A DNA stretch of 64,000 nt from Hyphomicrobiales bacterium (GTDB lineage: Bacteria > Pseudomonadota > Alphaproteobacteria > Rhizobiales > Xanthobacteraceae): the NCBI GenBank assembly GCA_017305715.1, contig JAFKKG010000019.1:124001-188000 (forward strand), read 5' to 3'. Both the position numbers and the translations under genes were made by a program. Positions 1-64,000 of the stretch are shown here, in pieces; the first letter of the stretch is position 1, and every line of letters starts with the position of its first letter. The notes beneath the pieces are model-generated. The model ran no database searches, had not been told where the DNA came from, and saw only the letters and a program-made list of their open reading frames with translations.

Positions 1-1209
1 GAAATCAAGCGGTTGCTCGACGCCTATGACATCGCGATGGTGCCGACCTATGCCGCCGTCGATGCAGAGCAGGCGGTGGCTCATGCCTCGACAGTTTTCG
101 CGCAGGGCTCGACCGTCGTGCTCAAGATCATGTCGCGCGATATCGTGCACAAATCCGATGTCGGCGGCGTCGTGCTCAATCTCACCAGCGCCGAGGCGGT
201 CCGATCAGCGACCTCGGACATTCTGGCGCGGGCGAGAGCCATGCGGCCCGAGGCACGGATATCCGGCGTGATGGTGCAGGCGATGGTGCTGCGGCCGAAG
301 GCGCGCGAGCTCATCCTCGGCCTCGCCGACGATCCGACCTTTGGCACCGTCGTGGTGTTCGGCTGCGGCGGTACCGCGGTGGAAATCATCAACGACAGGG
401 CGCTGGCGCTTCCACCGCTGGATCTGCAACTGGCGCGCAGCCTCATTGAGCGCACCCGGGTCTCGCGGCTGCTGCGGGCCTATCGGGATGTGCCGGCGGT
501 GAAGGAAGATGCGGTTGCGATGGTGCTGGTCAAGCTGGCGCAGATGGCGGCCGACATTCCCGAGATCCGCGGACTGGACATCAATCCGCTGCTGGCCGAC
601 CAGGCGGGCGTGCTCGCGGTCGATGCGCGCGTCGCGGTCGGTCGGGTGGAACGGAAGTTCCGCGGTTCGGGGCCGGCCAACTTTGCCGTGCGGCCCTATC
701 CGTCGCAATGGCAGCGTCACATCGAGGTGAAGGATGGCTGGCGGGTTTTCTTGCGCCCGATCCGCCCCGAGGATGAGCCGCTGATTCACGAATTCCTGCG
801 CCATGTCACCAGCCACGATCTGCGGCTGCGGTTCTTCGCACTGATGAAGGAGTTTTCGCACGAGTTCATCGCGCGTCTGACGCAACTCGACTATGCCCGC
901 GCGATGGCCTTTGTCGCTTTCGACGAGGCTACCAACGAACTGCTGGGCGTGGTCCGGATTCACTCCGATTCGGTCTACGAGAGTGGCGAATACGCGATCC
1001 TGCTGCGATCCGACCTCAAGGGCAGAGGCCTCGGCTGGGCGTTGATGCAGATGCTCATCGAATATGCGAGGTCCGAAGGCCTCAAGTCGATCTGGGGTGA
1101 TGTCCTGGCCGAAAACACCGTCATGCTCGCCATGTGCCGCAGCCTCGGCTTCCAGGTGAAGCCGGATCCGGCAGAACACGATATCTGCAACGTCAGACTT
1201 GCGCTCTAG
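1..1209 (+). CDS. Acyl-CoA synthetase (NDP-forming) ATP-grasp part fused to a GNAT acetyltransferase, 5' truncated
   Basis: The frame is open from base 1, so the gene begins upstream of the window; only the last ~400 residues are visible. The first ~200 visible residues match the ATP-grasp subunit of NDP-forming acetate/acyl-CoA ligases: KIMSRDIVHKSDVGGV near the front and LDINPLLA at its end. The last ~150 residues form a GNAT N-acetyltransferase domain (DGWRVFLRPIRPEDEPLIHE, then the acetyl-CoA loop GRGLGWALM). Such fusions are known as protein lysine acetyltransferases of the Pat type or as bifunctional ligases; which applies here cannot be told without the N-terminus. It stands at the edge of the micro-oxic block; no FixK box is visible for it in the window. 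Confidence 0.85.
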   Translation, partial: EIKRLLDAYDIAMVPTYAAVDAEQAVAHASTVFAQGSTVVLKIMSRDIVHKSDVGGVVLNLTSAEAVRSATSDILARARAMRPEARISGVMVQAMVLRPKARELILGLADDPTFGTVVVFGCGGTAVEIINDRALALPPLDLQLARSLIERTRVSRLLRAYRDVPAVKEDAVAMVLVKLAQMAADIPEIRGLDINPLLADQAGVLAVDARVAVGRVERKFRGSGPANFAVRPYPSQWQRHIEVKDGWRVFLRPIRPEDEPLIHEFLRHVTSHDLRLRFFALMKEFSHEFIARLTQLDYARAMAFVAFDEATNELLGVVRIHSDSVYESGEYAILLRSDLKGRGLGWALMQMLIEYARSEGLKSIWGDVLAENTVMLAMCRSLGFQVKPDPAEHDICNVRLAL

Positions 1210-1225
1210 CCTCGGTGTCCGATGC

Positions 1226-1459
1226 CTATCCGGAACGGTTTGGTCGCCAGACCGCGACCCCGGATATCACCACCAGCGCCATCCCGCCAAGGCCGATCAA
1301 TTCGATCGATCTCAGGACGAAGGCGAGTTGGAGATACCATTGTGGCTGCTGCTCGATGTCTGCAACCGGTACGGCATCTGGCACTAAGGTCCGGCCAGCC
1401 AGCCAGGCTGCGCCGGCAGTGGCGGCCGATAGCAGGAAGAGCTTCAGATAGGTACGCAT
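1226..1459 (-). CDS. Small membrane protein, unknown function
   Basis: A 77-residue protein with two hydrophobic stretches: residues ~5-25, with a signal-anchor look (LKLFLLSAATAGAAWLAG), and residues ~47-70 (VLRSIELIGLGGMALVVISG). A probable two-pass inner-membrane protein. The ATG is preceded by a purine-rich GGAGACGAT stretch on the minus strand. It converges on the synthetase gene, whose stop is only 16 bp away. I do not recognise a family. Confidence 0.5.
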   Translation of the reverse strand: MRTYLKLFLLSAATAGAAWLAGRTLVPDAVPVADIEQQPQWYLQLAFVLRSIELIGLGGMALVVISGVAVWRPNRSG

Positions 1460-1523
1460 CGATCGTCTCCGTTTAGGCTTGGCTGGCGACCGTGAGCCTG
1501 GGATCAGCCACGATCAGTTCGCA

Positions 1524-1730
1524 CTAAGGATGCGACACGGCCGTCACGCCGCAGGTATGCATTTTGCCGCGCTCGTTGATCGAGACATATTCGCCGACGA
1601 CGAAGCGTTCGTCCGCAAGATTTGCCCGAACTGGCGGGGCAGGCGAGCGTTCAGCATGGGCGCGCTTGGGTTTCGACGTGTAGGTTTGCTCCCGGGATTG
1701 TGAGATCAGGCAATCGGGGCGCGCGGTGGT
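1524..1730 (-). other. Open frame without a start codon, possible gene remnant
   Basis: On the minus strand the frame is open for about 68 codons between TAA (1731-1733) and TAG (1524-1526). It reads like a real protein tail (ADERFVVGEYVSINERGKM, then HTCGVTAVSHP). No ATG, GTG or TTG lies early in this frame. It is either a small gene that lost its start through a frameshift or deletion, or a chance open frame. Nothing else is seen between 1460 and 1730. Confidence 0.3.
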
Positions 1731-1937
1731 TTAGGTAAAAACGGCTTCCTCGTGGATCGGCTCACGGCTTTCACCAATGACCCGGATCGATAGCCGGGGT
1801 CTGATATCGGGTTCCAGGCATCGCAGGTCAGCAGCCAGATATTTTGCGTACACGACGGCTTCCGAGGCCAACTCGAAGTCACGCCCAACCTGATCGCGGA
1901 TTGGAAGTCTGTCGCTTATGTCGAAATAGAAACGCAT
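1731..1937 (-). CDS. DUF6894-family small protein
   Basis: A 68-residue protein starting MRFYFDISD with a conserved-looking body (GRDFELASEAVVYAKYLAADL, then RLSIRVIGES). The FYFDI start, the acidic middle and the late beta-strand match the DUF6894 proteins common in Bradyrhizobium, whose function is unknown. The ATG is preceded by AAAAGGAGCGGCTC, a good ribosome site. A FixK-type box lies 54 bp upstream of the start, so expression at low oxygen is likely. Confidence 0.65.
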   Translation of the reverse strand: MRFYFDISDRLPIRDQVGRDFELASEAVVYAKYLAADLRCLEPDIRPRLSIRVIGESREPIHEEAVFT

Positions 1938-1990
1938 GAGCCGCTCCTTTTACCTCGGGCCCAATTGTACGCGGCGCGGCGGCCCGGCAA

Positions 1991-2004
1991 TTGATTTGCG
2001 TCAA
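1991..2004. promoter_or_regulatory. FixK/FNR box upstream of the DUF6894 gene
   Basis: TTGATTTGCGTCAA fits the FixK/FNR consensus TTGAT-N4-ATCAA with one mismatch in the outer-inner base. It is placed 54 bp before the start of the minus-strand gene at 1937. The rest of the 1938-2181 gap shows no other clear signal. Confidence 0.65.
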
Positions 2005-2181
2005 GGGAAGCGCTGACCATCGCCTGCCGTGAAGCAATTCAAATTGTCCGTCGTCACAGCACGATTGCTTGAAGAACGCGAGAAGATTCGGTCAGGTCGC
2101 ACCACCAGCGGCTATCGCAGCATTTGGCGATGCCTTCGGCGCGCGTTGCGAAGAAACATGATGCCTGGACGGTGGAGGCGG

Positions 2182-2499
2182 CTATTCCAGGGTCCTCAGA
2201 TACGACAGCAGGTCGTGTATCTGGTCGGGATCGAGCTGGAATTCGGGCATGGTCGGATGGCCGGTCTGGATGCCTTCGGCGAGCGACTCAGCCAGGGTTT
2301 CGATCGGATAGCGATTGTGCAGTATCCGGAATGGCGGTGCGATCTTGAGCGGACTTTGGCTCACCCGGTCGATGGCGTGACATCGCGCGCAATTATTGAG
2401 CGCGAAGGTCTTGCCGCGTTGCTGATCGGGCGAGGCCGCCGCAGCAGGCGTCACCACCACGAATGTCAACGCGAGAGAGCCTAATGTTCGTCCAATCAT
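2182..2499 (-). CDS. Periplasmic monohaem c-type cytochrome
   Basis: A 105-residue protein with a signal peptide (TLGSLALTFVVVTPAAAA) and one haem c motif CARCH about 20 residues into the mature chain. MPEFQLDPDQIHDLLSYLRT near the end supplies the likely axial Met and the C-terminal helix. It is the size and layout of small class I cytochromes that carry electrons in the periplasm. I start at ATG 2499; a TTG at 2520 is in frame but would put charged residues before the signal. The divergent FixK box at 2566 and the neighbouring cbb3 genes suggest an electron donor used at low oxygen, which is inference. Confidence 0.8.
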   Translation of the reverse strand: MIGRTLGSLALTFVVVTPAAAASPDQQRGKTFALNNCARCHAIDRVSQSPLKIAPPFRILHNRYPIETLAESLAEGIQTGHPTMPEFQLDPDQIHDLLSYLRTLE

Positions 2500-2565
2500 C
2501 GCAGCTCGAACTCCGGCCAATTTCCAGACACCGGACGCATCATGGAGGTTTATTCTCGGACCAAC

Positions 2566-2579
2566 TTGATCTGGATCAA
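2566..2579. promoter_or_regulatory. FixK/FNR box between cytochrome c and the FNR-type regulator
   Basis: TTGATCTGGATCAA is a perfect TTGAT-N4-ATCAA palindrome. It lies 66 bp upstream of the cytochrome start on the minus strand and 110 bp upstream of the regulator start on the plus strand, so it could serve either gene or both, including autoregulation. Confidence 0.75.
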
Positions 2580-2689
2580 CCGGCTTTCCATGGAGCCGCT
2601 AAAATGGAGCGTGTCTCAACGGGTCCTTGAGCAGCCGGCCCTCGACCGGGAGATGCAGTGGCCGTCCACCGGTCGATCGGGCAGAGACC

Positions 2690-3409
2690 ATGATCCGAAC
2701 CATCTCGCCAAATTCATTTCGCGCCAGTTTTGGTCGCTGTACGGCCTGTGCCGTCCGATCGCTCAGCATCTGCGGCGCGCTCGACGAGGCCGATCTTGCC
2801 GAATTCGAACGGATCGCCCGCCACGTTCAGCTGGCTCCCAATGAAGCGCTCTTCACCGCAGGACAGGTCGCGAGTTCCGTCCACAATCTTACTGCGGGTG
2901 TGGCGCGTCTGTACAAACTGCTGCCCGACGGGCGGCGGCAGGTGATCGGCTTTGCGTTGCCGGGAGACTTCCTCGGTACCTTGCCGTCCGACCGCTACTG
3001 CTTCTCGGCGGACGCCATCGACGCCGTTTCGGTGTGCCGTTTCCCTGCGGAGGCCTTCATGCATTTCATCGAGAAGCGGCCACACTTCCTGCTCCGGATC
3101 AATGAGTTCGCAGCGCGCGAACTGATGCTGGCGCAGGAGCAAATGCTGTTGCTGGGGCGACGCACGGCGGAAGAGAAGGTGGCGGCGTTCCTGGTCGGAT
3201 GGCGCGCACGCCTGGCACACATCGGTGACGAACGGCAAACGGTGGTTTTGCCGATGAGCCGGCAGGATATTGCTGACTATCTCGGGCTGACGATCGAGAC
3301 GGTGAGCCGTACACTGACGCGCTTCGAGCGCGAGAAGATGCTTGTTATCGTCAGCGGCGGCGTTCGCCTGCTCGACTGGACGCGGGCCGAGGCCATGGCC
3401 GCGGCGTGA
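2690..3409 (+). CDS. FNR/FixK-family transcription regulator with Fe-S cysteines
   Basis: A 239-residue Crp/Fnr-family protein. The N-terminus carries C17-X2-C20-X7-C28, and a further Cys at 116 (VSVCRFP) aligns with the fourth ligand of FNR, so a 4Fe-4S oxygen sensor is expected. A cyclic-nucleotide-like beta-roll (residues ~40-130) is followed by a long helix and a helix-turn-helix (RQDIADYLGLTIETVSRTLT). The recognition helix has the E-x2-SR pattern that reads TTGAT half-sites. I start at ATG 2690; an in-frame start at 2627 adds 21 residues unlike the family. FixK boxes lie before it and through the next 7 kb, so it may control them together with an unseen FixK2-type protein. FnrN, AadR and FixK1 are the closest named types. 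Confidence 0.88.
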   Translation: MIRTISPNSFRASFGRCTACAVRSLSICGALDEADLAEFERIARHVQLAPNEALFTAGQVASSVHNLTAGVARLYKLLPDGRRQVIGFALPGDFLGTLPSDRYCFSADAIDAVSVCRFPAEAFMHFIEKRPHFLLRINEFAARELMLAQEQMLLLGRRTAEEKVAAFLVGWRARLAHIGDERQTVVLPMSRQDIADYLGLTIETVSRTLTRFEREKMLVIVSGGVRLLDWTRAEAMAAA

Positions 3410-3438
3410 AGGCATTTTGCCTGGCACCGGCTGTTCGG

Positions 3439-3452
3439 TTGATTCAAGTCAA
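3439..3452. promoter_or_regulatory. FixK/FNR box upstream of the small membrane gene and hemN
   Basis: TTGATTCAAGTCAA matches TTGA-N6-TCAA. It lies 53 bp before the ATG at 3506 and would drive the small membrane protein and probably hemN. Confidence 0.65.
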
Positions 3453-3505
3453 AGATGATCTGCTCAGAACGGGCATTATTCCTTCATCACAAAAGGAGGT
3501 TACTC

Positions 3506-3646
3506 ATGCCCGTCGATTCGATGCTCGTTGCCGCAAGCGTAGTCCTGATGTTCGCCGTCTTTGCCGTCGTCCTGGCCTGGGGCGATGCGCAGACCCGCAC
3601 GAAGCAATTGGCCCCACAGGACAACGCGAAGCGCCGGCCGTTCTGA
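3506..3646 (+). CDS. Single-span small membrane protein
   Basis: A 46-residue protein that starts at ATG 3506 after a strong ribosome site (AAAGGAGGT, 6 bp spacing). Residues ~5-25 are one hydrophobic span (MLVAASVVLMFAVFAVVLAW), followed by a charged tail ending in KRRPF. It lies between a FixK box and hemN, 52 bp before the hemN start. Small proteins of this sort accompany cbb3 oxidase genes, but I cannot assign it to a named family. Confidence 0.6.
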   Translation: MPVDSMLVAASVVLMFAVFAVVLAWGDAQTRTKQLAPQDNAKRRPF

Positions 3647-3698
3647 TCCGAGGCCGTTCCTCGTTCAAAGTCGTCTGCCGAACTCAGAAAGTGGCGCC

Positions 3699-5033
3699 GT
3701 GAGCGATATCGTACGCCGTTACGCCCGATTGCAGGTGCCGCGATACACGTCCTATCCGACGGCCGCGGAGTTCACGCCTGCGGTAGCAAGCGCCGACCAG
3801 CGACGGTGGCTGCGGGATCTGGATACGACCGAGGCCGTTTCGGTCTATTTGCACGTGCCGTATTGCCGCGAACTCTGTTTCTATTGTGGCTGCAACACCA
3901 GGAAGGCGGTGCGGGACGACGTCATCGCGGCCTATCGCGGAGCGCTCGGATCCGAGATTGCGTTGACCTGCGACGCACTCCCGGGACCGGTTCGTATCGC
4001 CCGGCTGCACTGGGGTGGGGGAACACCCAGTATCCTGGGCGCGGAGGGACTTGCATCTGCAATGGCCGTCCTGCGCCGACATTTCGTCTTTGAGACCGGT
4101 TTCGAACACGCCATCGAGCTTGATCCGAGATATGTGACGTCGTTGCTGGCTGCGAGTCTGAACGAGCTTGGTGTCAACCGCGTCAGCCTGGGCGTGCAGG
4201 ACGTCAATCCGCTGGTTCAGGCGGCGATCGGTCGGTGGCAGCCGATGCGGGATGTCGAAGCGGCGGTGTTGCGGTTGCGGGCGGCCGGTATCGGCAATCT
4301 GAATTTCGACCTGATCTACGGCCTGCCGCTGCAAACCATCGCCTCGTTGCGCAAGACCTGCGAGACCGTTGCGATGCTCTCGCCCGATCGCATCGCCTGT
4401 TACGGTTACGCCCATATGCCGCGCCTCAAGGCCAATCAGCGGCTTATCGATGAGAAGACGCTTCCTGGCGTGGAGGAGCGTATCGACCAGGCCGATGCCA
4501 TTGCCGAGGAATTCCAGCGCCAAGGCTATCTCAGGATCGGTATCGATCATTTTGCAAGACCGGAGGATGCGCTGGCGCGGGCGGCGACGTCGGGACGGCT
4601 ACATCGCAATTTCCAGGGCTATACCGACGATGGCAGGGAAACCCTGATCGGCTTCGGCGCGTCTTCGATTTCGCGGTTCAGGGATGGCTACGTTCAAAAC
4701 GTCTCCGACGTTCCAAGCTATGTGCGTACTATTGCGGATGGCCGCCTGGCGGCGGCGCGCGGATGCCGACACGATGCCGCCGAGAAACAGCGCGCCCGCA
4801 CCATCGAAAGCTTGATGTGCGCGCTTCAAGCCGACCTCGACGTCACCGCGCCGGACATGGAGTTTGTTGAAGAGCTGGAGTTGCTGCGGCCCTTGGTCAA
4901 CGACGGCTTGGCGCGCATCGAGGGCCGGGTTGTGACCGCCACCGATGCCGGCCGGCAGGTGGTGCGGGTGATTGCGGCGGCATTCGATCCCCATACGCGC
5001 GACAATCCGGCTCGATTCAGCAAGGCCGTTTAG
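3699..5033 (+). CDS. hemN: Oxygen-independent coproporphyrinogen III oxidase
   Basis: A 444-residue radical SAM enzyme that decarboxylates coproporphyrinogen III to protoporphyrinogen IX without oxygen, a haem step needed when the cell makes cbb3 oxidase at low oxygen. The Fe-S motif C56-X3-C60-X2-C63 (CRELCFYCGC) follows the typical HemN opening (RYTSYPTAAEF). GGGTPS and the later DLIYGLPLQT, the SAM-binding and HemN-type segments, are present. Start is GTG 3699; the in-frame sequence upstream is unlike the family. The length is normal for HemN. It lies downstream of a FixK box and 500 bp upstream of the oxidase genes. Confidence 0.93.
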   Translation: MSDIVRRYARLQVPRYTSYPTAAEFTPAVASADQRRWLRDLDTTEAVSVYLHVPYCRELCFYCGCNTRKAVRDDVIAAYRGALGSEIALTCDALPGPVRIARLHWGGGTPSILGAEGLASAMAVLRRHFVFETGFEHAIELDPRYVTSLLAASLNELGVNRVSLGVQDVNPLVQAAIGRWQPMRDVEAAVLRLRAAGIGNLNFDLIYGLPLQTIASLRKTCETVAMLSPDRIACYGYAHMPRLKANQRLIDEKTLPGVEERIDQADAIAEEFQRQGYLRIGIDHFARPEDALARAATSGRLHRNFQGYTDDGRETLIGFGASSISRFRDGYVQNVSDVPSYVRTIADGRLAAARGCRHDAAEKQRARTIESLMCALQADLDVTAPDMEFVEELELLRPLVNDGLARIEGRVVTATDAGRQVVRVIAAAFDPHTRDNPARFSKAV

Positions 5034-5039
5034 TTGGGA

Positions 5040-5053
5040 TTGATTGACGTCAA
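5040..5053. promoter_or_regulatory. FixK/FNR box upstream of the 5101 gene
   Basis: TTGATTGACGTCAA matches TTGA-N6-TCAA and begins 7 bp after the hemN stop codon, 48-54 bp before the possible starts of the next gene. Confidence 0.6.
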
Positions 5054-5100
5054 GGCGGACGTCGCAGCACCGGACTTAATGGCCGTTCATCTTGTGAGGT

Positions 5101-5439
5101 GTGGACGTGCCTGTGTGTTCCGATGATATGGAAAGCCTGCGATGTAGCAGTCTGATGCGGTGGCTGATATCCGTCGTCACCGGATGCGCCCGCAGGGCCA
5201 AGCTGCGCGGCGTGACGCGGTCGGAGTTCGAGCAGATCGCGCAGGATCTCAGCCTCTCGCCCCCGGAGCTTTACGGGCTTTTGACCGGTCAGCGGCTCTC
5301 CGCCGAAGCGCTGGAACAATGCCTGGCGACGGAATTCGAAGCATCTCCACGGCTGGCGAAGCGGCTGCGTGCGATGGAACGGCAACAGCGTGCGGCCAGA
5401 ATACGGGCGTCCGTTCCGATCGGTCCCTCCTGCTGCTGA
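5101..5439 (+). CDS. Small protein of the FixK-box cluster, possibly DUF6455-like
   Basis: A protein of about 110 residues with no membrane span. The middle (SEFEQIAQDLSLSPPELYGL) resembles the helical core of DUF6455 proteins, and the C-terminal part is basic (AKRLRAMERQQRAARIRA) and ends in CC. Starts at GTG 5101 or GTG 5107 are both possible; GAGGT at 5096-5100 fits 5107 better. An ATG also exists at 5128. The FixK box at 5040 and the position between hemN and ccoN imply low-oxygen expression. The function is unknown. Confidence 0.55.
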   Translation: MDVPVCSDDMESLRCSSLMRWLISVVTGCARRAKLRGVTRSEFEQIAQDLSLSPPELYGLLTGQRLSAEALEQCLATEFEASPRLAKRLRAMERQQRAARIRASVPIGPSCC

Positions 5440-5483
5440 GTGACGGATAGATTTCCCTGCGCTCGCGCAAAATTCGCCCGAGT

Positions 5484-5497
5484 TTGACCTCGATCAA
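5484..5497. promoter_or_regulatory. FixK/FNR box of the ccoNOQP operon
   Basis: TTGACCTCGATCAA matches TTGA-N6-TCAA and lies 61 bp upstream of the ccoN start, the usual place for the box that activates fixNOQP. Confidence 0.75.
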
Positions 5498-5557
5498 TTC
5501 GATGATGCTCCAGGTGTGATCATTCGGTGCTGACCTTTGCAGAAGAGAAGCCCGCGC

Positions 5558-7207
5558 ATGAATCAGTCTCAAACCGCAAAATCGATGACACACGGCGAGG
5601 CCGGTCTGGCAGTATTCTTTGCCGCGTCCGCGTTTCTCTGCCTCTTCGCCGCGGGCAAGGCACTGGACACCGCGTTTGCCTTTCACGCGTCGCTGGCATG
5701 TGCCGCCAGCCTGTGGGCGGTCTTTGCGATCGTGAACCGGTATTACGATCGCCCCGCGACGCTGCCGCCCCGGGAGATCAATGGCCGGCCCAACTACAAT
5801 ATCGGTCCGGTCAAGTTTTCGGCCGTGATGGCGATGTTCTGGGGCATCGCCGGTTTTGCGGTCGGGCTGCTGATCGCCTCGCAGCTCGCTTGGCCCGCGC
5901 TCAATTTCGATCTGCCCTGGACCAGCTTTGGCCGCCTGCGTCCGCTGCATACGTCGGCCGTGATCTTCGCGTTCGGCGGCAACGTCCTGATCGCAACCTC
6001 GTTCTACGTCGTGCAGAAGACCTGCCGTACGCGCCTCGCGGGTGATCTGGCGCCGTGGTTCGTCGTCATCGGCTACAACTTCTTCATCCTGATCGCCGGC
6101 ACCGGATATCTGCTCGGCGTCACCCAATCCAAGGAATATGCCGAACCGGAATGGTATGCGGACCTGTGGCTGACGATCGTCTGGGTGACCTATCTGCTGG
6201 TCTTCCTGATGACCATCATCAAGCGCAAGGAACCGCACATCTTCGTCGCGAACTGGTTCTATCTCGCCTTCATCGTCACCATCGCCGTGCTGCATCTCGG
6301 AAATAACCCCGCGCTGCCAGTATCGGTATGGGGTTCGAAATCCTACATCGCCTGGGGCGGCGTGCAGGATGCCATGTTCCAGTGGTGGTACGGCCACAAC
6401 GCGGTCGGCTTCTTCCTGACCGCCGGCTTCCTTGCCATTATGTACTATTTCATTCCGAAGCGCGCCGAGCGGCCGGTCTATTCCTACCGGCTGTCGATCA
6501 TCCACTTCTGGGCGATCATCTTTCTCTACATCTGGGCCGGGCCGCACCATCTGCACTACACGGCCCTGCCGGATTGGGCGCAGACGCTCGGTATGACGTT
6601 CTCGATCATGCTCTGGATGCCGTCCTGGGGCGGCATGATCAACGGCCTCATGACGCTGTCGGGAGCCTGGGACAAGCTTCGCACGGACCCCGTGCTCCGA
6701 ATGCTCGTCGTATCGGTGGCATTCTACGGCATGGCGACCTTCGAAGGCCCGCTGATGTCGATCAAGGTGGTGAATTCCCTCAGCCACTACACCGACTGGA
6801 CGATCGGTCACGTTCATTCCGGCGCGCTCGGCTGGGTCGGTTTCGTCTCGTTCGGCGCGCTGTATTGCCTGATCCCCTGGTTGTGGGATCGCAAGGGCCT
6901 TTACAGCCTGAAACTCGTCAACTGGCACTTCTGGATCGCGACGATCGGTATCGTGCTCTACATCTCTTCGATGTGGGTCTCGGGGATCCTGCAGGGCCTG
7001 ATGTGGCGCGCCTATACGTCGCTCGGCTTCCTCGAATATTCCTTCATCGAGTCCGTCGAGGCGATGCATCCTTTCTACGCGATCCGAGCCGCGGGCGGGG
7101 CATTGTTCCTGATCGGCGCATTGATCATGGCCTATAATCTCTGGATGACGGTGCGCGTCGGCGAAGCGGAAGCGCAATCGCCCGTCGCTCTTCAGCCGGC
7201 GGAATGA
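5558..7207 (+). CDS. ccoN: cbb3-type cytochrome c oxidase subunit I
   Basis: The catalytic subunit of the high-affinity cbb3 oxidase: 549 residues, about 12 membrane spans. Histidine ligands are visible: [12 protein letters not shown] for low-spin haem b, YGHNAVGFF and GPHHLHY for CuB, and [10 protein letters not shown] for the two haems. The ATG at 5558 is chosen because the in-frame TTG at 5537 adds only polar residues, and fixN of Bradyrhizobium has this length. It is first in the ccoNOQP operon with short gaps. Confidence 0.97.
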
Positions 7208-7218
7208 GGAGCGACTAG

Positions 7219-7953
7219 ATGTCTTTCTGGAGCAGGCACCAGATTTTCGAGAAGAATTCCATCGTCCTGATCGGCGGAATCCTCGCAGTCATTGCGATCG
7301 GCGGCCTCGTCGAGATCACGCCGCTGTTCTATCTCAAGAGCACCATCGAAGCCGTCGACGGCGTCAGGCCGTACACGCCGCTGGAGCTGACGGGCCGCAA
7401 CGTCTACGTCCGCGAGGGTTGCTATCTCTGCCACTCGCAGATGGTTCGTCCGCTGCGCGATGAGGTTGAACGCTACGGTCACTATTCGCTCGCAGCCGAG
7501 AGCATGTACGATCATCCGTTTCAGTGGGGGTCGAAGCGTACCGGTCCGGATCTGGCGCGTGTCGGCGCCAAATATTCCGATGAATGGCATGTCACGCATC
7601 TGGTCAATCCGCGCGCGATCGTACCGCAGTCGGTGATGCCCGGTTATGCGTTCCTCGCCGAGACCGAAGTCGATGTCGCGGGCATCGCAGATCATCTGCG
7701 GGCCAGCCGCACAGTCGGAGTACCCTATTCGGACGACCAGATTGCCAACGCCGTGGCTGATCTCAAGGCGCAGGCTGACCCGGATAGCGCCGGAGCCGAC
7801 GCTTTCGCCAAGCGCTATCCCAAGGCGGTCGCCAGAAACTTCGACGGCAGGCCGGGTACGCCGACTGAGATGGACGCATTGGTCGCGTACCTGCAGATGC
7901 TGGGCACGTTGGTCGATTTCAAGCTCTACAACGAAAAAGCCAATCTTCGCTGA
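7219..7953 (+). CDS. ccoO: cbb3-type cytochrome c oxidase subunit II (monohaem)
   Basis: A 244-residue membrane-anchored cytochrome c that passes electrons from CcoP towards the CcoN core. It has one N-terminal span (residues ~15-35), the haem motif CYLCH at 68-72, and a likely axial Met in SVMPGYAFL. Eleven bp separate it from ccoN, with GAGGAG before the ATG. Confidence 0.96.
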
Positions 7954-7980
7954 GCCAACCCTTGCCGAGAAAGCAGAACG

Positions 7981-8145
7981 ATGAAAGCCATTCTAACGGT
8001 CCAGAATATCACATCGGATTTCGTCACCAGCTTCTGGACGCCGCTCTTTGTCGCAATCTTCGTTGCGATCGTGACCTACGCGCTCTGGCCGCGCAACAAG
8101 GCGGCGTTCGACGAGGCGGCAAGAATGCCGTTGCGGGAGGAGTGA
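7981..8145 (+). CDS. ccoQ: cbb3-type oxidase small subunit
   Basis: A 54-residue protein starting MKAILTVQNITSDF with one membrane span (residues ~18-36) and a charged C-terminus (LWPRNKAAFDEAARM). Size, the W-P-x-N-K turn after the span and position between ccoO and ccoP identify it. CcoQ stabilises the assembled oxidase. The gap to ccoO is 27 bp and to ccoP 7 bp. Confidence 0.93.
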   Translation: MKAILTVQNITSDFVTSFWTPLFVAIFVAIVTYALWPRNKAAFDEAARMPLREE

Positions 8146-8152
8146 CGGGATC

Positions 8153-9025
8153 ATGACCGAACACAGCGATTTCGACAAAGTCTCCGGCAAGACCACCACC
8201 GGTCACGAGTGGGACGGCATCAAGGAATTGAACACGCCGCTGCCGCGATGGTGGGTGATCACGTTCTACCTGACGATCGTGTGGGCGGTCGGCTATTGGG
8301 TCGTGTATCCGGCTTGGCCGTTGCTGTGGAGTCACACCACCGGCGTGCTGAACTACTCGTCGCGTGCGGACGTTGCTGTCGAGCTTGCCAATCTCGAAAA
8401 GATCCGCGGCGCGAAGATGGTTGCGCTCGGCGCTGCGCCGTTGGCGGAAATCGAGAAGGATCCGGCATTGCTGGCTCTGGCGCGTGCTCGTGGCAGGACG
8501 GTGTTCGGCGACAACTGCGCGCCTTGCCATGGCAGCGGAGGCGCCGGTGCCAAGGGATATCCCAACCTGAACGATGACGAATGGTTGTGGGGCGGTTCGC
8601 TCGACCAGATCATGCAGACGATCCAGTTCGGTGTGCGTTCCGGACATGCGAAGGCCCACGAGAGCGCCATGCTGGCGTTCGGCAAGGAAGGCGTCCTCAA
8701 AAGAGATCAGATCATCACCGTCGCCAATTATGTCCGTTCGTTGTCGGGCCTCCCGACCAGTCCCGGCTATGACAAGTCGGCTGGCGCAAAGATCTTCGCG
8801 GACAACTGCACCTCCTGCCATGGTGATAACGCCAAGGGCAACCAGGAACTCGGCGCGCCCGACCTGACCGACAAGATCTGGCTCTACGGCTCGGACGAGG
8901 CGACGCTGGTCGAGACGATCAGCAACGGCCGCGCCGGTGTCATGCCGGCCTGGGTCGGTCGCCTCGATCCTTCCACGATCAAGGCGCTGGCCGTTTACGT
9001 GCACTCGCTCGGCGGGGGCAAGTGA
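8153..9025 (+). CDS. ccoP: cbb3-type cytochrome c oxidase subunit III (dihaem)
   Basis: A 290-residue dihaem cytochrome c that accepts electrons from periplasmic cytochromes or the bc1 complex. One membrane span lies at residues ~33-58. The two haem motifs are CAPCH (122-126) and CTSCH (219-223), each followed by the usual methionine region. The ATG at 8153 follows GGGAGGAGTGACGGGATC. It is last in the ccoNOQP operon. Confidence 0.96.
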   Translation: MTEHSDFDKVSGKTTTGHEWDGIKELNTPLPRWWVITFYLTIVWAVGYWVVYPAWPLLWSHTTGVLNYSSRADVAVELANLEKIRGAKMVALGAAPLAEIEKDPALLALARARGRTVFGDNCAPCHGSGGAGAKGYPNLNDDEWLWGGSLDQIMQTIQFGVRSGHAKAHESAMLAFGKEGVLKRDQIITVANYVRSLSGLPTSPGYDKSAGAKIFADNCTSCHGDNAKGNQELGAPDLTDKIWLYGSDEATLVETISNGRAGVMPAWVGRLDPSTIKALAVYVHSLGGGK

Positions 9026-9053
9026 CCGGCGTACGCGGGAAGTCGTGCGTTGT

Positions 9054-9067
9054 TTGAGGTGGATCAA
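9054..9067. promoter_or_regulatory. FixK/FNR box of the ccoG-fixHI-ccoS operon
   Basis: TTGAGGTGGATCAA matches TTGA-N6-TCAA. It sits 53 bp before the ccoG start, in the 94-bp gap after ccoP. Confidence 0.7.
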
Positions 9068-9119
9068 TCGCGGCTGCGGGAGCGGGCCTACAGTCTACCC
9101 AGGCACGAGATCAACCGCG

Positions 9120-10583
9120 ATGAACAAGCCCGTGAACCTCACTGAACTCCGTCTGGAAGACGACGGGCCGCTTTATGTGGCCCAGAAGAAAGTCTTTCCA
9201 CAGAGCGTTTCCGGAACCTTCCGCCGGATCAAATGGGGCCTGATGGCATTCTGCCTCGGCGTTTACTATTTGCTGCCGTTCGTGCGCTGGAATCGCGGAC
9301 TCGGAGCACCCGACCAGGCCGTGCTGGTCGATCTGCCGAACAGCCGCTTCTATTTCTTCTTCATCGAGCTGTGGCCGCAGGAAGTCTATTATTTCACCGG
9401 GCTGCTGATCCTCGCAGCCATCACGCTGTTTCTGATGAATTCGTTGGGCGGCCGCATCTGGTGCGGATACCTCTGTCCGCAAACCGTTTGGACGGACCTG
9501 TTCTACGCGGTGGAGCGTCTGATCGAAGGCGATCGCCGCGAGCGCATGCGCAAGGATGCGGCGCGCGGCACCATGAAATTGCAACGTTTCTCCGAGATTC
9601 TCCTGAAGCATTCGATCTGGCTGATGATCGCGTGGTGGACCGGCGGCGCCTGGGTGCTCTATTTCAACGACGCGCCGACACTGGTGAAGCAGTTGGTGAC
9701 GTTCCAGGCGCCGATGCTGGCCTATGTCTGGATCGCGATCCTGACGGCAACGACCTATCTGCTCGCCGGCTTCATGCGCGAACAGGTCTGCGTCTATATG
9801 TGCCCGTGGCCCCGCATTCAGGCGGCACTCACCGACGAATGGGCGCTCAACGTCACCTACAAATATGATCGCGGTGAAAAACGCACTTCGCTGAAGAAGG
9901 CGAACGAGTTGCGGGCGCTTGGCGAACCGGTCGGCGACTGCATCGACTGCTACCAATGCGTCGCCGTGTGCCCGACCGGGATAGACATCCGCAACGGCGC
10001 GCAGCTCGATTGCATCCAGTGCGGACTGTGCATCGACGCCTGCGACACTGTGATGACCAAAATCGGCCGGGAAACCCGCCTGATCGGATATGACAACGAC
10101 ATCAATATTCACCGCCGTCAGGCCGGTAAGCCGCCGGTCTATCGCATCGTGCGGCCGCGTACCGTCGTCTACGTGGCGATGATCGCCGGCGTTGGCGCGT
10201 TCATGTTGTATGCGCTGCTGACGCGGACGTTGCTCGACGTCAACGTGTTGCACGACCGCAATCCGGTTGCGGTAAAGCTGAGCGACGGATCGATCCGCAA
10301 CGCTTATACGGTTCGCCTGTTGAACAAGCGGGGCTTCGATCGCGTCATAGCGATCGATATCGACGGCCCGGCCAACGCAACGGTCCATGTCGTCGGCGTC
10401 GATTCCGTCACCCCGGAGCGGCCAATGATCGTGCTGGGGCGCGACCGGACCACCGAGTTGCGGCTGCTGGTGACGGCGCCTGCCGCAGACAATCCAGAGA
10501 AGTCGGTACCGGTGCATTTCCGCATTACCGATATCGGGCTCGGCGAGGTTGCATCCGCCACCGATAACTTTGTGACGCCATGA
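9120..10583 (+). CDS. ccoG: Cytochrome c oxidase accessory protein CcoG (FixG)
   Basis: A 487-residue membrane ferredoxin-like protein needed for copper delivery to cbb3 oxidase. Several membrane spans carry paired cysteines (IWCGYLCPQTVWTD and CVYMCPWPRIQ). A cytoplasmic region has two Fe-S motifs, CIDCYQCVAVCP and CIQCGLCIDAC. The C-terminal ~110 residues form an Ig-like domain after a last span. ATG 9120 gives the usual N-terminus; an open frame runs further upstream but overlaps ccoP. Confidence 0.95.
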   Translation: MNKPVNLTELRLEDDGPLYVAQKKVFPQSVSGTFRRIKWGLMAFCLGVYYLLPFVRWNRGLGAPDQAVLVDLPNSRFYFFFIELWPQEVYYFTGLLILAAITLFLMNSLGGRIWCGYLCPQTVWTDLFYAVERLIEGDRRERMRKDAARGTMKLQRFSEILLKHSIWLMIAWWTGGAWVLYFNDAPTLVKQLVTFQAPMLAYVWIAILTATTYLLAGFMREQVCVYMCPWPRIQAALTDEWALNVTYKYDRGEKRTSLKKANELRALGEPVGDCIDCYQCVAVCPTGIDIRNGAQLDCIQCGLCIDACDTVMTKIGRETRLIGYDNDINIHRRQAGKPPVYRIVRPRTVVYVAMIAGVGAFMLYALLTRTLLDVNVLHDRNPVAVKLSDGSIRNAYTVRLLNKRGFDRVIAIDIDGPANATVHVVGVDSVTPERPMIVLGRDRTTELRLLVTAPAADNPEKSVPVHFRITDIGLGEVASATDNFVTP

Positions 10584-10602
10584 GATCCGGGAGGGATGCC
10601 AG

Positions 10603-11100
10603 ATGAGCAACTCGCAGGCACCGCGACCTTTGACCGGCCGCATGGTGTTTTTCATGCTGGTCGCGTTCTTCGGGGTCGTGGTCGGGGTCAACCTCGCCAT
10701 GATGCGCTTTGCCGTCCAGACGCTGCCCGGCACCGAGGTCGACAGCGCTTATAGCGCGAGCCTGGCCTATGAAAAGCAGATCACCGCGGCCCGCGATCAG
10801 AACGCGCGCAACTGGAAGGTCGATGCGCATCTCGAGCGCAGCGGGCAGGGCGGCGCGACGCTGCAAATCGAAGCCCGCGATAGCAGCGGCCGGCCGATGT
10901 CGGGCCTGACGTTCCAGGGCCGATTCGAACGGCCCACCGACCGGCGCGCCGATCTGCCGGTGGCCCTCGCCGAGGTGGGGATCGGCGTCTATCGCGGTAG
11001 CGCGCCCGCGATCGCGCCCGGCCAATGGGACCTGGTGCTCGAAGGCGTCGCGGCAGGGCAGCGGATGTTCCTGTCGAAGAACCGTGTTCTGTTGAACTAG
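10603..11100 (+). CDS. fixH: FixH-family oxidase assembly protein
   Basis: A 165-residue protein with one N-terminal span (MVFFMLVAFFGVVVGVNLAM) and a periplasmic beta-rich domain, the FixH/CcoH layout. CcoH interacts with the cbb3 complex during assembly. It lies 19 bp after ccoG and 12 bp before fixI. Confidence 0.92.
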   Translation: MSNSQAPRPLTGRMVFFMLVAFFGVVVGVNLAMMRFAVQTLPGTEVDSAYSASLAYEKQITAARDQNARNWKVDAHLERSGQGGATLQIEARDSSGRPMSGLTFQGRFERPTDRRADLPVALAEVGIGVYRGSAPAIAPGQWDLVLEGVAAGQRMFLSKNRVLLN

Positions 11101-11112
11101 GAAGACAACGTC

Positions 11113-13305
11113 ATGCAGGCGACGCGCGACTTCTCACACTATGTCAGGGACCTCGGTTCCGGGGTATCGCATATCGATCTTGCGGTCGAAGGCGTGAGTT
11201 GCGCCGGCTGCATGTCCAAGATCGAGCGCGGCCTTTCGGCGCTTCCTGACGTGACGCTGGCCCGGGTCAATCTCACCGACCGTCGCGTCGCGCTGGAGTG
11301 GAAGCAGGGTACGCTGGATCCGGCCCGTTTGATCGACCGGTTGGCGGAGCTCGGTTACAAGGCCTATCCGTTCGAGCGGGTGCAGGCCGAAGCGCTGGAA
11401 ACCGAGCAGGCAGGCTTCCTTCTTCGCTGTCTTGGCGTAGCTGCCTTTGGGGCCATGAACGTGATGATGTTGTCGGTGCCTGTATGGTCCGGCAACGTCA
11501 CCGACATGATCCCGGAGCAGCGCGATTTCTTTCACTGGTTGTCGGCGCTGATTGCCTTGCCGGCGGTCGCCTATTCGGGACAACCGTTCTTCCGGTCCGC
11601 TCTGCGCGCCTTGCGGGCGCGCCGCACGAATATGGATGTTCCGATCAGCATCGGGATCGTGCTGGCGCTCGGGATGTCGGTGATGGAAACGATCCATCAC
11701 GCTGAGCATGCCTATTTCGATGCCGCGCTGATGCTGCTCACCTTCCTGCTGGCCGGCCGTTATCTCGATCAGAGCATGCGCCGCCGGACGCGCGCCGTCG
11801 CCGGAAACCTGGCGGCATTGAAAGCTGAAACAGCCACAAAATTCGTCGGTACCGACGAAATCTGCGAAGTGCCGATTGCCGCGGTGCAAGCGGGGGACGT
11901 CGTCTTGCTGCGGCCCGGTGAGCGTTCGGCCGTCGACGGCTCCGTGATCGAGGGACAATCCAAGATCGATCAAAGCCTGATTACTGGCGAGACCCTGCCG
12001 GTGAAGGCAGGACCGGGAACGGCTGTCTATGCGGGCGCGCTCAATCTCTCCGGCGCGTTGCGCGTGCGGGTGGCTGCGGCCTCCGAAGGCACGCTGCTGG
12101 CTGAAATCGGCCGGTTGCTCGACAACGCGGTACAGGCGCGCTCCCGATACGTGCAACTCGCGGACCGGGCGTCGCGGCTCTATGCCCCTATCGTGCATGC
12201 GGCGGCACTCCTGACCATGCTGGGTTGGGTCGTGTTCGGCGCGAGTTGGCACGACGCTATCGTTGCCGCGATTGCGGTTCTCATTATCACCTGTCCCTGT
12301 GCACTGGGATTGGCGATACCTGCGGTGCAGACCGTGGTTTCGGGCGCCCTGTTCCGCTCCGGCGTGCTGCTCAATTCGGGCGATGCGATCGAACGGCTGG
12401 CTGAAGTCGACAGGGTCGTGTTCGACAAGACGGGAACGCTGACCCTGGCCGAGCTCGATGTCGCCAATGCGGTGGACATCCCGCAAGCCGAATTCGAGCT
12501 GGCCGGCCGGGTCGCTCTTTCCAGCCATCATCCGGTCGCGGCCGCGGTCGCCCGGGCGTCGGGTGCAAGGAAGCCTTTGGCTGGGATGGAGGAAGTCGCA
12601 GGCCAGGGCGTGCGGGGCTATGTCGGCGAGCTTGAGGTCAGGCTGGGCCGGCCCTCGTTCTGCGGCGCAGATCGACTCGCGAACGAAATCCTGTGCAGGG
12701 ATCCGGAAGCCTCCGTCGTCGCCTTCCGTCATGGGGAGGCCTGCCATGTCCTTGCGGTACGGCAATTGTTGCGCGCGGACGCCGCCGCCGCGCTGGCGAC
12801 GCTTACGCGGGCCGGAATTGCGATCGAGATTCTCTCCGGCGATCGTGAGCCCGCGGTGAAACACACGGCCCAATTGCTCGGAATTCATGAATGGCGCGCC
12901 GGGGTCACGCCGGCTGACAAGATCGCCCGGATCGAGGATCTGAAGCGGCAGGGCTTGAAGGTCATGATGGTGGGAGATGGCATGAACGATGCGCCGGCGC
13001 TGGCGGCCGCGCATGTCTCGATGTCACCGGTGAGCGCCACCCATTTGAGCCAGGCTACGGCCGACCTTGTCTTCCTGGGTAATCGTCTGGCGCCCGTCGT
13101 GGCTGCGGTCGGGCTGTCCCGCAAGGCGCTGCGTGTGATGCGGCAAAATCTGTGGCTGGCTGCGGGATATAATCTCCTTGCGGTGCCGTTGGCGATTGCA
13201 GGCCTGGCCACCCCACTGGTGGCGGCTGCAGCCATGTCCGGTTCGTCCCTTTTGGTGATTTTGAACGCCCTTCGCGCGCATCGCGGAGTGAAGGAATTGA
13301 GCTGA
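11113..13305 (+). CDS. fixI: Copper P1B-type ATPase FixI (CcoI/CopA2 type)
   Basis: A 730-residue P-type ATPase that exports copper for the binuclear centre of cbb3 oxidase. In order it has a heavy-metal domain with C30-A-G-C33, an actuator domain (SLITGETLPVKAG), the membrane metal motif CPC (ITCPCALGLAIP), the phosphorylation site DKTGTLT, the HP motif (SSHHPVA) and the hinge GDGMNDAPAL. The stop overlaps the ccoS start by one base. Confidence 0.95.
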   Translation: MQATRDFSHYVRDLGSGVSHIDLAVEGVSCAGCMSKIERGLSALPDVTLARVNLTDRRVALEWKQGTLDPARLIDRLAELGYKAYPFERVQAEALETEQAGFLLRCLGVAAFGAMNVMMLSVPVWSGNVTDMIPEQRDFFHWLSALIALPAVAYSGQPFFRSALRALRARRTNMDVPISIGIVLALGMSVMETIHHAEHAYFDAALMLLTFLLAGRYLDQSMRRRTRAVAGNLAALKAETATKFVGTDEICEVPIAAVQAGDVVLLRPGERSAVDGSVIEGQSKIDQSLITGETLPVKAGPGTAVYAGALNLSGALRVRVAAASEGTLLAEIGRLLDNAVQARSRYVQLADRASRLYAPIVHAAALLTMLGWVVFGASWHDAIVAAIAVLIITCPCALGLAIPAVQTVVSGALFRSGVLLNSGDAIERLAEVDRVVFDKTGTLTLAELDVANAVDIPQAEFELAGRVALSSHHPVAAAVARASGARKPLAGMEEVAGQGVRGYVGELEVRLGRPSFCGADRLANEILCRDPEASVVAFRHGEACHVLAVRQLLRADAAAALATLTRAGIAIEILSGDREPAVKHTAQLLGIHEWRAGVTPADKIARIEDLKRQGLKVMMVGDGMNDAPALAAAHVSMSPVSATHLSQATADLVFLGNRLAPVVAAVGLSRKALRVMRQNLWLAAGYNLLAVPLAIAGLATPLVAAAAMSGSSLLVILNALRAHRGVKELS

Positions 13306-13469
13306 TGGAAGTCCTGGTAATACTCGTCCCGCTGGCGCTGATGCTCGGCCTTGTTGGCCTGGCGGCATTTCTCTGGTCGCTCAAGAATGGCCAGTACGAT
13401 GACCTTGAAGGGGCGGGGTGGCGAGCGATTGCCGAGGATGAACCCGTTCGGGAGAAGCAGATTCTTTGA
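13305..13469 (+). CDS. ccoS: cbb3 oxidase maturation protein CcoS (FixS)
   Basis: A 54-residue protein starting MEVLVILVPLALML with one membrane span and the family signature FLWSLKNGQYDDLEG. CcoS is needed for haem and copper insertion into CcoN. TGATG overlap with fixI implies translational coupling. It closes the assembly operon. Confidence 0.93.
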   Translation: MEVLVILVPLALMLGLVGLAAFLWSLKNGQYDDLEGAGWRAIAEDEPVREKQIL

Positions 13470-13550
13470 ATGGTAGTGCCGGTCGGCAGAAATTGCCGGA
13501 AACATCCCGACATTGAAGATGGCACGAAATGGCTGCCAGGAGATCGAGCG

Positions 13551-14543
13551 ATGCACAGACGACAACTGCTGATCGGCGCGGCGGGCCTCGCGATGGGCGC
13601 TTCGATCGCTGCACCGGCCGTGGTCCAGGCAAAGACGAGGCTCCGGCTCGGATATCTCCACGTCGTTGCCGTCGACGGGCAGATCTGGACCGGTCTCGAT
13701 CGCGGCTCGTTTGCGCGGAACGGGATCGACTTCGATTTGTCGGAGTTCAACACCGGACCCGAAGTCTTCGAGGCGCTGGCGGCCGGCAAGGTTGACGTGG
13801 TGTCGGCAGGCGCGGTGATCTCGAACCACCTGGCACTTGGCGCCGGTCGCGCCTACCTGATCAACGATGTCGAGATCGCCACCGCGCAGCTCTGGGTGCG
13901 ACCTGACCTCGGCGTCAGGACATTTGCTGATCTCAGGAGCAAACGCATGGCGACGACGACCAGGACGACAGCTCACATCTTTCTCGATCGGGCGCTTCGT
14001 GCCAACAACATCGGCGCTTCCGAAGTCGAGGTGCGCAACAGCAGCATGTCCGCAGCGGTGGCGTCCTTCATCGCCGGCGAAGTTCCAGCCGTCGCACTCT
14101 GGGTGCCCTTCAACATCACGGTACGCGAAAAGTTGCCTGCGGCGATCAAGCTGGTGGACGCATCGGCCTTTTATCCGCAATCCGCCGTGGTGGGCGGTTG
14201 GGTCGCTGGCCATGATTACTTCAACAGCAAGAGGGACGTGCTCACCGACATCATTCGTGGATGGGCGGAGGCCAACGACTATATGCTGCGCAACAGCGCT
14301 GCCGTGGCGGACGCCTTGCAGAAAGGGCACTACCGTCAGGCGTCGGTTGCCGACGTCGTCGAAGCGCTCAAGGCCCAGAAGATGTTTTCATCCCGTGAGT
14401 GGAAACGACCATATTCCGACGGCACCGTGGTGAAATGGCTGCAGCAGGTCAGTGATTTCTTCATGGCCGACGCAGGCATTACCAATGCGAAGCCGGCCGC
14501 AGATTATTTCGATCCCAGCCTTTACCTGGCGACGATCCAATAA
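13551..14543 (+). CDS. ABC transporter substrate-binding protein, NMT1/SsuA-like
   Basis: A 330-residue periplasmic binding protein. The N-terminus MHRRQLLIGAAGLAMGAS with a twin arginine and an AxA-type cleavage region (VVQAKT) looks like a Tat signal. The body has the NMT1/NrtA/SsuA pattern (LGYLHVVAVDGQIW, then FEALAAGKVDVVSAGAVIS). The likely ligand class is nitrate, sulfonate, taurine or a pyrimidine precursor; none can be chosen. No permease or ATPase gene lies nearby, so it is an orphan receptor. I start at ATG 13551 after AGGAGATCGAGCG; an open frame extends 27 codons upstream. Confidence 0.78.
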   Translation: MHRRQLLIGAAGLAMGASIAAPAVVQAKTRLRLGYLHVVAVDGQIWTGLDRGSFARNGIDFDLSEFNTGPEVFEALAAGKVDVVSAGAVISNHLALGAGRAYLINDVEIATAQLWVRPDLGVRTFADLRSKRMATTTRTTAHIFLDRALRANNIGASEVEVRNSSMSAAVASFIAGEVPAVALWVPFNITVREKLPAAIKLVDASAFYPQSAVVGGWVAGHDYFNSKRDVLTDIIRGWAEANDYMLRNSAAVADALQKGHYRQASVADVVEALKAQKMFSSREWKRPYSDGTVVKWLQQVSDFFMADAGITNAKPAADYFDPSLYLATIQ

Positions 14544-14590
14544 ACGAATACCCCGGACTTATGAGAGCCAGACGTGCCGGCGGCGAGCAG

Positions 14591-14612
14591 CCGCTTCTGG
14601 CGCGAAGCAGCC
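14591..14612. repeat. Short dispersed repeat, copy 1
   Basis: CCGCTTCTGGCGCGAAGC plus AGCC; close copies lie at 28858-28879 (20 of 22 identical) and 52182-52203. It sits in the 297-bp gap 14544-14840, in which I see no gene and no other clear signal. Confidence 0.5.
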
Positions 14613-14840
14613 AGTCACGGGGTGACCGCAGAACAAACATGCCATACCGGTGGGCTGAGATCGCCTTTTAAGTAACAGGAGCAGTGGACCTACCGAAAAG
14701 CTTCAATGTGATCAACGTCACCTTGGAATTGGAGACATTTTGACGGACGCGCGGGTCGGACGGCCGCTGGCAGAAAGCTGGTAGCTAACTCGGATTAACG
14801 CGGACTACCGTGACTTCACGGACCATAAGCCCCCAACTTG

Positions 14841-16448
14841 TTAGAACCAAATAGGAGCTATGCCGCGGTTTACGAGATGAAGATTCTGCTTCAATAAGTC
14901 ACTCATACCACCGAGATCGACAGACTGACGAGCGACCGCGCAGACGTAGTGATCAGGGCGGACCAGGGCGGCAATCAAACCGTGGTCTCGAAGCCATTTG
15001 TCCACCAGGCCGTCCGCTTCAACGATCGACCATTCAAGATCTCCAATTTTCCTTGTGGATGAGCCTTCGGCAAGTCGCAACACCACGCCATCAAGCTCCG
15101 CGAGTGTTTTGCGTATGGATTCGGGAATTTCCTTTTCAACTGCATCTGACCGCAAGATCAGTCGGAACGAATAGCCAATTACGTCGTCGAGCAGGCGCCC
15201 ACCTTCATCTGTAATGACTCTGGGTTGGGGGAAGCGCATGCCCACTGGCGCTCCCTGGTCGGAGCAAAGTGCGCCTTCAACGAGCGCTGGGATGAGACTT
15301 TGACGATACTTAACGGCGGGTGGATCACCGTTTTCAGCGAGCATCTTGAGATCTCGTTCCGCCGCTTTGATCGGATCGAGTTCGCAAATGATGCGCCCTA
15401 GAACTTTTGCCGTTTCAGTTGTCGTTCGTACATGCGGTCGACGTTCCTGCTGATAGGTATCAAGCAGATCGGGCGAAGCTTGCCCCTTGATGACACAACA
15501 AAGCTTCCATGCGAGGTTCGCTGCGTCCCGAATACCCTGGCACATGCCTTGAGCCATGAATGGGGGCGTCATGTGCGCGGCATCGCCTGCCAGCAGAATA
15601 CGGCCACTTCGCCATTCCTTGGCGACGAGCGCGTGGAACACATAAGTTGCTGCCCGCCATAATTTGCCATCCTCGGGCGTCAACCAGCGTCCCAGGAGGC
15701 GCCAAATTCTTGCCTCGTTATCCATTTCCTCCGCAGTCTCCCCCGGAAGGAGCATGAATTCCCACCGGCGGTGATTGCCCGAACCCACGACGTAGGTCGT
15801 TGGTCGCTCTGGGTCACAATACTGAACGAGCGTTCGCGGCAGCTTTTCCAAACCTTTATCACCGACCAACATGTCAATCACCAGCCAAGGCTCGTCGAAG
15901 TCCAAAGATTCCAAGCCGGTATCCATGAATCTGCGCACAACACTTGCGCCGCCATCGCATCCCACAACGAAGCGGGCCCGCAATTGGTCAGTGGAGCCAG
16001 CGTGATCCAGCAACGTAAGTTCCACGTGATCATCATGCTGCCTAATTCCCTCTAGCGTCGTGCGAAGGCGCACCTCAACGCAGGGTATTTCAGCTATGGA
16101 ACGCCGGAGCGCCTCTTCGAATGGCGGTTGCTTGAACATGAACCCGGGTTGCCAACCTTGGGGGTAAGGTGGCGGAATGGGTTCGTACCGTGCAATGATC
16201 TTGCCTCCGATCCCGCGATATTCCGTCGGAGGATATGGGGCGATGTGCGCGGCCATCGCCTCGCTAAGCCCAAGGTTCTGAATGACGCGCATTACCTCGT
16301 GATCGAAGGAAATTGCGCGCGGCAAGGGAAAGAGTTCATCGGCTTTGTCAAAAACAACGGTGTTTATACCGGCCCGTCCCAACAGGGCGGAGAGAATGGC
16401 ACCTACCGGCCCGAGACCAACTACTGCAACATCAACGATGCTGGACAT
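14841..16448 (-). CDS. FAD-dependent aromatic monooxygenase, MhpA/PheA-like
   Basis: A 535-residue class A flavin monooxygenase that uses NAD(P)H and oxygen to hydroxylate an aromatic ring. The FAD-binding start VAVVGLGPVGAILSALLGRAG carries GxGxxG, and the second FAD motif is RILLAGDAAHMTPPFMAQGM. The C-terminal thioredoxin-like part (LIAALVRPDHYVCAVA) matches 3-(3-hydroxyphenyl)propionate hydroxylase relatives. ATG 16448 is preceded by GGAGGTAAAGAAT; an open frame runs 33 codons further but lacks family features. It is last in a minus-strand run from the AraC gene. Base use is visibly less GC-rich than in the fix cluster. Confidence 0.88.
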   Translation of the reverse strand: MSSIVDVAVVGLGPVGAILSALLGRAGINTVVFDKADELFPLPRAISFDHEVMRVIQNLGLSEAMAAHIAPYPPTEYRGIGGKIIARYEPIPPPYPQGWQPGFMFKQPPFEEALRRSIAEIPCVEVRLRTTLEGIRQHDDHVELTLLDHAGSTDQLRARFVVGCDGGASVVRRFMDTGLESLDFDEPWLVIDMLVGDKGLEKLPRTLVQYCDPERPTTYVVGSGNHRRWEFMLLPGETAEEMDNEARIWRLLGRWLTPEDGKLWRAATYVFHALVAKEWRSGRILLAGDAAHMTPPFMAQGMCQGIRDAANLAWKLCCVIKGQASPDLLDTYQQERRPHVRTTTETAKVLGRIICELDPIKAAERDLKMLAENGDPPAVKYRQSLIPALVEGALCSDQGAPVGMRFPQPRVITDEGGRLLDDVIGYSFRLILRSDAVEKEIPESIRKTLAELDGVVLRLAEGSSTRKIGDLEWSIVEADGLVDKWLRDHGLIAALVRPDHYVCAVARQSVDLGGMSDLLKQNLHLVNRGIAPIWF

Positions 16449-16503
16449 ATTCTTTACCTCCACCGAATCGCTCAAAACGCATCGGCTGCGCCTCCCGGCC
16501 TGA

Positions 16504-16695
16504 TCAGGGACCGCAATCGCCGGGCACGGCCACATTTTTCGCTGCAAGCGTAGCTAGTCGGGTAAGCGTCCCGCGAACGACCGGTATCCCGGCCAACGAC
16601 CCCCTGGACATTGCCTCAAACCCACGTTCGCCGGGCAAGTAGACGCCATCAGCCCCTTCAGCCGGCGGCAAACCTTTGATCGCAAACTCCATCAC
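16504..16695 (-). pseudogene. C-terminal fragment of an Ldh2/MDH2-family dehydrogenase
   Basis: Sixty-three residues (FAIKGLPPAEGADGVYLPGE onwards) match the last ~60 residues of the full Ldh-family protein encoded at 27757-28824, which reads DIKGLPPAQENGDVYLPGE in the same place. The shared part includes GERGF, GIP and GTLxRL and runs to the end. No catalytic or NAD-binding part is present, so this is a gene tail. Its first ATG overlaps the stop of the upstream receptor gene (TGATG), so it may still be translated as a short peptide. Confidence 0.75.
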
Positions 16696-17903
16696 TTCTC
16701 GGCGTCGATAACGTCACCAATAGGCTTCCAGGTGACGCCATCGAATTTAACGAGCTGAGCTTGGCTCATTGGCGTATACCGTGTCGCCGTTGTGTTCAGC
16801 TTTATGCCGGGAAGCATGGTCGGTAATACGAGATCCTTGATGCTCGTCGCCTGCCTCATCAAGTTTTCCCTGGTCAGGTTGTCGCCGCAATTCTGCAGGA
16901 CATGAACAAATGTTTGTGCCGTCGCGTAACCGAAGAGGGAATAAGTCTCGGTCGGATTCGCGTCCGGCATAAACTTCTTCATGAAAGCGAGATATTCTTG
17001 GACGCCGGGGTCGTTCGCCCATGTCACATCGGTAGGTTCCTTGCGAAAGGAAACGGTCATGACGCCCTTGGAATTATCCAGCCCGGCCGGCGCCAGCGTG
17101 CTGGAGATCGAGCCAGCCGCGTCGCTGAGAAAATGAAGAGCCTCCCACTTCGTTTCCGTCATCTTTTTGATGGCTTGGGCAGCAAATTTTGGGGTCGATA
17201 TGTCCACAAGCACGTCTGCACCCGAAGACTTCAAGATCAAGATCTGCGAATCGATCGTAGGGTCACTAGTTTCGTAGCTAAGCTCCTTCACGATCATCGT
17301 TGCAGCCTTCTCGCCCAGGCCATCGCGAAGTCCCTTGAGATGATCACGCCCGAAATCATCATTCTGAAATAGGACTGCAATCTTCGCGTTGGGACGTTCT
17401 TTTAAAAGGTATTTTGCGTAGATGACGCCTTTGGCATGGTTGTTCGGCTGCCAACCCATCGACCACGGGTAATTGGCAGGGTCCGACACCCTGTTTGCCC
17501 CCGTACCGAGGAACAACGCCGGCACCTTCTTTGTATTGAGATATTTTTGGATCGCGAAGTTCGATGGTGATCCAAAGGTGCCGACGATCGCGAGGACTTC
17601 GTCCGATTCGACAAGGCGGCGGGTCTGCTCAACCGCCTTCGGAGGGCTATACCCGTCATCGAGCGAAATCAGATTGATCTTGCGACCATTGACTCCCCCC
17701 TCAATGTTCACTTTCTGAAAATAAGCTGACATAGCCCGGCCGATCGCAGCAAAGCTTGATGCAGGACCGCTGTAGGGCATGGTTTGTCCGATTCGTACCT
17801 CGGCATCAGTGACGCCGGGGCCGTAATTCTTCTCTTGTCCAGATGCTGGCAGTGCCGACGCTACACAAAGGGCCACGCAGGCCGCCGTTATGAATTTATT
17901 CAC
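16692..17903 (-). CDS. Branched-chain-amino-acid-type ABC transporter substrate-binding protein
   Basis: A 403-residue LivK-type periplasmic receptor. It has a signal peptide (ITAACVALCVASALPASGQE) and then the family start YGPGVTDAEVRIGQTMPYSG. The later GYSPPKAVEQTRRLVESDEV is typical of aromatic-acid-cluster receptors in Bradyrhizobium. No livHMGF genes are close. It follows the acyl-CoA ligase by 21 bp on the same strand, so the two are probably co-transcribed. The ligand may be the acid activated by that ligase, which is inference. Confidence 0.88.
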   Translation of the reverse strand: MNKFITAACVALCVASALPASGQEKNYGPGVTDAEVRIGQTMPYSGPASSFAAIGRAMSAYFQKVNIEGGVNGRKINLISLDDGYSPPKAVEQTRRLVESDEVLAIVGTFGSPSNFAIQKYLNTKKVPALFLGTGANRVSDPANYPWSMGWQPNNHAKGVIYAKYLLKERPNAKIAVLFQNDDFGRDHLKGLRDGLGEKAATMIVKELSYETSDPTIDSQILILKSSGADVLVDISTPKFAAQAIKKMTETKWEALHFLSDAAGSISSTLAPAGLDNSKGVMTVSFRKEPTDVTWANDPGVQEYLAFMKKFMPDANPTETYSLFGYATAQTFVHVLQNCGDNLTRENLMRQATSIKDLVLPTMLPGIKLNTTATRYTPMSQAQLVKFDGVTWKPIGDVIDAEK

Positions 17904-17924
17904 GGTTGTCTCCTCTGGAAAACG

Positions 17925-19454
17925 TCAAGCTGACTTGAGATAGCGTTGCTTAAGCAGGTGCTTGAAAAGCTTGCCGTTTTCTTGCCTTGGCAATACAGAT
18001 TCGAAGTCGACCGACCGCGGACACTTCACGTGTGAAAGGCCGTCCCGACAGAAGGCAATGAGCTCTGCGGCGAGCGTAGACGATGCCTTTGAAGGATCTT
18101 TGAGCTGCACGACCGCTTTTACTTCCTCGCCGTACTCCTGGTTCGGTATCCCGAACACGGCGACGTCGGCGATGGCCGGATGCAACGCCAAGCGGTTTTC
18201 GATCTCCGCGGGATAAATGTTGACTCCGCCGGATATGATCATGTGCGAGCGGCGGTCGGTCAGATAGAGATAACCGTCTCGGTCGAGGTAACCGACATCA
18301 CCGATAGTCGACCAGCCTTTATCATTTTGAGAGCTCGCGGTCTTCTCCGGGTCGTTGTGGTAGACGAATTTCGGCCCTTCGAAGAAGACGTCGCCGATTT
18401 CTCCTACTTCCAGCTCGTTCTTGTTCTCGTCGAGAATATGAAGCTTGCCGACACAGGCTCGGCCGACCGAACCGCGATGCGCAAGCCACTCCTCCGTTGA
18501 AATGCAGGTCGCGCCGTTGCGTTCAGACCCTGCGTAGTATTCCCAGACGATCGGGCCCCACCAGTCAATCATTTGTTGCTTGATTTCCGGCGGACACGGT
18601 GCAGCCGCGTGAACGGCGCAGCGATGTGAGGAAAGGTCATAGCGCGACCGTGTTTCCTGCGGCAGGGACAACAGACGAAAAAACATCGTCGGTACCCATT
18701 GGCTGTGCGTGATGCGATATCGCTCAATCGCAGCAAGGGCGTGTTCCGCTGCAAACTTCTTCATGATTACGGCGGTACCGCCAGTATCCAACGTGCGCAT
18801 GGTGAAACGAAGCGGCGCGGCGTGATATAAGGGAGCCGGCGAAAGATAGATCGCATTCTGGTCGAAACCGAAACTGCGCTGGACCCAATCTCCACTTAGC
18901 TGTGCTTGCGTGGCATGCGTAAAAAGCGGTTGTTTGATCCCTTTGGGCTTTCCGGTCGTGCCCGAAGAATAGCAGAAATCTCTTCCGATGAGCCCGTCGT
19001 CCGGAAGTTCTATCAGGCGATCGAATCTTGAAACTTCCAACTCATAAGCGGCGCACTCGTCCAACGCGCCCGCGACGGAGAAGATCGCGCAGTTCTGAGA
19101 GCTGTCAGCCTGTAGCGATTGAACAACTGCTGCGAAGTGGGAGGCAACGAAGAACGCCTTGGCTCCGCTGTCGCGAACGATATAAGCGGCCTCCTCGGGA
19201 CTTAGGTGAGCACTGACGGGTGTGTAGTAAACGCCGTGTCGGCGGGCGCCCCACATGATTTCGAAATAGGTGAGGTCGTTATCGAGCATGATTGCGATGC
19301 TGTCGCCGGGTGCCAGACCAAGCCACATCAGAAGCTGCGCGACGGCGTTGGAGCGGCGATCAAGTTGGCCATAAGTCAGAGCCTGGTCCGAGAACGCCAT
19401 CAAGGCTGCAATTTTATCTGGATCACGTTCCGCCCACCGGCGCAAAATTGGCAT
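17925..19454 (-). CDS. AMP-forming acyl-CoA ligase
   Basis: A 509-residue ANL-family enzyme that activates a carboxylic acid with ATP and CoA. The P-loop-like motif YSSGTTGKPKGIKQP, the adenylate motif YYAGSERNGAT and the hinge YLTDRRSHMIISGGVNIYPA are present; the C-terminal catalytic lysine region reads PRQENGKLFKHLLK. The full family length is kept. The substrate is not evident; the neighbourhood (MhpA-like monooxygenase, acyl-CoA dehydrogenase) points to an aromatic or phenylpropanoid acid. Confidence 0.88.
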   Translation of the reverse strand: MPILRRWAERDPDKIAALMAFSDQALTYGQLDRRSNAVAQLLMWLGLAPGDSIAIMLDNDLTYFEIMWGARRHGVYYTPVSAHLSPEEAAYIVRDSGAKAFFVASHFAAVVQSLQADSSQNCAIFSVAGALDECAAYELEVSRFDRLIELPDDGLIGRDFCYSSGTTGKPKGIKQPLFTHATQAQLSGDWVQRSFGFDQNAIYLSPAPLYHAAPLRFTMRTLDTGGTAVIMKKFAAEHALAAIERYRITHSQWVPTMFFRLLSLPQETRSRYDLSSHRCAVHAAAPCPPEIKQQMIDWWGPIVWEYYAGSERNGATCISTEEWLAHRGSVGRACVGKLHILDENKNELEVGEIGDVFFEGPKFVYHNDPEKTASSQNDKGWSTIGDVGYLDRDGYLYLTDRRSHMIISGGVNIYPAEIENRLALHPAIADVAVFGIPNQEYGEEVKAVVQLKDPSKASSTLAAELIAFCRDGLSHVKCPRSVDFESVLPRQENGKLFKHLLKQRYLKSA

Positions 19455-19580
19455 TGCTTCCTCGCCTGAAAAGCTGCGGTCGACCGCCGACTGAGCGTCG
19501 GTTCTCGGCGCATTATCCTTTCAAGCCTTAACTGGGGGAATGACCATACCTGCCAAAGAATTGGCGAAATCCGACGCGCG

Positions 19581-20639
19581 CTACTTCGCCTTTGTCTTGT
19601 GTCGGTCACGAAACTCGCCGGGAGACAAGCCGGTCCATCGCCGAAATGCCCTATGAAATGTGCTCAATTCCGAGAAACCCAAGGAGAGGGCGATTTCTTC
19701 GAGCGTCAAGCGGGATTTCGCCAGCAGATGCGTGGCGACGTCGTGCCGCAGCTTGTCCTTGATCTCTTGGAACCCGCAATTCTCTTCCTCGATCAAGCGG
19801 CGGCGCAGCGTCTGTTGCGAGACGGCGAGCATGTCCGCGACGTCTTCGAGCGAGGTGGATCGCTTGAGGTTGCGGCGAAGGATGGCGCGCACCCGCTCCG
19901 CCATGCTGCTGTCGTCCCTGTAGCGAAGGAGCAGTGCGTTCGGCATCGAGGCAAGAAATCGCTGTAGCCGATCCTGGTCCGGCATTATCGGCAAATCCAG
20001 CAATTGGGCATCGAAACGGATTTCCGTACGAGGCTGGTCGAAAAGCATAGGAGCGCGATAGAACGGCTCGACTTCGGAGCTGAAGGACTGCTCCGAGAAA
20101 ACGTAGTGAACCGTTATCAAAGGGAGCCTGCGGCCAACAAGCCAACACATCAGTCCGTATGCGAAAAAGAGGATGGCCCCGTTGACCATCCGCCGTCGGG
20201 TCGGCTGGTCGATCTTGTCGGAGACGTATAATGAGGCGTCCTCCGGGCCCTCAGACAGACGCACAGCGAAATCATCTACAAGCAGGTGGTAGAACTGACA
20301 TCCTATCCGAATGGCTTCCCGCAAGTTTGCGCATCGAATCAGCAGGCGACACATCATCCGGAACGAACCCGGCTTGATAGGACGACCGCAGAGCAACCAA
20401 AACTCATCACGCGTTTCGCGGGTTAGGCGGCCGATCAGCCTGGCGAACTGGTCTTGAGGCAATCTTGCGCCTGGTACCGCAATTTGTTCAGGCTTTATTC
20501 CGGCCCGGGCAAGAAGCCGGTCGATGTCAAAGCCCGCCTCTCGCACCCCACTCAGTACAAGTCCGACGTAGCCCGAATCGATGGCGGTGCGTGACAGCTC
20601 CCCGCTCGATGAATTCACTCTTTCAGCAACTCTCGGCAT
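19581..20639 (-). CDS. AraC-family transcription regulator
   Basis: A 352-residue protein with an arabinose-binding-like N-terminal domain (residues ~25-215) and a C-terminal AraC DNA-binding domain. The two helix-turn-helix regions are DVADMLAVSQQTLRRRL and EEIALSLGFSELSTFHRAFR. The layout matches the OruR/ArgR-like group. It is divergent from the quinone oxidoreductase at 20781 and upstream of the minus-strand ligase-receptor-monooxygenase run, so it is the likely local activator. Confidence 0.88.
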   Translation of the reverse strand: MPRVAERVNSSSGELSRTAIDSGYVGLVLSGVREAGFDIDRLLARAGIKPEQIAVPGARLPQDQFARLIGRLTRETRDEFWLLCGRPIKPGSFRMMCRLLIRCANLREAIRIGCQFYHLLVDDFAVRLSEGPEDASLYVSDKIDQPTRRRMVNGAILFFAYGLMCWLVGRRLPLITVHYVFSEQSFSSEVEPFYRAPMLFDQPRTEIRFDAQLLDLPIMPDQDRLQRFLASMPNALLLRYRDDSSMAERVRAILRRNLKRSTSLEDVADMLAVSQQTLRRRLIEEENCGFQEIKDKLRHDVATHLLAKSRLTLEEIALSLGFSELSTFHRAFRRWTGLSPGEFRDRHKTKAK

Positions 20640-20780
20640 GGCGCAGCTATGTTAGCCTTTCGACGGGGGTCTGTCGCCACCCCTGGCAGGTAATGTCAAC
20701 GCTATTGAAGGCTTGCGTCATTGCGAACTGGGGGCGGCTTCCCTCTATTCTCCGGCAACAAAAGGTAGGAGGCAGCCTGC

Positions 20781-21770
20781 ATGCGTTCGCTAATGAGTTT
20801 TGAACCGGGCGGGCCCGAGACCCTGCGTTTGGTCGATACGCCAAAGCCCATTCCCGGACCAGCGCAAATCCAGGTAGAAGTAAAGGCCTGTGGGATCAAC
20901 TATCCGGATTTGCTCACCATTCAGGATCGGTATCAAGTTAAGACGCCCCGCCCGTTTGCTCCGGGCGCCGAAGTCGCGGGTATAGTTTCCTCCATAGGGC
21001 CTGGCATCTCCGATTTCCGCGTCGGTCAGCGGGTCGCTGCGCGTATCGGAACCGGAGGCTTGGCTGAATTTGTCGTGGCAGACGTATCGCGTTGCAGCGT
21101 GATTCCGGAAGGAATGTCGTTCTCCGATGCAGCTGTCATGCAGTTCACCTTTGAGACTGCATATTATGCCCTGTCGACCCGTGCACGATTGAAGGCCGGA
21201 GAGACGGTGCTTGTTTTGGGCGCCGGCGGGGGAGTAGGGATCGCGTCGGTTCAAGTGGCGCGCAATCTCGGTGGGCGCGTCATTGCGGCGGGGTCTTCCC
21301 AGGAGAAGGTCGACTTTGCTTGCCGGCACGGGGCCAGCGGTAGCCTCGTGTATCCCTCTACGGCACCGGAAGATCGCCGCGAGGTGGCCGCGCTAATGAA
21401 GGGCTCGGTCGGCCCGCAAGGTGCTGATGTAATAGTCGACCCGGTCGGAGGTTGGCTCAGTGAAGCTGCGATACGTTCCCTTGCCGAAGGAGGCAGATAC
21501 CTTGTGCTCGGCTTTACGGCAGGGATTCCATCTTTGCCGCTGAATCTTCCTCTTTTGAAAAACGGCGACATACTTGGGATAAATTGGCGCACTTTTGTTC
21601 TGCAGCAGAGTGCGCAGAACGATGCACATCGTCGCGAACTTCACCGATGGTACAGCGAAGGAAATCTTTCGCCCGGCATCACGTCCGAATTTCCCCTTTC
21701 AGAAGGCAGCAAGGCAATTCAGATGCTTGCTGACCGAAAGGTTGCCGGAAAAGTCGTCGTGATGATCTGA
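20781..21770 (+). CDS. Quinone oxidoreductase-like MDR protein
   Basis: A 329-residue zinc-independent medium-chain dehydrogenase of the NADPH:quinone reductase type. It has GxExxG-like GAEVAGIV for the substrate domain and the NADPH fold GAGGGVGIASVQVARNLGG. No structural zinc cysteine cluster is present. The ATG follows GGTAGGAGGCAGCCTGC. It is the first gene divergent from the AraC regulator. Confidence 0.85.
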   Translation: MRSLMSFEPGGPETLRLVDTPKPIPGPAQIQVEVKACGINYPDLLTIQDRYQVKTPRPFAPGAEVAGIVSSIGPGISDFRVGQRVAARIGTGGLAEFVVADVSRCSVIPEGMSFSDAAVMQFTFETAYYALSTRARLKAGETVLVLGAGGGVGIASVQVARNLGGRVIAAGSSQEKVDFACRHGASGSLVYPSTAPEDRREVAALMKGSVGPQGADVIVDPVGGWLSEAAIRSLAEGGRYLVLGFTAGIPSLPLNLPLLKNGDILGINWRTFVLQQSAQNDAHRRELHRWYSEGNLSPGITSEFPLSEGSKAIQMLADRKVAGKVVVMI

Positions 21771-21826
21771 TAATTCGGTTCTGCGATCCAACCGGACATA
21801 GCCTGAGTTTAGATTGGGAGACGGCC

Positions 21827-22942
21827 ATGAGCGTACCGGCGACGATGAAAGCGGCCCGACTACATGAGATCGGCAAGCCGCTTGTAATCGATACGATCGA
21901 AACCCCGCACCCCTTGCATGGAGACGTGCTGATCCGCGTGCGTGCCTGCGGAATTGTGCCGAATCTCGTAAACGTTTTGCACCATTATCCAAAAGTCGCG
22001 GCGCATCTACCCCTTCCGCCTCTGCCGGCCATATTTGGTTTGGACCCCACCGGAGAAGTGGTAGCGATCGGAACCGGAGTGGACGGCGTTCACGCTGGTG
22101 ATCGGGTTTACGTCAATCCGGGAAGGTCGTGCGGGACCTGCCGACACTGCTGGTCCGGGGACCCCATCGCGTGCGAATCCTACACGTTCAACGGCTATTT
22201 CGGATTTTCACACCTCTCGAAAAAGCTATTCGAGCGCTATCCGTATGGTGGGCTTGGCGAATATATGACCGCCCCAGCGAGCGCATTGGTCAAGCTGCCG
22301 GAGTGTGTGAGCTTCAACCAGGCAGCGCGGTTCGGTTACATTGGAACTGCTTATTCCGGTTTGCGAAAAGCAAAAGTAAGTCCGGGTTCTAGTGTTTTGA
22401 TCAATGGCGGCTCGGGAACGCTCGGCGTATGCGCCGTTATAAGCGCACTGGCGCTAGGCGCTTCAAGAATATTTGCGACAGGTCGAAACCGAGGCCTTTT
22501 GGCCAGCGTGCAGGCGATAGCGCCAGGAAGGGTTGCAGTATTCAGTCTAGACGACGGAAATTTCTTCGACTGGATTAAGACGCGGACATCTGGCCAAGGT
22601 GTCGATGTGGCCATGGACTGTTTAGGCCCCGGCGCGAGCCACATCGCTTTCACCGAGGGACTGCGAAGCGTTCGCCGCGGGGGTCATCTCGTTGACGTTG
22701 GAGCCGTATCTGGCGACGTTTCGATCAACATCGGGAATATGATGGTTCGAAATATGACGCTGATCGCCTCTCTGTGGTTCACGACGGAAGAGGGACGCCA
22801 TCTGGCGGCGCTCGCGGACACCGGTCAACTGAAGCTGGCCGTTTTCGAAGACGTGTCCTTCGCCTTGAAAGACGTAAACGAAGCGCTGGCGCGTTTGGAT
22901 AGCCGACGCGGTGGATTTTCAAATTTCGTAATCAACCCCTAG
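21827..22942 (+). CDS. Alcohol dehydrogenase-like MDR protein with changed catalytic-zinc site
   Basis: A 371-residue medium-chain dehydrogenase. The structural zinc lobe is intact (CGTCRHCWSGDPIAC, four cysteines). The usual catalytic-zinc motif GHE is replaced by GLD in IFGLDPTGEV, so a main zinc ligand is missing. The nucleotide-binding part (LINGGSGTLGVCAVISALAL) is normal. It may act without catalytic zinc, as some reductases of this superfamily do. It lies 56 bp after the quinone reductase gene and is probably in the same operon. Confidence 0.82.
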   Translation: MSVPATMKAARLHEIGKPLVIDTIETPHPLHGDVLIRVRACGIVPNLVNVLHHYPKVAAHLPLPPLPAIFGLDPTGEVVAIGTGVDGVHAGDRVYVNPGRSCGTCRHCWSGDPIACESYTFNGYFGFSHLSKKLFERYPYGGLGEYMTAPASALVKLPECVSFNQAARFGYIGTAYSGLRKAKVSPGSSVLINGGSGTLGVCAVISALALGASRIFATGRNRGLLASVQAIAPGRVAVFSLDDGNFFDWIKTRTSGQGVDVAMDCLGPGASHIAFTEGLRSVRRGGHLVDVGAVSGDVSINIGNMMVRNMTLIASLWFTTEEGRHLAALADTGQLKLAVFEDVSFALKDVNEALARLDSRRGGFSNFVINP

Positions 22943-23111
22943 CGAGCAGCAAACTAAGCGTCGGTAGTCGATCGATAGATTTGGTCAAAACTTTTGGAAG
23001 CCAGCGACATACCCGACAATCACCATCCGAGGCAAACTTAGGCCGATGGTGTCCGATGACTTAAAGAGGACGGCAACTGTCCTCGACCGACAGCAGACAG
23101 GAGGAGATAGC

Positions 23112-24272
23112 GTGGATTTCGAATTTACCAAGGAGCAACTAGATCTTCAGCAGCGGGCACGTACTTTTATACAGACGGAGGTGCTGCCCAATTATCGTTC
23201 ATGGCCGATTACGGCTCCCGAATATAGTCCGGAACTGACAGCGCACCTGAAGAAGAAACTCCGGGAATTTGGGCTCTCGAAGCTCGTCGTCCCGAAGGAA
23301 TACGGTGGACAGGGATTGGGCGTAACGGAGGACGTCATTGTTCTCGCCGAATTTGCGCGATCGCCTCGAAGGATGCCGGGCGCGCACTTCGCTCCATGGC
23401 CCGTGCTCTACAAAGCGACGGAAGAAATCAAGAAAAAGTATTTGTATCCCGTCTTGGAAGGCGAAACGTCTTGGTCCATGTGCTTTACCGAACCCGACGC
23501 GGGGTCGGACCTCGCTCGCATCAAGACCACTGCCGTGAAAAAGAATGGCCAATACGTCATTAACGGACGAAAGATGTGGAGGACCGGCCACCACGGAGCC
23601 TCTTACACGGCCGTCGCCGCCGTGACCGATCCGGAAAAAGGTCATCGTGGGATCAGTATCCTCCTCGTTGACAACGATTCACCCGGGTTCGAAAAGGTGC
23701 GCGATATTCCTGTCATATCGCGCCAATGGGGTATCGAGGAGGAAGTAAAGTTTGAGAACGTCGTCGTTCCTGCAGAAAATCTTCTGGGGGAAGAAGGCGC
23801 CGGCTTCTCCATCGCGCAGCACCAGTTCAATCGCTTCCGACTTCGTTTGGGAGGAGTTGCACTGGGAATGGCCGAACGCAGCCAGGAACTAGCGGTCGAA
23901 TGGGCCCAGACGCGCGAAGTGTTCGGAGGCAAGCTCGGTGATAACCAGGCAATCCAGTGGATGCTCACGGACTCGCAGTACGACATCGAATCCATCAGGT
24001 GGAACACGTATTACGCTGCGTGGCTCGTTGACCGCGGAGGATATTCAGCCGCGAGGCTTCAGGCGTCGATGGTCAAGGGCTACTGTATCGACGCAGGATT
24101 GCGCGTCGTCGATCGAGCGATGCAGATTCTCGGGGGGCGCGGCTTAGCAATCGACGATTACCCGTTCAGCGATTTCTACAACCATCTGCGGATGTGTAAG
24201 CAGATGGAAGGATCGACGGAGATCATGAAGATTGTGATGGCTCGCGAGATCCTCAAGAAGGATCCTTCATAG
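23112..24272 (+). CDS. Acyl-CoA dehydrogenase
   Basis: A 386-residue flavoprotein that oxidises an acyl-CoA to the 2,3-enoyl-CoA. Typical segments are FTEPDAGSDLARIKTTAV, the FAD-binding NRFRLRLGGVALGMAE, QILGGRGLAIDDYP and the C-terminal QMEGSTEIMKIVMAREILKK. GTG 23112 is preceded by ACAGGAGGAGATAGC and gives the family N-terminus MDFEFTKEQ; the in-frame ATG at 23046 is less likely. A possible hairpin (GCCGGGCG, loop TTGAC, CGCTCGGC) follows the stop at 24288-24308. Confidence 0.9.
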   Translation: MDFEFTKEQLDLQQRARTFIQTEVLPNYRSWPITAPEYSPELTAHLKKKLREFGLSKLVVPKEYGGQGLGVTEDVIVLAEFARSPRRMPGAHFAPWPVLYKATEEIKKKYLYPVLEGETSWSMCFTEPDAGSDLARIKTTAVKKNGQYVINGRKMWRTGHHGASYTAVAAVTDPEKGHRGISILLVDNDSPGFEKVRDIPVISRQWGIEEEVKFENVVVPAENLLGEEGAGFSIAQHQFNRFRLRLGGVALGMAERSQELAVEWAQTREVFGGKLGDNQAIQWMLTDSQYDIESIRWNTYYAAWLVDRGGYSAARLQASMVKGYCIDAGLRVVDRAMQILGGRGLAIDDYPFSDFYNHLRMCKQMEGSTEIMKIVMAREILKKDPS

Positions 24273-24441
24273 AACTTGAATGATCCCGCCGGGCGTTGAC
24301 CGCTCGGCGTGGGCGACGGGAGGCGGTTGGTCGTCCACCTGATTTGAAGCGGCCCGCATGGCAGCAAAATTGGAGGACATGGGGTGTTGCGGGCTTGGAA
24401 TTGTTCGCTGCTGATTTCGCGATACCAGAAGGAGAAACGGC

Positions 24442-24786
24442 ATGATCGACGCGACTGAAGGATCTGAATGTTCCTCAAAGGATTATCGTTCGCCGCCCGT
24501 GTTAAATCTGGAGCTTAATACGGCAGATGAAAACCTACATAGAGCCTACGAGCGAATCCGGCGCGCGGCGCCCGTTTGTCAGCTGACCAAAGAGGGGCTT
24601 TACTACATAGGCCGATACGATGATGTGCGATAAGCAATCGCCGACTGGGCTTCATTTTCCAGCGTGGGACGGTCTAACAGCCCGCTACTCAGTCGAATCA
24701 TTACGGGGGACTTCTCGTTCTCGACCTGTGATGTCGGTTATTCCAATTTCCAAGCGCCGTTCGAGGCGTTGCAACGAATTCGATAG
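24442..24786 (+). pseudogene. N-terminal fragment of a cytochrome P450
   Basis: An ATG at 24442 opens 63 codons with the P450 opening pattern (HRAYERIRRAAPVCQLTKEG, then YYIGRYDDVR). The frame is then stopped by TAA at 24631. Beyond it the same frame continues in P450 style (AIADWASFSSVGRSNSP) until TAG at 24784. The oxygen-binding and haem-cysteine parts are absent. So this is a broken remnant with one nonsense codon and a lost 3' part. Confidence 0.7.
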
Positions 24787-24885
24787 GCGAATTAACAGTG
24801 ACCTCACGATGAGTGCGGTTTAAGGTCCGGATTGATGAAGCGGCCATCAGCAGCCGTAGATAATTTCACGAAGGGGGAATAGAGC

Positions 24886-25884
24886 ATGCTTGGGATTCGG
24901 CGGAGATCGCCAGGAAGGGGACTGATATGGCTGGCTGCGCTGGCGATGGCTGCATCGATCAGCGCATCCGCGGCTTCCGCCCAATCCTACCCAAATCGCG
25001 TGATCCGGATCATTCACGGTTTCGCGCCGGGAGGTGCCGCCGATACTCTGTCGCGCATCATGGCGGAGGGTTTGTCCAAGCAATTGGGCCAAAACGTCAT
25101 CGTTGAAGCGAAGCCGGGCGCCGGTGGCAATATAGGCTCCGAAGCCGTCGCCAAGGCCGACCCGGACGGCTACACGCTGGGTCTGGTGACCGGCGGTCAT
25201 GCCATTTCAGGCGCGCTATACAGCGACCTGCGATTTCAGCCGGTCGACAGCTTCGAGATGATCTCCACGATCGTATATTATGCGCTCGTCGTCGCGGTGC
25301 GCAGTGACTTTCCCGCCAAGACGCTCGGCGACTTGATCGCACTCGCCAAGGCAAAGCCCGGCACGCTCTCGTTCGGATCGGTCGGTTTTGGCAGCACACA
25401 CCACCTTGCCGGCGAGTTGCTGAAGAAATCGGCTGGCATCGACATGGTGCACGTGCCCTATCGCGGCGATTCCCAGGCCATCGGCGCGCTGCTTGCGGGA
25501 GATGTACCTGTCATCGTCGGCACCACCGTACTGGTCGCGCCGCAGATCGAAAGCGGCGCGGTGCGCGGGCTTGCCGTCACTGCATCGACGCGGAGCGCGT
25601 TGTTACCCAACGTACCTTCTGCCGCCGAAGGGGGCCTGAAGGATTATGACGTCCGCACCTGGGCGGGGCTGTTGGCGCCGAAGGGAACGCCGCCGGGGAT
25701 TGTCGCCCAACTGAACGGAGCGGTACAGGCAAGCCTCGGTGATCCGGCCATCAAGTCCAAACTGGAAGCCGCCGTTGGCGGCGATGCGCGCGGCAGTACG
25801 CCGGATGAGATGCACGATCTGGTGGCATCGGAGATCGTGAAATGGCGGGCCCTGATCGAAGCCGCCAAGATACCGAAAATCTAG
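24886..25884 (+). CDS. Bug-family (TctC) tripartite tricarboxylate transporter receptor
   Basis: A 332-residue periplasmic solute-binding protein. A signal peptide (LIWLAALAMAASISASAASA) precedes the Bug signature YPNRVIRIIHGFAPGGAADTL and VEAKPGAGGNIGSEAVAKA. Bug proteins bind small carboxylates or aromatic acids for TctAB-type transporters; no tctA or tctB is nearby. It heads a same-strand operon with a ring-cleavage dioxygenase, which suggests an aromatic or dicarboxylic ligand. Confidence 0.9.
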   Translation: MLGIRRRSPGRGLIWLAALAMAASISASAASAQSYPNRVIRIIHGFAPGGAADTLSRIMAEGLSKQLGQNVIVEAKPGAGGNIGSEAVAKADPDGYTLGLVTGGHAISGALYSDLRFQPVDSFEMISTIVYYALVVAVRSDFPAKTLGDLIALAKAKPGTLSFGSVGFGSTHHLAGELLKKSAGIDMVHVPYRGDSQAIGALLAGDVPVIVGTTVLVAPQIESGAVRGLAVTASTRSALLPNVPSAAEGGLKDYDVRTWAGLLAPKGTPPGIVAQLNGAVQASLGDPAIKSKLEAAVGGDARGSTPDEMHDLVASEIVKWRALIEAAKIPKI

Positions 25885-25918
25885 TCAACTGAACAAGCCG
25901 CTTAGCGGGAGGAAATGA

Positions 25919-26821
25919 ATGTCGCATCTGGTTCATGCGCTCGGGCACATCAAGATCAACACCAGGGATATCGAGGGAGTCGTCCGCGACGCCACCGAGA
26001 TCCTGGGGTTGCACGTCACGCATTCGGACGCCGAGCAGACATGGCTCAGTTCGAACGGACGGGCAGCCGAACTGGTTCTCGTCAAATCCGACGAGAACGC
26101 GACCCATACTATCGGCCTCGAAGCACTGACGGCCGAAGCGGTGCGAGAAGCGGAAAGCCGGGTCGAGGCCGCGGGTTGTCGCGTCCTTTCGAGCAAGCCC
26201 AGCCTAGAATGCATCAAGGCTGGCGTTACCTTTGCAACGCCTGAAGGCCTGCGCTTCGAGATCCACACCCCGATCCGCAATGGCATCTACGACCGGCGCC
26301 ACCCTACCTATGGCGTCGGCCCGAGTCGGCTGGATCATGCCAATCTGATGACACCCAATCCCGGCGCGACGTTGCGGCATTTGAACGCTATTGGGGGGCT
26401 CATGCTCTCGGAGAAGATGGTCAACGACAGCCTCACCTGGATGTATGGCGGCAACCGACAGCATCATATTCTGGGATTGGTGAAGGGCGACGTCGGCCTG
26501 CATCACTATGCGTTCGAGTTCAGGGAATTCAACGATTACCTCAAGCTCGGAGACCTGCTTGATCGCTTCGACAAGCAGATGATGTGGGGACCGGGCCGGC
26601 ACCGTCCGGGTGACAACACCTACGCCTATTACACCGATGTCAGTGGGGCCATGGTCGAGTGTTCGGGACAGATGGCGGTGGTCGCGGACGATGACGATTT
26701 CGTCCCCAACATCATCACCAATCTGGAGCGGCCGGGCAATGTCCGCACCATGAATGTGTGGGGGACGCCGGCGCCGCTGGAATGGCGTGAATTCCATTTT
26801 CCCTTCACGAAGTTCGCCTGA
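25919..26821 (+). CDS. Type I extradiol ring-cleavage dioxygenase (VOC superfamily)
   Basis: A 300-residue two-domain vicinal-oxygen-chelate protein. The active-site iron ligands are in place in the C-terminal domain: H140 (SRLDHANLM), a His of the H195-H196 pair (LHHYAFEF) and E247 (GAMVECSG). YAYYTD before the Glu is also typical. It should cleave a catecholic ring next to the hydroxyls; the substrate is not evident. The next gene is an alpha/beta hydrolase, the usual partner that cleaves the ring-opened product. Confidence 0.85.
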   Translation: MSHLVHALGHIKINTRDIEGVVRDATEILGLHVTHSDAEQTWLSSNGRAAELVLVKSDENATHTIGLEALTAEAVREAESRVEAAGCRVLSSKPSLECIKAGVTFATPEGLRFEIHTPIRNGIYDRRHPTYGVGPSRLDHANLMTPNPGATLRHLNAIGGLMLSEKMVNDSLTWMYGGNRQHHILGLVKGDVGLHHYAFEFREFNDYLKLGDLLDRFDKQMMWGPGRHRPGDNTYAYYTDVSGAMVECSGQMAVVADDDDFVPNIITNLERPGNVRTMNVWGTPAPLEWREFHFPFTKFA

Positions 26822-26875
26822 GCGTCCCAAGGCGACGTGGCTTCCATTCGCCTGAATGCATTCCTTTCGGAGACC

Positions 26876-27760
26876 ATGATGCAAGAAAAATTGTCGTTTT
26901 TTTCCGACGGCCTGAAGCTGTCGGCGGTACTGCACGTGCCCGAAGGGCACAAAGCCGGCCAGAAATTACCTGCCTTCATCGTGCTACACGGTTTCGTCGG
27001 TTCGAAGGACGAATCGCACGCCGAGATCCAGGCGAAAATGCTCGAAGGCATGGGTTACGCGGCGTTGCGGTTCGATTTCCGCTGCTGCGGTGAAAGCGAA
27101 GGCGAGCGCGGGCAGGTGCGCTGCTTCGACCAGGTCGCCGACACCAAGAACGCGATGACCTTCCTGGCCGGTCGCGCTGAGGTCGATCCTAAGCGGATCG
27201 GTGTCATCGGACACAGCTTCGGTGCGGCCGTTGCGGTTTATTCTGCTGGAATCGACGACCGTTTCGCCTGCGTCATTTCCTCCTGCGGCTGGGGCGATGG
27301 CGAACGTAAATTCCGCGGGCAACACCCGACACCGGAAGCCTGGGCCAAATTTACCGGCATTCTGGAGAAAGGCCGGAAGCACAAGCAGGAAACCGGCGAA
27401 AGCATGTGGATGTCGCGCTTCGACGCGGTGCCGATTCCTGAACATCTGCGCAAGAACCTTTCCCCCAAGGCGATCATGGAAATCCCGGTGGAAACCGCAT
27501 GGAGCATGTACAATTTCCGCGCCGATGATGTCGTCGGGAATATCGCGCCGCGACCGGTGCTGTTCTTCCACACGGCGAACGACACCATTACGCCGACTGA
27601 GCAGTCGCTGCGCATGTTCGAGAAGGCGGGCATGCCGGCCGAGTTGATGCTGGTGACCGGGACATCGCATTTCCCGCTCTCTGAACAGGACGCGCCACGC
27701 ACAAAGGTGATGATCAAGGGGTGGCTCGACAGATTCTTTCCGTCGCCGCTGGTAGCATGA
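26876..27760 (+). CDS. Alpha/beta hydrolase
   Basis: A 294-residue serine hydrolase. The oxyanion-side motif is VLHGFVGSKDE, the nucleophile elbow GHSFG places Ser at residue 114, and the catalytic His is in TGTSHFPLSEQD. The large lid insert and the DFRCCGESEG segment resemble cinnamoyl-esterase-like and meta-cleavage hydrolases. Start ATG 26876 follows TTTCGGAGACC; a GTG at 26837 is in frame. Downstream of the dioxygenase it probably hydrolyses the ring-fission product or releases the aromatic acid beforehand. Confidence 0.85.
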   Translation: MMQEKLSFFSDGLKLSAVLHVPEGHKAGQKLPAFIVLHGFVGSKDESHAEIQAKMLEGMGYAALRFDFRCCGESEGERGQVRCFDQVADTKNAMTFLAGRAEVDPKRIGVIGHSFGAAVAVYSAGIDDRFACVISSCGWGDGERKFRGQHPTPEAWAKFTGILEKGRKHKQETGESMWMSRFDAVPIPEHLRKNLSPKAIMEIPVETAWSMYNFRADDVVGNIAPRPVLFFHTANDTITPTEQSLRMFEKAGMPAELMLVTGTSHFPLSEQDAPRTKVMIKGWLDRFFPSPLVA

Positions 27761-28824
27761 ATATGACCGCGGCTGCCAAGCGGCTCGTCGACAGCGGCAC
27801 GCTTCGCTCGTTTTCCGTAAGCCTGTTGCAGGCGGGAGGGTTCGCGCCGGATCATGCCGCGCAAACCGCCGATCTGCTGGTATGGGCCAATCTGCGTGGC
27901 GCCGATTCGCATGGCGTGCTGCGTATCCCGCGTTACGTCGAGATGGTTGAACTCGGGATCATCAATCCGAAACCGGAACTTCGATTTATCTCGGAATTCG
28001 GCGCCACCTCGGTCCTCGACGCCGATCGGGCGCCGGGCGCGCCCGCCATGATCATGGCGGCGGAGAAGGCCATGGCCTTGGCCCCGGTCCACGGCATCGG
28101 CTGGTGCTCGGCCCGCAATATCACGCATGCCGGTGCAGTGGGCTACTTTGCCCATCAGGTGACCCGGGCCGGGCTGATCGGCATTGTGATGACGGCATCG
28201 AAGCCATTGATGATCTATGCCGGATCGAGGGCAGAAGGCGTTTCGACAAATCCCATCGCGATCGCCGCGCCGACCGGAAATTCGGAGCGACCGATCCTGC
28301 TGGATATGTCGACCGCCGCTGTTGCGCTCGGGAAGATCATGGCCGCGCGCGATGCCGGAAAATCGATTCCTGTCGGATGGGGCGTCGATGCTGATGGCGC
28401 TGAGACCACGGACCCGAAACAGGTCAAGGCGGTATTGCCGATGGCCGGCCCCAAGGGTTCTGGCCTCTCGCTGATGATCGAGATTCTGTCCAGCCTTCTG
28501 GTCGCCAATCCCATCATCAGCGCTTCCTTGAACGGCGCGGAAGACGCTCCCTTCAACGGCCTGGTGATGGCGATCGATCCGAGGGCGTTCGGAGAAAAGG
28601 AGGCGTTCATCAAAGCCGTCGATCAGTTGGCTGAGGACATTAAGGGCCTTCCTCCCGCACAGGAGAATGGCGACGTCTATCTCCCGGGCGAGCGAGGGTT
28701 TGCCGAACTGGAGAAACGAGCGAGTGAGGGAATTCCGCTCGCCGCCGGGACATTGTCGCGCCTCGTTGAGTTGGCAGCGAAACAGTCGATCATGGTCCCG
28801 GAATCACTTGGATCACTTAGATAA
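27757..28824 (+). CDS. Ldh2/MDH2-family NAD(P)-dependent dehydrogenase
   Basis: A 355-residue protein of the malate/L-lactate/ureidoglycolate dehydrogenase family, an unusual fold unrelated to classical LDH. Signature segments are ADSHGVLRIPRYVEM, the NAD-loop ARNITHAGAVGYFAHQ and GPKGSGLSLMIEILSSLL. ATG 27757 overlaps the hydrolase stop (ATGA), so translation is coupled; an open frame further upstream lies inside the hydrolase. It is last of the Bug-dioxygenase-hydrolase-Ldh operon and may reduce or oxidise a 2-oxo/2-hydroxy acid made by ring cleavage. Confidence 0.87.
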   Translation: MNMTAAAKRLVDSGTLRSFSVSLLQAGGFAPDHAAQTADLLVWANLRGADSHGVLRIPRYVEMVELGIINPKPELRFISEFGATSVLDADRAPGAPAMIMAAEKAMALAPVHGIGWCSARNITHAGAVGYFAHQVTRAGLIGIVMTASKPLMIYAGSRAEGVSTNPIAIAAPTGNSERPILLDMSTAAVALGKIMAARDAGKSIPVGWGVDADGAETTDPKQVKAVLPMAGPKGSGLSLMIEILSSLLVANPIISASLNGAEDAPFNGLVMAIDPRAFGEKEAFIKAVDQLAEDIKGLPPAQENGDVYLPGERGFAELEKRASEGIPLAAGTLSRLVELAAKQSIMVPESLGSLR

Positions 28825-28857
28825 TGTTTTTCATCCTGCGGATCGCAAAGCGACAGG

Positions 28858-28879
28858 CCGCTTCTGGCGCAAAGCGGCC
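28858..28879. repeat. Short dispersed repeat, copy 2
   Basis: CCGCTTCTGGCGCAAAGC plus GGCC, 34 bp after the Ldh stop. It matches the copies at 14591 and 52182. The surrounding gap 28825-29091 has no other recognisable content. Confidence 0.5.
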
Positions 28880-29091
28880 GCTTGTATGCAGACAGCCGGC
28901 TCGCGACCAATAGGGACACGTCACTTTGGAGCTAGGCTGGCGCCTCACGCCCGAGCCCAGCAGGACGGGCGCAGTCAGCAGAATGAGTACGGGGCCGTCT
29001 GTCACCTCGAAATCGTCCAGTCGGGCCGTCTGCGCCGACAAGAGGTGGTGAAACATCGTAAGGGGGGTGATACTTTGCGAGTAAAGCGGCC

Positions 29092-29470
29092 GAGCAGGCG
29101 GTCGCACTGGCAAAAATAAGTGGTAAGCGATCTCAAGCAACGTCGTAATTCCGGGCAGCGCCGCCAGACGCGCCGCCCACTTCCACCTCGGCAGAGTTCT
29201 CCGAACAGCAACAAAAGCCACCGCTCCGGATAATTACAATCTATCATTGCCGCGAACGTGAAACCGCTTCATGGCTTGCTCTTTAGTCAGATCCCACGCG
29301 AGCGTCTCCTCGGATACCGACACATCCGGGAAGCAGATTGTTTCGGCGCCTCCCTGCTTGCGATAGTGATTTATCTCAGCTTGGCGGAGCGAACACCCTC
29401 CGTCAAAGTACACCGTCAAAGATCGTGTTTCGGACTCCACGCAAAGCCTCAGAGACCCTGAAGAGTCCAA
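29092..29470 (-). pseudogene. DUF393 (DCC family) thiol-oxidoreductase-like gene, stopped by a nonsense codon
   Basis: The frame reads VYFDGGCSLRQAEINHYRKQ near the front, where intact DCC proteins have DGxCPLC, so the second cysteine of CxxC has become Arg. After MKRFHVRGNDRL comes TAA (29234-29236). The same frame then continues with LSGAVAFVAVRRTLPRWKW and ALPGITTLLEIAYHLFLPVR, exactly the DUF393 C-terminal half. One nonsense codon therefore splits an otherwise full gene, and the redox motif is also lost. The 3' limit is set where family similarity ends. Confidence 0.75.
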
Positions 29471-29760
29471 GGGCGATTGGGACGTCTTCTCCGCTGGTCG
29501 ACACCATCCCCGGGGAGCGGGCGTTTAGGCCTTAGATGAAAGTAACCGTCCGCTCTTGCGACATTAGCCGCACAGCGCACGCTTTCCTGGCGAGCGATAA
29601 CACTCGTGGCACCTGCCCAATCGCAATAGCTCGCCCGAGCCTCCGCGGGGCATAGTCGGCCGACCGTCCTGGCGGTAAGGCGCACATCATGGATCGGCTC
29701 TGGAAGCTTGGGGTCGGCGACCTGTCCCGTGAAGAACGATACGACTTCCTTAAGTTCCAT
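29449..29760 (-). CDS. Unrecognised open frame upstream of the DUF393 relic
   Basis: A 103-codon frame starting MELKEVVSFFTGQVADPKLP. The first ~40 residues read like a normal protein; the rest is rich in Arg and Pro (LRPKRPLPGDGVDQRRRRP) and overlaps the start of the DUF393 relic in another frame. I see no motif. It may be another decayed gene in this degenerate stretch. Confidence 0.22.
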   Translation of the reverse strand: MELKEVVSFFTGQVADPKLPEPIHDVRLTARTVGRLCPAEARASYCDWAGATSVIARQESVRCAANVARADGYFHLRPKRPLPGDGVDQRRRRPNRPWTLQGL

Positions 29761-29913
29761 CGGCTGTGAACCTTAGAACAAAGCGGAGGCAGTTCTTCTC
29801 GTCCCGCCCCTGCGACTATGCGGAATGCTGTTAGCTATCACCGAACGAGTTTCAGCGAAATTTAGGCGGTGACAAAGCGATTTATGATCCGCAGGGGTCT
29901 TGGACGCGCGGGA

Positions 29914-30423
29914 TCACGCTGCGCGCTTGCGGGCCTTCGCCTTTTTGTCGAGATGGGCTTTCTCTAAAGCGGCTCGCGCGCCCGGACCCGGATGTACGTG
30001 TACCTCTTTGGCCGAAAGTCGCTCGCCGCATTCCGAGCATACCATCACCGGATCGAACATCTTGCCGCACTTTCGATGTTGATGCAGCAGGGGGCGTCCG
30101 CGCACGTCGACCATGTGGACGTCGCCCCAGTGCACGATCGCCATCATGATCGGATAGAGATCGAGGCCCTTTTGCGTCAGGATATATTCGTGGCGTTTGG
30201 GCGCTTCCTGATAGGGAATGCGGCGCAAGACGCCCTGACGAACCAGCTTCTTTAATCGTTCGGCGAGCAAATGGCGGGTAATCCCGAGTGCCGACTGAAA
30301 ACCCTCGAAGCGCCGCGTGCGCAGAAAACATTCCCGCAGGATCATCAGCGTCCAGCGGTCGCCGATCACGCCGATGGTGCGCGCTATCGAACACGCCTCT
30401 TCCTCAAGTTCGTCCCACTTCAT
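29914..30423 (-). CDS. HxlR-family transcription regulator
   Basis: A 169-residue winged-helix regulator. The family opening EEEACSIARTIGVIGDRWTL with its N-terminal Cys is followed by the DNA-binding region (FEGFQSALGITRHLLAERLK and the wing YQEAPKRHEYILT). A C-terminal CxxC ribbon (MVCSECGERL, with an earlier KCGK) is seen in one HxlR subgroup. ATG 30423 follows CCGGAGAGCAGGA. It is divergent from the isomerase gene at 30663, and the shared gap contains the inverted repeat described at 30562, so it probably represses that promoter and its relatives. The inducing signal is unknown. Confidence 0.88.
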   Translation of the reverse strand: MKWDELEEEACSIARTIGVIGDRWTLMILRECFLRTRRFEGFQSALGITRHLLAERLKKLVRQGVLRRIPYQEAPKRHEYILTQKGLDLYPIMMAIVHWGDVHMVDVRGRPLLHQHRKCGKMFDPVMVCSECGERLSAKEVHVHPGPGARAALEKAHLDKKAKARKRAA

Positions 30424-30561
30424 TCCTGCTCTCCGGTCGCCGGCGACCATTCCCTCGAATCATCTTAAAGAAACCGCGGCCTTGGCTACCATTCTAGATA
30501 GGTACTAAATTCCAAACAATACCCCAGCGATCCGCTCAGACTAGCAGAATCCAGCATTGAT

Positions 30562-30590
30562 TTGACAGTTCGATTTTAGAACTGTATGAA
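30562..30590 (+). promoter_or_regulatory. Promoter with operator ACAGTTC-N7-GAACTGT (site 1)
   Basis: TTGACA (30562-30567) and TATGAA (30585-30590) are separated by exactly 17 bp, a good sigma-70-type promoter. The perfect inverted repeat ACAGTTC-N7-GAACTGT (30565-30585) overlaps both boxes, so a bound protein would block RNA polymerase. The same arms recur at 48009-48029, and a shorter version at 34245-34261. The position between the HxlR gene and its divergent neighbour makes HxlR the first candidate. Confidence 0.75.
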
Positions 30591-30662
30591 CGAATAGTAG
30601 CCGGCGGCCACGCCGAAATGATCGGGCCCGGCCATTCACTTCGCTCTGCGGGAGGAGCAGAC

Positions 30663-31295
30663 ATGTCCCTGAAGGTTGAATTCCACTTCGATTTCGGCAG
30701 CCCCAACGCTTACCTCGCGGAACTGGCGCTTCCCGGCATCGAGCGGCGTACCGGGGTAAAGTTCGACTATGTCCCGGTGCTGCTCGGCGGCGTCTACAAG
30801 GCGACCGGCAACATGTCGCCGTTCGACTCGCTTCGCGGCATCAAGAACAAGCCGGAGTACAATGCGCTGGAGACCCAGCGCTTCATCCGGCGGCACAACG
30901 TCACCAAATTCCGTCCCAACCCGTTCTTTCCGGTCAACACGCTGATGCTGATGCGGGGCGCGGTCGCGGCCCAGTTTGACGGCGTGTTCGAGCCTTATTT
31001 CCGCGCCGCTTATCACCACATGTGGGAAGAGCCGAAGAAGATGGACGACCTTGAGACCTTCCGGCAGGCGTTCATCTCCTCGGGCATCGATATCGACCGG
31101 CTGATTGCGCGCGCCCAGCAAGACGACGTCAAGAAGGGGCTCATCGAGCGGACCAACGACGCGGTCAATCGTGGATCGTTCGGTTCGCCGACGTTCTTCG
31201 TCGGCAAGGAAATGTTCTTCGGCAAGGATCAGCTTCGCGATGTCGAGGAATCGATCGTCGAGCAGACCAGTCAACCGGTTTCGAAATCGGCTTGA
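30663..31295 (+). CDS. 2-hydroxychromene-2-carboxylate isomerase-like DsbA-fold protein
   Basis: A 210-residue thioredoxin-fold protein of the kappa-GST/HCCA isomerase family. The opening VEFHFDFGSPNAYLAELALP carries the Ser that replaces the DsbA CxxC and contacts glutathione. The C-terminal RGSFGSPTFFVGKEMFFGKD is the family signature. HCCA isomerase acts in naphthalene-type degradation; other members have other roles. ATG 30663 follows GGGAGGAGCAGAC. It lies behind operator site 1 and 82 bp before the CoA transferase. Confidence 0.85.
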   Translation: MSLKVEFHFDFGSPNAYLAELALPGIERRTGVKFDYVPVLLGGVYKATGNMSPFDSLRGIKNKPEYNALETQRFIRRHNVTKFRPNPFFPVNTLMLMRGAVAAQFDGVFEPYFRAAYHHMWEEPKKMDDLETFRQAFISSGIDIDRLIARAQQDDVKKGLIERTNDAVNRGSFGSPTFFVGKEMFFGKDQLRDVEESIVEQTSQPVSKSA

Positions 31296-31377
31296 TGCTG
31301 GAATACGTGCACAGCCTGTCCCGGTTCTGCATGACGCCGTCGGCCTCATAACAAAGTAAAGTTCAGGGAGAATACCC

Positions 31378-32577
31378 ATGCCTGGCCCACTCAGCGGCGT
31401 TCGCGTCCTCGATCTCACCGGCGTGGTGTCGGGTCCGTTCGCGACCATGTTTCTGGCCGATCAGGGTGCCGACGTGCTGAAGATCGAGCCGATCGGCGGC
31501 GATATCACCCGCCGCAGCCGCGCCACGATCGACAAGGACGGCGAATTCTCCGCACTGTTCATCTCGTCGAACCGCGGCAAGCGTTCGTTGTCGATCGACG
31601 TCAAGAGCGACGCCGGGCGCGAGGTGCTGGCCAAGCTGGTGGCGCAGGCGGATGTGCTGGTGCAGAATTTCCGGCCCGGTACCATGGAGCGCCTCGGCCT
31701 CGGCGTCGACGAGTTGCGCCAGCGCCATCCGCGCCTGATCTATGTCTCGATCAGCGGCGTCGGCGACAGCGGACCTTACGTCAAGAAGCGGGTCTACGAT
31801 CCGATCATCCAGGGCCTGTCGGGCTTCGCCGACATCCAGTCGCAGCCGGTGACCAACCGTCCGCAGATGATCCGCACCATCGTCTGCGACAAGACCACCG
31901 CGGTCTTCACCGCGCAGGCAGTGGCCGCGGCGCTCTATGCCCGCGAGAAGACCGGGCAGGGCGATCACATCCAGGTTGCGATGCTGGATACGATGATCTC
32001 GTATTTGTGGCCCGAAGGCATGATGCAGTACACGGTCGTCGGCAAGGAAGCCACCGCGGCCGATCCCAACGACCGGCCCGACCTCGTGTTCAAGACCAGC
32101 GACGGTTACATCACCGCGGGTACCATTTCGGATTCGGAGTGGCAGGGATTTTGCCGGGCCTCCGGCGATCCGGAACTTGCCAAGGATCCTCGGTTTGCGA
32201 CGCCGTCGGCGCGTTCGGTCAACGCGACCGCACGCATCAACAAAATGGCAGAGTATATCGGCCAGCACACCACCGCCGAATGGCTGGAGCGCCTCGATGC
32301 CGCCGATGTTCCTTGTGCGCCGATCCTCCGACGCGGCGAGATCATTCACAACGAACAGGTGGTCGCGCGCGATATCATCGCCGAGTTCGATCAGCCGAAG
32401 GTCGGACGGGTGCGGCAGCCGAAGCCGGCGGCGCGCTTTGAGGTCAATCCGGCCGCGATCGGCGGACCGGCGCCGCGCGTCGGCGAGCACTCGCGCCAGG
32501 TGTTGCGTGATCTGGGTTACGACGACGGTGCCATCGACAAGATGGTGGCCGAACGCAGCGTGCGCGTGGCGGTCTAA
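31378..32577 (+). CDS. CaiB/BaiF-family (class III) CoA transferase
   Basis: A 399-residue protein that moves CoA between carboxylic acids. Typical segments are GPLSGVRVLDLTGVVSGPFA, the region with the catalytic Asp (IQVAMLDTMISYLW) and NRGKRSLSIDVKS. The last ~50 residues (DLGYDDGAIDKMVAE) are the usual end. It is probably in one operon with the isomerase gene and so under operator site 1. The substrate is unknown. Confidence 0.9.
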   Translation: MPGPLSGVRVLDLTGVVSGPFATMFLADQGADVLKIEPIGGDITRRSRATIDKDGEFSALFISSNRGKRSLSIDVKSDAGREVLAKLVAQADVLVQNFRPGTMERLGLGVDELRQRHPRLIYVSISGVGDSGPYVKKRVYDPIIQGLSGFADIQSQPVTNRPQMIRTIVCDKTTAVFTAQAVAAALYAREKTGQGDHIQVAMLDTMISYLWPEGMMQYTVVGKEATAADPNDRPDLVFKTSDGYITAGTISDSEWQGFCRASGDPELAKDPRFATPSARSVNATARINKMAEYIGQHTTAEWLERLDAADVPCAPILRRGEIIHNEQVVARDIIAEFDQPKVGRVRQPKPAARFEVNPAAIGGPAPRVGEHSRQVLRDLGYDDGAIDKMVAERSVRVAV

Positions 32578-32602
32578 ACCGCTTCCAGCGCTAGCCCGCC
32601 CG

Positions 32603-32627
32603 GACTTTTCAGTCTCTACGAAAAGTC
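32603..32627. terminator. Possible bidirectional terminator between convergent genes
   Basis: GACTTTTC and GAAAAGTC form a perfect 8-bp stem with a 9-base loop, in the 95-bp gap between the CoA transferase and the converging GST gene. The stem is AT-rich and no long T-run follows, so the call is tentative. Confidence 0.4.
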
Positions 32628-32672
32628 AAAGTCAATCTGTTAGCAGCTCAACGTGTGCCGTTGGTCCGGCTT

Positions 32673-33350
32673 TCAAGCTTTCGCCGGCACCGGCACGATC
32701 GGCGCCAGCGGTACGTTGGCCTTCTTGGCGAACTGATAGGCGTCCCGCGACTGGATGCGTTCGAGATAGGGTTTTGCGTTGTCGCAGATGCCGACGCCGT
32801 AAGCGATGGCCCAATCCAGGCATGTCGTCAGCAGGATGTCGGCGCTGGTGAACTTGTCGCCCATCAGGAACTGCCTGCCATCGGCAAGCGCGACCTCGAC
32901 ATGGCGCAACTGTTGGCGAAAGTACTCGCCGGCCTGGGCAACGACTTCGGGCGCAATCCCGTAGATCGGCCCGAGCGCGTCGGCCCGATGCCGGCGCATC
33001 ACGTAGAGGCTCGTTGAATCCAGTTCGGCGACGATGAAGAAGCACCACTCCAGCCAGGCGGCGTAGTCGCGGGGCGCTTCCGGAATCAGCGAGCGTTCCT
33101 TCGTCGAATACATGCGCGACAGGTAGGCCACGATCGCGGCACTCTCGCCGATGGCGAAGTCGCCGTCCTGCAGCAGCGGCACCTTCTGGCGCGGGTTGAG
33201 CTTGGTGTATTCGGCGGTCTTGGTCTCGCCGGTGCGCGGCCCGATCGGTTTTGTCGTGTAGGCAAGGCCGAGTTCGTACATGGCCCAATGCGGACGAATC
33301 GTGCGGCTGGTCCCGACGCCCCACAAGGTGAGTTCAGGTGCTGCGCTCAT
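32673..33350 (-). CDS. Glutathione S-transferase-like protein
   Basis: A 225-residue GST-fold protein. The N-terminal thioredoxin domain has the glutathione-binding cis-Pro (KVPLLQDGDFAIGESAAIVAYL), and a helical C-terminal domain follows (MGDKFTSADILLTTCLDWA). The start ATG 33350 is one base after the stop of the upstream SDR gene, so the two are translated together. GSTs are common in aromatic-degradation regions for dehalogenation, isomerisation or ring-opening steps; no choice can be made here. Confidence 0.85.
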   Translation of the reverse strand: MSAAPELTLWGVGTSRTIRPHWAMYELGLAYTTKPIGPRTGETKTAEYTKLNPRQKVPLLQDGDFAIGESAAIVAYLSRMYSTKERSLIPEAPRDYAAWLEWCFFIVAELDSTSLYVMRRHRADALGPIYGIAPEVVAQAGEYFRQQLRHVEVALADGRQFLMGDKFTSADILLTTCLDWAIAYGVGICDNAKPYLERIQSRDAYQFAKKANVPLAPIVPVPAKA

Positions 33351-33351
33351 G

Positions 33352-34095
33352 TTACCACTTCTCCACGGATGGACGCAGATCCAGCTCGTGGGTCCAGCCA
33401 TCGCGGCTCTGCTGGTGGGCGAACCAGTAGGCCTCGGCAATGGAGGAAGTCTTGGTCAGGCTGTCGGCCGGAATGTCGCTGGCCTCGATGCCCTTGGCGG
33501 CCTTCATCCGCTGGTGGATCGCCTCGCTGTCGACGCCGGCATCGATCAGGAGGTGCACGACGTGGATGTTCTTCGGCCCCAATTCGCGCGCCATCGCCTG
33601 CGCCACCGCGCGCAGACCGAACTTCGCTGATGAAAACGCCGCAAATCCCCTGCCGCCACGCACGCTGGCGGTTGCCCCCGTAAAGAAGATGGTGCCGCGT
33701 CCGCGCGGCAGCATGACGCGCGCGGCTTCGCGTCCGACCAGGAAGCCGCCGAAGCAGGCCAGTTCCCAGGCCTTGAAGAACAACTTCTCGGTGGTGTCGA
33801 GCAGCGACTTGTTGACGTTCGAGCCGGCGTTATAGAGGCAGACTTCGATCGGCCCGATGTTGCTTTCGACATCGGCAAACAGCTTCTGCACCCCGGCTTC
33901 CTGACGGGCATCGACGCTGAAAGCATGGATCTTGTGGCCCGCGGCCGTCAGTTCGTCTACCAGTCCCTGGGACTTGGCGGCATCGCGCCTGCAGATGCAG
34001 ACGGTATAACCGCCGGTGGCAAACCGCCGCGCCACCGCCGCGCCAATGGCGTCGCCTGCGCCCACCAGTATCGCTACGCCACGGCTCTCCGCCAT
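33352..34095 (-). CDS. SDR-superfamily protein lacking the catalytic Ser and Tyr (copy A)
   Basis: A 247-residue Rossmann-fold protein. Nucleotide binding is kept (VAILVGAGDAIGAAVARRFA) and so is the Asn-Ala-Gly strand (CLYNAGSNV). In the active-site stretch (TGATASVRGGRGFAAFSSAK) the Tyr of YxxxK is Phe and the aligned catalytic Ser is Ala; the Lys is kept. The C-terminus ends in WTHELDLRPSVEKW, a signature shared with the three other SDRs of this region. ATG 34095 follows AAAGGGAGGGACAGA. It is divergent from the ligase gene at 34323, with a degenerate operator just upstream. Confidence 0.85.
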   Translation of the reverse strand: MAESRGVAILVGAGDAIGAAVARRFATGGYTVCICRRDAAKSQGLVDELTAAGHKIHAFSVDARQEAGVQKLFADVESNIGPIEVCLYNAGSNVNKSLLDTTEKLFFKAWELACFGGFLVGREAARVMLPRGRGTIFFTGATASVRGGRGFAAFSSAKFGLRAVAQAMARELGPKNIHVVHLLIDAGVDSEAIHQRMKAAKGIEASDIPADSLTKTSSIAEAYWFAHQQSRDGWTHELDLRPSVEKW

Positions 34096-34111
34096 TCTGT
34101 CCCTCCCTTTA

Positions 34112-34132
34112 TAAGTTCTTATTTGAGACTGT
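34112..34132 (-). promoter_or_regulatory. Degenerate operator upstream of SDR copy A (site 4)
   Basis: Read on the minus strand this is ACAGTCT-N7-GAACTTA, two changes in each arm from ACAGTTC-N7-GAACTGT, with the same 7-base spacer. It lies 17 bp before the SDR start codon. AATACA and ATAAAG would be the -35 and -10 boxes with 17 bp between them. Confidence 0.4.
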
Positions 34133-34238
34133 ATTCGTAGCGACTGGTTTGCGCCTTGTAAATGCGGTTTTCCAAATTCCGTGAATAACGATAGGAAACA
34201 TGTCTTTCCTTTCCAAAAGGAGCGTATCGAAATAGCGA

Positions 34239-34261
34239 TTGACAAGTTCTAAAAAAGAACT
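34239..34261 (+). promoter_or_regulatory. Promoter with operator AGTTC-N7-GAACT (site 3)
   Basis: TTGACA (34239-34244) is followed at once by AGTTC-TAAAAAA-GAACT (34245-34261). The arms and spacer length match sites 1 and 2, but one or two outer bases differ. A -10 box is likely in CTAAGTAAT just downstream. The site lies 62 bp before the GTG start of the ligase gene. Confidence 0.6.
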
Positions 34262-34322
34262 CTAAGTAATGTTTGAAAATGTCGCGCTGCACAGGCGGAC
34301 TACAGTGGTCGGGAGGTCAGTC

Positions 34323-35920
34323 GTGGCGAAGCTTTCAGAGACGATCAGCCTCGACGAGATCATTGTCGGCTTGCCGCGCCGCATCCACACGCAGCGGCAC
34401 GGCAGGTGGCAAAGGCGCCGGACCGGATCGTGCTAGTCGAAGACGGGGCGTTCTGGACCTACGGCGAACTGAACCAGCGCGTCGCCGAGACCGCGACCGC
34501 GCTGTCGTCGCTGGGAATCCGGCCCGGCGACCGCATGATCATTGTCAGCGAGAACTGCATTGCGCTGGCCGCCTTGCTGCTGGCAGCGAGCAAGCTCGAC
34601 GCCTGGGCCATCGTCGCCAATCCGCGGCTGTCGGCGCGCGAGCTCGACCAGATTCGCGACCACAGCGACGCCCGCCGGATGTTCTTCACGTCAGGCATTT
34701 CCAAGGAGGCGGCCGCTCACGCCTCGCGCTACGGCGCCGAGCAGCGGCAGGTGGGCCCGCTGGCCGAGATCGGCGTCGGCCCGCTCAACGAGAGCGCGAC
34801 CGTCGAGCCTGTCGTGGCCGATCCCATCAAGCAGGTCGCGGTGCTGATCTACACGTCGGGGACGACAGGGACGCCGAAGGGCGTGATGCTGTCGCACGAC
34901 AATCTCCTGATCAGCGCCAGGACCACCGCGCATTTCCGCAGGATGACCGAGGGCGACAAGATCTATCTGGTGCTGCCGATCTCCCATATCGTCGGCATTT
35001 CGCTCCTGATCATGACGCTGATGGTCGGCGGCACGGTGCGGATGGTCAGCAAATATGATCCGGCTGCGACCGCAAAGGCAATCGCGGACGAGGGCGTCAC
35101 CATCCTCAACGGCGTGCCCGCCACCTATCAGCGCCTGCTGGAATACAAGAGCGTATCCGGCGTGAAGAAGCTCGCCCGGGGAAAGCTGCGGCTGATCGCG
35201 GTGGCCGGTGCGCCGCTCGACCTGAATCTGAAGTCGCGCGTCGAGCAGGAATTCGGGCTGCCGCTGCTCAACGGCTACGGCATCACCGAATGTTCGCCGG
35301 GAATCTCCGGCGTGCGCTTCGATGCGCCGCGCGCTGACCAGGCCGTCGGCCCGCTGTTGCCGGGCGTCGAGGCCCGGGTGCGAACGATCGACGGCATTCC
35401 GACGACGCGCGGCGAGGTCGGCGAACTGCACGTGCGCGGCCGCAACGTGATGCTCGGTTACTACCGTGCGCCGGAGCTGACCGCCAAGGTGATCGACAGC
35501 GAAGGCTGGTTCAATACCGGCGACCTCGCGCGCTTCGACGGCGACTGCCTCTACATCGTCGGCCGTACCAAGGAAATGATTATCCGTTCCGGCTTCAACG
35601 TCTATCCGGCTGAAATCGAAGCGGTGCTCAGCTCGCACAGGGATGTCGTGCAGTCCGCCGTGGTCGGCCGCGCCGTCGATGGCAACGAGGAGGTTGTCGC
35701 CTTTGTGCAGCTATTGCCGGGGTCGCGCACCACGCCTGACGATCTGATGGAATTCGTCCGGTTTCAGCTCACCTCCTACAAGCGGCCGTCCGAAATCATC
35801 GTCCTCGATGCGCTGCCGGCCACGTCGACCGGCAAGATCCTCAAGCACAAGCTAGCGGAATCGCTGGCCGGCGAAGCCACTTTGGCGTCGGCGAGGGAAC
35901 TTCGCCGGCAACACATCTAA
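34323..35920 (+). pseudogene. AMP-forming acyl-CoA ligase with an apparent N-terminal frameshift
   Basis: GTG 34323 has a strong ribosome site (GGGAGGTCAGTC) and encodes ISLDEIIVGLPRRIHTQ, which aligns residue by residue with ITAAELLDGLPSRVHEV of the paralogue at 48125. The frame then fails. One missing base near 34394-34395 would join it to the long frame that resumes as AARQVAKAPDRIVLVEDG and runs to 35920 with all ANL motifs (YTSGTTGTPKGVMLS, NGYGITECSPG, PAEIEAVLSS, STGKILKHK). Either this is a true 1-base deletion, a sequence error, or translation starts at the internal GTG 34406 and gives a 504-residue protein. Only about 28 N-terminal residues are affected, so activity may survive. It would be first in the 34323-42033 operon. 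Confidence 0.7.
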
Positions 35921-35938
35921 CCTCACCGGGAGAACATC

Positions 35939-36676
35939 TTGCAGAAGAGAAACGCAACCGTGGCCGTGATCGGCGCCGGCGACTATATCGGCGGCGAGAT
36001 CGCCAAGAAGTTCGCCGCCGAGGGTTTTACGGTGTTCGCCGGACGCCGGAATGGCGCCAAGCTCGAACCGCTGGTGAAGGAGATCGAAAAGGCCGGCGGC
36101 GAAATTCACGCCCGCTCGCTCGACGCGCGCAAGGAGGAGGAGATCGTGTCCTTCCTCAACGACGCCGACAAGCACGCGCCGCTCGAGGTCTGCATCTTCA
36201 ACATTGGCGCCAACGTCAACTTCCCGATTCTGGATACGACCGAGCGGGTGTTCCGCAAGGTCTGGGAAATGGCCTGCTATTCAGGCTTCCTTGCCGGCCG
36301 CGAGGCGGCCCGACTGATGCTGCCGCGCGGCAAGGGCAATATCTTCTTCACGGGAGCGACTGCGAGCCTGCGCGGCGGAACCGGTTATTCTGCGTTTGCC
36401 AGTGCCAAGTTCGGCCTCCGCGCCGTGGCGCAAGCGACCGCGCGCGAACTCGGGCCGAAGAACATCCACGTCGCGCATCTCATCATCGATTCCGGTGTCG
36501 ACACCGAATGGGTGCGGCAGCGGCGGATCGAGGCGCTTGGCCCGAACGCGCTGGATGATCCTGATCTCTTGATGCCGCCGTCGTCGGTCGCTGAGTCCTA
36601 CTGGCTGCTCTATCAGCAGCCCAAAAGCGCCTGGACGTTTGAGCTGGAGATCCGCCCGTTCGGCGAGAAGTGGTAG
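35939..36676 (+). CDS. SDR-superfamily protein lacking catalytic Ser and Tyr (copy B)
   Basis: A 245-residue Rossmann protein, clearly related to copy A. VAVIGAGDYIGGEIAKKF binds the cofactor. In TGATASLRGGTGYSAFASAK the Tyr position is F153, the Ser position A140, and the Asn position in WEMACYSGF is also changed; K157 remains. It ends WTFELEIRPFGEKW. Start is TTG 35939 after CGGGAGAACATC, 18 bp past the ligase. It is more likely a dehydrogenase with altered chemistry, a hydratase-like enzyme or a regulator than a classical SDR. Confidence 0.83.
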   Translation: MQKRNATVAVIGAGDYIGGEIAKKFAAEGFTVFAGRRNGAKLEPLVKEIEKAGGEIHARSLDARKEEEIVSFLNDADKHAPLEVCIFNIGANVNFPILDTTERVFRKVWEMACYSGFLAGREAARLMLPRGKGNIFFTGATASLRGGTGYSAFASAKFGLRAVAQATARELGPKNIHVAHLIIDSGVDTEWVRQRRIEALGPNALDDPDLLMPPSSVAESYWLLYQQPKSAWTFELEIRPFGEKW

Positions 36677-36690
36677 GGGGGCATCTCACA

Positions 36691-37872
36691 ATGGAGCTCA
36701 ATCTTTCCAGTGAGGAGGCTGCGTTTCAGGACGAGGTGCGCGCTTTCATCGCGGCGAATTATCCCGCGGAAATGCGCGTTCCCAACCCGGAAACCGACCT
36801 TTCCAAGGAGCAGATGCTGCTCTGGCACCGTATCCTCCACCAGAAGGGGTGGATCGCGCCGCTCTGGCCCAAGGAGTATGGCGGGCCGGGCTGGTCCATT
36901 ACGCAGCGCTTTATTTTCGAGCAGGAGACGTCACGCGCCGGGACGCTGCCGCCACTGGCGTTCAGCGTCACCATGGTCGGCCCGGTCATCTACACCTTCG
37001 GCAACGACGCGCAGAAACAGAAGTTTCTGCCGCGAATCCTCTCCGGTGAGGATTGGTGGTGCCAGGGTTATTCGGAGCCCGGGTCTGGTTCCGACCTCGC
37101 CTCGGTCCGCACCAAGGCCGTACGCGACGGCGATCATTACATCGTCAACGGACACAAGACCTGGACCACACTGGCTCAGCATGCCGACTGGATATTCTGC
37201 CTGGTGCGGACCGATCCTTCGGCAAAACCTCAGGCCGGCATCTCTTTCCTGCTGATCGACATGAAATCGCCCGGGGTCACGGTGCGGCCGATCATTACCA
37301 TCGACGGCTCGCATGAAGTCAACGACGTCTTCCTGGAGGACGTGCGCGTCCCGGCCGAGAATTTGATCGGCAAGGAAAACAAGGGATGGACTTATGCCAA
37401 GTTCCTGCTGGGCAACGAGCGTACCAGCATGGCCGGGATCGGCCGGTCGACGCGCTATCTGAAGCGCCTCAAGCACATCGTGAAAACTGAAGTCGGCGAG
37501 GACGATCCGAATTTCGGCGAGTTCATCAAGGAAATTGCGCGCGTCGAGCTTGATGTGCTCGCGTTGGAGGCAACCGAACTGCGCATCGTCGCGCAGATGT
37601 CGCGTGGCATCGATCCGGGGCCGGCCGCGTCGCTGTTCAAGATCAGGGGTACCGAGATCTTCCAGCGCATCACGGATCTGACGCATCAGGCGATCGGCAA
37701 CTACGGTTTGGCGATTCGCGAACACCCGGTAAGCGGCAACCGCTTCATGCCGGGGCCGGACTACGGGCACACCGCGACGGAGAAGTATCTCAACTCCCGA
37801 AAACTCAGCATTTACGGGGGGTCGAATGAAATCCAGCGCAACATCATCGCGAAAGCGGTTCTCGGTCTCTGA
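36691..37872 (+). CDS. Acyl-CoA dehydrogenase, first of a pair
   Basis: A 393-residue flavoprotein. GYSEPGSGSDLASVRTKAV, the FAD segment LLGNERTSMAGIGRST and the end YGGSNEIQRNIIAKAVLGL are typical. The ATG at 36691 follows GGGGGG; it is 14 bp after SDR copy B. The next gene is a second, divergent acyl-CoA dehydrogenase 21 bp away, an arrangement known for heterotetrameric enzymes acting on bulky (for example sterol or cyclic) acyl-CoAs. Confidence 0.88.
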   Translation: MELNLSSEEAAFQDEVRAFIAANYPAEMRVPNPETDLSKEQMLLWHRILHQKGWIAPLWPKEYGGPGWSITQRFIFEQETSRAGTLPPLAFSVTMVGPVIYTFGNDAQKQKFLPRILSGEDWWCQGYSEPGSGSDLASVRTKAVRDGDHYIVNGHKTWTTLAQHADWIFCLVRTDPSAKPQAGISFLLIDMKSPGVTVRPIITIDGSHEVNDVFLEDVRVPAENLIGKENKGWTYAKFLLGNERTSMAGIGRSTRYLKRLKHIVKTEVGEDDPNFGEFIKEIARVELDVLALEATELRIVAQMSRGIDPGPAASLFKIRGTEIFQRITDLTHQAIGNYGLAIREHPVSGNRFMPGPDYGHTATEKYLNSRKLSIYGGSNEIQRNIIAKAVLGL

Positions 37873-37893
37873 CCACATCGCACGGGGCATCGG

Positions 37894-39024
37894 ATGGATA
37901 TCCAGTTGACGGAAGAGCAGGAACTGCTTCGGTCGAGCATTCAGCGCTTTCTGCGCGAGCAGTACGGCTTTGACGAGCGTCGAAAAATCGTCGCGACCGA
38001 CGAAGGCTGGAGCCGCAAGCACTGGAGCGCCTTTGCCGAGCTCGGCTTGTGCGCGGCGCCGTTTCGGGAAAGTTCCGGCGGCCTTGGTGGCGGATCGCTC
38101 GCGACCATGATCGTGATGCAGGAGTTCGGACGCAACCTGGTCGTCGAACCCTATTTCGAGACCGTGGTGCTGGCAGGCGGCCTAATCGAGGAGGCGGGTT
38201 CGCCGGAACAGCGCCAGGCGTTTTTGCCCGATATTATGGACGGCAGCGCAATCTGGACGTTGGCCTGGGCCGAGGGAAAGTCACGCTATGATTTCAACAA
38301 CGTCGTCACGACGGCGCGTCGCGAGGGGGATCATTTCGTCCTCAGCGGATCGAAGGCGGCGGTCATCGGCGCGCCATGGGCCGACAGGCTGATCGTCTCG
38401 GCGCGCACTTCGGGCGATCCACGCGACCGTGCCGGCGTCAGCCTCTTTGTCCTGGACCGCCATTCGCCCAATCTGCATTTGCAGAGCTTCAAGACCATCG
38501 ACGGCCGGCGCGCCGCCGAACTGACGCTTGGGGATGTCCGGGTGCTGGCCAGCCAGATGCTCGGCGCGGAAGGCGAGGGTGTCGCAGCGTTAGAGGCCTG
38601 CCGCGACCGCGCGATTGCGGCGCTCTGTGCCGAAGCGGTCGGTGCGATGTCAATGCTGAATTCGACCACGCTCGAATACAGCAAGACGCGCAAGCAGTTC
38701 GGCACGGCGCTTGGGACGTTTCAGGTGTTGCAACATCGCATGGTCGACATGTTCGTCGCGCTCGAGGAATCGGTCTCGTTGATGCAGCATCTCAATCTCA
38801 GCCTGGCCGCGCGCGAGCCGAATGGATCGAAACTGGCATCCGGCGCCAAGTCGAAGGTCGGCTATGCCGCGCGTTTCGTCGCGGAGCAGGCCGTGCAGCT
38901 GCACGGCGGCATGGGCATGAGCGACGAACTTGATGTCGGCCACTACTTCAAGCGGATCAGCTCCATCAACATCCAGTTCGGCGATCCCGCCTATCACCTG
39001 ATGCGGTACGCGCAGCAGAGCTGA
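37894..39024 (+). CDS. Acyl-CoA dehydrogenase, second of a pair
   Basis: A 376-residue member of the family. The N-terminal domain and [19 protein letters not shown] are recognisable. The C-terminus [20 protein letters not shown] lacks the GGSNEIQ-type segment of its partner. Such asymmetry fits a heteromeric enzyme in which only one subunit has a complete active site, but this is inference from the gene pair. Confidence 0.85.
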
Positions 39025-39074
39025 AGTTCGTCCGGGGCGGTAACCGCCAATCGTATCCAACGAAAGGTATAGCA

Positions 39075-40262
39075 ATGACTGAAGCTGTGATCGTCTCGAC
39101 TGCGCGCACCCCGATCGGCAAGGCGTACAAGGGCGCGCTCAACAACACCGAGGGCGCCACCCTGTTGGGGCATGCGATCTCGCAGGCCGTGTCGCGCGCG
39201 AAGATCGACGGCGCGGAAGTCGAGGACGTGGTGATGGGCTGCGCCATGCAGCAGGGCACCACCGGCACCAACATTGCCCGCAAGGCGCTGCTGCGTGCCG
39301 GGCTCCCGGTCGGCGTCGCCGGCACCACGATCGATCGCCAATGCGCGTCCGGGCTGCAGGCGATCGCGCTGGCGGCACGGGCGGTGATTTTCGACGGCCT
39401 CGAAGTCGCTATCGGTGGCGGCGGCGAATCGATCAGTCTGGTGCAGAACAATCAGATGAACATGTTTCACGCCGTCGATCCCGAACTGCTCGCGATGAAG
39501 GGCGATGCCTACATGGCGATGCTGGACACGGCCGAAATCGTCGCCAAGCGCTACGACATCTCGCGCGAACGCCAGGACGAATACAGCCTCGAAAGCCAGC
39601 GCCGGACTGCGGCCGCGCAGCAGGGCGGACGCTTCAACGACGAACTCGCTCCGATCAAGACCACGATGGCGGTCGCCGACAAGGCGACGGGTGCGGTGTC
39701 CTATCGCGAAGTGACGCTGTCGACCGACGAGGGGCCACGCCCCGACACGACCGCCGAGGGCCTCGCGGGCGTAAAGCCGGCCAAGGGAGCGGGCTTCACC
39801 ATCACCGGCGGCAATGCCAGCCAGTTGTCCGACGGCGCCAGTGCCGCCGTCATCATGAGCGACAAACTGGCGGCGCAGAAGGGACTGAAGCCACTCGGCA
39901 TCTTCCGCGGCTTTGTCGCGGCGGGCTGCGAGCCGGACGAGATGGGCGTGGGGCCGGTTTACGCCGTGCCGAGGCTGCTCAAACGCCACGGGCTCAAGAT
40001 CGACGATATCGATCTCTGGGAGCTGAACGAGGCCTTCGCGGTGCAGGTGATCTATTGCCGCGACAAGCTCGGCATCGATCCGGAAAAGCTCAACGTCAAT
40101 GGCGGCTCGATCGCGGTCGGTCATCCCTACGGCATGACCGGGGCGCGGCTGACCGGTCACGCCCTGATTGAGGGGCGCCGGCGCAAGGCCAAATACGCCG
40201 TCGTCACCATGTGCGTCGGCGGTGGCATGGGTGCCGCGGGCCTGCTCGAAATCGTCCACTGA
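39075..40262 (+). CDS. Thiolase (acetyl-CoA acyltransferase)
   Basis: A 395-residue thiolase. The acylated Cys is in [14 protein letters not shown], the catalytic His in [15 protein letters not shown] and the second Cys in [15 protein letters not shown]. The N-terminus [16 protein letters not shown] is standard. It performs the last beta-oxidation step, releasing acetyl- or propionyl-CoA. It is 50 bp after the acyl-CoA dehydrogenase pair on the same strand. Confidence 0.93.
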
Positions 40263-40304
40263 CGCGCGACAATCGGACACCCTCAAACCATATCGGAGGC
40301 ACGT

Positions 40305-41315
40305 GTGAAGACAGCCATCACCGAGATGTTCGGCATCGAACATCCGATCATCCAGGGCGGAATGCACTATGTGGGATTCGCCGAACTCGCCGCCGCGGTG
40401 TCGAATGCCGGCGGGCTTGGTGTCATCACCGGCCTGACCCAGCGTACGCCGGATTTGCTGGCCAAGGAGATCGCGCGCTGCCGCGACATGACCGACCGAC
40501 CGTTCGGCGTGAACCTGACCTTCCTGCCGACCTTCACCGCACCGCCTTATCCCGAATATATCGCGGCCATCCGGGAAGGCGGCGTGAAGGTGGTGGAAAC
40601 CGCCGGCCGCAGCCCGGAGCAATACATGCCGGCCTTGAAAGCGGGCGGCATCAAGGTGATCCACAAATGCACCTCGGTCCGCCACTCGCTGAAGGCCGAA
40701 GCGATCGGCTGCGATGCCGTCAGCGTCGACGGTTTCGAATGCGGCGGTCATCCTGGTGAGGACGACATGCCCAACATGATCCTGCTGCCGCGCGCGGCCG
40801 AGGAGTTGAAGATTCCGTTCGTCGCCTCCGGCGGCATGGCCGATGCCCGAAGCCTGGTCGCGGCGCTGGCGATGGGCGCGGCCGGCATGAACATGGGCAC
40901 GCGCTTCATCGCGACCAAGGAAGCGCCGGTGCATGAAAACGTCAAGAATGCGCTGCTCAAGGCGACCGAACTCGACACCCGTCTGGTGATGCGCGGGCTG
41001 CGCAACACCGAGCGCGTTTTGAACAACAAGGGCGTCGAGCAGTTGCTCGAGATCGAACGCGAGAAGGGCAGAGCGCTCAAGATCGACGACATTCACGACC
41101 AGGTGGCGGGCGTCTATCCCAAGGTGATGATCGACGGCGACATGGACGCCGGCGCCTGGAGCTGCGGCATGGTCGCGGGTCTCATCCACGACATCCCGAC
41201 CGTCAAGGAATTGATCGATCGCATCATGGCGGACGCGGAGCGGATCATCCGCCAGCGCCTGACCGGCTTCCTCGACGGTGTAGAACACCGGCCGACCGTC
41301 CGGGTGATTGCGTGA
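40305..41315 (+). CDS. Nitronate monooxygenase / enoyl reductase-like FMN protein
   Basis: A 336-residue TIM-barrel flavoprotein of the 2-nitropropane dioxygenase/FabK family (HPIIQGGMHYVGFAELAAAV; GCDAVSVDGFECGGHPGEDD; PFVASGGMADARSLVAAL). Members are nitronate monooxygenases, FabK enoyl reductases or FMN proteins of acyl-CoA clusters; in this operon a reductase of an unsaturated CoA ester is the more likely role. GTG 40305 follows CGGAGGCAC. Confidence 0.85.
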   Translation: MKTAITEMFGIEHPIIQGGMHYVGFAELAAAVSNAGGLGVITGLTQRTPDLLAKEIARCRDMTDRPFGVNLTFLPTFTAPPYPEYIAAIREGGVKVVETAGRSPEQYMPALKAGGIKVIHKCTSVRHSLKAEAIGCDAVSVDGFECGGHPGEDDMPNMILLPRAAEELKIPFVASGGMADARSLVAALAMGAAGMNMGTRFIATKEAPVHENVKNALLKATELDTRLVMRGLRNTERVLNNKGVEQLLEIEREKGRALKIDDIHDQVAGVYPKVMIDGDMDAGAWSCGMVAGLIHDIPTVKELIDRIMADAERIIRQRLTGFLDGVEHRPTVRVIA

Positions 41316-41379
41316 GCGTCGCGCGAACCGGGCAAGTCATCGATCAATGGCCGTCGTCGGCCCCGCGGAGGGAGAGCTC

Positions 41380-42033
41380 ATGAATCCGGTCGACTTCCAT
41401 TACTACGAGCCGTCGAAGGGCCACGGGCTCCGCCACAATCCGTTCAACGCGATCATCGCGCCGCGTCCGATCGGCTGGATCTCGTCGCGTAATGCGGCCG
41501 GTCAACTCAATCTCGCGCCTTACAGCTTCTTCAACGCGTTCCTCTACGACCCCCCGATCATCGGATTCTCCTCGATTTCGTGGAAGGACACCGTCAAGAA
41601 CGTCAGCGAGACCCGCGAATTCACCTGGAATCTAGTGACGATGGATCTGGGTGACCGCATGAACGTGACGGCGACGCCGCTCGGTCACGGCGTCAGTGAA
41701 TTCGAAGCGGCAGGGCTGACGCCGGTGCCGGGACGCCACGTCTCCGTGCCGCGGGTCGGCGAGAGCAGGGCCGCGATGGAATGCAAGGTGATCGACGTCT
41801 CCCAGCTTGCGAATGCGCGCGGCGAGAAGGTCGAGGGATGGTTCGTGCTCGGCGAGGTCGTCGCCGTCTACATCGACAAATCGCTGATCGAGGACGGCGT
41901 CTACAACACCGCGCTTGCGCGCCCCATCCTGCGCGCCGGCCGCGGTGGAGATTACCTCGAGGTCAAGACGGAAAACATGTTCGAGATGAAGCGCCCTCCG
42001 GGCAGCAGCAAACCGGAATTCCACGGTACCTGA
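41380..42033 (+). CDS. Flavin reductase-like FMN-binding protein
   Basis: A 217-residue protein with the split-barrel flavin reductase fold: NAIIAPRPIGWISSRNAAG, APYSFFNAFLYDPPIIGFSS and EFTWNLVTMDL. It may supply reduced flavin to an oxygenase or act with the preceding FMN protein. ATG 41380 follows GGAGGGAGAGCTC; an earlier in-frame start at 41308 is unlikely. Confidence 0.83.
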   Translation: MNPVDFHYYEPSKGHGLRHNPFNAIIAPRPIGWISSRNAAGQLNLAPYSFFNAFLYDPPIIGFSSISWKDTVKNVSETREFTWNLVTMDLGDRMNVTATPLGHGVSEFEAAGLTPVPGRHVSVPRVGESRAAMECKVIDVSQLANARGEKVEGWFVLGEVVAVYIDKSLIEDGVYNTALARPILRAGRGGDYLEVKTENMFEMKRPPGSSKPEFHGT

Positions 42034-42081
42034 CCAGGCTCAGCACGTGTGCGGTCAAAAATCACAATGGAGAGACACAAT

Positions 42082-42278
42082 ATGAGCGCTCACTCGTGCC
42101 TGCTGGCAGCAGTGCTGTTGGTGACATCAGCTCAATGCGCTCTCGCGCAAAAGAAATATGGTCCAGGAGCAACCGACACCGAAATCAAGATTGGCAACAC
42201 CATGCATATAGCGTTCCTGCTTCGTCTTATTCGAATATTGGCAAAGCCGAAGCCGGCCATGGCGAACTCTCCTGTTGA
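42082..42278 (+). pseudogene. Remnant of a LivK-type substrate-binding protein gene
   Basis: ATG 42082 opens a signal peptide (CLLAAVLLVTSAQCALAQ) and then KKYGPGATDTEIKIGNTM, the start of receptors such as the one at 16692-17903. One base is missing near 42203; in the next frame the receptor sequence continues as YSVPASSYSNIGKAEAG until TGA at 42276-42278. The remaining ~330 codons are gone. The gene was probably the receptor of the upstream operon. Confidence 0.78.
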
Positions 42279-42287
42279 TAGTGGTTG

Positions 42288-42309
42288 TTATATGACGATA
42301 GTCATATAA
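42288..42309. promoter_or_regulatory. Perfect palindrome, probable TetR operator
   Basis: Arms TTATATGAC and GTCATATAA with a GATA spacer form a 22-bp perfect inverted repeat. It begins 9 bp after the receptor remnant ends and lies 135 bp upstream of the TetR start. Size and symmetry fit a TetR-family site for autoregulation and possibly for the molybdopterin operon downstream. Confidence 0.6.
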
Positions 42310-42443
42310 GATGACCGACAATGCAACAAACGAGGCCGCAACCACTGGGCAATGCGGTTCCGGAATGGCTGGGAGGAGATGGTGACGGCCTGGACGGCCG
42401 TTCACCCGGAACCTTGCATGAAGTGAAAGTGCACGGAGTGGCA

Positions 42444-43028
42444 ATGCGATACGAACAGGACCACAGGCGCCAGACCCACGATCGGATTGTTGAAAGCGCC
42501 TCCTACGGCCTGCGCCAGACGGGCGCCAGGGGGCTCAGCGTCGTCGATTTGATGAAACTCGCCGGCCTGACGCATGGCGGATTCTATAACCATTTCAATT
42601 CACGCGCCGCGCTGGTCAGCGAGGCGATCGCGTTTGCCATGGACCAGATGACGGCGCGATGGAGAAAATTGGCGCAGAAGAAGGCCAACGGGCGGCGTTT
42701 CGAGGCGCTGATCGCGGATTACCTCAGTCGGCGGCATCGTGACGATCCCAGACGCGGTTGTCCGCTTCCTACGCTGGCCGTCGATGTCGTGCGATCGAGC
42801 TTGAGCGAGCAGCACGCCTTCGCGGCCAAGCTGGAGGAGATGATCGACGTCTTTGTCGAGCTGCTTCCCGACGAGCCGCCGCGGCAGGCCCGCCGGATCG
42901 CAACCGGCGCGATTGCGACCATGGTGGGGACCATCGTGCTATCGCGTGCGGTCGGTGCGGGGAAATTTTCCGATCGCATCCTCGATGCCGGACGCGGGAC
43001 CGCAGGCGGCCGAATCCGGAAGCACTGA
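42444..43028 (+). CDS. TetR-family transcription regulator
   Basis: A 194-residue regulator. The helix-turn-helix is at residues ~12-57 (RIVESASYGLRQTGARGLSV, then DLMKLAGLTHGGFYNHFNSR). The C-terminal ligand domain carries DDPRRGCPLPTLAVDV as in the NemR/AcrR-like group. ATG 42444 follows GCACGGAGTGGCA; an open frame extends upstream but unlike the family. Its stop is 55 bp before the molybdopterin enzyme, which it may control. Confidence 0.88.
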   Translation: MRYEQDHRRQTHDRIVESASYGLRQTGARGLSVVDLMKLAGLTHGGFYNHFNSRAALVSEAIAFAMDQMTARWRKLAQKKANGRRFEALIADYLSRRHRDDPRRGCPLPTLAVDVVRSSLSEQHAFAAKLEEMIDVFVELLPDEPPRQARRIATGAIATMVGTIVLSRAVGAGKFSDRILDAGRGTAGGRIRKH

Positions 43029-43083
43029 CTGGTAGCAACCATGGCGAAGCGCTGCGGACAACCATGATGCAAGGGAGGTCACT

Positions 43084-45411
43084 ATGACGGCCGGTACGTG
43101 GCTCAAGACTGCCTGCAACCTGTGTTACATCAATTGCGGGATCGAGGTGTTTGTGAATGACGGACGCCTGGAGAAGGTGCGCGGCGACCGCTCGAGCCCG
43201 AAGTCGCAGGGCTACCTCTGCAACAAGGCAACACGGATTCCGTTTTACGCCCATCACAAGGATCGGCTGACGAGCCCGCTGCGCCGTCGCGCCGACGGCG
43301 GTTTCGACGAAATCGAGTGGGACGTGGCGATCGCCGAGATTGCCGGACGGCTGCGCGACATCGTCGACAAACACGGCGGCAAGAGCATCGCGCTCTACGG
43401 CGGCGGCGGGCAGGGCAACCACGCCGGCGGCGCCTATGGCAGCGGATTGCTGCGCGCGCTGGGGTCGCGCAGCACCTTCAATGCGCTCTCGCAGGAGAAG
43501 ACCGGCGACTTCTGGGTCAACGGCCACATGTTCGGCAGCCAGACCTGCCACACCGCCGAAGATGTGCACCATTGCGATCTCTTGCTGGTGATCGGTGCCA
43601 ATCCCTGGATCGCGCACGGCTTTCCCAATGCGCGCGATCATTTAAATCAGATCCGCAAGGACCCCGCGCGCAAACTGATCGTCATCGATCCCCGGCGAAC
43701 CGAGACCGCCGAAATGGCGGACCTGCATCTGTCCGTGCGTCCGGGGGCGGACGCATTCCTTCTCGGCGCACTGCTGGCGACGCTGGTCCGTTCCGACCGG
43801 GTCGATCATGCCTTTATCGAGGCGCGCACGATTGGATTTCCGGAAGTCCGGCAGGCGCTGCTGAGCATCCCGGTCGAAGCATGGGCTGCCGCTGCCGACA
43901 TCCCGGTCGCGGAGATCGAGCGGTGCGCCGCAATGATCGCAGCCGCCAAGGCCATGGTGGTCCGGGTCGAACTCGGCATCCAGCAGGGCACCAATTCGAC
44001 GCTGAATTCCTATCTCGAAAAACTCCTGATCATGTTGTCTGGGAGTTTCGGCCGCAAAGGCACCAACCAGTTGCATAGCTGGCTGCAGCCGCTATGGGGC
44101 AATTCGCCGAACCAAACCTTCGCGCCGACCGGCGATGCGATCATCGGCGGCCTGTTGCCGCCGAACATTTTTCCCGAGGCGGTGCTCAAGGACCATCCCG
44201 ACCGGTTGCGTTGCGCCTGGATCGACAGTTCCAACCCCGCCAACACCGCCGCCAACACCGAGGCCGTGGAGCGGGCGCTAAGCTCGCTGGACCTTTGCGT
44301 GGTCGTTGACGTCGCGATGACCGAAACCGCGCGGCTCGCGCATTACGTTCTGCCGGCATCCTCGCAATTCGAGAAGACCGAGTTCACGCTGTTCAATTTC
44401 GAATTCCCGACCAACTATTTTCACGTTCGTGCTGGGGTGTTGCAGCCCCTGGCCGGCACCTTGCCGGAGCCGGAGATCTACACGAGGCTTGCGGTGGCGC
44501 TGGGGCTATTGCCGGGCGACAACGTGCTCGCGCCGTTGCGTGAAGCGGCGCGGCGTTCGCGCGCCGAGTTCGCGACGGCGTTTCGTGCGTTCATGGGGGA
44601 AAACCCGTCAGCCCAGGCGGTCGGTGCCCTCGTGCTCTACCATACGCTTGGCCAGACGCTGCCGGACGGCACCGCAGCCGCGGCTCCGTTGTGGAACGCG
44701 GCGCTGGCCTGCGCCAAGCGATCGCCGCAGGCGGTGCGCCGGGCGATCGGCGCTTCCCACGAGGTCTCGGATCATCAACTCGGCGATCTCCTGTTCGACA
44801 CCATCGTCGCCGCCCGACAGGGCGCCGCGGTCACCCGTCACGACTATGACGAGGTCTGGACGCTGATCGGCTATTCCGATCGCAAAATTCGCCTCGTCGT
44901 TCCGCAGATGCTGGAATGGCTGGCGCGTCTCGATCCGCAGGCCGCCGGTGCGCCAAAGGAATTTCCGTTCATGCTGGCGGCCGGTGGCCGCCGCATGTTC
45001 AACGCCAACCAGATTTTTCGCGATCCGGCATGGCGTCGCGATGACCCTGACGGAGCCATGCTGATCAACTCGAACGATCTCGGCGAGTTGGGAGCCAAGG
45101 ACGGCGACTGGATCGCGGTGGAGTCGGCGGTTGGCCGGCTAGTCGTGCGCTGCAAGGTCGACGATGCCATGCGGAACGGCCAGTTGGCGCTGCCGCACGG
45201 CTACGGCCAGGCCTATCCCGCGCCGGACGGGGAGCGCCTGGTCAACGGGCCGCGCATCAACCTGCTCACCGAAAGCGGAAACCGCGATCCGATCGCGGGA
45301 ACGCCCTATCACAAGAACGTCGCGGTTCGTCTGTCGCTGGTGCCGGCGCACGAGGCGGCCACCCATCAGACGCAGTCCGAGCGCATTCATATGCGAGCGG
45401 CCGCGAATTAG
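43084..45411 (+). CDS. Molybdopterin-dependent oxidoreductase (DMSO reductase family)
   Basis: A 775-residue enzyme with the N-terminal 4Fe-4S site C-x2-C-x3-C...C (TACNLCYINCG and GYLCNKATR), the molybdopterin domains (LLVIGANPWIAHGFPNARDH; VDVAMTETARLAHYVLPASS) and the C-terminal cap (GYGQAYPAPDGERL). No Tat or other signal is visible, so it is cytoplasmic. No dedicated electron-transfer subunit is adjacent. In this CoA-ester cluster it could hydroxylate or reduce a substrate ring or side chain; this is inference. GGGAGGTCACT precedes the ATG. Confidence 0.88.
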   Translation: MTAGTWLKTACNLCYINCGIEVFVNDGRLEKVRGDRSSPKSQGYLCNKATRIPFYAHHKDRLTSPLRRRADGGFDEIEWDVAIAEIAGRLRDIVDKHGGKSIALYGGGGQGNHAGGAYGSGLLRALGSRSTFNALSQEKTGDFWVNGHMFGSQTCHTAEDVHHCDLLLVIGANPWIAHGFPNARDHLNQIRKDPARKLIVIDPRRTETAEMADLHLSVRPGADAFLLGALLATLVRSDRVDHAFIEARTIGFPEVRQALLSIPVEAWAAAADIPVAEIERCAAMIAAAKAMVVRVELGIQQGTNSTLNSYLEKLLIMLSGSFGRKGTNQLHSWLQPLWGNSPNQTFAPTGDAIIGGLLPPNIFPEAVLKDHPDRLRCAWIDSSNPANTAANTEAVERALSSLDLCVVVDVAMTETARLAHYVLPASSQFEKTEFTLFNFEFPTNYFHVRAGVLQPLAGTLPEPEIYTRLAVALGLLPGDNVLAPLREAARRSRAEFATAFRAFMGENPSAQAVGALVLYHTLGQTLPDGTAAAAPLWNAALACAKRSPQAVRRAIGASHEVSDHQLGDLLFDTIVAARQGAAVTRHDYDEVWTLIGYSDRKIRLVVPQMLEWLARLDPQAAGAPKEFPFMLAAGGRRMFNANQIFRDPAWRRDDPDGAMLINSNDLGELGAKDGDWIAVESAVGRLVVRCKVDDAMRNGQLALPHGYGQAYPAPDGERLVNGPRINLLTESGNRDPIAGTPYHKNVAVRLSLVPAHEAATHQTQSERIHMRAAAN

Positions 45412-45427
45412 CCCGAAGGAATCTTAG

Positions 45428-46132
45428 ATGACCGACAAGCCAATCGCCGTTGTGACCGGGGTCGGGCCGGGCACGGGAGCCGCCATCGTCAAGCGCTTCT
45501 CCGCCGGCGGATTTCGGGTCGTCGGGCTGGCGCGTTCACCCGAACTGATCAGTCGCCTGGCGCAGGAGCTTCCTGACGTCCATGCGCTGACCTGCGACGT
45601 CTCGGACGAAGGCCGGGTGAAAGCCGTGGCCGCCGACGTCAAGCGCCGCTTCGGCCCGGCCGAAGTGCTGATCCACAACGCGGTCGGCGGCGGCTGGGGC
45701 AGCTTTCGTGAGATCGACCCGAAGATGCTGAAGGGCAATTTCGAGGTCAACGTGATGGGTCTGCTGTATCTCGCGCGGGAACTGACGCCCGACATGATCG
45801 ATCGGGGCAAGGGCGCGATTCTCGTCACCGGTAACACCTCGTCGATCCGCGGCAAGGCCAATTTCGCCGGCTTCGCGCCGACCAAGGCGGCGCAGCGGAT
45901 TTTGGCCGAGTCGATCGCGCGCGACGTGGGGCCGCTCGGTGTCCACGTCTCCTATGTCCTGATCGACGCCGTGATCGACACGCCGCGGATGCGAGCGCGG
46001 CTGAGCGACAAGCCGGACGATTTCTTTATCAAGCCCGCCGCCATCGCCGATGAGCTGTTTCATCTTTACAGCCAGGATCGATCGGCCTGGTCGTTTCTCA
46101 GCGAATTGCGGCCGTTCGGCGAAACCTGGTAA
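45428..46132 (+). CDS. SDR-superfamily protein with altered active site (copy C)
   Basis: A 234-residue Rossmann protein: VVTGVGPGTGAAIVKRFSAG for the cofactor, and FEVNVMGLLYL keeps the Asn. In TGNTSSIRGKANFAGFAPTK the Tyr of YxxxK is Phe; the aligned Ser position is Asn, with two serines close by. It ends WSFLSELRPFGETW like copies A and B. It begins 16 bp after the molybdopterin gene. Confidence 0.83.
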   Translation: MTDKPIAVVTGVGPGTGAAIVKRFSAGGFRVVGLARSPELISRLAQELPDVHALTCDVSDEGRVKAVAADVKRRFGPAEVLIHNAVGGGWGSFREIDPKMLKGNFEVNVMGLLYLARELTPDMIDRGKGAILVTGNTSSIRGKANFAGFAPTKAAQRILAESIARDVGPLGVHVSYVLIDAVIDTPRMRARLSDKPDDFFIKPAAIADELFHLYSQDRSAWSFLSELRPFGETW

Positions 46133-46158
46133 CGGCGCCGCACAAGAAAGGTCAGGCC

Positions 46159-46980
46159 ATGACGGATGGATCGATACCGGTCGATACGGGGACGGACGAG
46201 CTGTTGTGCGAGATCCGGGATCGCGTTGCCGTGATCACCTTGAATCGGCCGGGCGCGCGCAATTCGTTGTCTGATCACCTGACGCCGGCGCTGCGGCGGA
46301 TGATCAAGCGCAACGGCGACGACCCCGATGTCGGCGCGTTGCTTATTACCGGGGCGGGCACCGCGTTCTGCTCGGGTGGCGACGTCAAGGGAATGGGCGG
46401 CAACGCTGCGGCGGCGCCGATGTCGTTCGACGACAAGGTGGCGCGGCTGCGGGAGCGCCAGCGCACCCTGACCGGCGTGCTCGTTTCGGTGCGCAAGCCC
46501 ACCATCGCTGCGTTGCCGGGACCGGCAGCCGGTGCCGGGCTTGCGATCGCGCTGGCCTGCGACATCCGCATCGCCGCCGAATCCACCATCATGACGACAG
46601 GCTATGCGAAAATCGCGCTCACCGGCGACTACGGCATTTCGTGGCTGTTGACCCGGCTGGCCGGCACCGCGCGCGCCCGCGAACTGATGTTCCTGTCAGA
46701 ACGGATCGATGCACGCCGCGGCGAGGCGCTGGGGCTGATCAACAGCGTGGTGCCGGACGCCGAACTGCGAAGCGAAGCATTCTCGATCGCGAGAGCATTG
46801 GCGAACGGTCCGTCCAGCACCTATGCTGCGATGAAGGACAACCTTGATCTCGCGCTGTCGGCCGACTTCCTGACATCGCTGGATCAGGAAGCCGAGAAGA
46901 TGGTCGCTGCCGCCGGCACTGCGCAGCATTCCGAAGCGGTGCGGGCCTTCATCGAGAAGCGTGCGCCCAATTACCGCTGA
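46159..46980 (+). CDS. Enoyl-CoA hydratase/isomerase family protein
   Basis: A 273-residue crotonase. VAVITLNRPGARNSLSDHL, the oxyanion loop TAFCSGGDVKGMG and AGAGLAIALACDIRIAAEST are typical. TGDYGISWLLTRLAGTARARE holds the usual second catalytic region, although the first catalytic Glu position is not obvious. It hydrates or isomerises an unsaturated CoA ester. It lies 26 bp after SDR copy C. Confidence 0.87.
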   Translation: MTDGSIPVDTGTDELLCEIRDRVAVITLNRPGARNSLSDHLTPALRRMIKRNGDDPDVGALLITGAGTAFCSGGDVKGMGGNAAAAPMSFDDKVARLRERQRTLTGVLVSVRKPTIAALPGPAAGAGLAIALACDIRIAAESTIMTTGYAKIALTGDYGISWLLTRLAGTARARELMFLSERIDARRGEALGLINSVVPDAELRSEAFSIARALANGPSSTYAAMKDNLDLALSADFLTSLDQEAEKMVAAAGTAQHSEAVRAFIEKRAPNYR

Positions 46981-46999
46981 AAGCATCCGGGGAAGCAAC

Positions 47000-47770
47000 A
47001 TGACCCAATCCAGCGAGACTTCCGGGCAAGAGGTCGCCCTCATTGTCGGCGGCGGCCCGGGCATCAGTTCCAGTTGCGCCCGGCTGTTTGCTGAATCCGG
47101 CATGCGTGTCGCCGTCGCGGCCCGAAATCCGGACAAGCCGGTCCTGGCAACGCTCGAGAGGGCCCATGGTGTGCACCGCTATGCCTGCGATGCCAGCGAC
47201 CCGGCCGCCGTGGCGCCACTCTTTGCCAGTGTCGTGCAGGACCTGGGAACGCCGCGGCTGGTGGTGCACAACATCGACGGCCGCGTTCCCGGCATTTTCC
47301 GCAAGAACATCCTCGAAGCCGATCCGGCGATGGCGCTCGAAACGGTACGGAACTCGGCGTTCTCCGCCTTCCTGACCGGCCAGCAGGCAGCGCGCCACAT
47401 GCTTGGCAACGAGCCCGACGCCAACGGCGCGCGGGGGACCATCGTGTTCACGAATGCCAGCGCCTCGCTGAAGGGCTATCCGTCGAGCGGCGCCTTTGCC
47501 ATGGCCTGTCATGCCAAGTCTGGGCTGGCGCAAAGCATGGCGAGGGAATTGATGCCCCAGGGCATCCATGTCGCCAATGTGCCGATTGATGCCGCGATCG
47601 GCTGGACTCAGGAAGACGGCAGCCGCGCGCACCGGCTGGCGGGGACTACGGTCGACGACAACATGGCCGACCCCGACCACATCGCCGAAACCTATTTGCA
47701 ACTGCATCGCCAGCATCGGTCGACCTGGGCCTTCGAGGTCGTGCTGCGGCCCTGGGTCGAGAAATGGTGA
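47000..47770 (+). CDS. SDR-superfamily protein with altered active site (copy D)
   Basis: A 256-residue Rossmann protein (VALIVGGGPGISSSCARLF). In TNASASLKGYPSSGAFAM followed by ACHAK the residue four before Lys is Ala, so YxxxK is absent. It ends WAFEVVLRPWVEKW, the same closing signature as copies A-C. ATG 47000 follows CCGGGGAAGCAAC. It is last in the run from the molybdopterin gene. Confidence 0.82.
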   Translation: MTQSSETSGQEVALIVGGGPGISSSCARLFAESGMRVAVAARNPDKPVLATLERAHGVHRYACDASDPAAVAPLFASVVQDLGTPRLVVHNIDGRVPGIFRKNILEADPAMALETVRNSAFSAFLTGQQAARHMLGNEPDANGARGTIVFTNASASLKGYPSSGAFAMACHAKSGLAQSMARELMPQGIHVANVPIDAAIGWTQEDGSRAHRLAGTTVDDNMADPDHIAETYLQLHRQHRSTWAFEVVLRPWVEKW

Positions 47771-48005
47771 GACGCATGCTCGCGGTCCCACCAAGGAAAT
47801 CGCGACGGCGTCGTTCTCAATAGAAACGTTGGTGCAGCGTACATGACGCGGCCGTTCATGCTGGCCTCGGCAGTTGTGCGCATGTGGGCGCCGTACCTCC
47901 CGGATTTTTCCGGGCGATTTCCGCTTGGCCTTTAAATTCTAAATTAGAATGAATGATTATTCAAAAATAATCTGCACTAGAAGCGAATGTGTCTTTTTGA
48001 ATCTC
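47771..48005. other. AT-rich gap upstream of the second ligase promoter
   Basis: Part of a 354-bp gap without a gene. It contains a small hairpin CCCGG-ATTTTT-CCGGG (47899-47914) and an AT-rich inverted repeat ATTCTAA/TTAGAAT (47936-47950) just upstream of operator site 2. I see no coding relic. Confidence 0.35.
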
Positions 48006-48034
48006 TTGACAGTTCAATTTCAGAACTGTCTACT
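48006..48034 (+). promoter_or_regulatory. Promoter with operator ACAGTTC-N7-GAACTGT (site 2)
   Basis: TTGACA (48006-48011), 17 bp spacer, TCTACT (48029-48034). The perfect inverted repeat ACAGTTC-N7-GAACTGT at 48009-48029 has the same arms, spacer length and position relative to the -35 box as site 1, 17.4 kb away. It drives the ligase-receptor-hydratase group. Confidence 0.75.
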
Positions 48035-48124
48035 CTGTGCATCGACGGAGGTGAGGGGACTGACCTGACCGTCCCGAAGGGGGCCGCACAGCGCTTCCGA
48101 AAAACGACACGCAAGGAGGACGAC

Positions 48125-49717
48125 ATGAGGAGCGTGGACGACATCACTGCGGCCGAGTTGCTGGACGGCTTGCCGTCTCGCGTGCACGAGGTCTACGCGC
48201 CGTTCGTGCGCGGCATGCCGGATCATCCGGCATTCGTGGAAGACGGGCGTTCGTGGAGCTACCGGCAGTTCTCGGACGCCGTCGATGCCGCGGCCAGGGA
48301 TCTTGCCGATCTCGGCATCAGGCCGGGCGACCGCGTGATCATGGCGAGCGAGAACAGCGTGGCGCTGGGCGCGGTGCTGTTTGCGGCAAGCAAGCTCGAT
48401 GCATGGGGCATCCCGGTCAATCCGCGCCTGTCGGCCCGGGAGATCGATCAGATCGCGGCCCATAGCGGCGCCAGGCGGGTGCTGTTCAACGCGCCGCTGT
48501 CAAAGGAAGCCGCCGATCACGCCAGCCGCGTCGGCGCGACCATTCGCGCCGTCGGTCCCTTCGACGGTATCGGTGTCGGTCCGCTCAAGGCGGACGCGTT
48601 GGCAGAACCGGTCGAGAAGGACGGCGCCCGCCAAGTCGCGGGGTTGCTATACACGTCCGGCACCACAGGCACGCCGAAGGGCGTGATGCTGAGCCACGCC
48701 AACCTGCTGTTCGCCGCGAGGACGTCAGGAGTCCTTCGCGATAGCGGTCCGGGCGACCGCATCTACGGTGTGCTGCCCATGTCCCATATCGTCGGCTATT
48801 CGATCCTCCTGATCGCCACGCTGATGCACGGCAGCACGCTGTATGTCGTCGCGAAGGCCGATCCCGCCGCACTGGCCCATGCCATCGCCGAGCAGGGGAT
48901 CACCAATCTGTTCGGGGTGCCCGCCACCTATCAGCGCCTGCTCGAACACAAGTCGGTCAAGCGCATCGAGAAGCTCGAACGCGGCAACCTGAAGAACATC
49001 GCCGTCGCCGGCGCGCCCCTCGATCTCGATCTGAAGCAGCGGATCGAGGACGAGTTCGGAATTCCGCTGCTGAATAATTACGGCATCACCGAATGCTCGC
49101 CGGGCCTGTCGGGTGTTCGGTCGCAACGTCCCGTCGCGGACGAGTCGGTCGGACCGTTTCTTCCCGGCATCGAGCACCGGATCGTGGATCTCAACGGCAA
49201 GCAAGTTGCGACCGGTGACGTCGGCGAACTGCATGTCCGCGGCCCCAACGTGATGCTCGGCTATTACCGCGCGGCCGACCTGACGGCGGCGGCGATCGAC
49301 CGCGAGGGCTGGTTCAACACCGGCGATCTCGCACGGGTGAACGCTGAGGGACATCTCTACATCGCCGGTCGCACCAAGGAGCTCATCATCCGCTCCGGCT
49401 TCAACGTCTACCCGGCCGAAGTGGAGGCGGTGCTGAGTTCGCACAAGCAGGTCGTCCAGACCGCCGTCGTTGGACGCCCCGTTGACGGCAACGAGGAGGT
49501 CGTCGCCTTCGTGCAGCTCCTTCCCGGCGCCAGCGTCAGTTCCGAGGAGTTGAAGGCATACGCGGCCGGGCAGCTTACCTCCTACAAGCGTCCGACCGAG
49601 CTGATCGTGCTCGACGCGCTGCCGGCCGCATCCACCGGCAAGATCCTCAAGCACAAGCTCCGCGAGCTGGCGATCGAACGGACCGCCGCCAAGGCGTCCA
49701 GCGCGGCCGCCGGCTGA
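48125..49717 (+). CDS. AMP-forming acyl-CoA ligase
   Basis: A 530-residue ANL enzyme, paralogue of the frameshifted ligase at 34323. Motifs: YTSGTTGTPKGVMLSHANLL, NNYGITECSPGLSGV, the hinge IAGRTKELIIRSGFNVYPAE and STGKILKHKLREL with the catalytic Lys. ATG 48125 follows AAGGAGGACGAC. It is behind operator site 2 and 76 bp before a receptor gene, so acid uptake and activation are expressed together. The substrate is unknown. Confidence 0.9.
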   Translation: MRSVDDITAAELLDGLPSRVHEVYAPFVRGMPDHPAFVEDGRSWSYRQFSDAVDAAARDLADLGIRPGDRVIMASENSVALGAVLFAASKLDAWGIPVNPRLSAREIDQIAAHSGARRVLFNAPLSKEAADHASRVGATIRAVGPFDGIGVGPLKADALAEPVEKDGARQVAGLLYTSGTTGTPKGVMLSHANLLFAARTSGVLRDSGPGDRIYGVLPMSHIVGYSILLIATLMHGSTLYVVAKADPAALAHAIAEQGITNLFGVPATYQRLLEHKSVKRIEKLERGNLKNIAVAGAPLDLDLKQRIEDEFGIPLLNNYGITECSPGLSGVRSQRPVADESVGPFLPGIEHRIVDLNGKQVATGDVGELHVRGPNVMLGYYRAADLTAAAIDREGWFNTGDLARVNAEGHLYIAGRTKELIIRSGFNVYPAEVEAVLSSHKQVVQTAVVGRPVDGNEEVVAFVQLLPGASVSSEELKAYAAGQLTSYKRPTELIVLDALPAASTGKILKHKLRELAIERTAAKASSAAAG

Positions 49718-49793
49718 CGCGCAGCCGTTGCAAGTTCGAGCATATGCCGATGCGCGGCGCAGCCGTCGCAGGGACAAGACAAGGGAGATATCG

Positions 49794-50993
49794 ATGTTGA
49801 CGAAGACTTTGGCGGCAGCCGTGCTCGGTGCTGCGATGATCAGCGCGCCCGCACGGGCGGAGACACCCGGTGTCACCAGCACTGAGGTGAAGATCGGGGC
49901 CACGTTCCCGTTCAGTGGTCCCGCTTCGCCGCTCAGCAACACCGGCAAGGGCATGATCGCCTATATTAATTCGATCAACGACCGCGGCGGCATCAGCGGC
50001 CGCAAGATCAACCTCATCACCTACGACGACGCCTACAGTCCGCCCAAGACCGTCGAGCAGACCCGGAAGCTGATCGAAAGCGACGATGTGGCATTCCTGT
50101 TCGGCCCGTTGGGAACGCCCGGCATCAGCGCCACCATCAAATACGTCAATGCCAAGAAGGTGCCGCATCTGTTCGTGGTGAGCGGCGTCGCCCGGTTCAC
50201 GAATTTCGCCGAGTATCCGATGACCACGACGGGGTTGCCGAGCTACGACACCGAAGGGCGGATCTACGCAAAATACATTACGCAGGCCAAGCCGGGAGCG
50301 AAGATTGCGATCCTGTATCAAAACGACGATCTGGGTAAGGACTTCGTCAATGCCTTCAAGGGCTATCTGAAGGAAGGTTTTGACGAAAAGGTCGTGGGCT
50401 CGTCCTACGAAGTCACGGAGCCTACGATCGATTCTCACGTCGTGAAATTGAAAGCGTCCGGCGCCGAGGCGTTTCTGGTCGCGGGCACGCCGAAATTCGC
50501 GGCGCAGGCGATCAAGAAGGCCGACGAGATCGGCTGGAAGCCGCTGTTCCTGATCAACTACGTTTCGAGTTCGGTCGCTTCCACCATCGTTCCGGCCGGA
50601 CCGGAAAAGGCCATCGGTGTCGTCGCGGCGAACTTTTCTAAGGACCCGAACGACAAGAAGTGGGACGACGACCCCGGCATCAAATGGTACCGCGAGTACT
50701 TCGCGAAATACCTGCCGGGCGCCGATATCGGCGATTCCAACTACCTGTTCGGCACGCAGCAGGGACAGATCCTGGAGCAGGTGCTCAAGCAGTGCGGCGA
50801 CGACCTTTCGCGCGAAAACATCGCCAAGCAGTCGCGCAGCATCCGCGGGCTGTCGCTTCCGACGCTGGTGCCGGGCGTCGTCATCAACACCGGCCCGGAC
50901 AACAGCATGGCGTATACACAGCTTCAGTTGCAGCGCTGGAACGGCACCATGTGGGAGAAGTTCGGCGATGTGCTTACCGCCGACACCAAGTGA
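49794..50993 (+). CDS. Branched-chain-amino-acid-type ABC transporter substrate-binding protein
   Basis: A 399-residue LivK-type receptor with a signal peptide (MLTKTLAAAVLGAAMISAPARA) and the family core EVKIGATFPFSGPASPLSNTG and YSPPKTVEQTRKLIESDDV. No permease or ATPase genes follow. ATG 49794 follows AAGGGAGATATCG. Its position between a ligase and an enoyl-CoA hydratase suggests that it binds the acid activated by that ligase. Confidence 0.88.
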   Translation: MLTKTLAAAVLGAAMISAPARAETPGVTSTEVKIGATFPFSGPASPLSNTGKGMIAYINSINDRGGISGRKINLITYDDAYSPPKTVEQTRKLIESDDVAFLFGPLGTPGISATIKYVNAKKVPHLFVVSGVARFTNFAEYPMTTTGLPSYDTEGRIYAKYITQAKPGAKIAILYQNDDLGKDFVNAFKGYLKEGFDEKVVGSSYEVTEPTIDSHVVKLKASGAEAFLVAGTPKFAAQAIKKADEIGWKPLFLINYVSSSVASTIVPAGPEKAIGVVAANFSKDPNDKKWDDDPGIKWYREYFAKYLPGADIGDSNYLFGTQQGQILEQVLKQCGDDLSRENIAKQSRSIRGLSLPTLVPGVVINTGPDNSMAYTQLQLQRWNGTMWEKFGDVLTADTK

Positions 50994-51124
50994 ATGGTGC
51001 GGCCGGACAGCCCATTCAGCACTTCGTCACATCTGAATAGCGGTTATTCAAATGGTGTGTAGTCTCTTCAACGGTGACTGTATCAAGCTGGCGGACAAAG
51101 AGTAAGCCATTCGGAGACCAGCAG

Positions 51125-51916
51125 ATGAGCGAGACTAAGACCCAGGCCGGCCAGATCCGGACCGAAGTGCACGGACACGTGTTCAAGATCATCATCGACA
51201 ACGTGGCGAAGAAGAATTCCTTCAGCCCGCAGATGATGGCGCAGATTTCGGATGCGTTCACGCTGCTCGATAGCACCGACGATTACTGGGTCGGCGTGCT
51301 CTGTGCCGAGGGTCCGGATTTCACCGCTGGTCTCGACATGCCGAAATTCTTCGGTCCCAAGGCCGAAACGATCGAGGACAAGCCCGGCAATATCGATGCC
51401 TTTGCGCTGAAGGGCCGCTGCCGCAAGCCGATAGTGACGGCGGTGCAGGGGATCTGCTTCACGATCGGCATCGAAATGATGCTGGCCGGCGACATCGTCG
51501 TCGCGGCCGACGATAGCAGGTTCTGCCAGATGGAATCCAGGCGCGGCATCGCGCCGCTGGGCGGCGCCCATTTCCGCTATCTGACGCGGGCGGGATGGGG
51601 CGACGCGATGTATCACCTGCTCCTGTGCGACGAGTTCAACGCGGCCCGCGCGCACAAGATCGGGTTTGTTCAGGAAGTCGTCGCGCCCGGCCAGCAGATC
51701 GCGCGCGCCATGGAGATTGCCGCCCTGATCGCCCGGAATGCGCCGATCGGCATTCAGGTGACCAAGGAAGCTGCCCTGAAATACATCGAGGGCGGCGAAA
51801 GCGCCGCAATCGACTACATCCCGAAGATCAAGGATCGCGTCTTCAACAGCGAGGACATGAAAGAGGGCATCCAGTCTTTCGTCGAGCGTCGCGCGGCCGT
51901 GTTCCGCGGCAAATAG
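51125..51916 (+). CDS. Enoyl-CoA hydratase/isomerase family protein
   Basis: A 263-residue crotonase. FKIIIDNVAKKNSFSPQMM, the oxyanion loop DFTAGLDMPKFF and ICFTIGIEMMLAGDIVVAAD are present; the second glutamate region reads CQMESRRGIAPLGG. Start ATG 51125 follows CGGAGACCAGCAG. The 131-bp gap before it holds a small repeat TGAATA/TATTCA (51034-51050) of unknown meaning. It is the last intact gene of the catabolic region. Confidence 0.87.
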   Translation: MSETKTQAGQIRTEVHGHVFKIIIDNVAKKNSFSPQMMAQISDAFTLLDSTDDYWVGVLCAEGPDFTAGLDMPKFFGPKAETIEDKPGNIDAFALKGRCRKPIVTAVQGICFTIGIEMMLAGDIVVAADDSRFCQMESRRGIAPLGGAHFRYLTRAGWGDAMYHLLLCDEFNAARAHKIGFVQEVVAPGQQIARAMEIAALIARNAPIGIQVTKEAALKYIEGGESAAIDYIPKIKDRVFNSEDMKEGIQSFVERRAAVFRGK

Positions 51917-51961
51917 CGGTCCCATCGAACCTCGCATGATCAAGGGCGTGGGCGCAGGCAG

Positions 51962-52130
51962 CGGCTGGGACTCAGCATGGTGTATGGCTTTGTTAAGCAG
52001 TCGCTTGGCCACATCAATATTTACAGCGAGGTTGGCACGGGGACAACTATCAAGATACCTTCCTCAAGCGGATCATGCCGCTCGCCCCAGTGAACCGGAT
52101 CTTGGCCAGACGATTCCGGTGGCTCTTCTG
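51962..52130 (+). pseudogene. Fragment of a sensor histidine kinase ATPase domain
   Basis: The frame from 51962 reads [20 protein letters not shown] and [12 protein letters not shown], the G-box end of a HATPase domain. The sequence then shifts frame near 52058 and continues as [18 protein letters not shown], the usual end and linker of hybrid kinases. Everything upstream (H box, N box) is missing. Confidence 0.72.
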
Positions 52131-52181
52131 AGACATGCGTCGAGATCCGCTTGAGATCTGTTCAACTCGGTCGTCGGAGGG

Positions 52182-52203
52182 CAGCTTTTGGCGCAAGGCG
52201 GCC
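52182..52203. repeat. Short dispersed repeat, copy 3
   Basis: CAGCTTTTGGCGCAAGGC plus GGCC, 18 of 22 bases as in copy 2. The gap 52204-52583 around it has no gene I can support; a hairpin CGATCGC-AA-GCGATCG lies at 52498-52513. Confidence 0.45.
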
Positions 52204-52583
52204 GCTGAAATAGATGTTAGATCTCGCAAACTCGCGCTAACCGGACCTGCTCCGAACTCCCTCTGGAGTGGACCGGCCAACGGGCGAGCGAAGATCTTTG
52301 TGATCTCAGAATCGCCGCCCGCAGGTTTCCTTGCTCTATCGCCGCCAAAACTACGATGCTGCTTGTTCTATCCTAGGCATGACCAGACCCGCACATTACT
52401 TTGCAACGGGATTGATAAGGAGGGTAGGAACTAGCGCTACTGCATGAACTCATTCGGTACTGCAATGCTGTACCGGCGCAGGTGCGGCGTCATCGAGCGA
52501 TCGCAAGCGATCGATGAAAGGAAAAGGCGCCAATAGTCAGCTCTAAATCTCTGTCGGCCCAAAAATCAGCTATTCCGGACGAG

Positions 52584-52664
52584 ATGATAAAGCGAAATAA
52601 CATCAATATGTTAGCGCGTCGATTTTGCATTGCCCCCATGATGGATTGGAGCGATCCCCTATAA
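52584..52664 (+). pseudogene. 5' end of a dusA gene, cut off by an insertion
   Basis: ATG 52584 starts a frame that reads RRFCIAPMMDWSDPL and then stops at TAA 52662. RFCIAPMMDW is the conserved N-terminus of DusA, as in KFCTAPMMDWTDRH of the intact gene at 53423. The match breaks off just after the direct repeat. This looks like the original dusA beginning, left behind when an element entered the gene. Confidence 0.72.
52622..52650 (+). repeat. Left attachment-like direct repeat
   Basis: A 29-bp direct repeat with 53503-53531: ATTTTGCA, then a 5-base stretch with three differences, then the identical 16-mer CCCATGATGGATTGGA. It lies in the dusA codons for FCxAPMMDW, the place where dusA-specific integrative elements are known to insert. 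A hairpin CCCCTAT-AAAA-ATAGGGG follows at 52656-52673. Confidence 0.65.
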
Positions 52665-52681
52665 AAATAGGGGTCGCAGCG

Positions 52682-52704
52682 TCATGTAATACTTTTTGTA
52701 ATAC
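52682..52704. repeat. Inner inverted repeat, left side
   Basis: TCATGTAATAC, five T, GTAATAC. Its reverse complement matches 53442-53463 with one base difference in the spacer length and one substitution. It ends directly at the methyltransferase stop codon. Confidence 0.55.
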
Positions 52705-53319
52705 TCAGATTTGGGCCGGCTCTGGCTTCATGAAAACGATCCAGTGAGACTTTGCCGTCTTCCCGCATCGGTTTCCGAACAGAGGCTTTTCGGGTGTCAG
52801 GGCCAGAAGCTCTGACACCTTCACTTCCTCCTCATTCCATTTGAAGATCAAAGTTCCGTTGGGTTTGAGGACACGAAAACACTCCGAAAATCCTGCGCGA
52901 ATATCGTCGCGCCAGTCACCCTCTAGCTTCCCGTATTTCTTCGCGAGCCAACCCGTTTTGCCGTTTCGAATTAGGTGCGGTGGGTCAAAGACGACAAGAT
53001 GGAAGCTGTCCGTCTTGAACGGCATGAACCGGAAGTCCATTTGCTGGTCTGGGGCGATGATCAGTTTGCGAGAACCGCCCGTGCTGGAGCTATCCTTGAG
53101 GGTGTGTTCTTCCTGTCGGATATCTCCGTAAATCGCTCTGCTGTCTTGGCGGTCGAACCAAAACATCCTACTACCGCAGCATGCGTCGAGAACCGTCTTG
53201 CCGTCTTCCATGTTTCCCTCGTCGTGTTGACGAGGTGTTGTTAGTGGCTGATGGTTGCCGCCAACGATTGCGGGAATGTTCTTCGCTTCCATGTCTTCCG
53301 TCTCTTGTTGCGCTCGCAT
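52705..53319 (-). CDS. Phage-type class I SAM-dependent methyltransferase
   Basis: Up to 204 residues. The SAM-binding motif I is LDACCGSRMFWFD and the catalytic-type motif is VVFDPPHL, as in small phage DNA or DNA-like methyltransferases; FRVLKPNGTLIFKWNEEEV is the usual later strand. The start is uncertain: ATG 53319 gives 204 residues, while ATG 53211 (MEDGKTVLDACCG) has a closer ribosome-site-like GAGGG and gives 168. It is the only cargo of the dusA element. Composition is visibly less GC-rich than the flanks, in keeping with transfer. Confidence 0.75.
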   Translation of the reverse strand: MRAQQETEDMEAKNIPAIVGGNHQPLTTPRQHDEGNMEDGKTVLDACCGSRMFWFDRQDSRAIYGDIRQEEHTLKDSSSTGGSRKLIIAPDQQMDFRFMPFKTDSFHLVVFDPPHLIRNGKTGWLAKKYGKLEGDWRDDIRAGFSECFRVLKPNGTLIFKWNEEEVKVSELLALTPEKPLFGNRCGKTAKSHWIVFMKPEPAQI

Positions 53320-53422
53320 TGCGAGTTCTGTTGATGTTCGTTGTGATTTTTTGATGCGAGTTCCACTGGGTTTCGGGTATTACATTTGCCTCCTTGCAAC
53401 AGTCTGATTTCGCTGCCGATAT

Positions 53423-54478
53423 TTGCGTTTTTCGATTTCGGGTATTACAGAAGTATTACATGAGAATTATCCACAGGCTAAACCTTTGATTGCAAAGTGG
53501 AAATTTTGCACGGCACCCATGATGGATTGGACGGACCGGCATTGCCGCGTCTTCCACCGTCTGATGACGCGTCGGGCGCTGCTCTATACGGAGATGCTGA
53601 CGACGGGCGCCATCATCCATGGCGATCGCGCGCGGCTGCTTGGGTTCGATCAGAGCGAGCATCCGGTGGCGTTGCAGCTCGGTGGCTCCGATCCGCGCGA
53701 TCTGGCGGCCGCAGCCAGGATTGGCGAGGATTTCGGCTATGACGAGATCAACCTCAATGTCGGCTGTCCGTCCGACCGGGTGAAGGACGGCCGCTTCGGC
53801 GCGTGCCTGATGGCGGAGCCGGCGCTGGTCGCTGACGGCGTCGCCGCGATGAAGCACGCGGTGAAGATTCCGGTCACGGTGAAATGCCGCATCGGCATCG
53901 ATGATCAGGATCCCGAAGTGGCGCTCGACGTGCTGGCGCGCGGCGTCGTTGCGGCTGGCGCGGATGCGCTGATCGTGCACGCGCGCAAGGCCTGGCTCAA
54001 CGGCCTGTCGCCAAAGGAAAACCGCGACATCCCGCCGCTGGATTACGACCGCGTCTATCGGCTGAAGATCGCGCTGCCCCATGTGCCCATCGTCATCAAT
54101 GGCGGGATCGGCAGCGTGGCGGAAGCAAAACAGCATCTCGCCCATGTCGATGGCGTGATGCTCGGGCGCGCGGCCTATCAGGATCCCTGGCGACTATTGG
54201 CCGTCGATTCCGAATTGTTCGGCGAGGCGCCGCCACACGCCGGCATGAAGGACGTGTTTGAAGCCATGATGCCCTACATCGAACGGCAGCTCGCGCAGGG
54301 CACGCGGCTGCATTCGATCACGCGGCATTTCGTCGGGGCGTTTCATGGCGTGCCCGGCGCGCGGGCGTTCCGCCGGCACCTGGCCGAGCACGGCGTCAGG
54401 CGCGATGCCGGCGTCAGCGTGCTGCGCGAGGCGATCGCGCTGGTTGATGGCAGCGCGGCTGTCTCGATGGCGGCATGA
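53423..54478 (+). CDS. dusA: tRNA-dihydrouridine synthase A
   Basis: A 351-residue FMN enzyme that reduces uridine 20/20a in the tRNA D-loop. FCTAPMMDWTDRHCRVFHR, LQLGGSDPRDLAAAARIGED, NLNVGCPSDRVKDGRFGACL (with the active Cys) and GADALIVHARKAWLNG are the DusA hallmarks. The first ~28 residues up to KWKF are encoded by the inserted element, and no good ATG is present before the conserved core; TTG 53423 and TTG 53488 are the options. A ribosome site is not clear for either. A second copy of its 3' end lies at 57253-57424. Confidence 0.9.
   Translation: MRFSISGITEVLHENYPQAKPLIAKWKFCTAPMMDWTDRHCRVFHRLMTRRALLYTEMLTTGAIIHGDRARLLGFDQSEHPVALQLGGSDPRDLAAAARIGEDFGYDEINLNVGCPSDRVKDGRFGACLMAEPALVADGVAAMKHAVKIPVTVKCRIGIDDQDPEVALDVLARGVVAAGADALIVHARKAWLNGLSPKENRDIPPLDYDRVYRLKIALPHVPIVINGGIGSVAEAKQHLAHVDGVMLGRAAYQDPWRLLAVDSELFGEAPPHAGMKDVFEAMMPYIERQLAQGTRLHSITRHFVGAFHGVPGARAFRRHLAEHGVRRDAGVSVLREAIALVDGSAAVSMAA
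53442..53463. repeat. Inner inverted repeat, right side
   Basis: GTATTAC-AGAA-GTATTACATGA, the mirror of 52682-52704. A further GTATTACAT copy is at 53377-53385, and the 14-mer TTTCGGGTATTACA occurs at both 53371-53384 and 53436-53449. Several short identical sites next to an attachment core resemble integrase arm-type sites. Confidence 0.55.
53503..53531 (+). repeat. Right attachment-like direct repeat
   Basis: The second copy of the 29-bp repeat, inside intact dusA (codons for FCTAPMMDWT). It shares 26 of 29 bases with 52622-52650. Confidence 0.65.
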
Positions 54479-54523
54479 GGCTTCAACCGGTCGGGTCTGT
54501 TCGCCTCAACGGCCGGCAGTCGA

Positions 54524-56089
54524 TCAACCGATCGCGCGCCCCTGGTCGCCCCAGAATCGCTCCCGCAGCACGGCCTTTTGAATCTTGCCGTTTGGTGTCA
54601 TCGGCAATGCCTCCTCCAGGAGGATTTCCTTGGGCACCTTGTATCCGGCCAGTAATTCGCGGCAGTGGTGTTTGAGTTCGTCGGCGGCGACGGCGGCGCC
54701 GGTATTGCACACGACGAAGGCGGTGACTTTCTCCCCCCATTTCGAATCTGGCGTGCCGATCACGGCTGCGGTCGCGACCGCTGGATGGCGGAGCAGTGCG
54801 CGCTCGACTTCGACGGAATAGACGTTCTCACCGCCGCTTACGATCATGTCCTTGGCGCGGTCGACCAATGTGAGATAGCCGTCGGGGTCAAGAAATCCGA
54901 GGTCGCCGGTGCTGTACCAGCCATCGCGCATGACCGCGTTGGTCGCGTCGGGTTTACCAAGATATCCACTGAATGTGGTCGGCGATTTCACGAGGACCTG
55001 ACCCACCGTCTCGGACGCGACATCCGCGCCTGCAGGATCAACGACCCGGATTTGCACCAGAGGCACCGCGACCCCGCAAGAGGAGAGCCGTGCCGGCCGC
55101 GTAACGTCGTGATCCGCGGGCCGCAGGACGGTAATGATCCAGGTCTCGGTCGTTCCGTAATGCTGTACCAGATTGCAACCGATCTGTTCCCGTGCCCGAC
55201 GCACCGTTTCTGCGCCGATGGCTGACCCGAAATACGTGATGCATCGCAGCGAACTCAGGTCTGTTGAACCGATAGCCGGATGGTCGAGGATCATCTGCAG
55301 GGCGGCGGGAACCAGGGGCAGGATGGTCGCGCGGTCGCGTGCGATCCGTTGAAGCGTCAAGGCCGGATCGAAGCTTGGAATGACGGATATTCGGCCACCA
55401 TTGTACAGCGCCTGCATTGCTATGCAGCTTCCGCCCAAATGGAAATTAGGCATTCCGAGAAGGATGGTATCCTCGCTGGTCCAAGCCATTGCCGGCTCTT
55501 GCGCAGCACTCCTGAAAGAATGTCGGATCGCCTCATGTGACAAGATGACGCCTTTCGGGACGCCCGTCGTACCCGACGTGTATGCGAGCAGGCACGGACT
55601 GGAGGCGTCGCAAAACGACTCGGGATGGTGATCCGGCGCGTGCTTGGCCCATTCCTGCAGACTCCCCTCATTCAAGGCCCGGTCGAAGGGAACGATCTCG
55701 TATTTCACCGAAGTCCGCTCCCGGACGGCCTGCATTTTCTCCCTGAGGCTGCTGTCGACAAAGACGATTGACGGTTTGGCGTCTTCGATGATCTCGGTGA
55801 GTTCCGCAGGAGAGAGGCGCCAATTGAACGGAGCAAAAGCGCATCCGATCCTGCCTGCGGCGAACCAGGCCTCAAAGAAACCCACGCTGTTCATGCCGAG
55901 GTAACCGATGTGATCGCCTGGCTTAATTCCGCCGGCGACCATGCGGTTGGCGATCTGATTGGAGTGCTTATCCAGCAGGCCGTAGCCGATCGATGTGGCG
56001 TCTCCTATCAACGCGATGCTGTCGGGAGCGCGCGCGGCCCAGAAGCGGACGATATCCGGAACGGTTCCTATCTCGTGAGACTGCGACAT
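54524..56089 (-). CDS. AMP-forming acyl-CoA ligase
   Basis: A 521-residue ANL enzyme. Motifs: LAYTSGTTGVPKGVILSHEA, QHYGTTETWIITVLRP, the hinge LTLVDRAKDMIVSGGENVYS and the lysine region MTPNGKIQKAVLRERFW. ATG 56089 follows AGGAGGCACCC. It is convergent with dusA (45 bp gap) and is translated from the same message as the crotonase upstream. The substrate is unknown. The pair appears to have been inserted between dusA and its old 3' neighbour. Confidence 0.9.
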   Translation of the reverse strand: MSQSHEIGTVPDIVRFWAARAPDSIALIGDATSIGYGLLDKHSNQIANRMVAGGIKPGDHIGYLGMNSVGFFEAWFAAGRIGCAFAPFNWRLSPAELTEIIEDAKPSIVFVDSSLREKMQAVRERTSVKYEIVPFDRALNEGSLQEWAKHAPDHHPESFCDASSPCLLAYTSGTTGVPKGVILSHEAIRHSFRSAAQEPAMAWTSEDTILLGMPNFHLGGSCIAMQALYNGGRISVIPSFDPALTLQRIARDRATILPLVPAALQMILDHPAIGSTDLSSLRCITYFGSAIGAETVRRAREQIGCNLVQHYGTTETWIITVLRPADHDVTRPARLSSCGVAVPLVQIRVVDPAGADVASETVGQVLVKSPTTFSGYLGKPDATNAVMRDGWYSTGDLGFLDPDGYLTLVDRAKDMIVSGGENVYSVEVERALLRHPAVATAAVIGTPDSKWGEKVTAFVVCNTGAAVAADELKHHCRELLAGYKVPKEILLEEALPMTPNGKIQKAVLRERFWGDQGRAIG

Positions 56090-56118
56090 GGGTGCCTCCT
56101 GCGCGTCGACGTTTGCAG

Positions 56119-56934
56119 TCAGAGTGAATTGGCCGTCGCGCCGGCGCGCCCCTTGTCGGTCTTGTCGAAAAATTGCTGCGATCGTTCCATCACGCTGGAA
56201 TTGCCGCCGCAAAGCGCGTATCCCCACATCGCCTCGACCCGCAATTGGTCGTAGAATGGGCGTCCGACGATCTCGAGGATGGTCTCCTTGGCGGACTCAA
56301 TGGCCGCCTGATCGTTGCGCAAGATGCGCGCCGCCACGGCTTCCGCTTCCTCCATCAACTTCTCATGCGGCACGACGCGCGAGACCATGTTGGCCGTGTA
56401 GGCGCGCTCGGCGCTGAACGGCTCTCCGGTCAGGAGCATTTCCAGCGCAAAGCCGACGCCGCATGTGTTCACGAGGCGCACGATGCCGCCATCCGCCGGA
56501 TGCATGCCCCGGCGGATTTCGAACGTGCCGAACTGCGCGCGCTCGGAAGCAATACGAATGTCGCACGCCATCGCGAGCTCGACGCCGTGCCCGACGCACC
56601 ATCCGTTGATCGCAGCGACGATCGGCTTGTAGAAACGAGCGAGTGGGCCGCGGGTGATGCCGCAAAGTCCGGCATCGATCCTCTCGCGGCCCACCATCGG
56701 GCCGACCGTCTGCCATTCGGGGGCATGCGTGTTCAGATCGGCGCCCGCGGTGAATGCATCGCCTGTCCCGGTAATGATGGCCACACGCATCGCGGGATCG
56801 TCGCGAAAATCAGTCCAGATCTCGCAAAGGCGCTCATGTGTCTCAACATCGATCGCGTTCTTCACTTCCGGCCGATTCAGCGTGACATACGCAACCGGGC
56901 CACGCTTTTCGTAAAGGACTTTCGATGTCGCCAT
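56119..56934 (-). CDS. Enoyl-CoA hydratase/isomerase family protein
   Basis: A 271-residue crotonase: VAYVTLNRPEVKNAIDVETH, the oxyanion loop DAFTAGADLNTHAPEW, NGWCVGHGVELAMACDIRIA and FGTFEIRRGMHPADGG with the glutamate region. ATG 56934 follows GGAGGGAACC. It is the first gene of a two-gene operon with the ligase (29 bp gap). It faces a divergent SDR relic. Confidence 0.88.
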   Translation of the reverse strand: MATSKVLYEKRGPVAYVTLNRPEVKNAIDVETHERLCEIWTDFRDDPAMRVAIITGTGDAFTAGADLNTHAPEWQTVGPMVGRERIDAGLCGITRGPLARFYKPIVAAINGWCVGHGVELAMACDIRIASERAQFGTFEIRRGMHPADGGIVRLVNTCGVGFALEMLLTGEPFSAERAYTANMVSRVVPHEKLMEEAEAVAARILRNDQAAIESAKETILEIVGRPFYDQLRVEAMWGYALCGGNSSVMERSQQFFDKTDKGRAGATANSL

Positions 56935-57044
56935 GGTTCCCTCCAACGTACGCAGCCGGTTTTTCCAGCTTGCAAGCAGTGCCTGATAATTAGTACATTA
57001 CCATATGATATACTAGAAAACAAGAATCGTGAGGGAGACGATCG

Positions 57045-57227
57045 ATGTTCCGATCGCGGCCGAGGTGGCCACGCCCGGGAATCCGTGATCGGCGCCGCGA
57101 TGGCTGCAATCGTCATGTTCAGACGCACGCTCGCCATGGGAGCGAAGCGGGATGGCGTCCGCGTCAACGCGTTGACGCCATTACCGGGCAGGCTATCAGC
57201 GTGAATGGCGGAATCCCGGCGGCGTAA
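57045..57227 (+). pseudogene. Decayed SDR gene
   Basis: A ribosome site (GAGGGAGACGATCG) and ATG at 57045 remain. Downstream one frame reads MAAIVMFRRTLAMGAKRDGV and RVNALTP, the helix and strand after an SDR active site, and another frame then reads ITGQAISVNGGIPAA and a stop, the normal SDR C-terminus. The N-terminal part with the cofactor motif and the segment between are deleted. AT-rich sequence at 56985-57015 may be the old promoter. Confidence 0.65.
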
Positions 57228-57252
57228 GATCAGCGCTTCCCGTTGCCGGCTC

Positions 57253-57424
57253 CCCGGCGCCAGTGTGCTGCGCGATGCGATTGCGCTAAGAGCATGATCC
57301 GGAAAAGCGTGAAGCGGTTTTACGAAAAGATCATGCTCAAACAAGGAGCCAAAGCGCTATGACGATTCAAACCAATCTCATCGCGCTAGTTGTTGCCGGC
57401 GCGGTCGCGCCGATGGCGGCGTGA
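57253..57424 (+). pseudogene. Second dusA 3' end, split by an inserted palindrome
   Basis: 57253-57288 matches 54407-54442 of dusA at 30 of 36 bases (GASVLRDAIAL against GVSVLREAIAL). After an insertion, 57383-57424 matches 54437-54478 at 33 of 42 bases, including the stop (ALVVAGAVAPMAA against ALVDGSAAVSMAA). Most of the differences in the first block are at third codon positions. It adjoins the convergent protease gene, the probable ancestral neighbour of dusA. Confidence 0.68.
57289..57382. repeat. Palindromic element inserted in the dusA relic
   Basis: It contains the perfect arms GAGCATGATC (57290-57299) and GATCATGCTC (57329-57338) with an A/T-rich inner repeat (GGAAAAGCGTGAAGCGGTTTT). 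Palindromes of this type are common between genes in Bradyrhizobium. GCGCTA occurs at both borders (57283-57288 and 57383-57388), as expected of a 6-bp target duplication. Confidence 0.6.
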
Positions 57425-57958
57425 GGTGTTGACGCTGCCGGTCACGTCGGGATAGCCGTTCAGCATCAGTTTGTCGGCCTGCACGCCCCAGCTTTCCAGC
57501 CGATCCAGGAAGCTCATGCCGAGCAGATTGGTTTTCATCTGCCCGCGCGGCACCACCAGCGCCGGAACCGATTTCTCGACGAGGTGGCCGACGGCGAGAC
57601 GATCGAGCGTCAGCCGCGCCGCTTTGGTATGGCCGCCGGCGGTTTCGACGTCGACATTGTATTCGAGCATCTCGAGCGGCAGCCCGATCGCCTTCGCGGT
57701 CTCCCAGGTCAGCACCACCGAGGTCGCTCCGGTGTCGATCACCATCGGCGCCTTGACGCCGTTGATCTTGGCATGCAGCTTGAATTCGCCGGCCTGGCCG
57801 CGCGCGATCTGCACCGGCGGCTCCGGCTGCACGCCGTGCCGCCGCAGCATCTGTGAAACCTGTTCGCTGGCGCGCGCGATCTGATCGGGGTCGCCATAGG
57901 CGACGACGGCGCCGGCGGTGGCCGCGAGCATGACTAGGACCAGCAGGATGCGGCTCAT
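57386..57958 (-). CDS. Retropepsin-like aspartic protease (TIGR02281 type)
   Basis: A 190-residue protein with an N-terminal signal or anchor (ILLVLVMLAATAGAVVAYG) and one retroviral-type aspartic protease domain: catalytic APMVIDTGATSVVLTWETAK and the later TNLLGMSFLDRLESW. Such proteins act as dimers in the periplasm. The last ~13 residues (TSRRHRRDRAGNN) are encoded antisense to the dusA relic, so the two genes probably always overlapped tail to tail. Confidence 0.87.
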   Translation of the reverse strand: MSRILLVLVMLAATAGAVVAYGDPDQIARASEQVSQMLRRHGVQPEPPVQIARGQAGEFKLHAKINGVKAPMVIDTGATSVVLTWETAKAIGLPLEMLEYNVDVETAGGHTKAARLTLDRLAVGHLVEKSVPALVVPRGQMKTNLLGMSFLDRLESWGVQADKLMLNGYPDVTGSVNTSRRHRRDRAGNN

Positions 57959-58001
57959 TGCGCGCCTCCAAGGCCGATCTCAAGCCCGGCCCATCCACCC
58001 A

Positions 58002-58202
58002 TCAACGGGACGGACGCTCCGCGAGTGGCGCAAGACCCGCTTCCGCCATGCGCGCCGGCAAGCCATCCATCACCGCCAGCCGCTCGGCGCTGCTCATGCG
58101 GTGCCATTGCGCGATTTCCGGCAGCGTTCGTCCGCAGCCGAAGCAGAGTTTGGTTTTGGGATCCATCATGCAGACTGCGATACACGGCGTTTCTTTGCTC
58201 AT
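58002..58202 (-). CDS. DUF1289 protein
   Basis: A 66-residue protein, MSKETPCIAVCMMDPKTKLC with a later FGCGRTLPEIAQW. The C-x3-C...C-x2-C pattern and the ending W-H-x-MS-x-AER match DUF1289, a presumed Fe-S or zinc protein of unknown role. ATG 58202; an open frame goes 12 codons further but without the family pattern. It is between the kinase and the protease genes on the same strand. Confidence 0.88.
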   Translation of the reverse strand: MSKETPCIAVCMMDPKTKLCFGCGRTLPEIAQWHRMSSAERLAVMDGLPARMAEAGLAPLAERPSR

Positions 58203-58247
58203 CCTGCGAGTGTGAAATGCTTTCGATGGTGTGCGCAAGCGCTCCAG

Positions 58248-59846
58248 TTACAGCCCGGTTCCGGCGCTCATGATCGGTTTGTTGCGGGCCCGGCGCTTGT
58301 CGTCGGCGGGGGCGGCCGGTTCCGGCTGTAGCGGCGGGGCTTCCTCGGCCATCGGCGCCAGCGCCGACATCACGCGCTCCGGCGGGAAGGTGACGATGAC
58401 TTCGGTGCCGATCCGCAGCTTCGATTTCAGCGTGAAGGTGCCGCCATGCATGTCGATCAGGCTCTTGGCGATCGGCAGGCCGAGGCCAGCGCCCTGTTCG
58501 GCCGATTTGATCGAATTGGAGCCCTGGCCGAACGATGCCAGCACGATCGGGATTTCGTCCTCGGCAATGCCGCTTCCGGTGTCCTTGACGCTCAGATACT
58601 GACCGCCGGAGGCGGTCCAGCCGACCTTGAGCCAGATTTCGCCGCCTTGCGGCGTGAACTTGATCGAGTTCGACAACAGATTGAGCACGATCTGGCGGGT
58701 GGCGCGCTCGTCGCCCCAGATCCGCGGCATGCCCTGTTCGAACACTTCGTGGATGGTGATGCCGCGGCTGGACGCGCGCAGCTTGAGCAAATGGTGACAG
58801 TCGGCAACGACATGCACCAGCGAAACCGCTTCCTCGTTGAGCTCGTAGCGCCCGGCCTCGATCCGCGACAGATCGAGGATCTCGTTGATGAGGTTGAGCA
58901 GGTGGACGCCCGAATTGTGGATGTCGGCGGAATATTCCTTGTAGACCGGCACCGCATGCGCGCCGAAAATTTCGCTCTTCATCACCTCGGAAAAGCCGAG
59001 GATCGCGTTCAGCGGCGTGCGCAGTTCGTGGCTCATCTGCGCGAGGAAGCGCGACTTGGCGACGTTGGCGGATTCGGCGCGGTGCCGCGCCTCGTCGGAG
59101 ATCGCCTTGGCCTGCTCGAGTTCGCCGATCAGCGCGTCCTTTTCGGCGCGCGCCTCCAGCGTCGCCAGCGTGGTCGAATGCAGCCGGTGCGCGAGCAGGG
59201 CGAAATAACCTTCGGCGGCCAGCGCCAGCAATGCCAGCGCGTAATTGTCGAAAGTGCCGCCGAGCACGAAATTGAGCGCGATCGCCGCCGTCACCGGCGC
59301 GGTCGCCGCCAGTGCGGCGATCGGCAGGCTGGCCGCGAGCATGCTCGATACTGCGATCACCAGCAGCATCAGGAACATCATCATCGTGTTCGACACGACG
59401 TCGAGCCCGGCGGGGCGGATCAGGATCGCGGTCCAGCACAGGCCGTAGAGCAGGTCGAGCAGCACGAACCGCGTGCGCCATTTGCGGGTGGCGGCGAGCG
59501 ATGGCGGTTCGGCGAGGAAACGGGCGCAGTTGCGGATGATGGCGGCGTGGATGCAGAGCATGCCGACGGTCCAGGCCCCGGCCGTCGCCAGATGCATCCA
59601 AAGGCCGAAGATGATCCCGGTCGCAACCACCAGCAGCATCACGACATAGGACGCCGACATCCTGGTCTGGGCATATTGTCGGAGCAATTCGGTGTCGAAC
59701 GCCGGGCGGGTTCCGCTGGTTGACGTTAACCGGTCGCGGGCCTCGCGCACCCGTTGTGCCGCGGCACGCCTTGTATTGATCGGTACGGCGACCGGCGGCT
59801 CCGCCGGTAGCTGGACAATCTCAGGCTTTTCTGCGGAATTACTCAT
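58248..59846 (-). CDS. Membrane sensor histidine kinase
   Basis: A 532-residue kinase. About six membrane spans lie at residues ~65-215, then a coiled region, the H box (FLAQMSHELRTPLNAILGFS), the N box (IVLNLLSNSIKFTPQGGEIW), and G boxes (SVKDTGSGIAEDEIP; GAGLGLPIAKSLIDMHGG). A proline-rich tail follows. The overall layout resembles PdhS/DivJ-type kinases of alphaproteobacteria, but no PAS domain is seen. No response regulator is adjacent. ATG 59846 is chosen; its ribosome site is weak. Confidence 0.88.
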   Translation of the reverse strand: MSNSAEKPEIVQLPAEPPVAVPINTRRAAAQRVREARDRLTSTSGTRPAFDTELLRQYAQTRMSASYVVMLLVVATGIIFGLWMHLATAGAWTVGMLCIHAAIIRNCARFLAEPPSLAATRKWRTRFVLLDLLYGLCWTAILIRPAGLDVVSNTMMMFLMLLVIAVSSMLAASLPIAALAATAPVTAAIALNFVLGGTFDNYALALLALAAEGYFALLAHRLHSTTLATLEARAEKDALIGELEQAKAISDEARHRAESANVAKSRFLAQMSHELRTPLNAILGFSEVMKSEIFGAHAVPVYKEYSADIHNSGVHLLNLINEILDLSRIEAGRYELNEEAVSLVHVVADCHHLLKLRASSRGITIHEVFEQGMPRIWGDERATRQIVLNLLSNSIKFTPQGGEIWLKVGWTASGGQYLSVKDTGSGIAEDEIPIVLASFGQGSNSIKSAEQGAGLGLPIAKSLIDMHGGTFTLKSKLRIGTEVIVTFPPERVMSALAPMAEEAPPLQPEPAAPADDKRRARNKPIMSAGTGL

Positions 59847-60054
59847 CAAACAACACAAACCCTGCCCACGAACCGCGCGGGCTTTTTGCATTGTCTATCT
59901 GTGAGCCCAAATCCTTAAGCGATGACTTAAAGAGCTAAAGAATCACCTTAACGGGTGGTTAAATTAACCATTGGCTCCCGGGCAATACGGCGCTGCCGCG
60001 GGACGGCGAATGGGCCGTCCTCGCGGTTCGCGCCTGGCGTCTCTCGTGCCGGTT

Positions 60055-60924
60055 CTATCGCTCCAGCCGTGCCAAAAGGCTCGACGTGTCCCAGCGCTTG
60101 CCGCCCATCTTCTCGACTTCGGAATAGAACTGATCGACCAGCGCGGTGACCGGCAGATTGGCGCCGTTGCGGCGGGATTCGGCGATGCAGATCGACAGGT
60201 CCTTGCGCATCCATTCCACCGCGAAGCCGAAATCGAACTTGCCGTCGTTCATGGTCTTGTAGCGGTTCTCCATCTGCCAGGACTGCGCCGCACCCTTGGA
60301 GATGGTCTCGATCACGGCCTGGACGTCGAGGCCTGATTTTTTTGCGAAATGAATGCCTTCCGAGAGGCCCTGAACCAGGCCCGCGATGCAGATCTGGTTG
60401 ACCATTTTTGTGAGCTGGCCGGAACCGGCAGGCCCGAGCAGCTTGCACATCCGCGCATAGGCCGCGATCACGGGTTCGGCGCCGGCATAGGCGTCAGCGG
60501 CGCCGCCGCACATCACGGTCAGCACGCCGTTTTCGGCGCCGGCCTGGCCGCCCGACACCGGCGCATCGATGAATTTGAATCCCGCCTGGGTGGCGGCCGC
60601 GTCGAGCTCGCGGGCGACTTCGGCGGAGGCGGTGGTGTGATCGACGAAGGTCGCGCCCTTCTTCATGCCGGCGAAGGCACCGTCCGCGCCGATCGTGACC
60701 GCGCGCAGGTCATTGTCGTTGCCGACACAGCACATCACGAAGTCCTGGCCCTCCGCGGCGGCCTTCGGCGTCGGCGCCGCGCGGCCGCCGAACTTGTCCG
60801 CCCATTCCTTCGCCTTGGCGCCGGTGCGGTTGTAGACGGTGACCTCGTGGCCGCCTTTTTTCACCAGATGGCCTGCCATGGGGAAACCCATCACGCCGAG
60901 ACCGAGGAAAGCGACTTTAGCCAT
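60055..60924 (-). CDS. Beta-hydroxyacid dehydrogenase (3-hydroxyisobutyrate dehydrogenase family)
   Basis: A 289-residue NAD(P)-dependent enzyme: VAFLGLGVMGFPMAGHLVKK with GxGxMG, the substrate motif FIDAPVSGGQAGAENGVLTV and the catalytic Lys region GSGQLTKMVNQICIAGLVQG. It oxidises 3-hydroxyisobutyrate, tartronate semialdehyde or a related hydroxyacid. It appears to be monocistronic. Confidence 0.9.
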   Translation of the reverse strand: MAKVAFLGLGVMGFPMAGHLVKKGGHEVTVYNRTGAKAKEWADKFGGRAAPTPKAAAEGQDFVMCCVGNDNDLRAVTIGADGAFAGMKKGATFVDHTTASAEVARELDAAATQAGFKFIDAPVSGGQAGAENGVLTVMCGGAADAYAGAEPVIAAYARMCKLLGPAGSGQLTKMVNQICIAGLVQGLSEGIHFAKKSGLDVQAVIETISKGAAQSWQMENRYKTMNDGKFDFGFAVEWMRKDLSICIAESRRNGANLPVTALVDQFYSEVEKMGGKRWDTSSLLARLER

Positions 60925-61096
60925 ATGTGCTACCTTATCATTTGCCCGTTCGGGCCTAGCTTAGGGATGTTTGGGAGGCGGGACGGCACCATAACCCCTG
61001 CGCCATGAAGGGCAACGCCTTCGTTTGGCCGGAGCGGCCGGTTTTATGCTAGGATTATCAGGTTCAAACAACTCACAAAAAAAGGGAGTGTCTCGC

Positions 61097-61534
61097 ATGG
61101 GCGTCAGCGTGGGCGTGCTCGATCATTTCAACATCCGGACCCGGAATCTCGCCGACACGGTCCGCTTTTACGAGGATATCCTGGGCCTGGAAAAGGGCGC
61201 GCGGCCGAACTTCGCCTTCCCCGGGGCGTGGATGTATTCGGAGGGCAAGGCGGTGGTGCATCTGGTCGATATTTCCAGGACCGACGAGCCGCAGAAGCCG
61301 GATTCCGGTGTGGTCCATCACGTGGCGTTCGCCAGCACGGGCTTTTCCGGCATGCAGCAGCGGCTCACGTCAAAGGCGATGGCATTCGAAGCGCGCCAGG
61401 TTCCCGGCGGCGACCTCTGGCAGATCTTCGTCACCGACCCCAATGGCGTCATGGTCGAATTGAACTATGAGGCCGCCAAGGAGGGCGGGGTGGTGGCCCC
61501 GGCCGAGCGCCGGGACGACGTCGGAGCAAGGTAG
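61097..61534 (+). CDS. VOC-superfamily protein (glyoxalase-like)
   Basis: A 145-residue single VOC module: VLDHFNIRTRNLADTVRFYE and DILGLEKGARPNF, then SGVVHHVAFASTGFSGMQQR, and the metal-Glu strand TDPNGVMVELNYE. The His/His/Glu pattern of metal-dependent VOC enzymes is present (H10, the VHH pair and E in VELNY). The substrate is unknown. ATG 61097 follows AAAGGGAGTGTCTCGC. Confidence 0.83.
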   Translation: MGVSVGVLDHFNIRTRNLADTVRFYEDILGLEKGARPNFAFPGAWMYSEGKAVVHLVDISRTDEPQKPDSGVVHHVAFASTGFSGMQQRLTSKAMAFEARQVPGGDLWQIFVTDPNGVMVELNYEAAKEGGVVAPAERRDDVGAR

Positions 61535-61610
61535 CCTTTTGGGCTGCAACGCTCTAAGAGAGCCCGGTTCTGGCGTCAGTCAGGACCGATAAGGCTCCAG
61601 GAGATACTTC

Positions 61611-62771
61611 GTGAGCGTAACGCAGCAACAGGTTCTCGATGCCTTGGCCAAGGTGGCCTCGCCGCGCGGCGTCGCCTTGACCAATGCCAATGTGCTGTCG
61701 GCGATCACGGCCTCCGACGGCAAGGTGTTCTTTTCCATCAATGTCGATGCCGCCGAAGCCCGCGCGTGGGAAAGCGTGCGCGCGCAGGCGGAGGCCGCGG
61801 TTCGCGCCATCCCTGGCGTCAGTGTCGCGATGATCGCGCTGACCGCCGAGCGCAAAGCCGGTGCGGCGTCTCCGCCGTCACCGGGGGCAACCCCTCCGCC
61901 GTTACCGCATCAGCATCGCCACGCGCACGGCGTGCAGCCGGTGTCGGCGCACAAGCCGCCGCAGAGCCCGACATCGCCGATGTCCAGGCAAGCGGAAATC
62001 CCGGGCGTTGCCGCCGTGATCGCGGTGGCCTCCGGCAAGGGCGGCGTCGGCAAATCCACCACCGCGCTGAATCTGGCGCTCGGCTTGCGCGATCTCGGCC
62101 TGCGCGTCGGTCTGCTGGATGCCGATATTTACGGCCCCTCGGTGCCGCGGCTGACCGGCATCCATGAGAAGCCGAAGCTGAACGACGACCGCAAGATGAT
62201 CCCGATCGAACGCTTCGGCCTGGCCATCATGTCGATCGGCTTTTTGGTCGAGGAAGAAACCGCGATGATCTGGCGCGGGCCGATGGTGATGTCGGCCATC
62301 ACCCAGATGCTGCGCGACGTGGCCTGGGGCACGCTCGATATTCTCGTGGTCGACATGCCGCCCGGCACCGGCGACGCGCAACTGACGCTGGCGCAGAACG
62401 TGCCGCTGAAGGGCGCGGTCATCATCTCGACCCCGCAGGACCTCTCGCTGATCGACGCGCGGCGCGGCCTTGCGATGTTCAGGAAGGTCAACGTGCCCGT
62501 GCTCGGCATCGTCGAGAACATGAGCTATTTCCAGTGCCCGGAGTGCGGCACCCGGTCGGACATTTTCGGCCACGGCGGCGCGCGGCACGAGGCCGAGCGG
62601 CTGGGGGTGCCGTTCCTGGGCGAAATCCCGCTGCACATGTCGATTCGTACCACCTCCGACGCCGGTAACCCGGTGGTGGCGAGCGAGCCGGACGGCCCGC
62701 ACGCGGCGATTTACCGCGAGATCGGTACCAAGGTTCGCGACCAGCTCAAGGGCGCCACCGCAGCCGCCTGA
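61611..62771 (+). CDS. apbC: Mrp/NBP35-family Fe-S carrier ATPase
   Basis: A 386-residue P-loop protein that carries Fe-S clusters to target enzymes. An N-terminal DUF59 domain (residues ~5-80) leads through a Pro/His-rich linker to the ATPase: deviant Walker A SGKGGVGKSTTALNLALGL, DADIYGPSVPRL, VDMPPGTGDAQLTLAQ, and the cluster-binding CPEC of YFQCPECGTRSDIFGHG. GTG 61611 follows AGGAGATACTTC. Confidence 0.93.
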   Translation: MSVTQQQVLDALAKVASPRGVALTNANVLSAITASDGKVFFSINVDAAEARAWESVRAQAEAAVRAIPGVSVAMIALTAERKAGAASPPSPGATPPPLPHQHRHAHGVQPVSAHKPPQSPTSPMSRQAEIPGVAAVIAVASGKGGVGKSTTALNLALGLRDLGLRVGLLDADIYGPSVPRLTGIHEKPKLNDDRKMIPIERFGLAIMSIGFLVEEETAMIWRGPMVMSAITQMLRDVAWGTLDILVVDMPPGTGDAQLTLAQNVPLKGAVIISTPQDLSLIDARRGLAMFRKVNVPVLGIVENMSYFQCPECGTRSDIFGHGGARHEAERLGVPFLGEIPLHMSIRTTSDAGNPVVASEPDGPHAAIYREIGTKVRDQLKGATAAA

Positions 62772-62965
62772 GGCTGTATTTGCACGGTGTTTTACCGTAT
62801 TCGACTTTCGTTTAATCGGTGCAGTCATGCCATTGTCGCGTTTTCGCGTCGCAACTTACGTGTTAAAGCGCCCCGGCCAGAGCGCCCCGGATCACGTGGA
62901 ATTCGCCCCGCCGGAGGATCGCTCGCGCAAATTGGGAAACGCCCCGACTTCAAGGAGATGTCTGA

Positions 62966-64000
<1,035 letters not shown>

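Follow-up and report, generated by a model that had tools for sequence, protein, structure and literature searches.

Islands that insert in the 5' end of dusA have been catalogued, and in the parts of that catalogue drawn on here all 94 islands carry an integrase and the smallest measures 4758 bp (PMC4482086). In the 64-kb stretch of DNA that we analysed, called the window below, dusA is preceded by a segment of 881 bp that has the repeats of such an island and a single recognised gene. This raises the question of whether the segment arrived in this minimal form and relies on an integrase supplied in trans, as an earlier note on this DNA had suggested, or whether it is what remains of a larger island. 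Our analysis leans towards the former.

The segment upstream of dusA is a discrete insertion

The features that delimit the segment, together with its left neighbour, are as follows.

52311..52621, plus strand: putative right-end module of a neighbouring type-B dusA island, outside the 881-bp unit (75-81% identity to type-B right ends)
52584..52649, plus strand: truncated 5' end of dusA on the left side of the unit, MIKRNNINMLARRFCIAPMMDW (translation; N-terminus as in relatives)
52622..52650, plus strand: attL core, left copy of the direct repeat (26 of 29 bases the same as 53503-53531)
53503..53531, plus strand: attR core, right copy of the direct repeat (repeat comparison)
53486..54478, plus strand: intact dusA, its first codons inside the unit (Pfam Dus, E 5.2e-87)

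The two copies of the direct repeat are spaced by 881 bp and match over 26 of 29 bases, which agrees with what the earlier note had described. When the region was resampled 200 times with a first-order Markov model, the best 29-nt pair reached 22. The frame that opens with the ATG at 52584 translates as MIKRNNINMLARRFCIAPMMDWS and reaches a stop within a few codons, and this N-terminus is nearly the same as that of the intact dusA in relatives (for example in loci L099 and L147). This indicates that the left copy is a dusA 5' end, and it removes the doubt that the fragment at 52584 might be unrelated to dusA. The right copy continues into the intact dusA, for which the in-frame TTG at 53486 is a possible start, with the longest frame running from 53423. 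Thus the insertion lies in the dusA 5' end between semiconserved direct repeats, and the intact gene has a new 5' end that comes from the element while the old one is left cut. With a GC content of 50%, the unit lies below both the window (61%) and dusA (67%).

When the two flanks of the unit are joined, the resulting sequence gives unbroken alignments with dusA of six genomes. The best of these alignments are with G201 (L147; 82% over 1316 bp) and G015 (L099/L150; 81% over 1302 bp), followed by G020 (L114; 83% over 1059 bp), and those with G295, G115 and G055 are also unbroken with a shorter left side. Because dusA of these six relatives aligns straight across the junction, the 881 bp constitute a discrete insertion. 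The interior of the unit is present in none of the dusA loci compared (E 1e-5), and there is no second copy of the unit elsewhere in the host genome.

The left flank from 52311 to 52650 resembles the right end of a further dusA island, of the type called B by its arm sites (see below). Specifically, window positions 52311-52654 are 75-81% identical over 362-373 bp to right ends in L147, L099/L150 (one genome, G015) and L117, and 70% identical to the right end in L119, and type-B arm sites GGTACTGC/GCTGTACC are present at 52456 and 52467. The unit thus sits in tandem with what appears to be another element at the same target. A left core for the type-B neighbour was not found, the genome having two exact cores in total. 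Note that the window to the left of 52311-52650 is filled by a catabolic-looking gene cluster that may be cargo of the type-B island.

The unit contains a methyltransferase gene and putative arm sites

Between its cores the unit holds the following features.

52651..52677, minus strand: terminator-like hairpin GCGATCCCCTATAAAAATAGGGGTCGC, between the core and the arms (folding)
52685..52692, minus strand: arm-like site GTATTACA (exact 8-mer; +36 from the core)
52697..52704, minus strand: arm-like site GTATTACA (exact 8-mer; +48), abutting the methyltransferase stop codon (TGA then GTATTACA)
52705..53319, minus strand: orphan DNA methyltransferase, longest frame 204 aa (phrog_954, E 2.7e-74)
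53377..53384, plus strand: distal arm-like site GTATTACA (exact 8-mer; -136 from the right core)
53442..53449, plus strand: arm-like site GTATTACA, pair member (exact 8-mer; -71)
53453..53460, plus strand: arm-like site GTATTACA, pair member (exact 8-mer; -60)

The mirrored GTATTAC repeats that had been pointed out earlier are real and are stricter than described, as they form five identical copies of the 8-mer GTATTACA that all lie inside the unit, and the rest of the 64 kb has no further copy. By itself, a count of five carries modest weight, since 2 of 200 resamples also contained some 8-mer at five or more copies. The layout of these sites, that is their pairing and their distances from the cores, is the stronger evidence, and it resembles that of other dusA islands. 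Specifically, the two pairs have spacings of 12 and 11 bp and core offsets of +36/+48 and -60/-71, and the left arm pairs of other dusA islands in the genus are GTGTGCA at +38/+49 (type A), GCWGTACC at +60/+72 (type B) and GGCACAC at +59/+70 (type D). We infer from this likeness in sequence layout that the GTATTACA sites are probably integrase arm sites. Types A and B occur with intact DusA integrases adjoining dusA in L153 and L152, and no integrase was found with type D arms or with the GTATTACA arm type of the window. The 330 bp upstream of the core of another intact DusA integrase, that of L093, contain none of the four arm types, and the arm types are therefore incompletely charted. As for the hairpin, the minus strand of 52640-52720 folds at -20.6 kcal/mol (z -2.6), with 4 of 200 shuffles folding equally well.

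The single cargo gene was correctly described as a phage-type methyltransferase. Its frame is the only long one in the unit, it also matches PADLOC MTase_II (type II methyltransferase; E 8.6e-77), and it has no Pfam match and no solved structural relative. Translation likely starts at the ATG at 53211 (residue 37), judging from the alignment start of many phage relatives, which lies nearby. The family-library search covered this frame, which is overlapped by two frames of 89 and 96 aa, and no gene other than the methyltransferase was recognised in the 881 bp.

In 265 genomes of the genus (one per species and thus without sister strains, own genome included) the methyltransferase has one other match, in G266, which has 62% identity and is located at mazG. 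In a sample of 397 genomes of the order, the own genome was the single one to match. The larger island that sister strains might have carried at this site, with the present segment as its deletion product, was likewise found in none of the 265 genus genomes. A search of plasmid DNA returned methyltransferase stretches only. Among 79 viral loci with a relative of the methyltransferase, eight have a tyrosine recombinase at most 2.3 kb downstream of it; note that two of these eight (L003 and L012) had also been submitted as input for the generic recombinase profile. A further locus that seemed by eye to bear an integrase (L004) was not confirmed by the profile search. Scanning the 79 loci for the core with up to three mismatches gave four matches, each with three mismatches and each lacking paired arms.

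Integrases and related arm sites elsewhere

In catalogued dusA islands the integrase lies beside dusA. Here neither the DusA-integrase profile nor the generic tyrosine-recombinase profile detected one in the unit, as the earlier note had stated, and the generic profile found none in the window, where its best match (E 0.034) lies in a distant frame. The host genome, which may be that of a Bradyrhizobium or a close relative, has nine matches to PF00589, two of them side by side, and by tblastn its closest integrase to a DusA integrase reaches 23% identity over 154 aa. Four intact DusA integrases (in L082, L093, L152 and L153), three of which were used to build the DusA-integrase profile, score 432-781 bits with it, and the host's own integrases score at most 19. 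Thus a DusA-type tyrosine integrase, which the earlier note had proposed to look for, was recognised in the host genome by none of PF00589, tblastn or the DusA profile, and as a result the unit now looks stranded. On held-out loci the generic profile gave nine matches in 8 of 13; a tenth match, in L136, repeats a training protein and is outside the nine. In four other genomes (L101, L149/L091, L151 and L087), similarity to DusA integrases beside the dusA core stops after ~80-125 residues.

Other copies of the unit, which the earlier note had also thought worth seeking, were absent from the own genome, and in 84,980 species genomes, a set that may omit the host genome and its close relatives, the exact patterns (GTATTAC at the right end, GTAWTAC at the left end) gave no dusA site with paired arms. 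Viral contigs likewise contained no exact patterns with GTAATAC/GTAWTAC arms. The control patterns, which were run on viral contigs only, gave just one match for type A and none for type D, which makes the viral contigs a weak test. A search of phage DNA with the right end returned four records, among them a 37-bp match to the dusA core (E 0.02) in Burkholderia phage DC1, where an integrase adjoins that match.

Small dusA units without an integrase across the genus

The conserved dusA start pattern is present in 259 of the 265 genus genomes, many of which have 2-5 copies, and dusA is a tandem hotspot in this genus. Copy positions were re-queried for 97 genomes, of which all but a few have at least two copies. 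Reading through the matches listed, we found at least 21 dusA units no longer than 20 kb, that of the window among them; positions in G250, G034, G256, G258, G259, G260, G027 and G263 are outside this count. Two further loci, L085 and L086, were dropped as dusA loci, as their pattern matches lie in another gene. Twenty of the units, each of at most 18.2 kb (the 18.5-kb unit of G280 being left out), were searched for an integrase, and none of the 20 has a tyrosine recombinase by the generic profile at E 0.1; the DusA profile gave two matches only, at E 0.28 and 0.86. The earlier statement that dusA-associated islands normally carry an integrase is consequently true of the catalogue, as far as the cited parts go (PMC4482086), and does not extend to the small units tested in this genus.

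Three units among the matches listed are shorter than 1.5 kb, namely those of the window (881 bp), G008 (875 bp) and G042 (1326 bp). The G008 and G042 units have common ends (right end 83% identical over 224 bp, left end less alike). Their contents differ, and there is no match between their outer flanks. The common ends are not proof of transfer, as their 83% hardly exceeds the 80% identity of the two dusA genes. One ORF of the G042 unit (L137, 1937-3263) looks PIN-like by eye and matches PADLOC weakly (E 0.001), and the unit has another, unknown ORF.

A dusA unit of 3.6 kb, also lacking an integrase, is 91% identical between G115 and G295, whose dusA genes are 81% identical and whose short compared flanks do not match. 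Its cargo, by eye, is an antitoxin-like gene and a large helicase-like ORF. Near-complete copies are present in four species (L113, 506-4136; L139, 1948-5638, in dusA orientation; L164; L166), the other three being 88-95% identical to L113. The copies in G015 (95%) and G119 (88%) also adjoin a dusA core, with neither having an exact left core within 1.5 kb. This unit is the best evidence here for travel of an integrase-less dusA unit, and it may have travelled as a passenger in a larger composite.

Units of similar size at mazG

The match of the methyltransferase in G266 lies in a unit at a second target. The start pattern of this target, named mazG on the basis of an annotated mazG under a match, was found in 195 of the 265 genus genomes and was absent from 70. 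Seven genomes have a doubled mazG 5' end, and in all seven the two copies are close (352, 486, 646, 711, 733, 742 and 1510 bp; L195-L198, L199, L201 and L202). The 1510-bp unit of G266 (L199, 1023-2533) carries a second ORF and the relative of the methyltransferase, which is oriented towards its target gene in the same way as the window's. The left ends of the mazG units have a common core, and a stretch close to CCAATATACATTTT is present in six of the seven, with G243 diverging there. Compared with each other, the units match in DNA near their ends only, except for one 21-bp match inside those of G152 and G266, and their cargo is unlike.

The duplicated gene ends at mazG are ~75-80 bp long. 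The mazG units lack obvious paired arm sites, and for this reason their mechanism may differ. No recombinase was detected in the 3.0-5.0 kb around the mazG units (best E 0.073), and no larger mazG island with the mazG start pattern was found among the 265 genus genomes. The left-end pattern had no match in viral contigs, and in a plasmid search with a mazG unit only the mazG part matched. Eight cargo ORFs from the small units at both targets (G042, G266, G261, G243, G187, G152, G043 and G008; the set left out the second ORF of G042 and a small ORF of G264) were compared with Pfam, with none over the cut-off and one weak match below it (Tcp10_C, E 0.0015).

Discussion

We consider it somewhat probable that the 881 bp form a discrete unit, flanked by att sites and lacking an integrase, that arrived minimal and needs an integrase in trans. 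In the mechanism that we propose, a tyrosine integrase of the DusA family, provided in trans, would recombine the circular form of the unit, through its core and arm sites, with the core in the dusA 5' end. Once integrated, the unit would provide the first codons of dusA and its upstream region, with the old 5' end left on the far side. On this reading the unit would consist of an orphan methyltransferase and cis sites, namely two arm pairs and one further arm site, and as this cargo comprises nothing else the unit would be movable only with the enzyme of another element. The layout of cores and arms, together with the precedent of the catalogued dusA islands (PMC4482086), points to a DusA-type integrase as the agent of insertion, and the unit may move in trans. 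It appears to have been minimal already on arrival and not to have shrunk in place. Against this stand the single known copy of the unit, the lack of a recognised DusA-type integrase in the host genome, the lack of a like-armed dusA site by exact patterns in the 84,980 species genomes and in viral contigs, and the 8 of 79 viral loci with a tyrosine recombinase near a relative of the methyltransferase.

The main alternative, which we regard as possible and yet rather unlikely, is that a larger dusA island or prophage decayed in place, losing its integrase and all else except its two ends and one gene. Loss of integration and transfer genes with retention of att sites is how CIMEs are defined in the cited account (PMC5704250), truncated or broken DusA integrases do lie beside dusA cores in four genomes of the set (those stopping after ~80-125 residues), and the recombinases near the viral methyltransferase relatives would suit a decayed prophage. 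However, no integrase or other remnant was detected in the 881 bp, and none of the five arm sites, the two cores or the single frame is disrupted. These parts are also tightly packed, to the point that the stop codon abuts an arm site. In addition, several units of this size in the genus have common ends and unlike cargo, so that deletions would repeatedly have had to stop at the right place. We therefore favour arrival in minimal form over decay, on account of the intact and closely packed cis parts, the lack of a remnant and the recurrence of like units.

A third explanation is that homologous recombination brought in a foreign dusA 5' end with its upstream gene via short homology, leaving a junction that only looks like att. 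A RecA route is conceivable for the mazG units, given their long duplications and the lack of obvious paired arms. At dusA, however, the 29-bp repeat lies where islands are known to insert, and the spacing of the arm pairs is like that in islands with an integrase, which makes this explanation improbable for the window. Finally, short repeats are common and an 8-mer can reach five copies in a resample, but the notion that an unrelated gene was inserted upstream of dusA beside a coincidental repeat is scarcely credible, since 26 of 29 bases exceeds the resample maximum of 22, the left fragment is coding dusA, and the empty layout seen in relatives by the joined-flank alignment refutes it.

On the reading that the unit arrived minimal, several known systems share some of its properties. 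Integron gene cassettes are small cargo with flanking recombination sites whose recombinase acts in trans, and their sites are those of IntI. As described in the cited reports, Acinetobacter dif modules similarly place small cargo between recombination sites with the recombinase in trans, here at XerCD sites (PMC6449649, PMC13141974). The unit is like the dusA-specific islands, as described for these, in its dusA 5' site, its semiconserved direct repeats and the 5' end supplied by the element, and it differs from the islands in the cited parts of the catalogue by having no integrase and only a fifth of the length of the smallest (PMC4482086). It is like CIMEs in having no integration or transfer genes, in keeping attL and attR and in standing in a tandem array (PMC5704250). 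CIMEs as presented there are decayed ICEs or IMEs, and the unit may or may not have such a past, of which no sign was seen: no remnant was detected in it and no larger relative was found among the 265 genus genomes. Small units with like ends and different cargo also recur. Islands without integration modules at ssrA in Dehalococcoides also lack an integrase and lie in tandem at one target gene, and their authors think that they were possibly moved with their neighbours; the system differs in having a serine recombinase and a tmRNA gene as its target, according to the part of the report cited (PMC3146451).

Small size and the recurrence of one- and two-gene units at two 5' targets set the unit apart from these systems, and among the matches listed in the open-licence literature we found no report of such units. 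We tentatively suggest, as a possibility that we would not yet call probable, that the genus harbours a class of recombinase-less, cassette-like units of ~0.35-1.5 kb with one or two genes and conserved ends, which insert site-specifically in the 5' ends of housekeeping genes (dusA and mazG), restore the gene that they enter, and pass from one species to another via integrases borrowed in trans. Such a class, if true, would be a chromosomal counterpart of integron cassettes that is missed by TIGER/Islander, which, as its description states, requires an integrase and excludes islands of less than 2 kb (PMC12424338). The units also allow a direct test of the minimal DNA on which a DusA-type integrase can act and of whether arm-paired ends suffice. 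If they do move in trans, surveys that start from the integrase would miss them, and they would constitute an unrecognised vehicle for the gain and loss of genes upstream of housekeeping genes.
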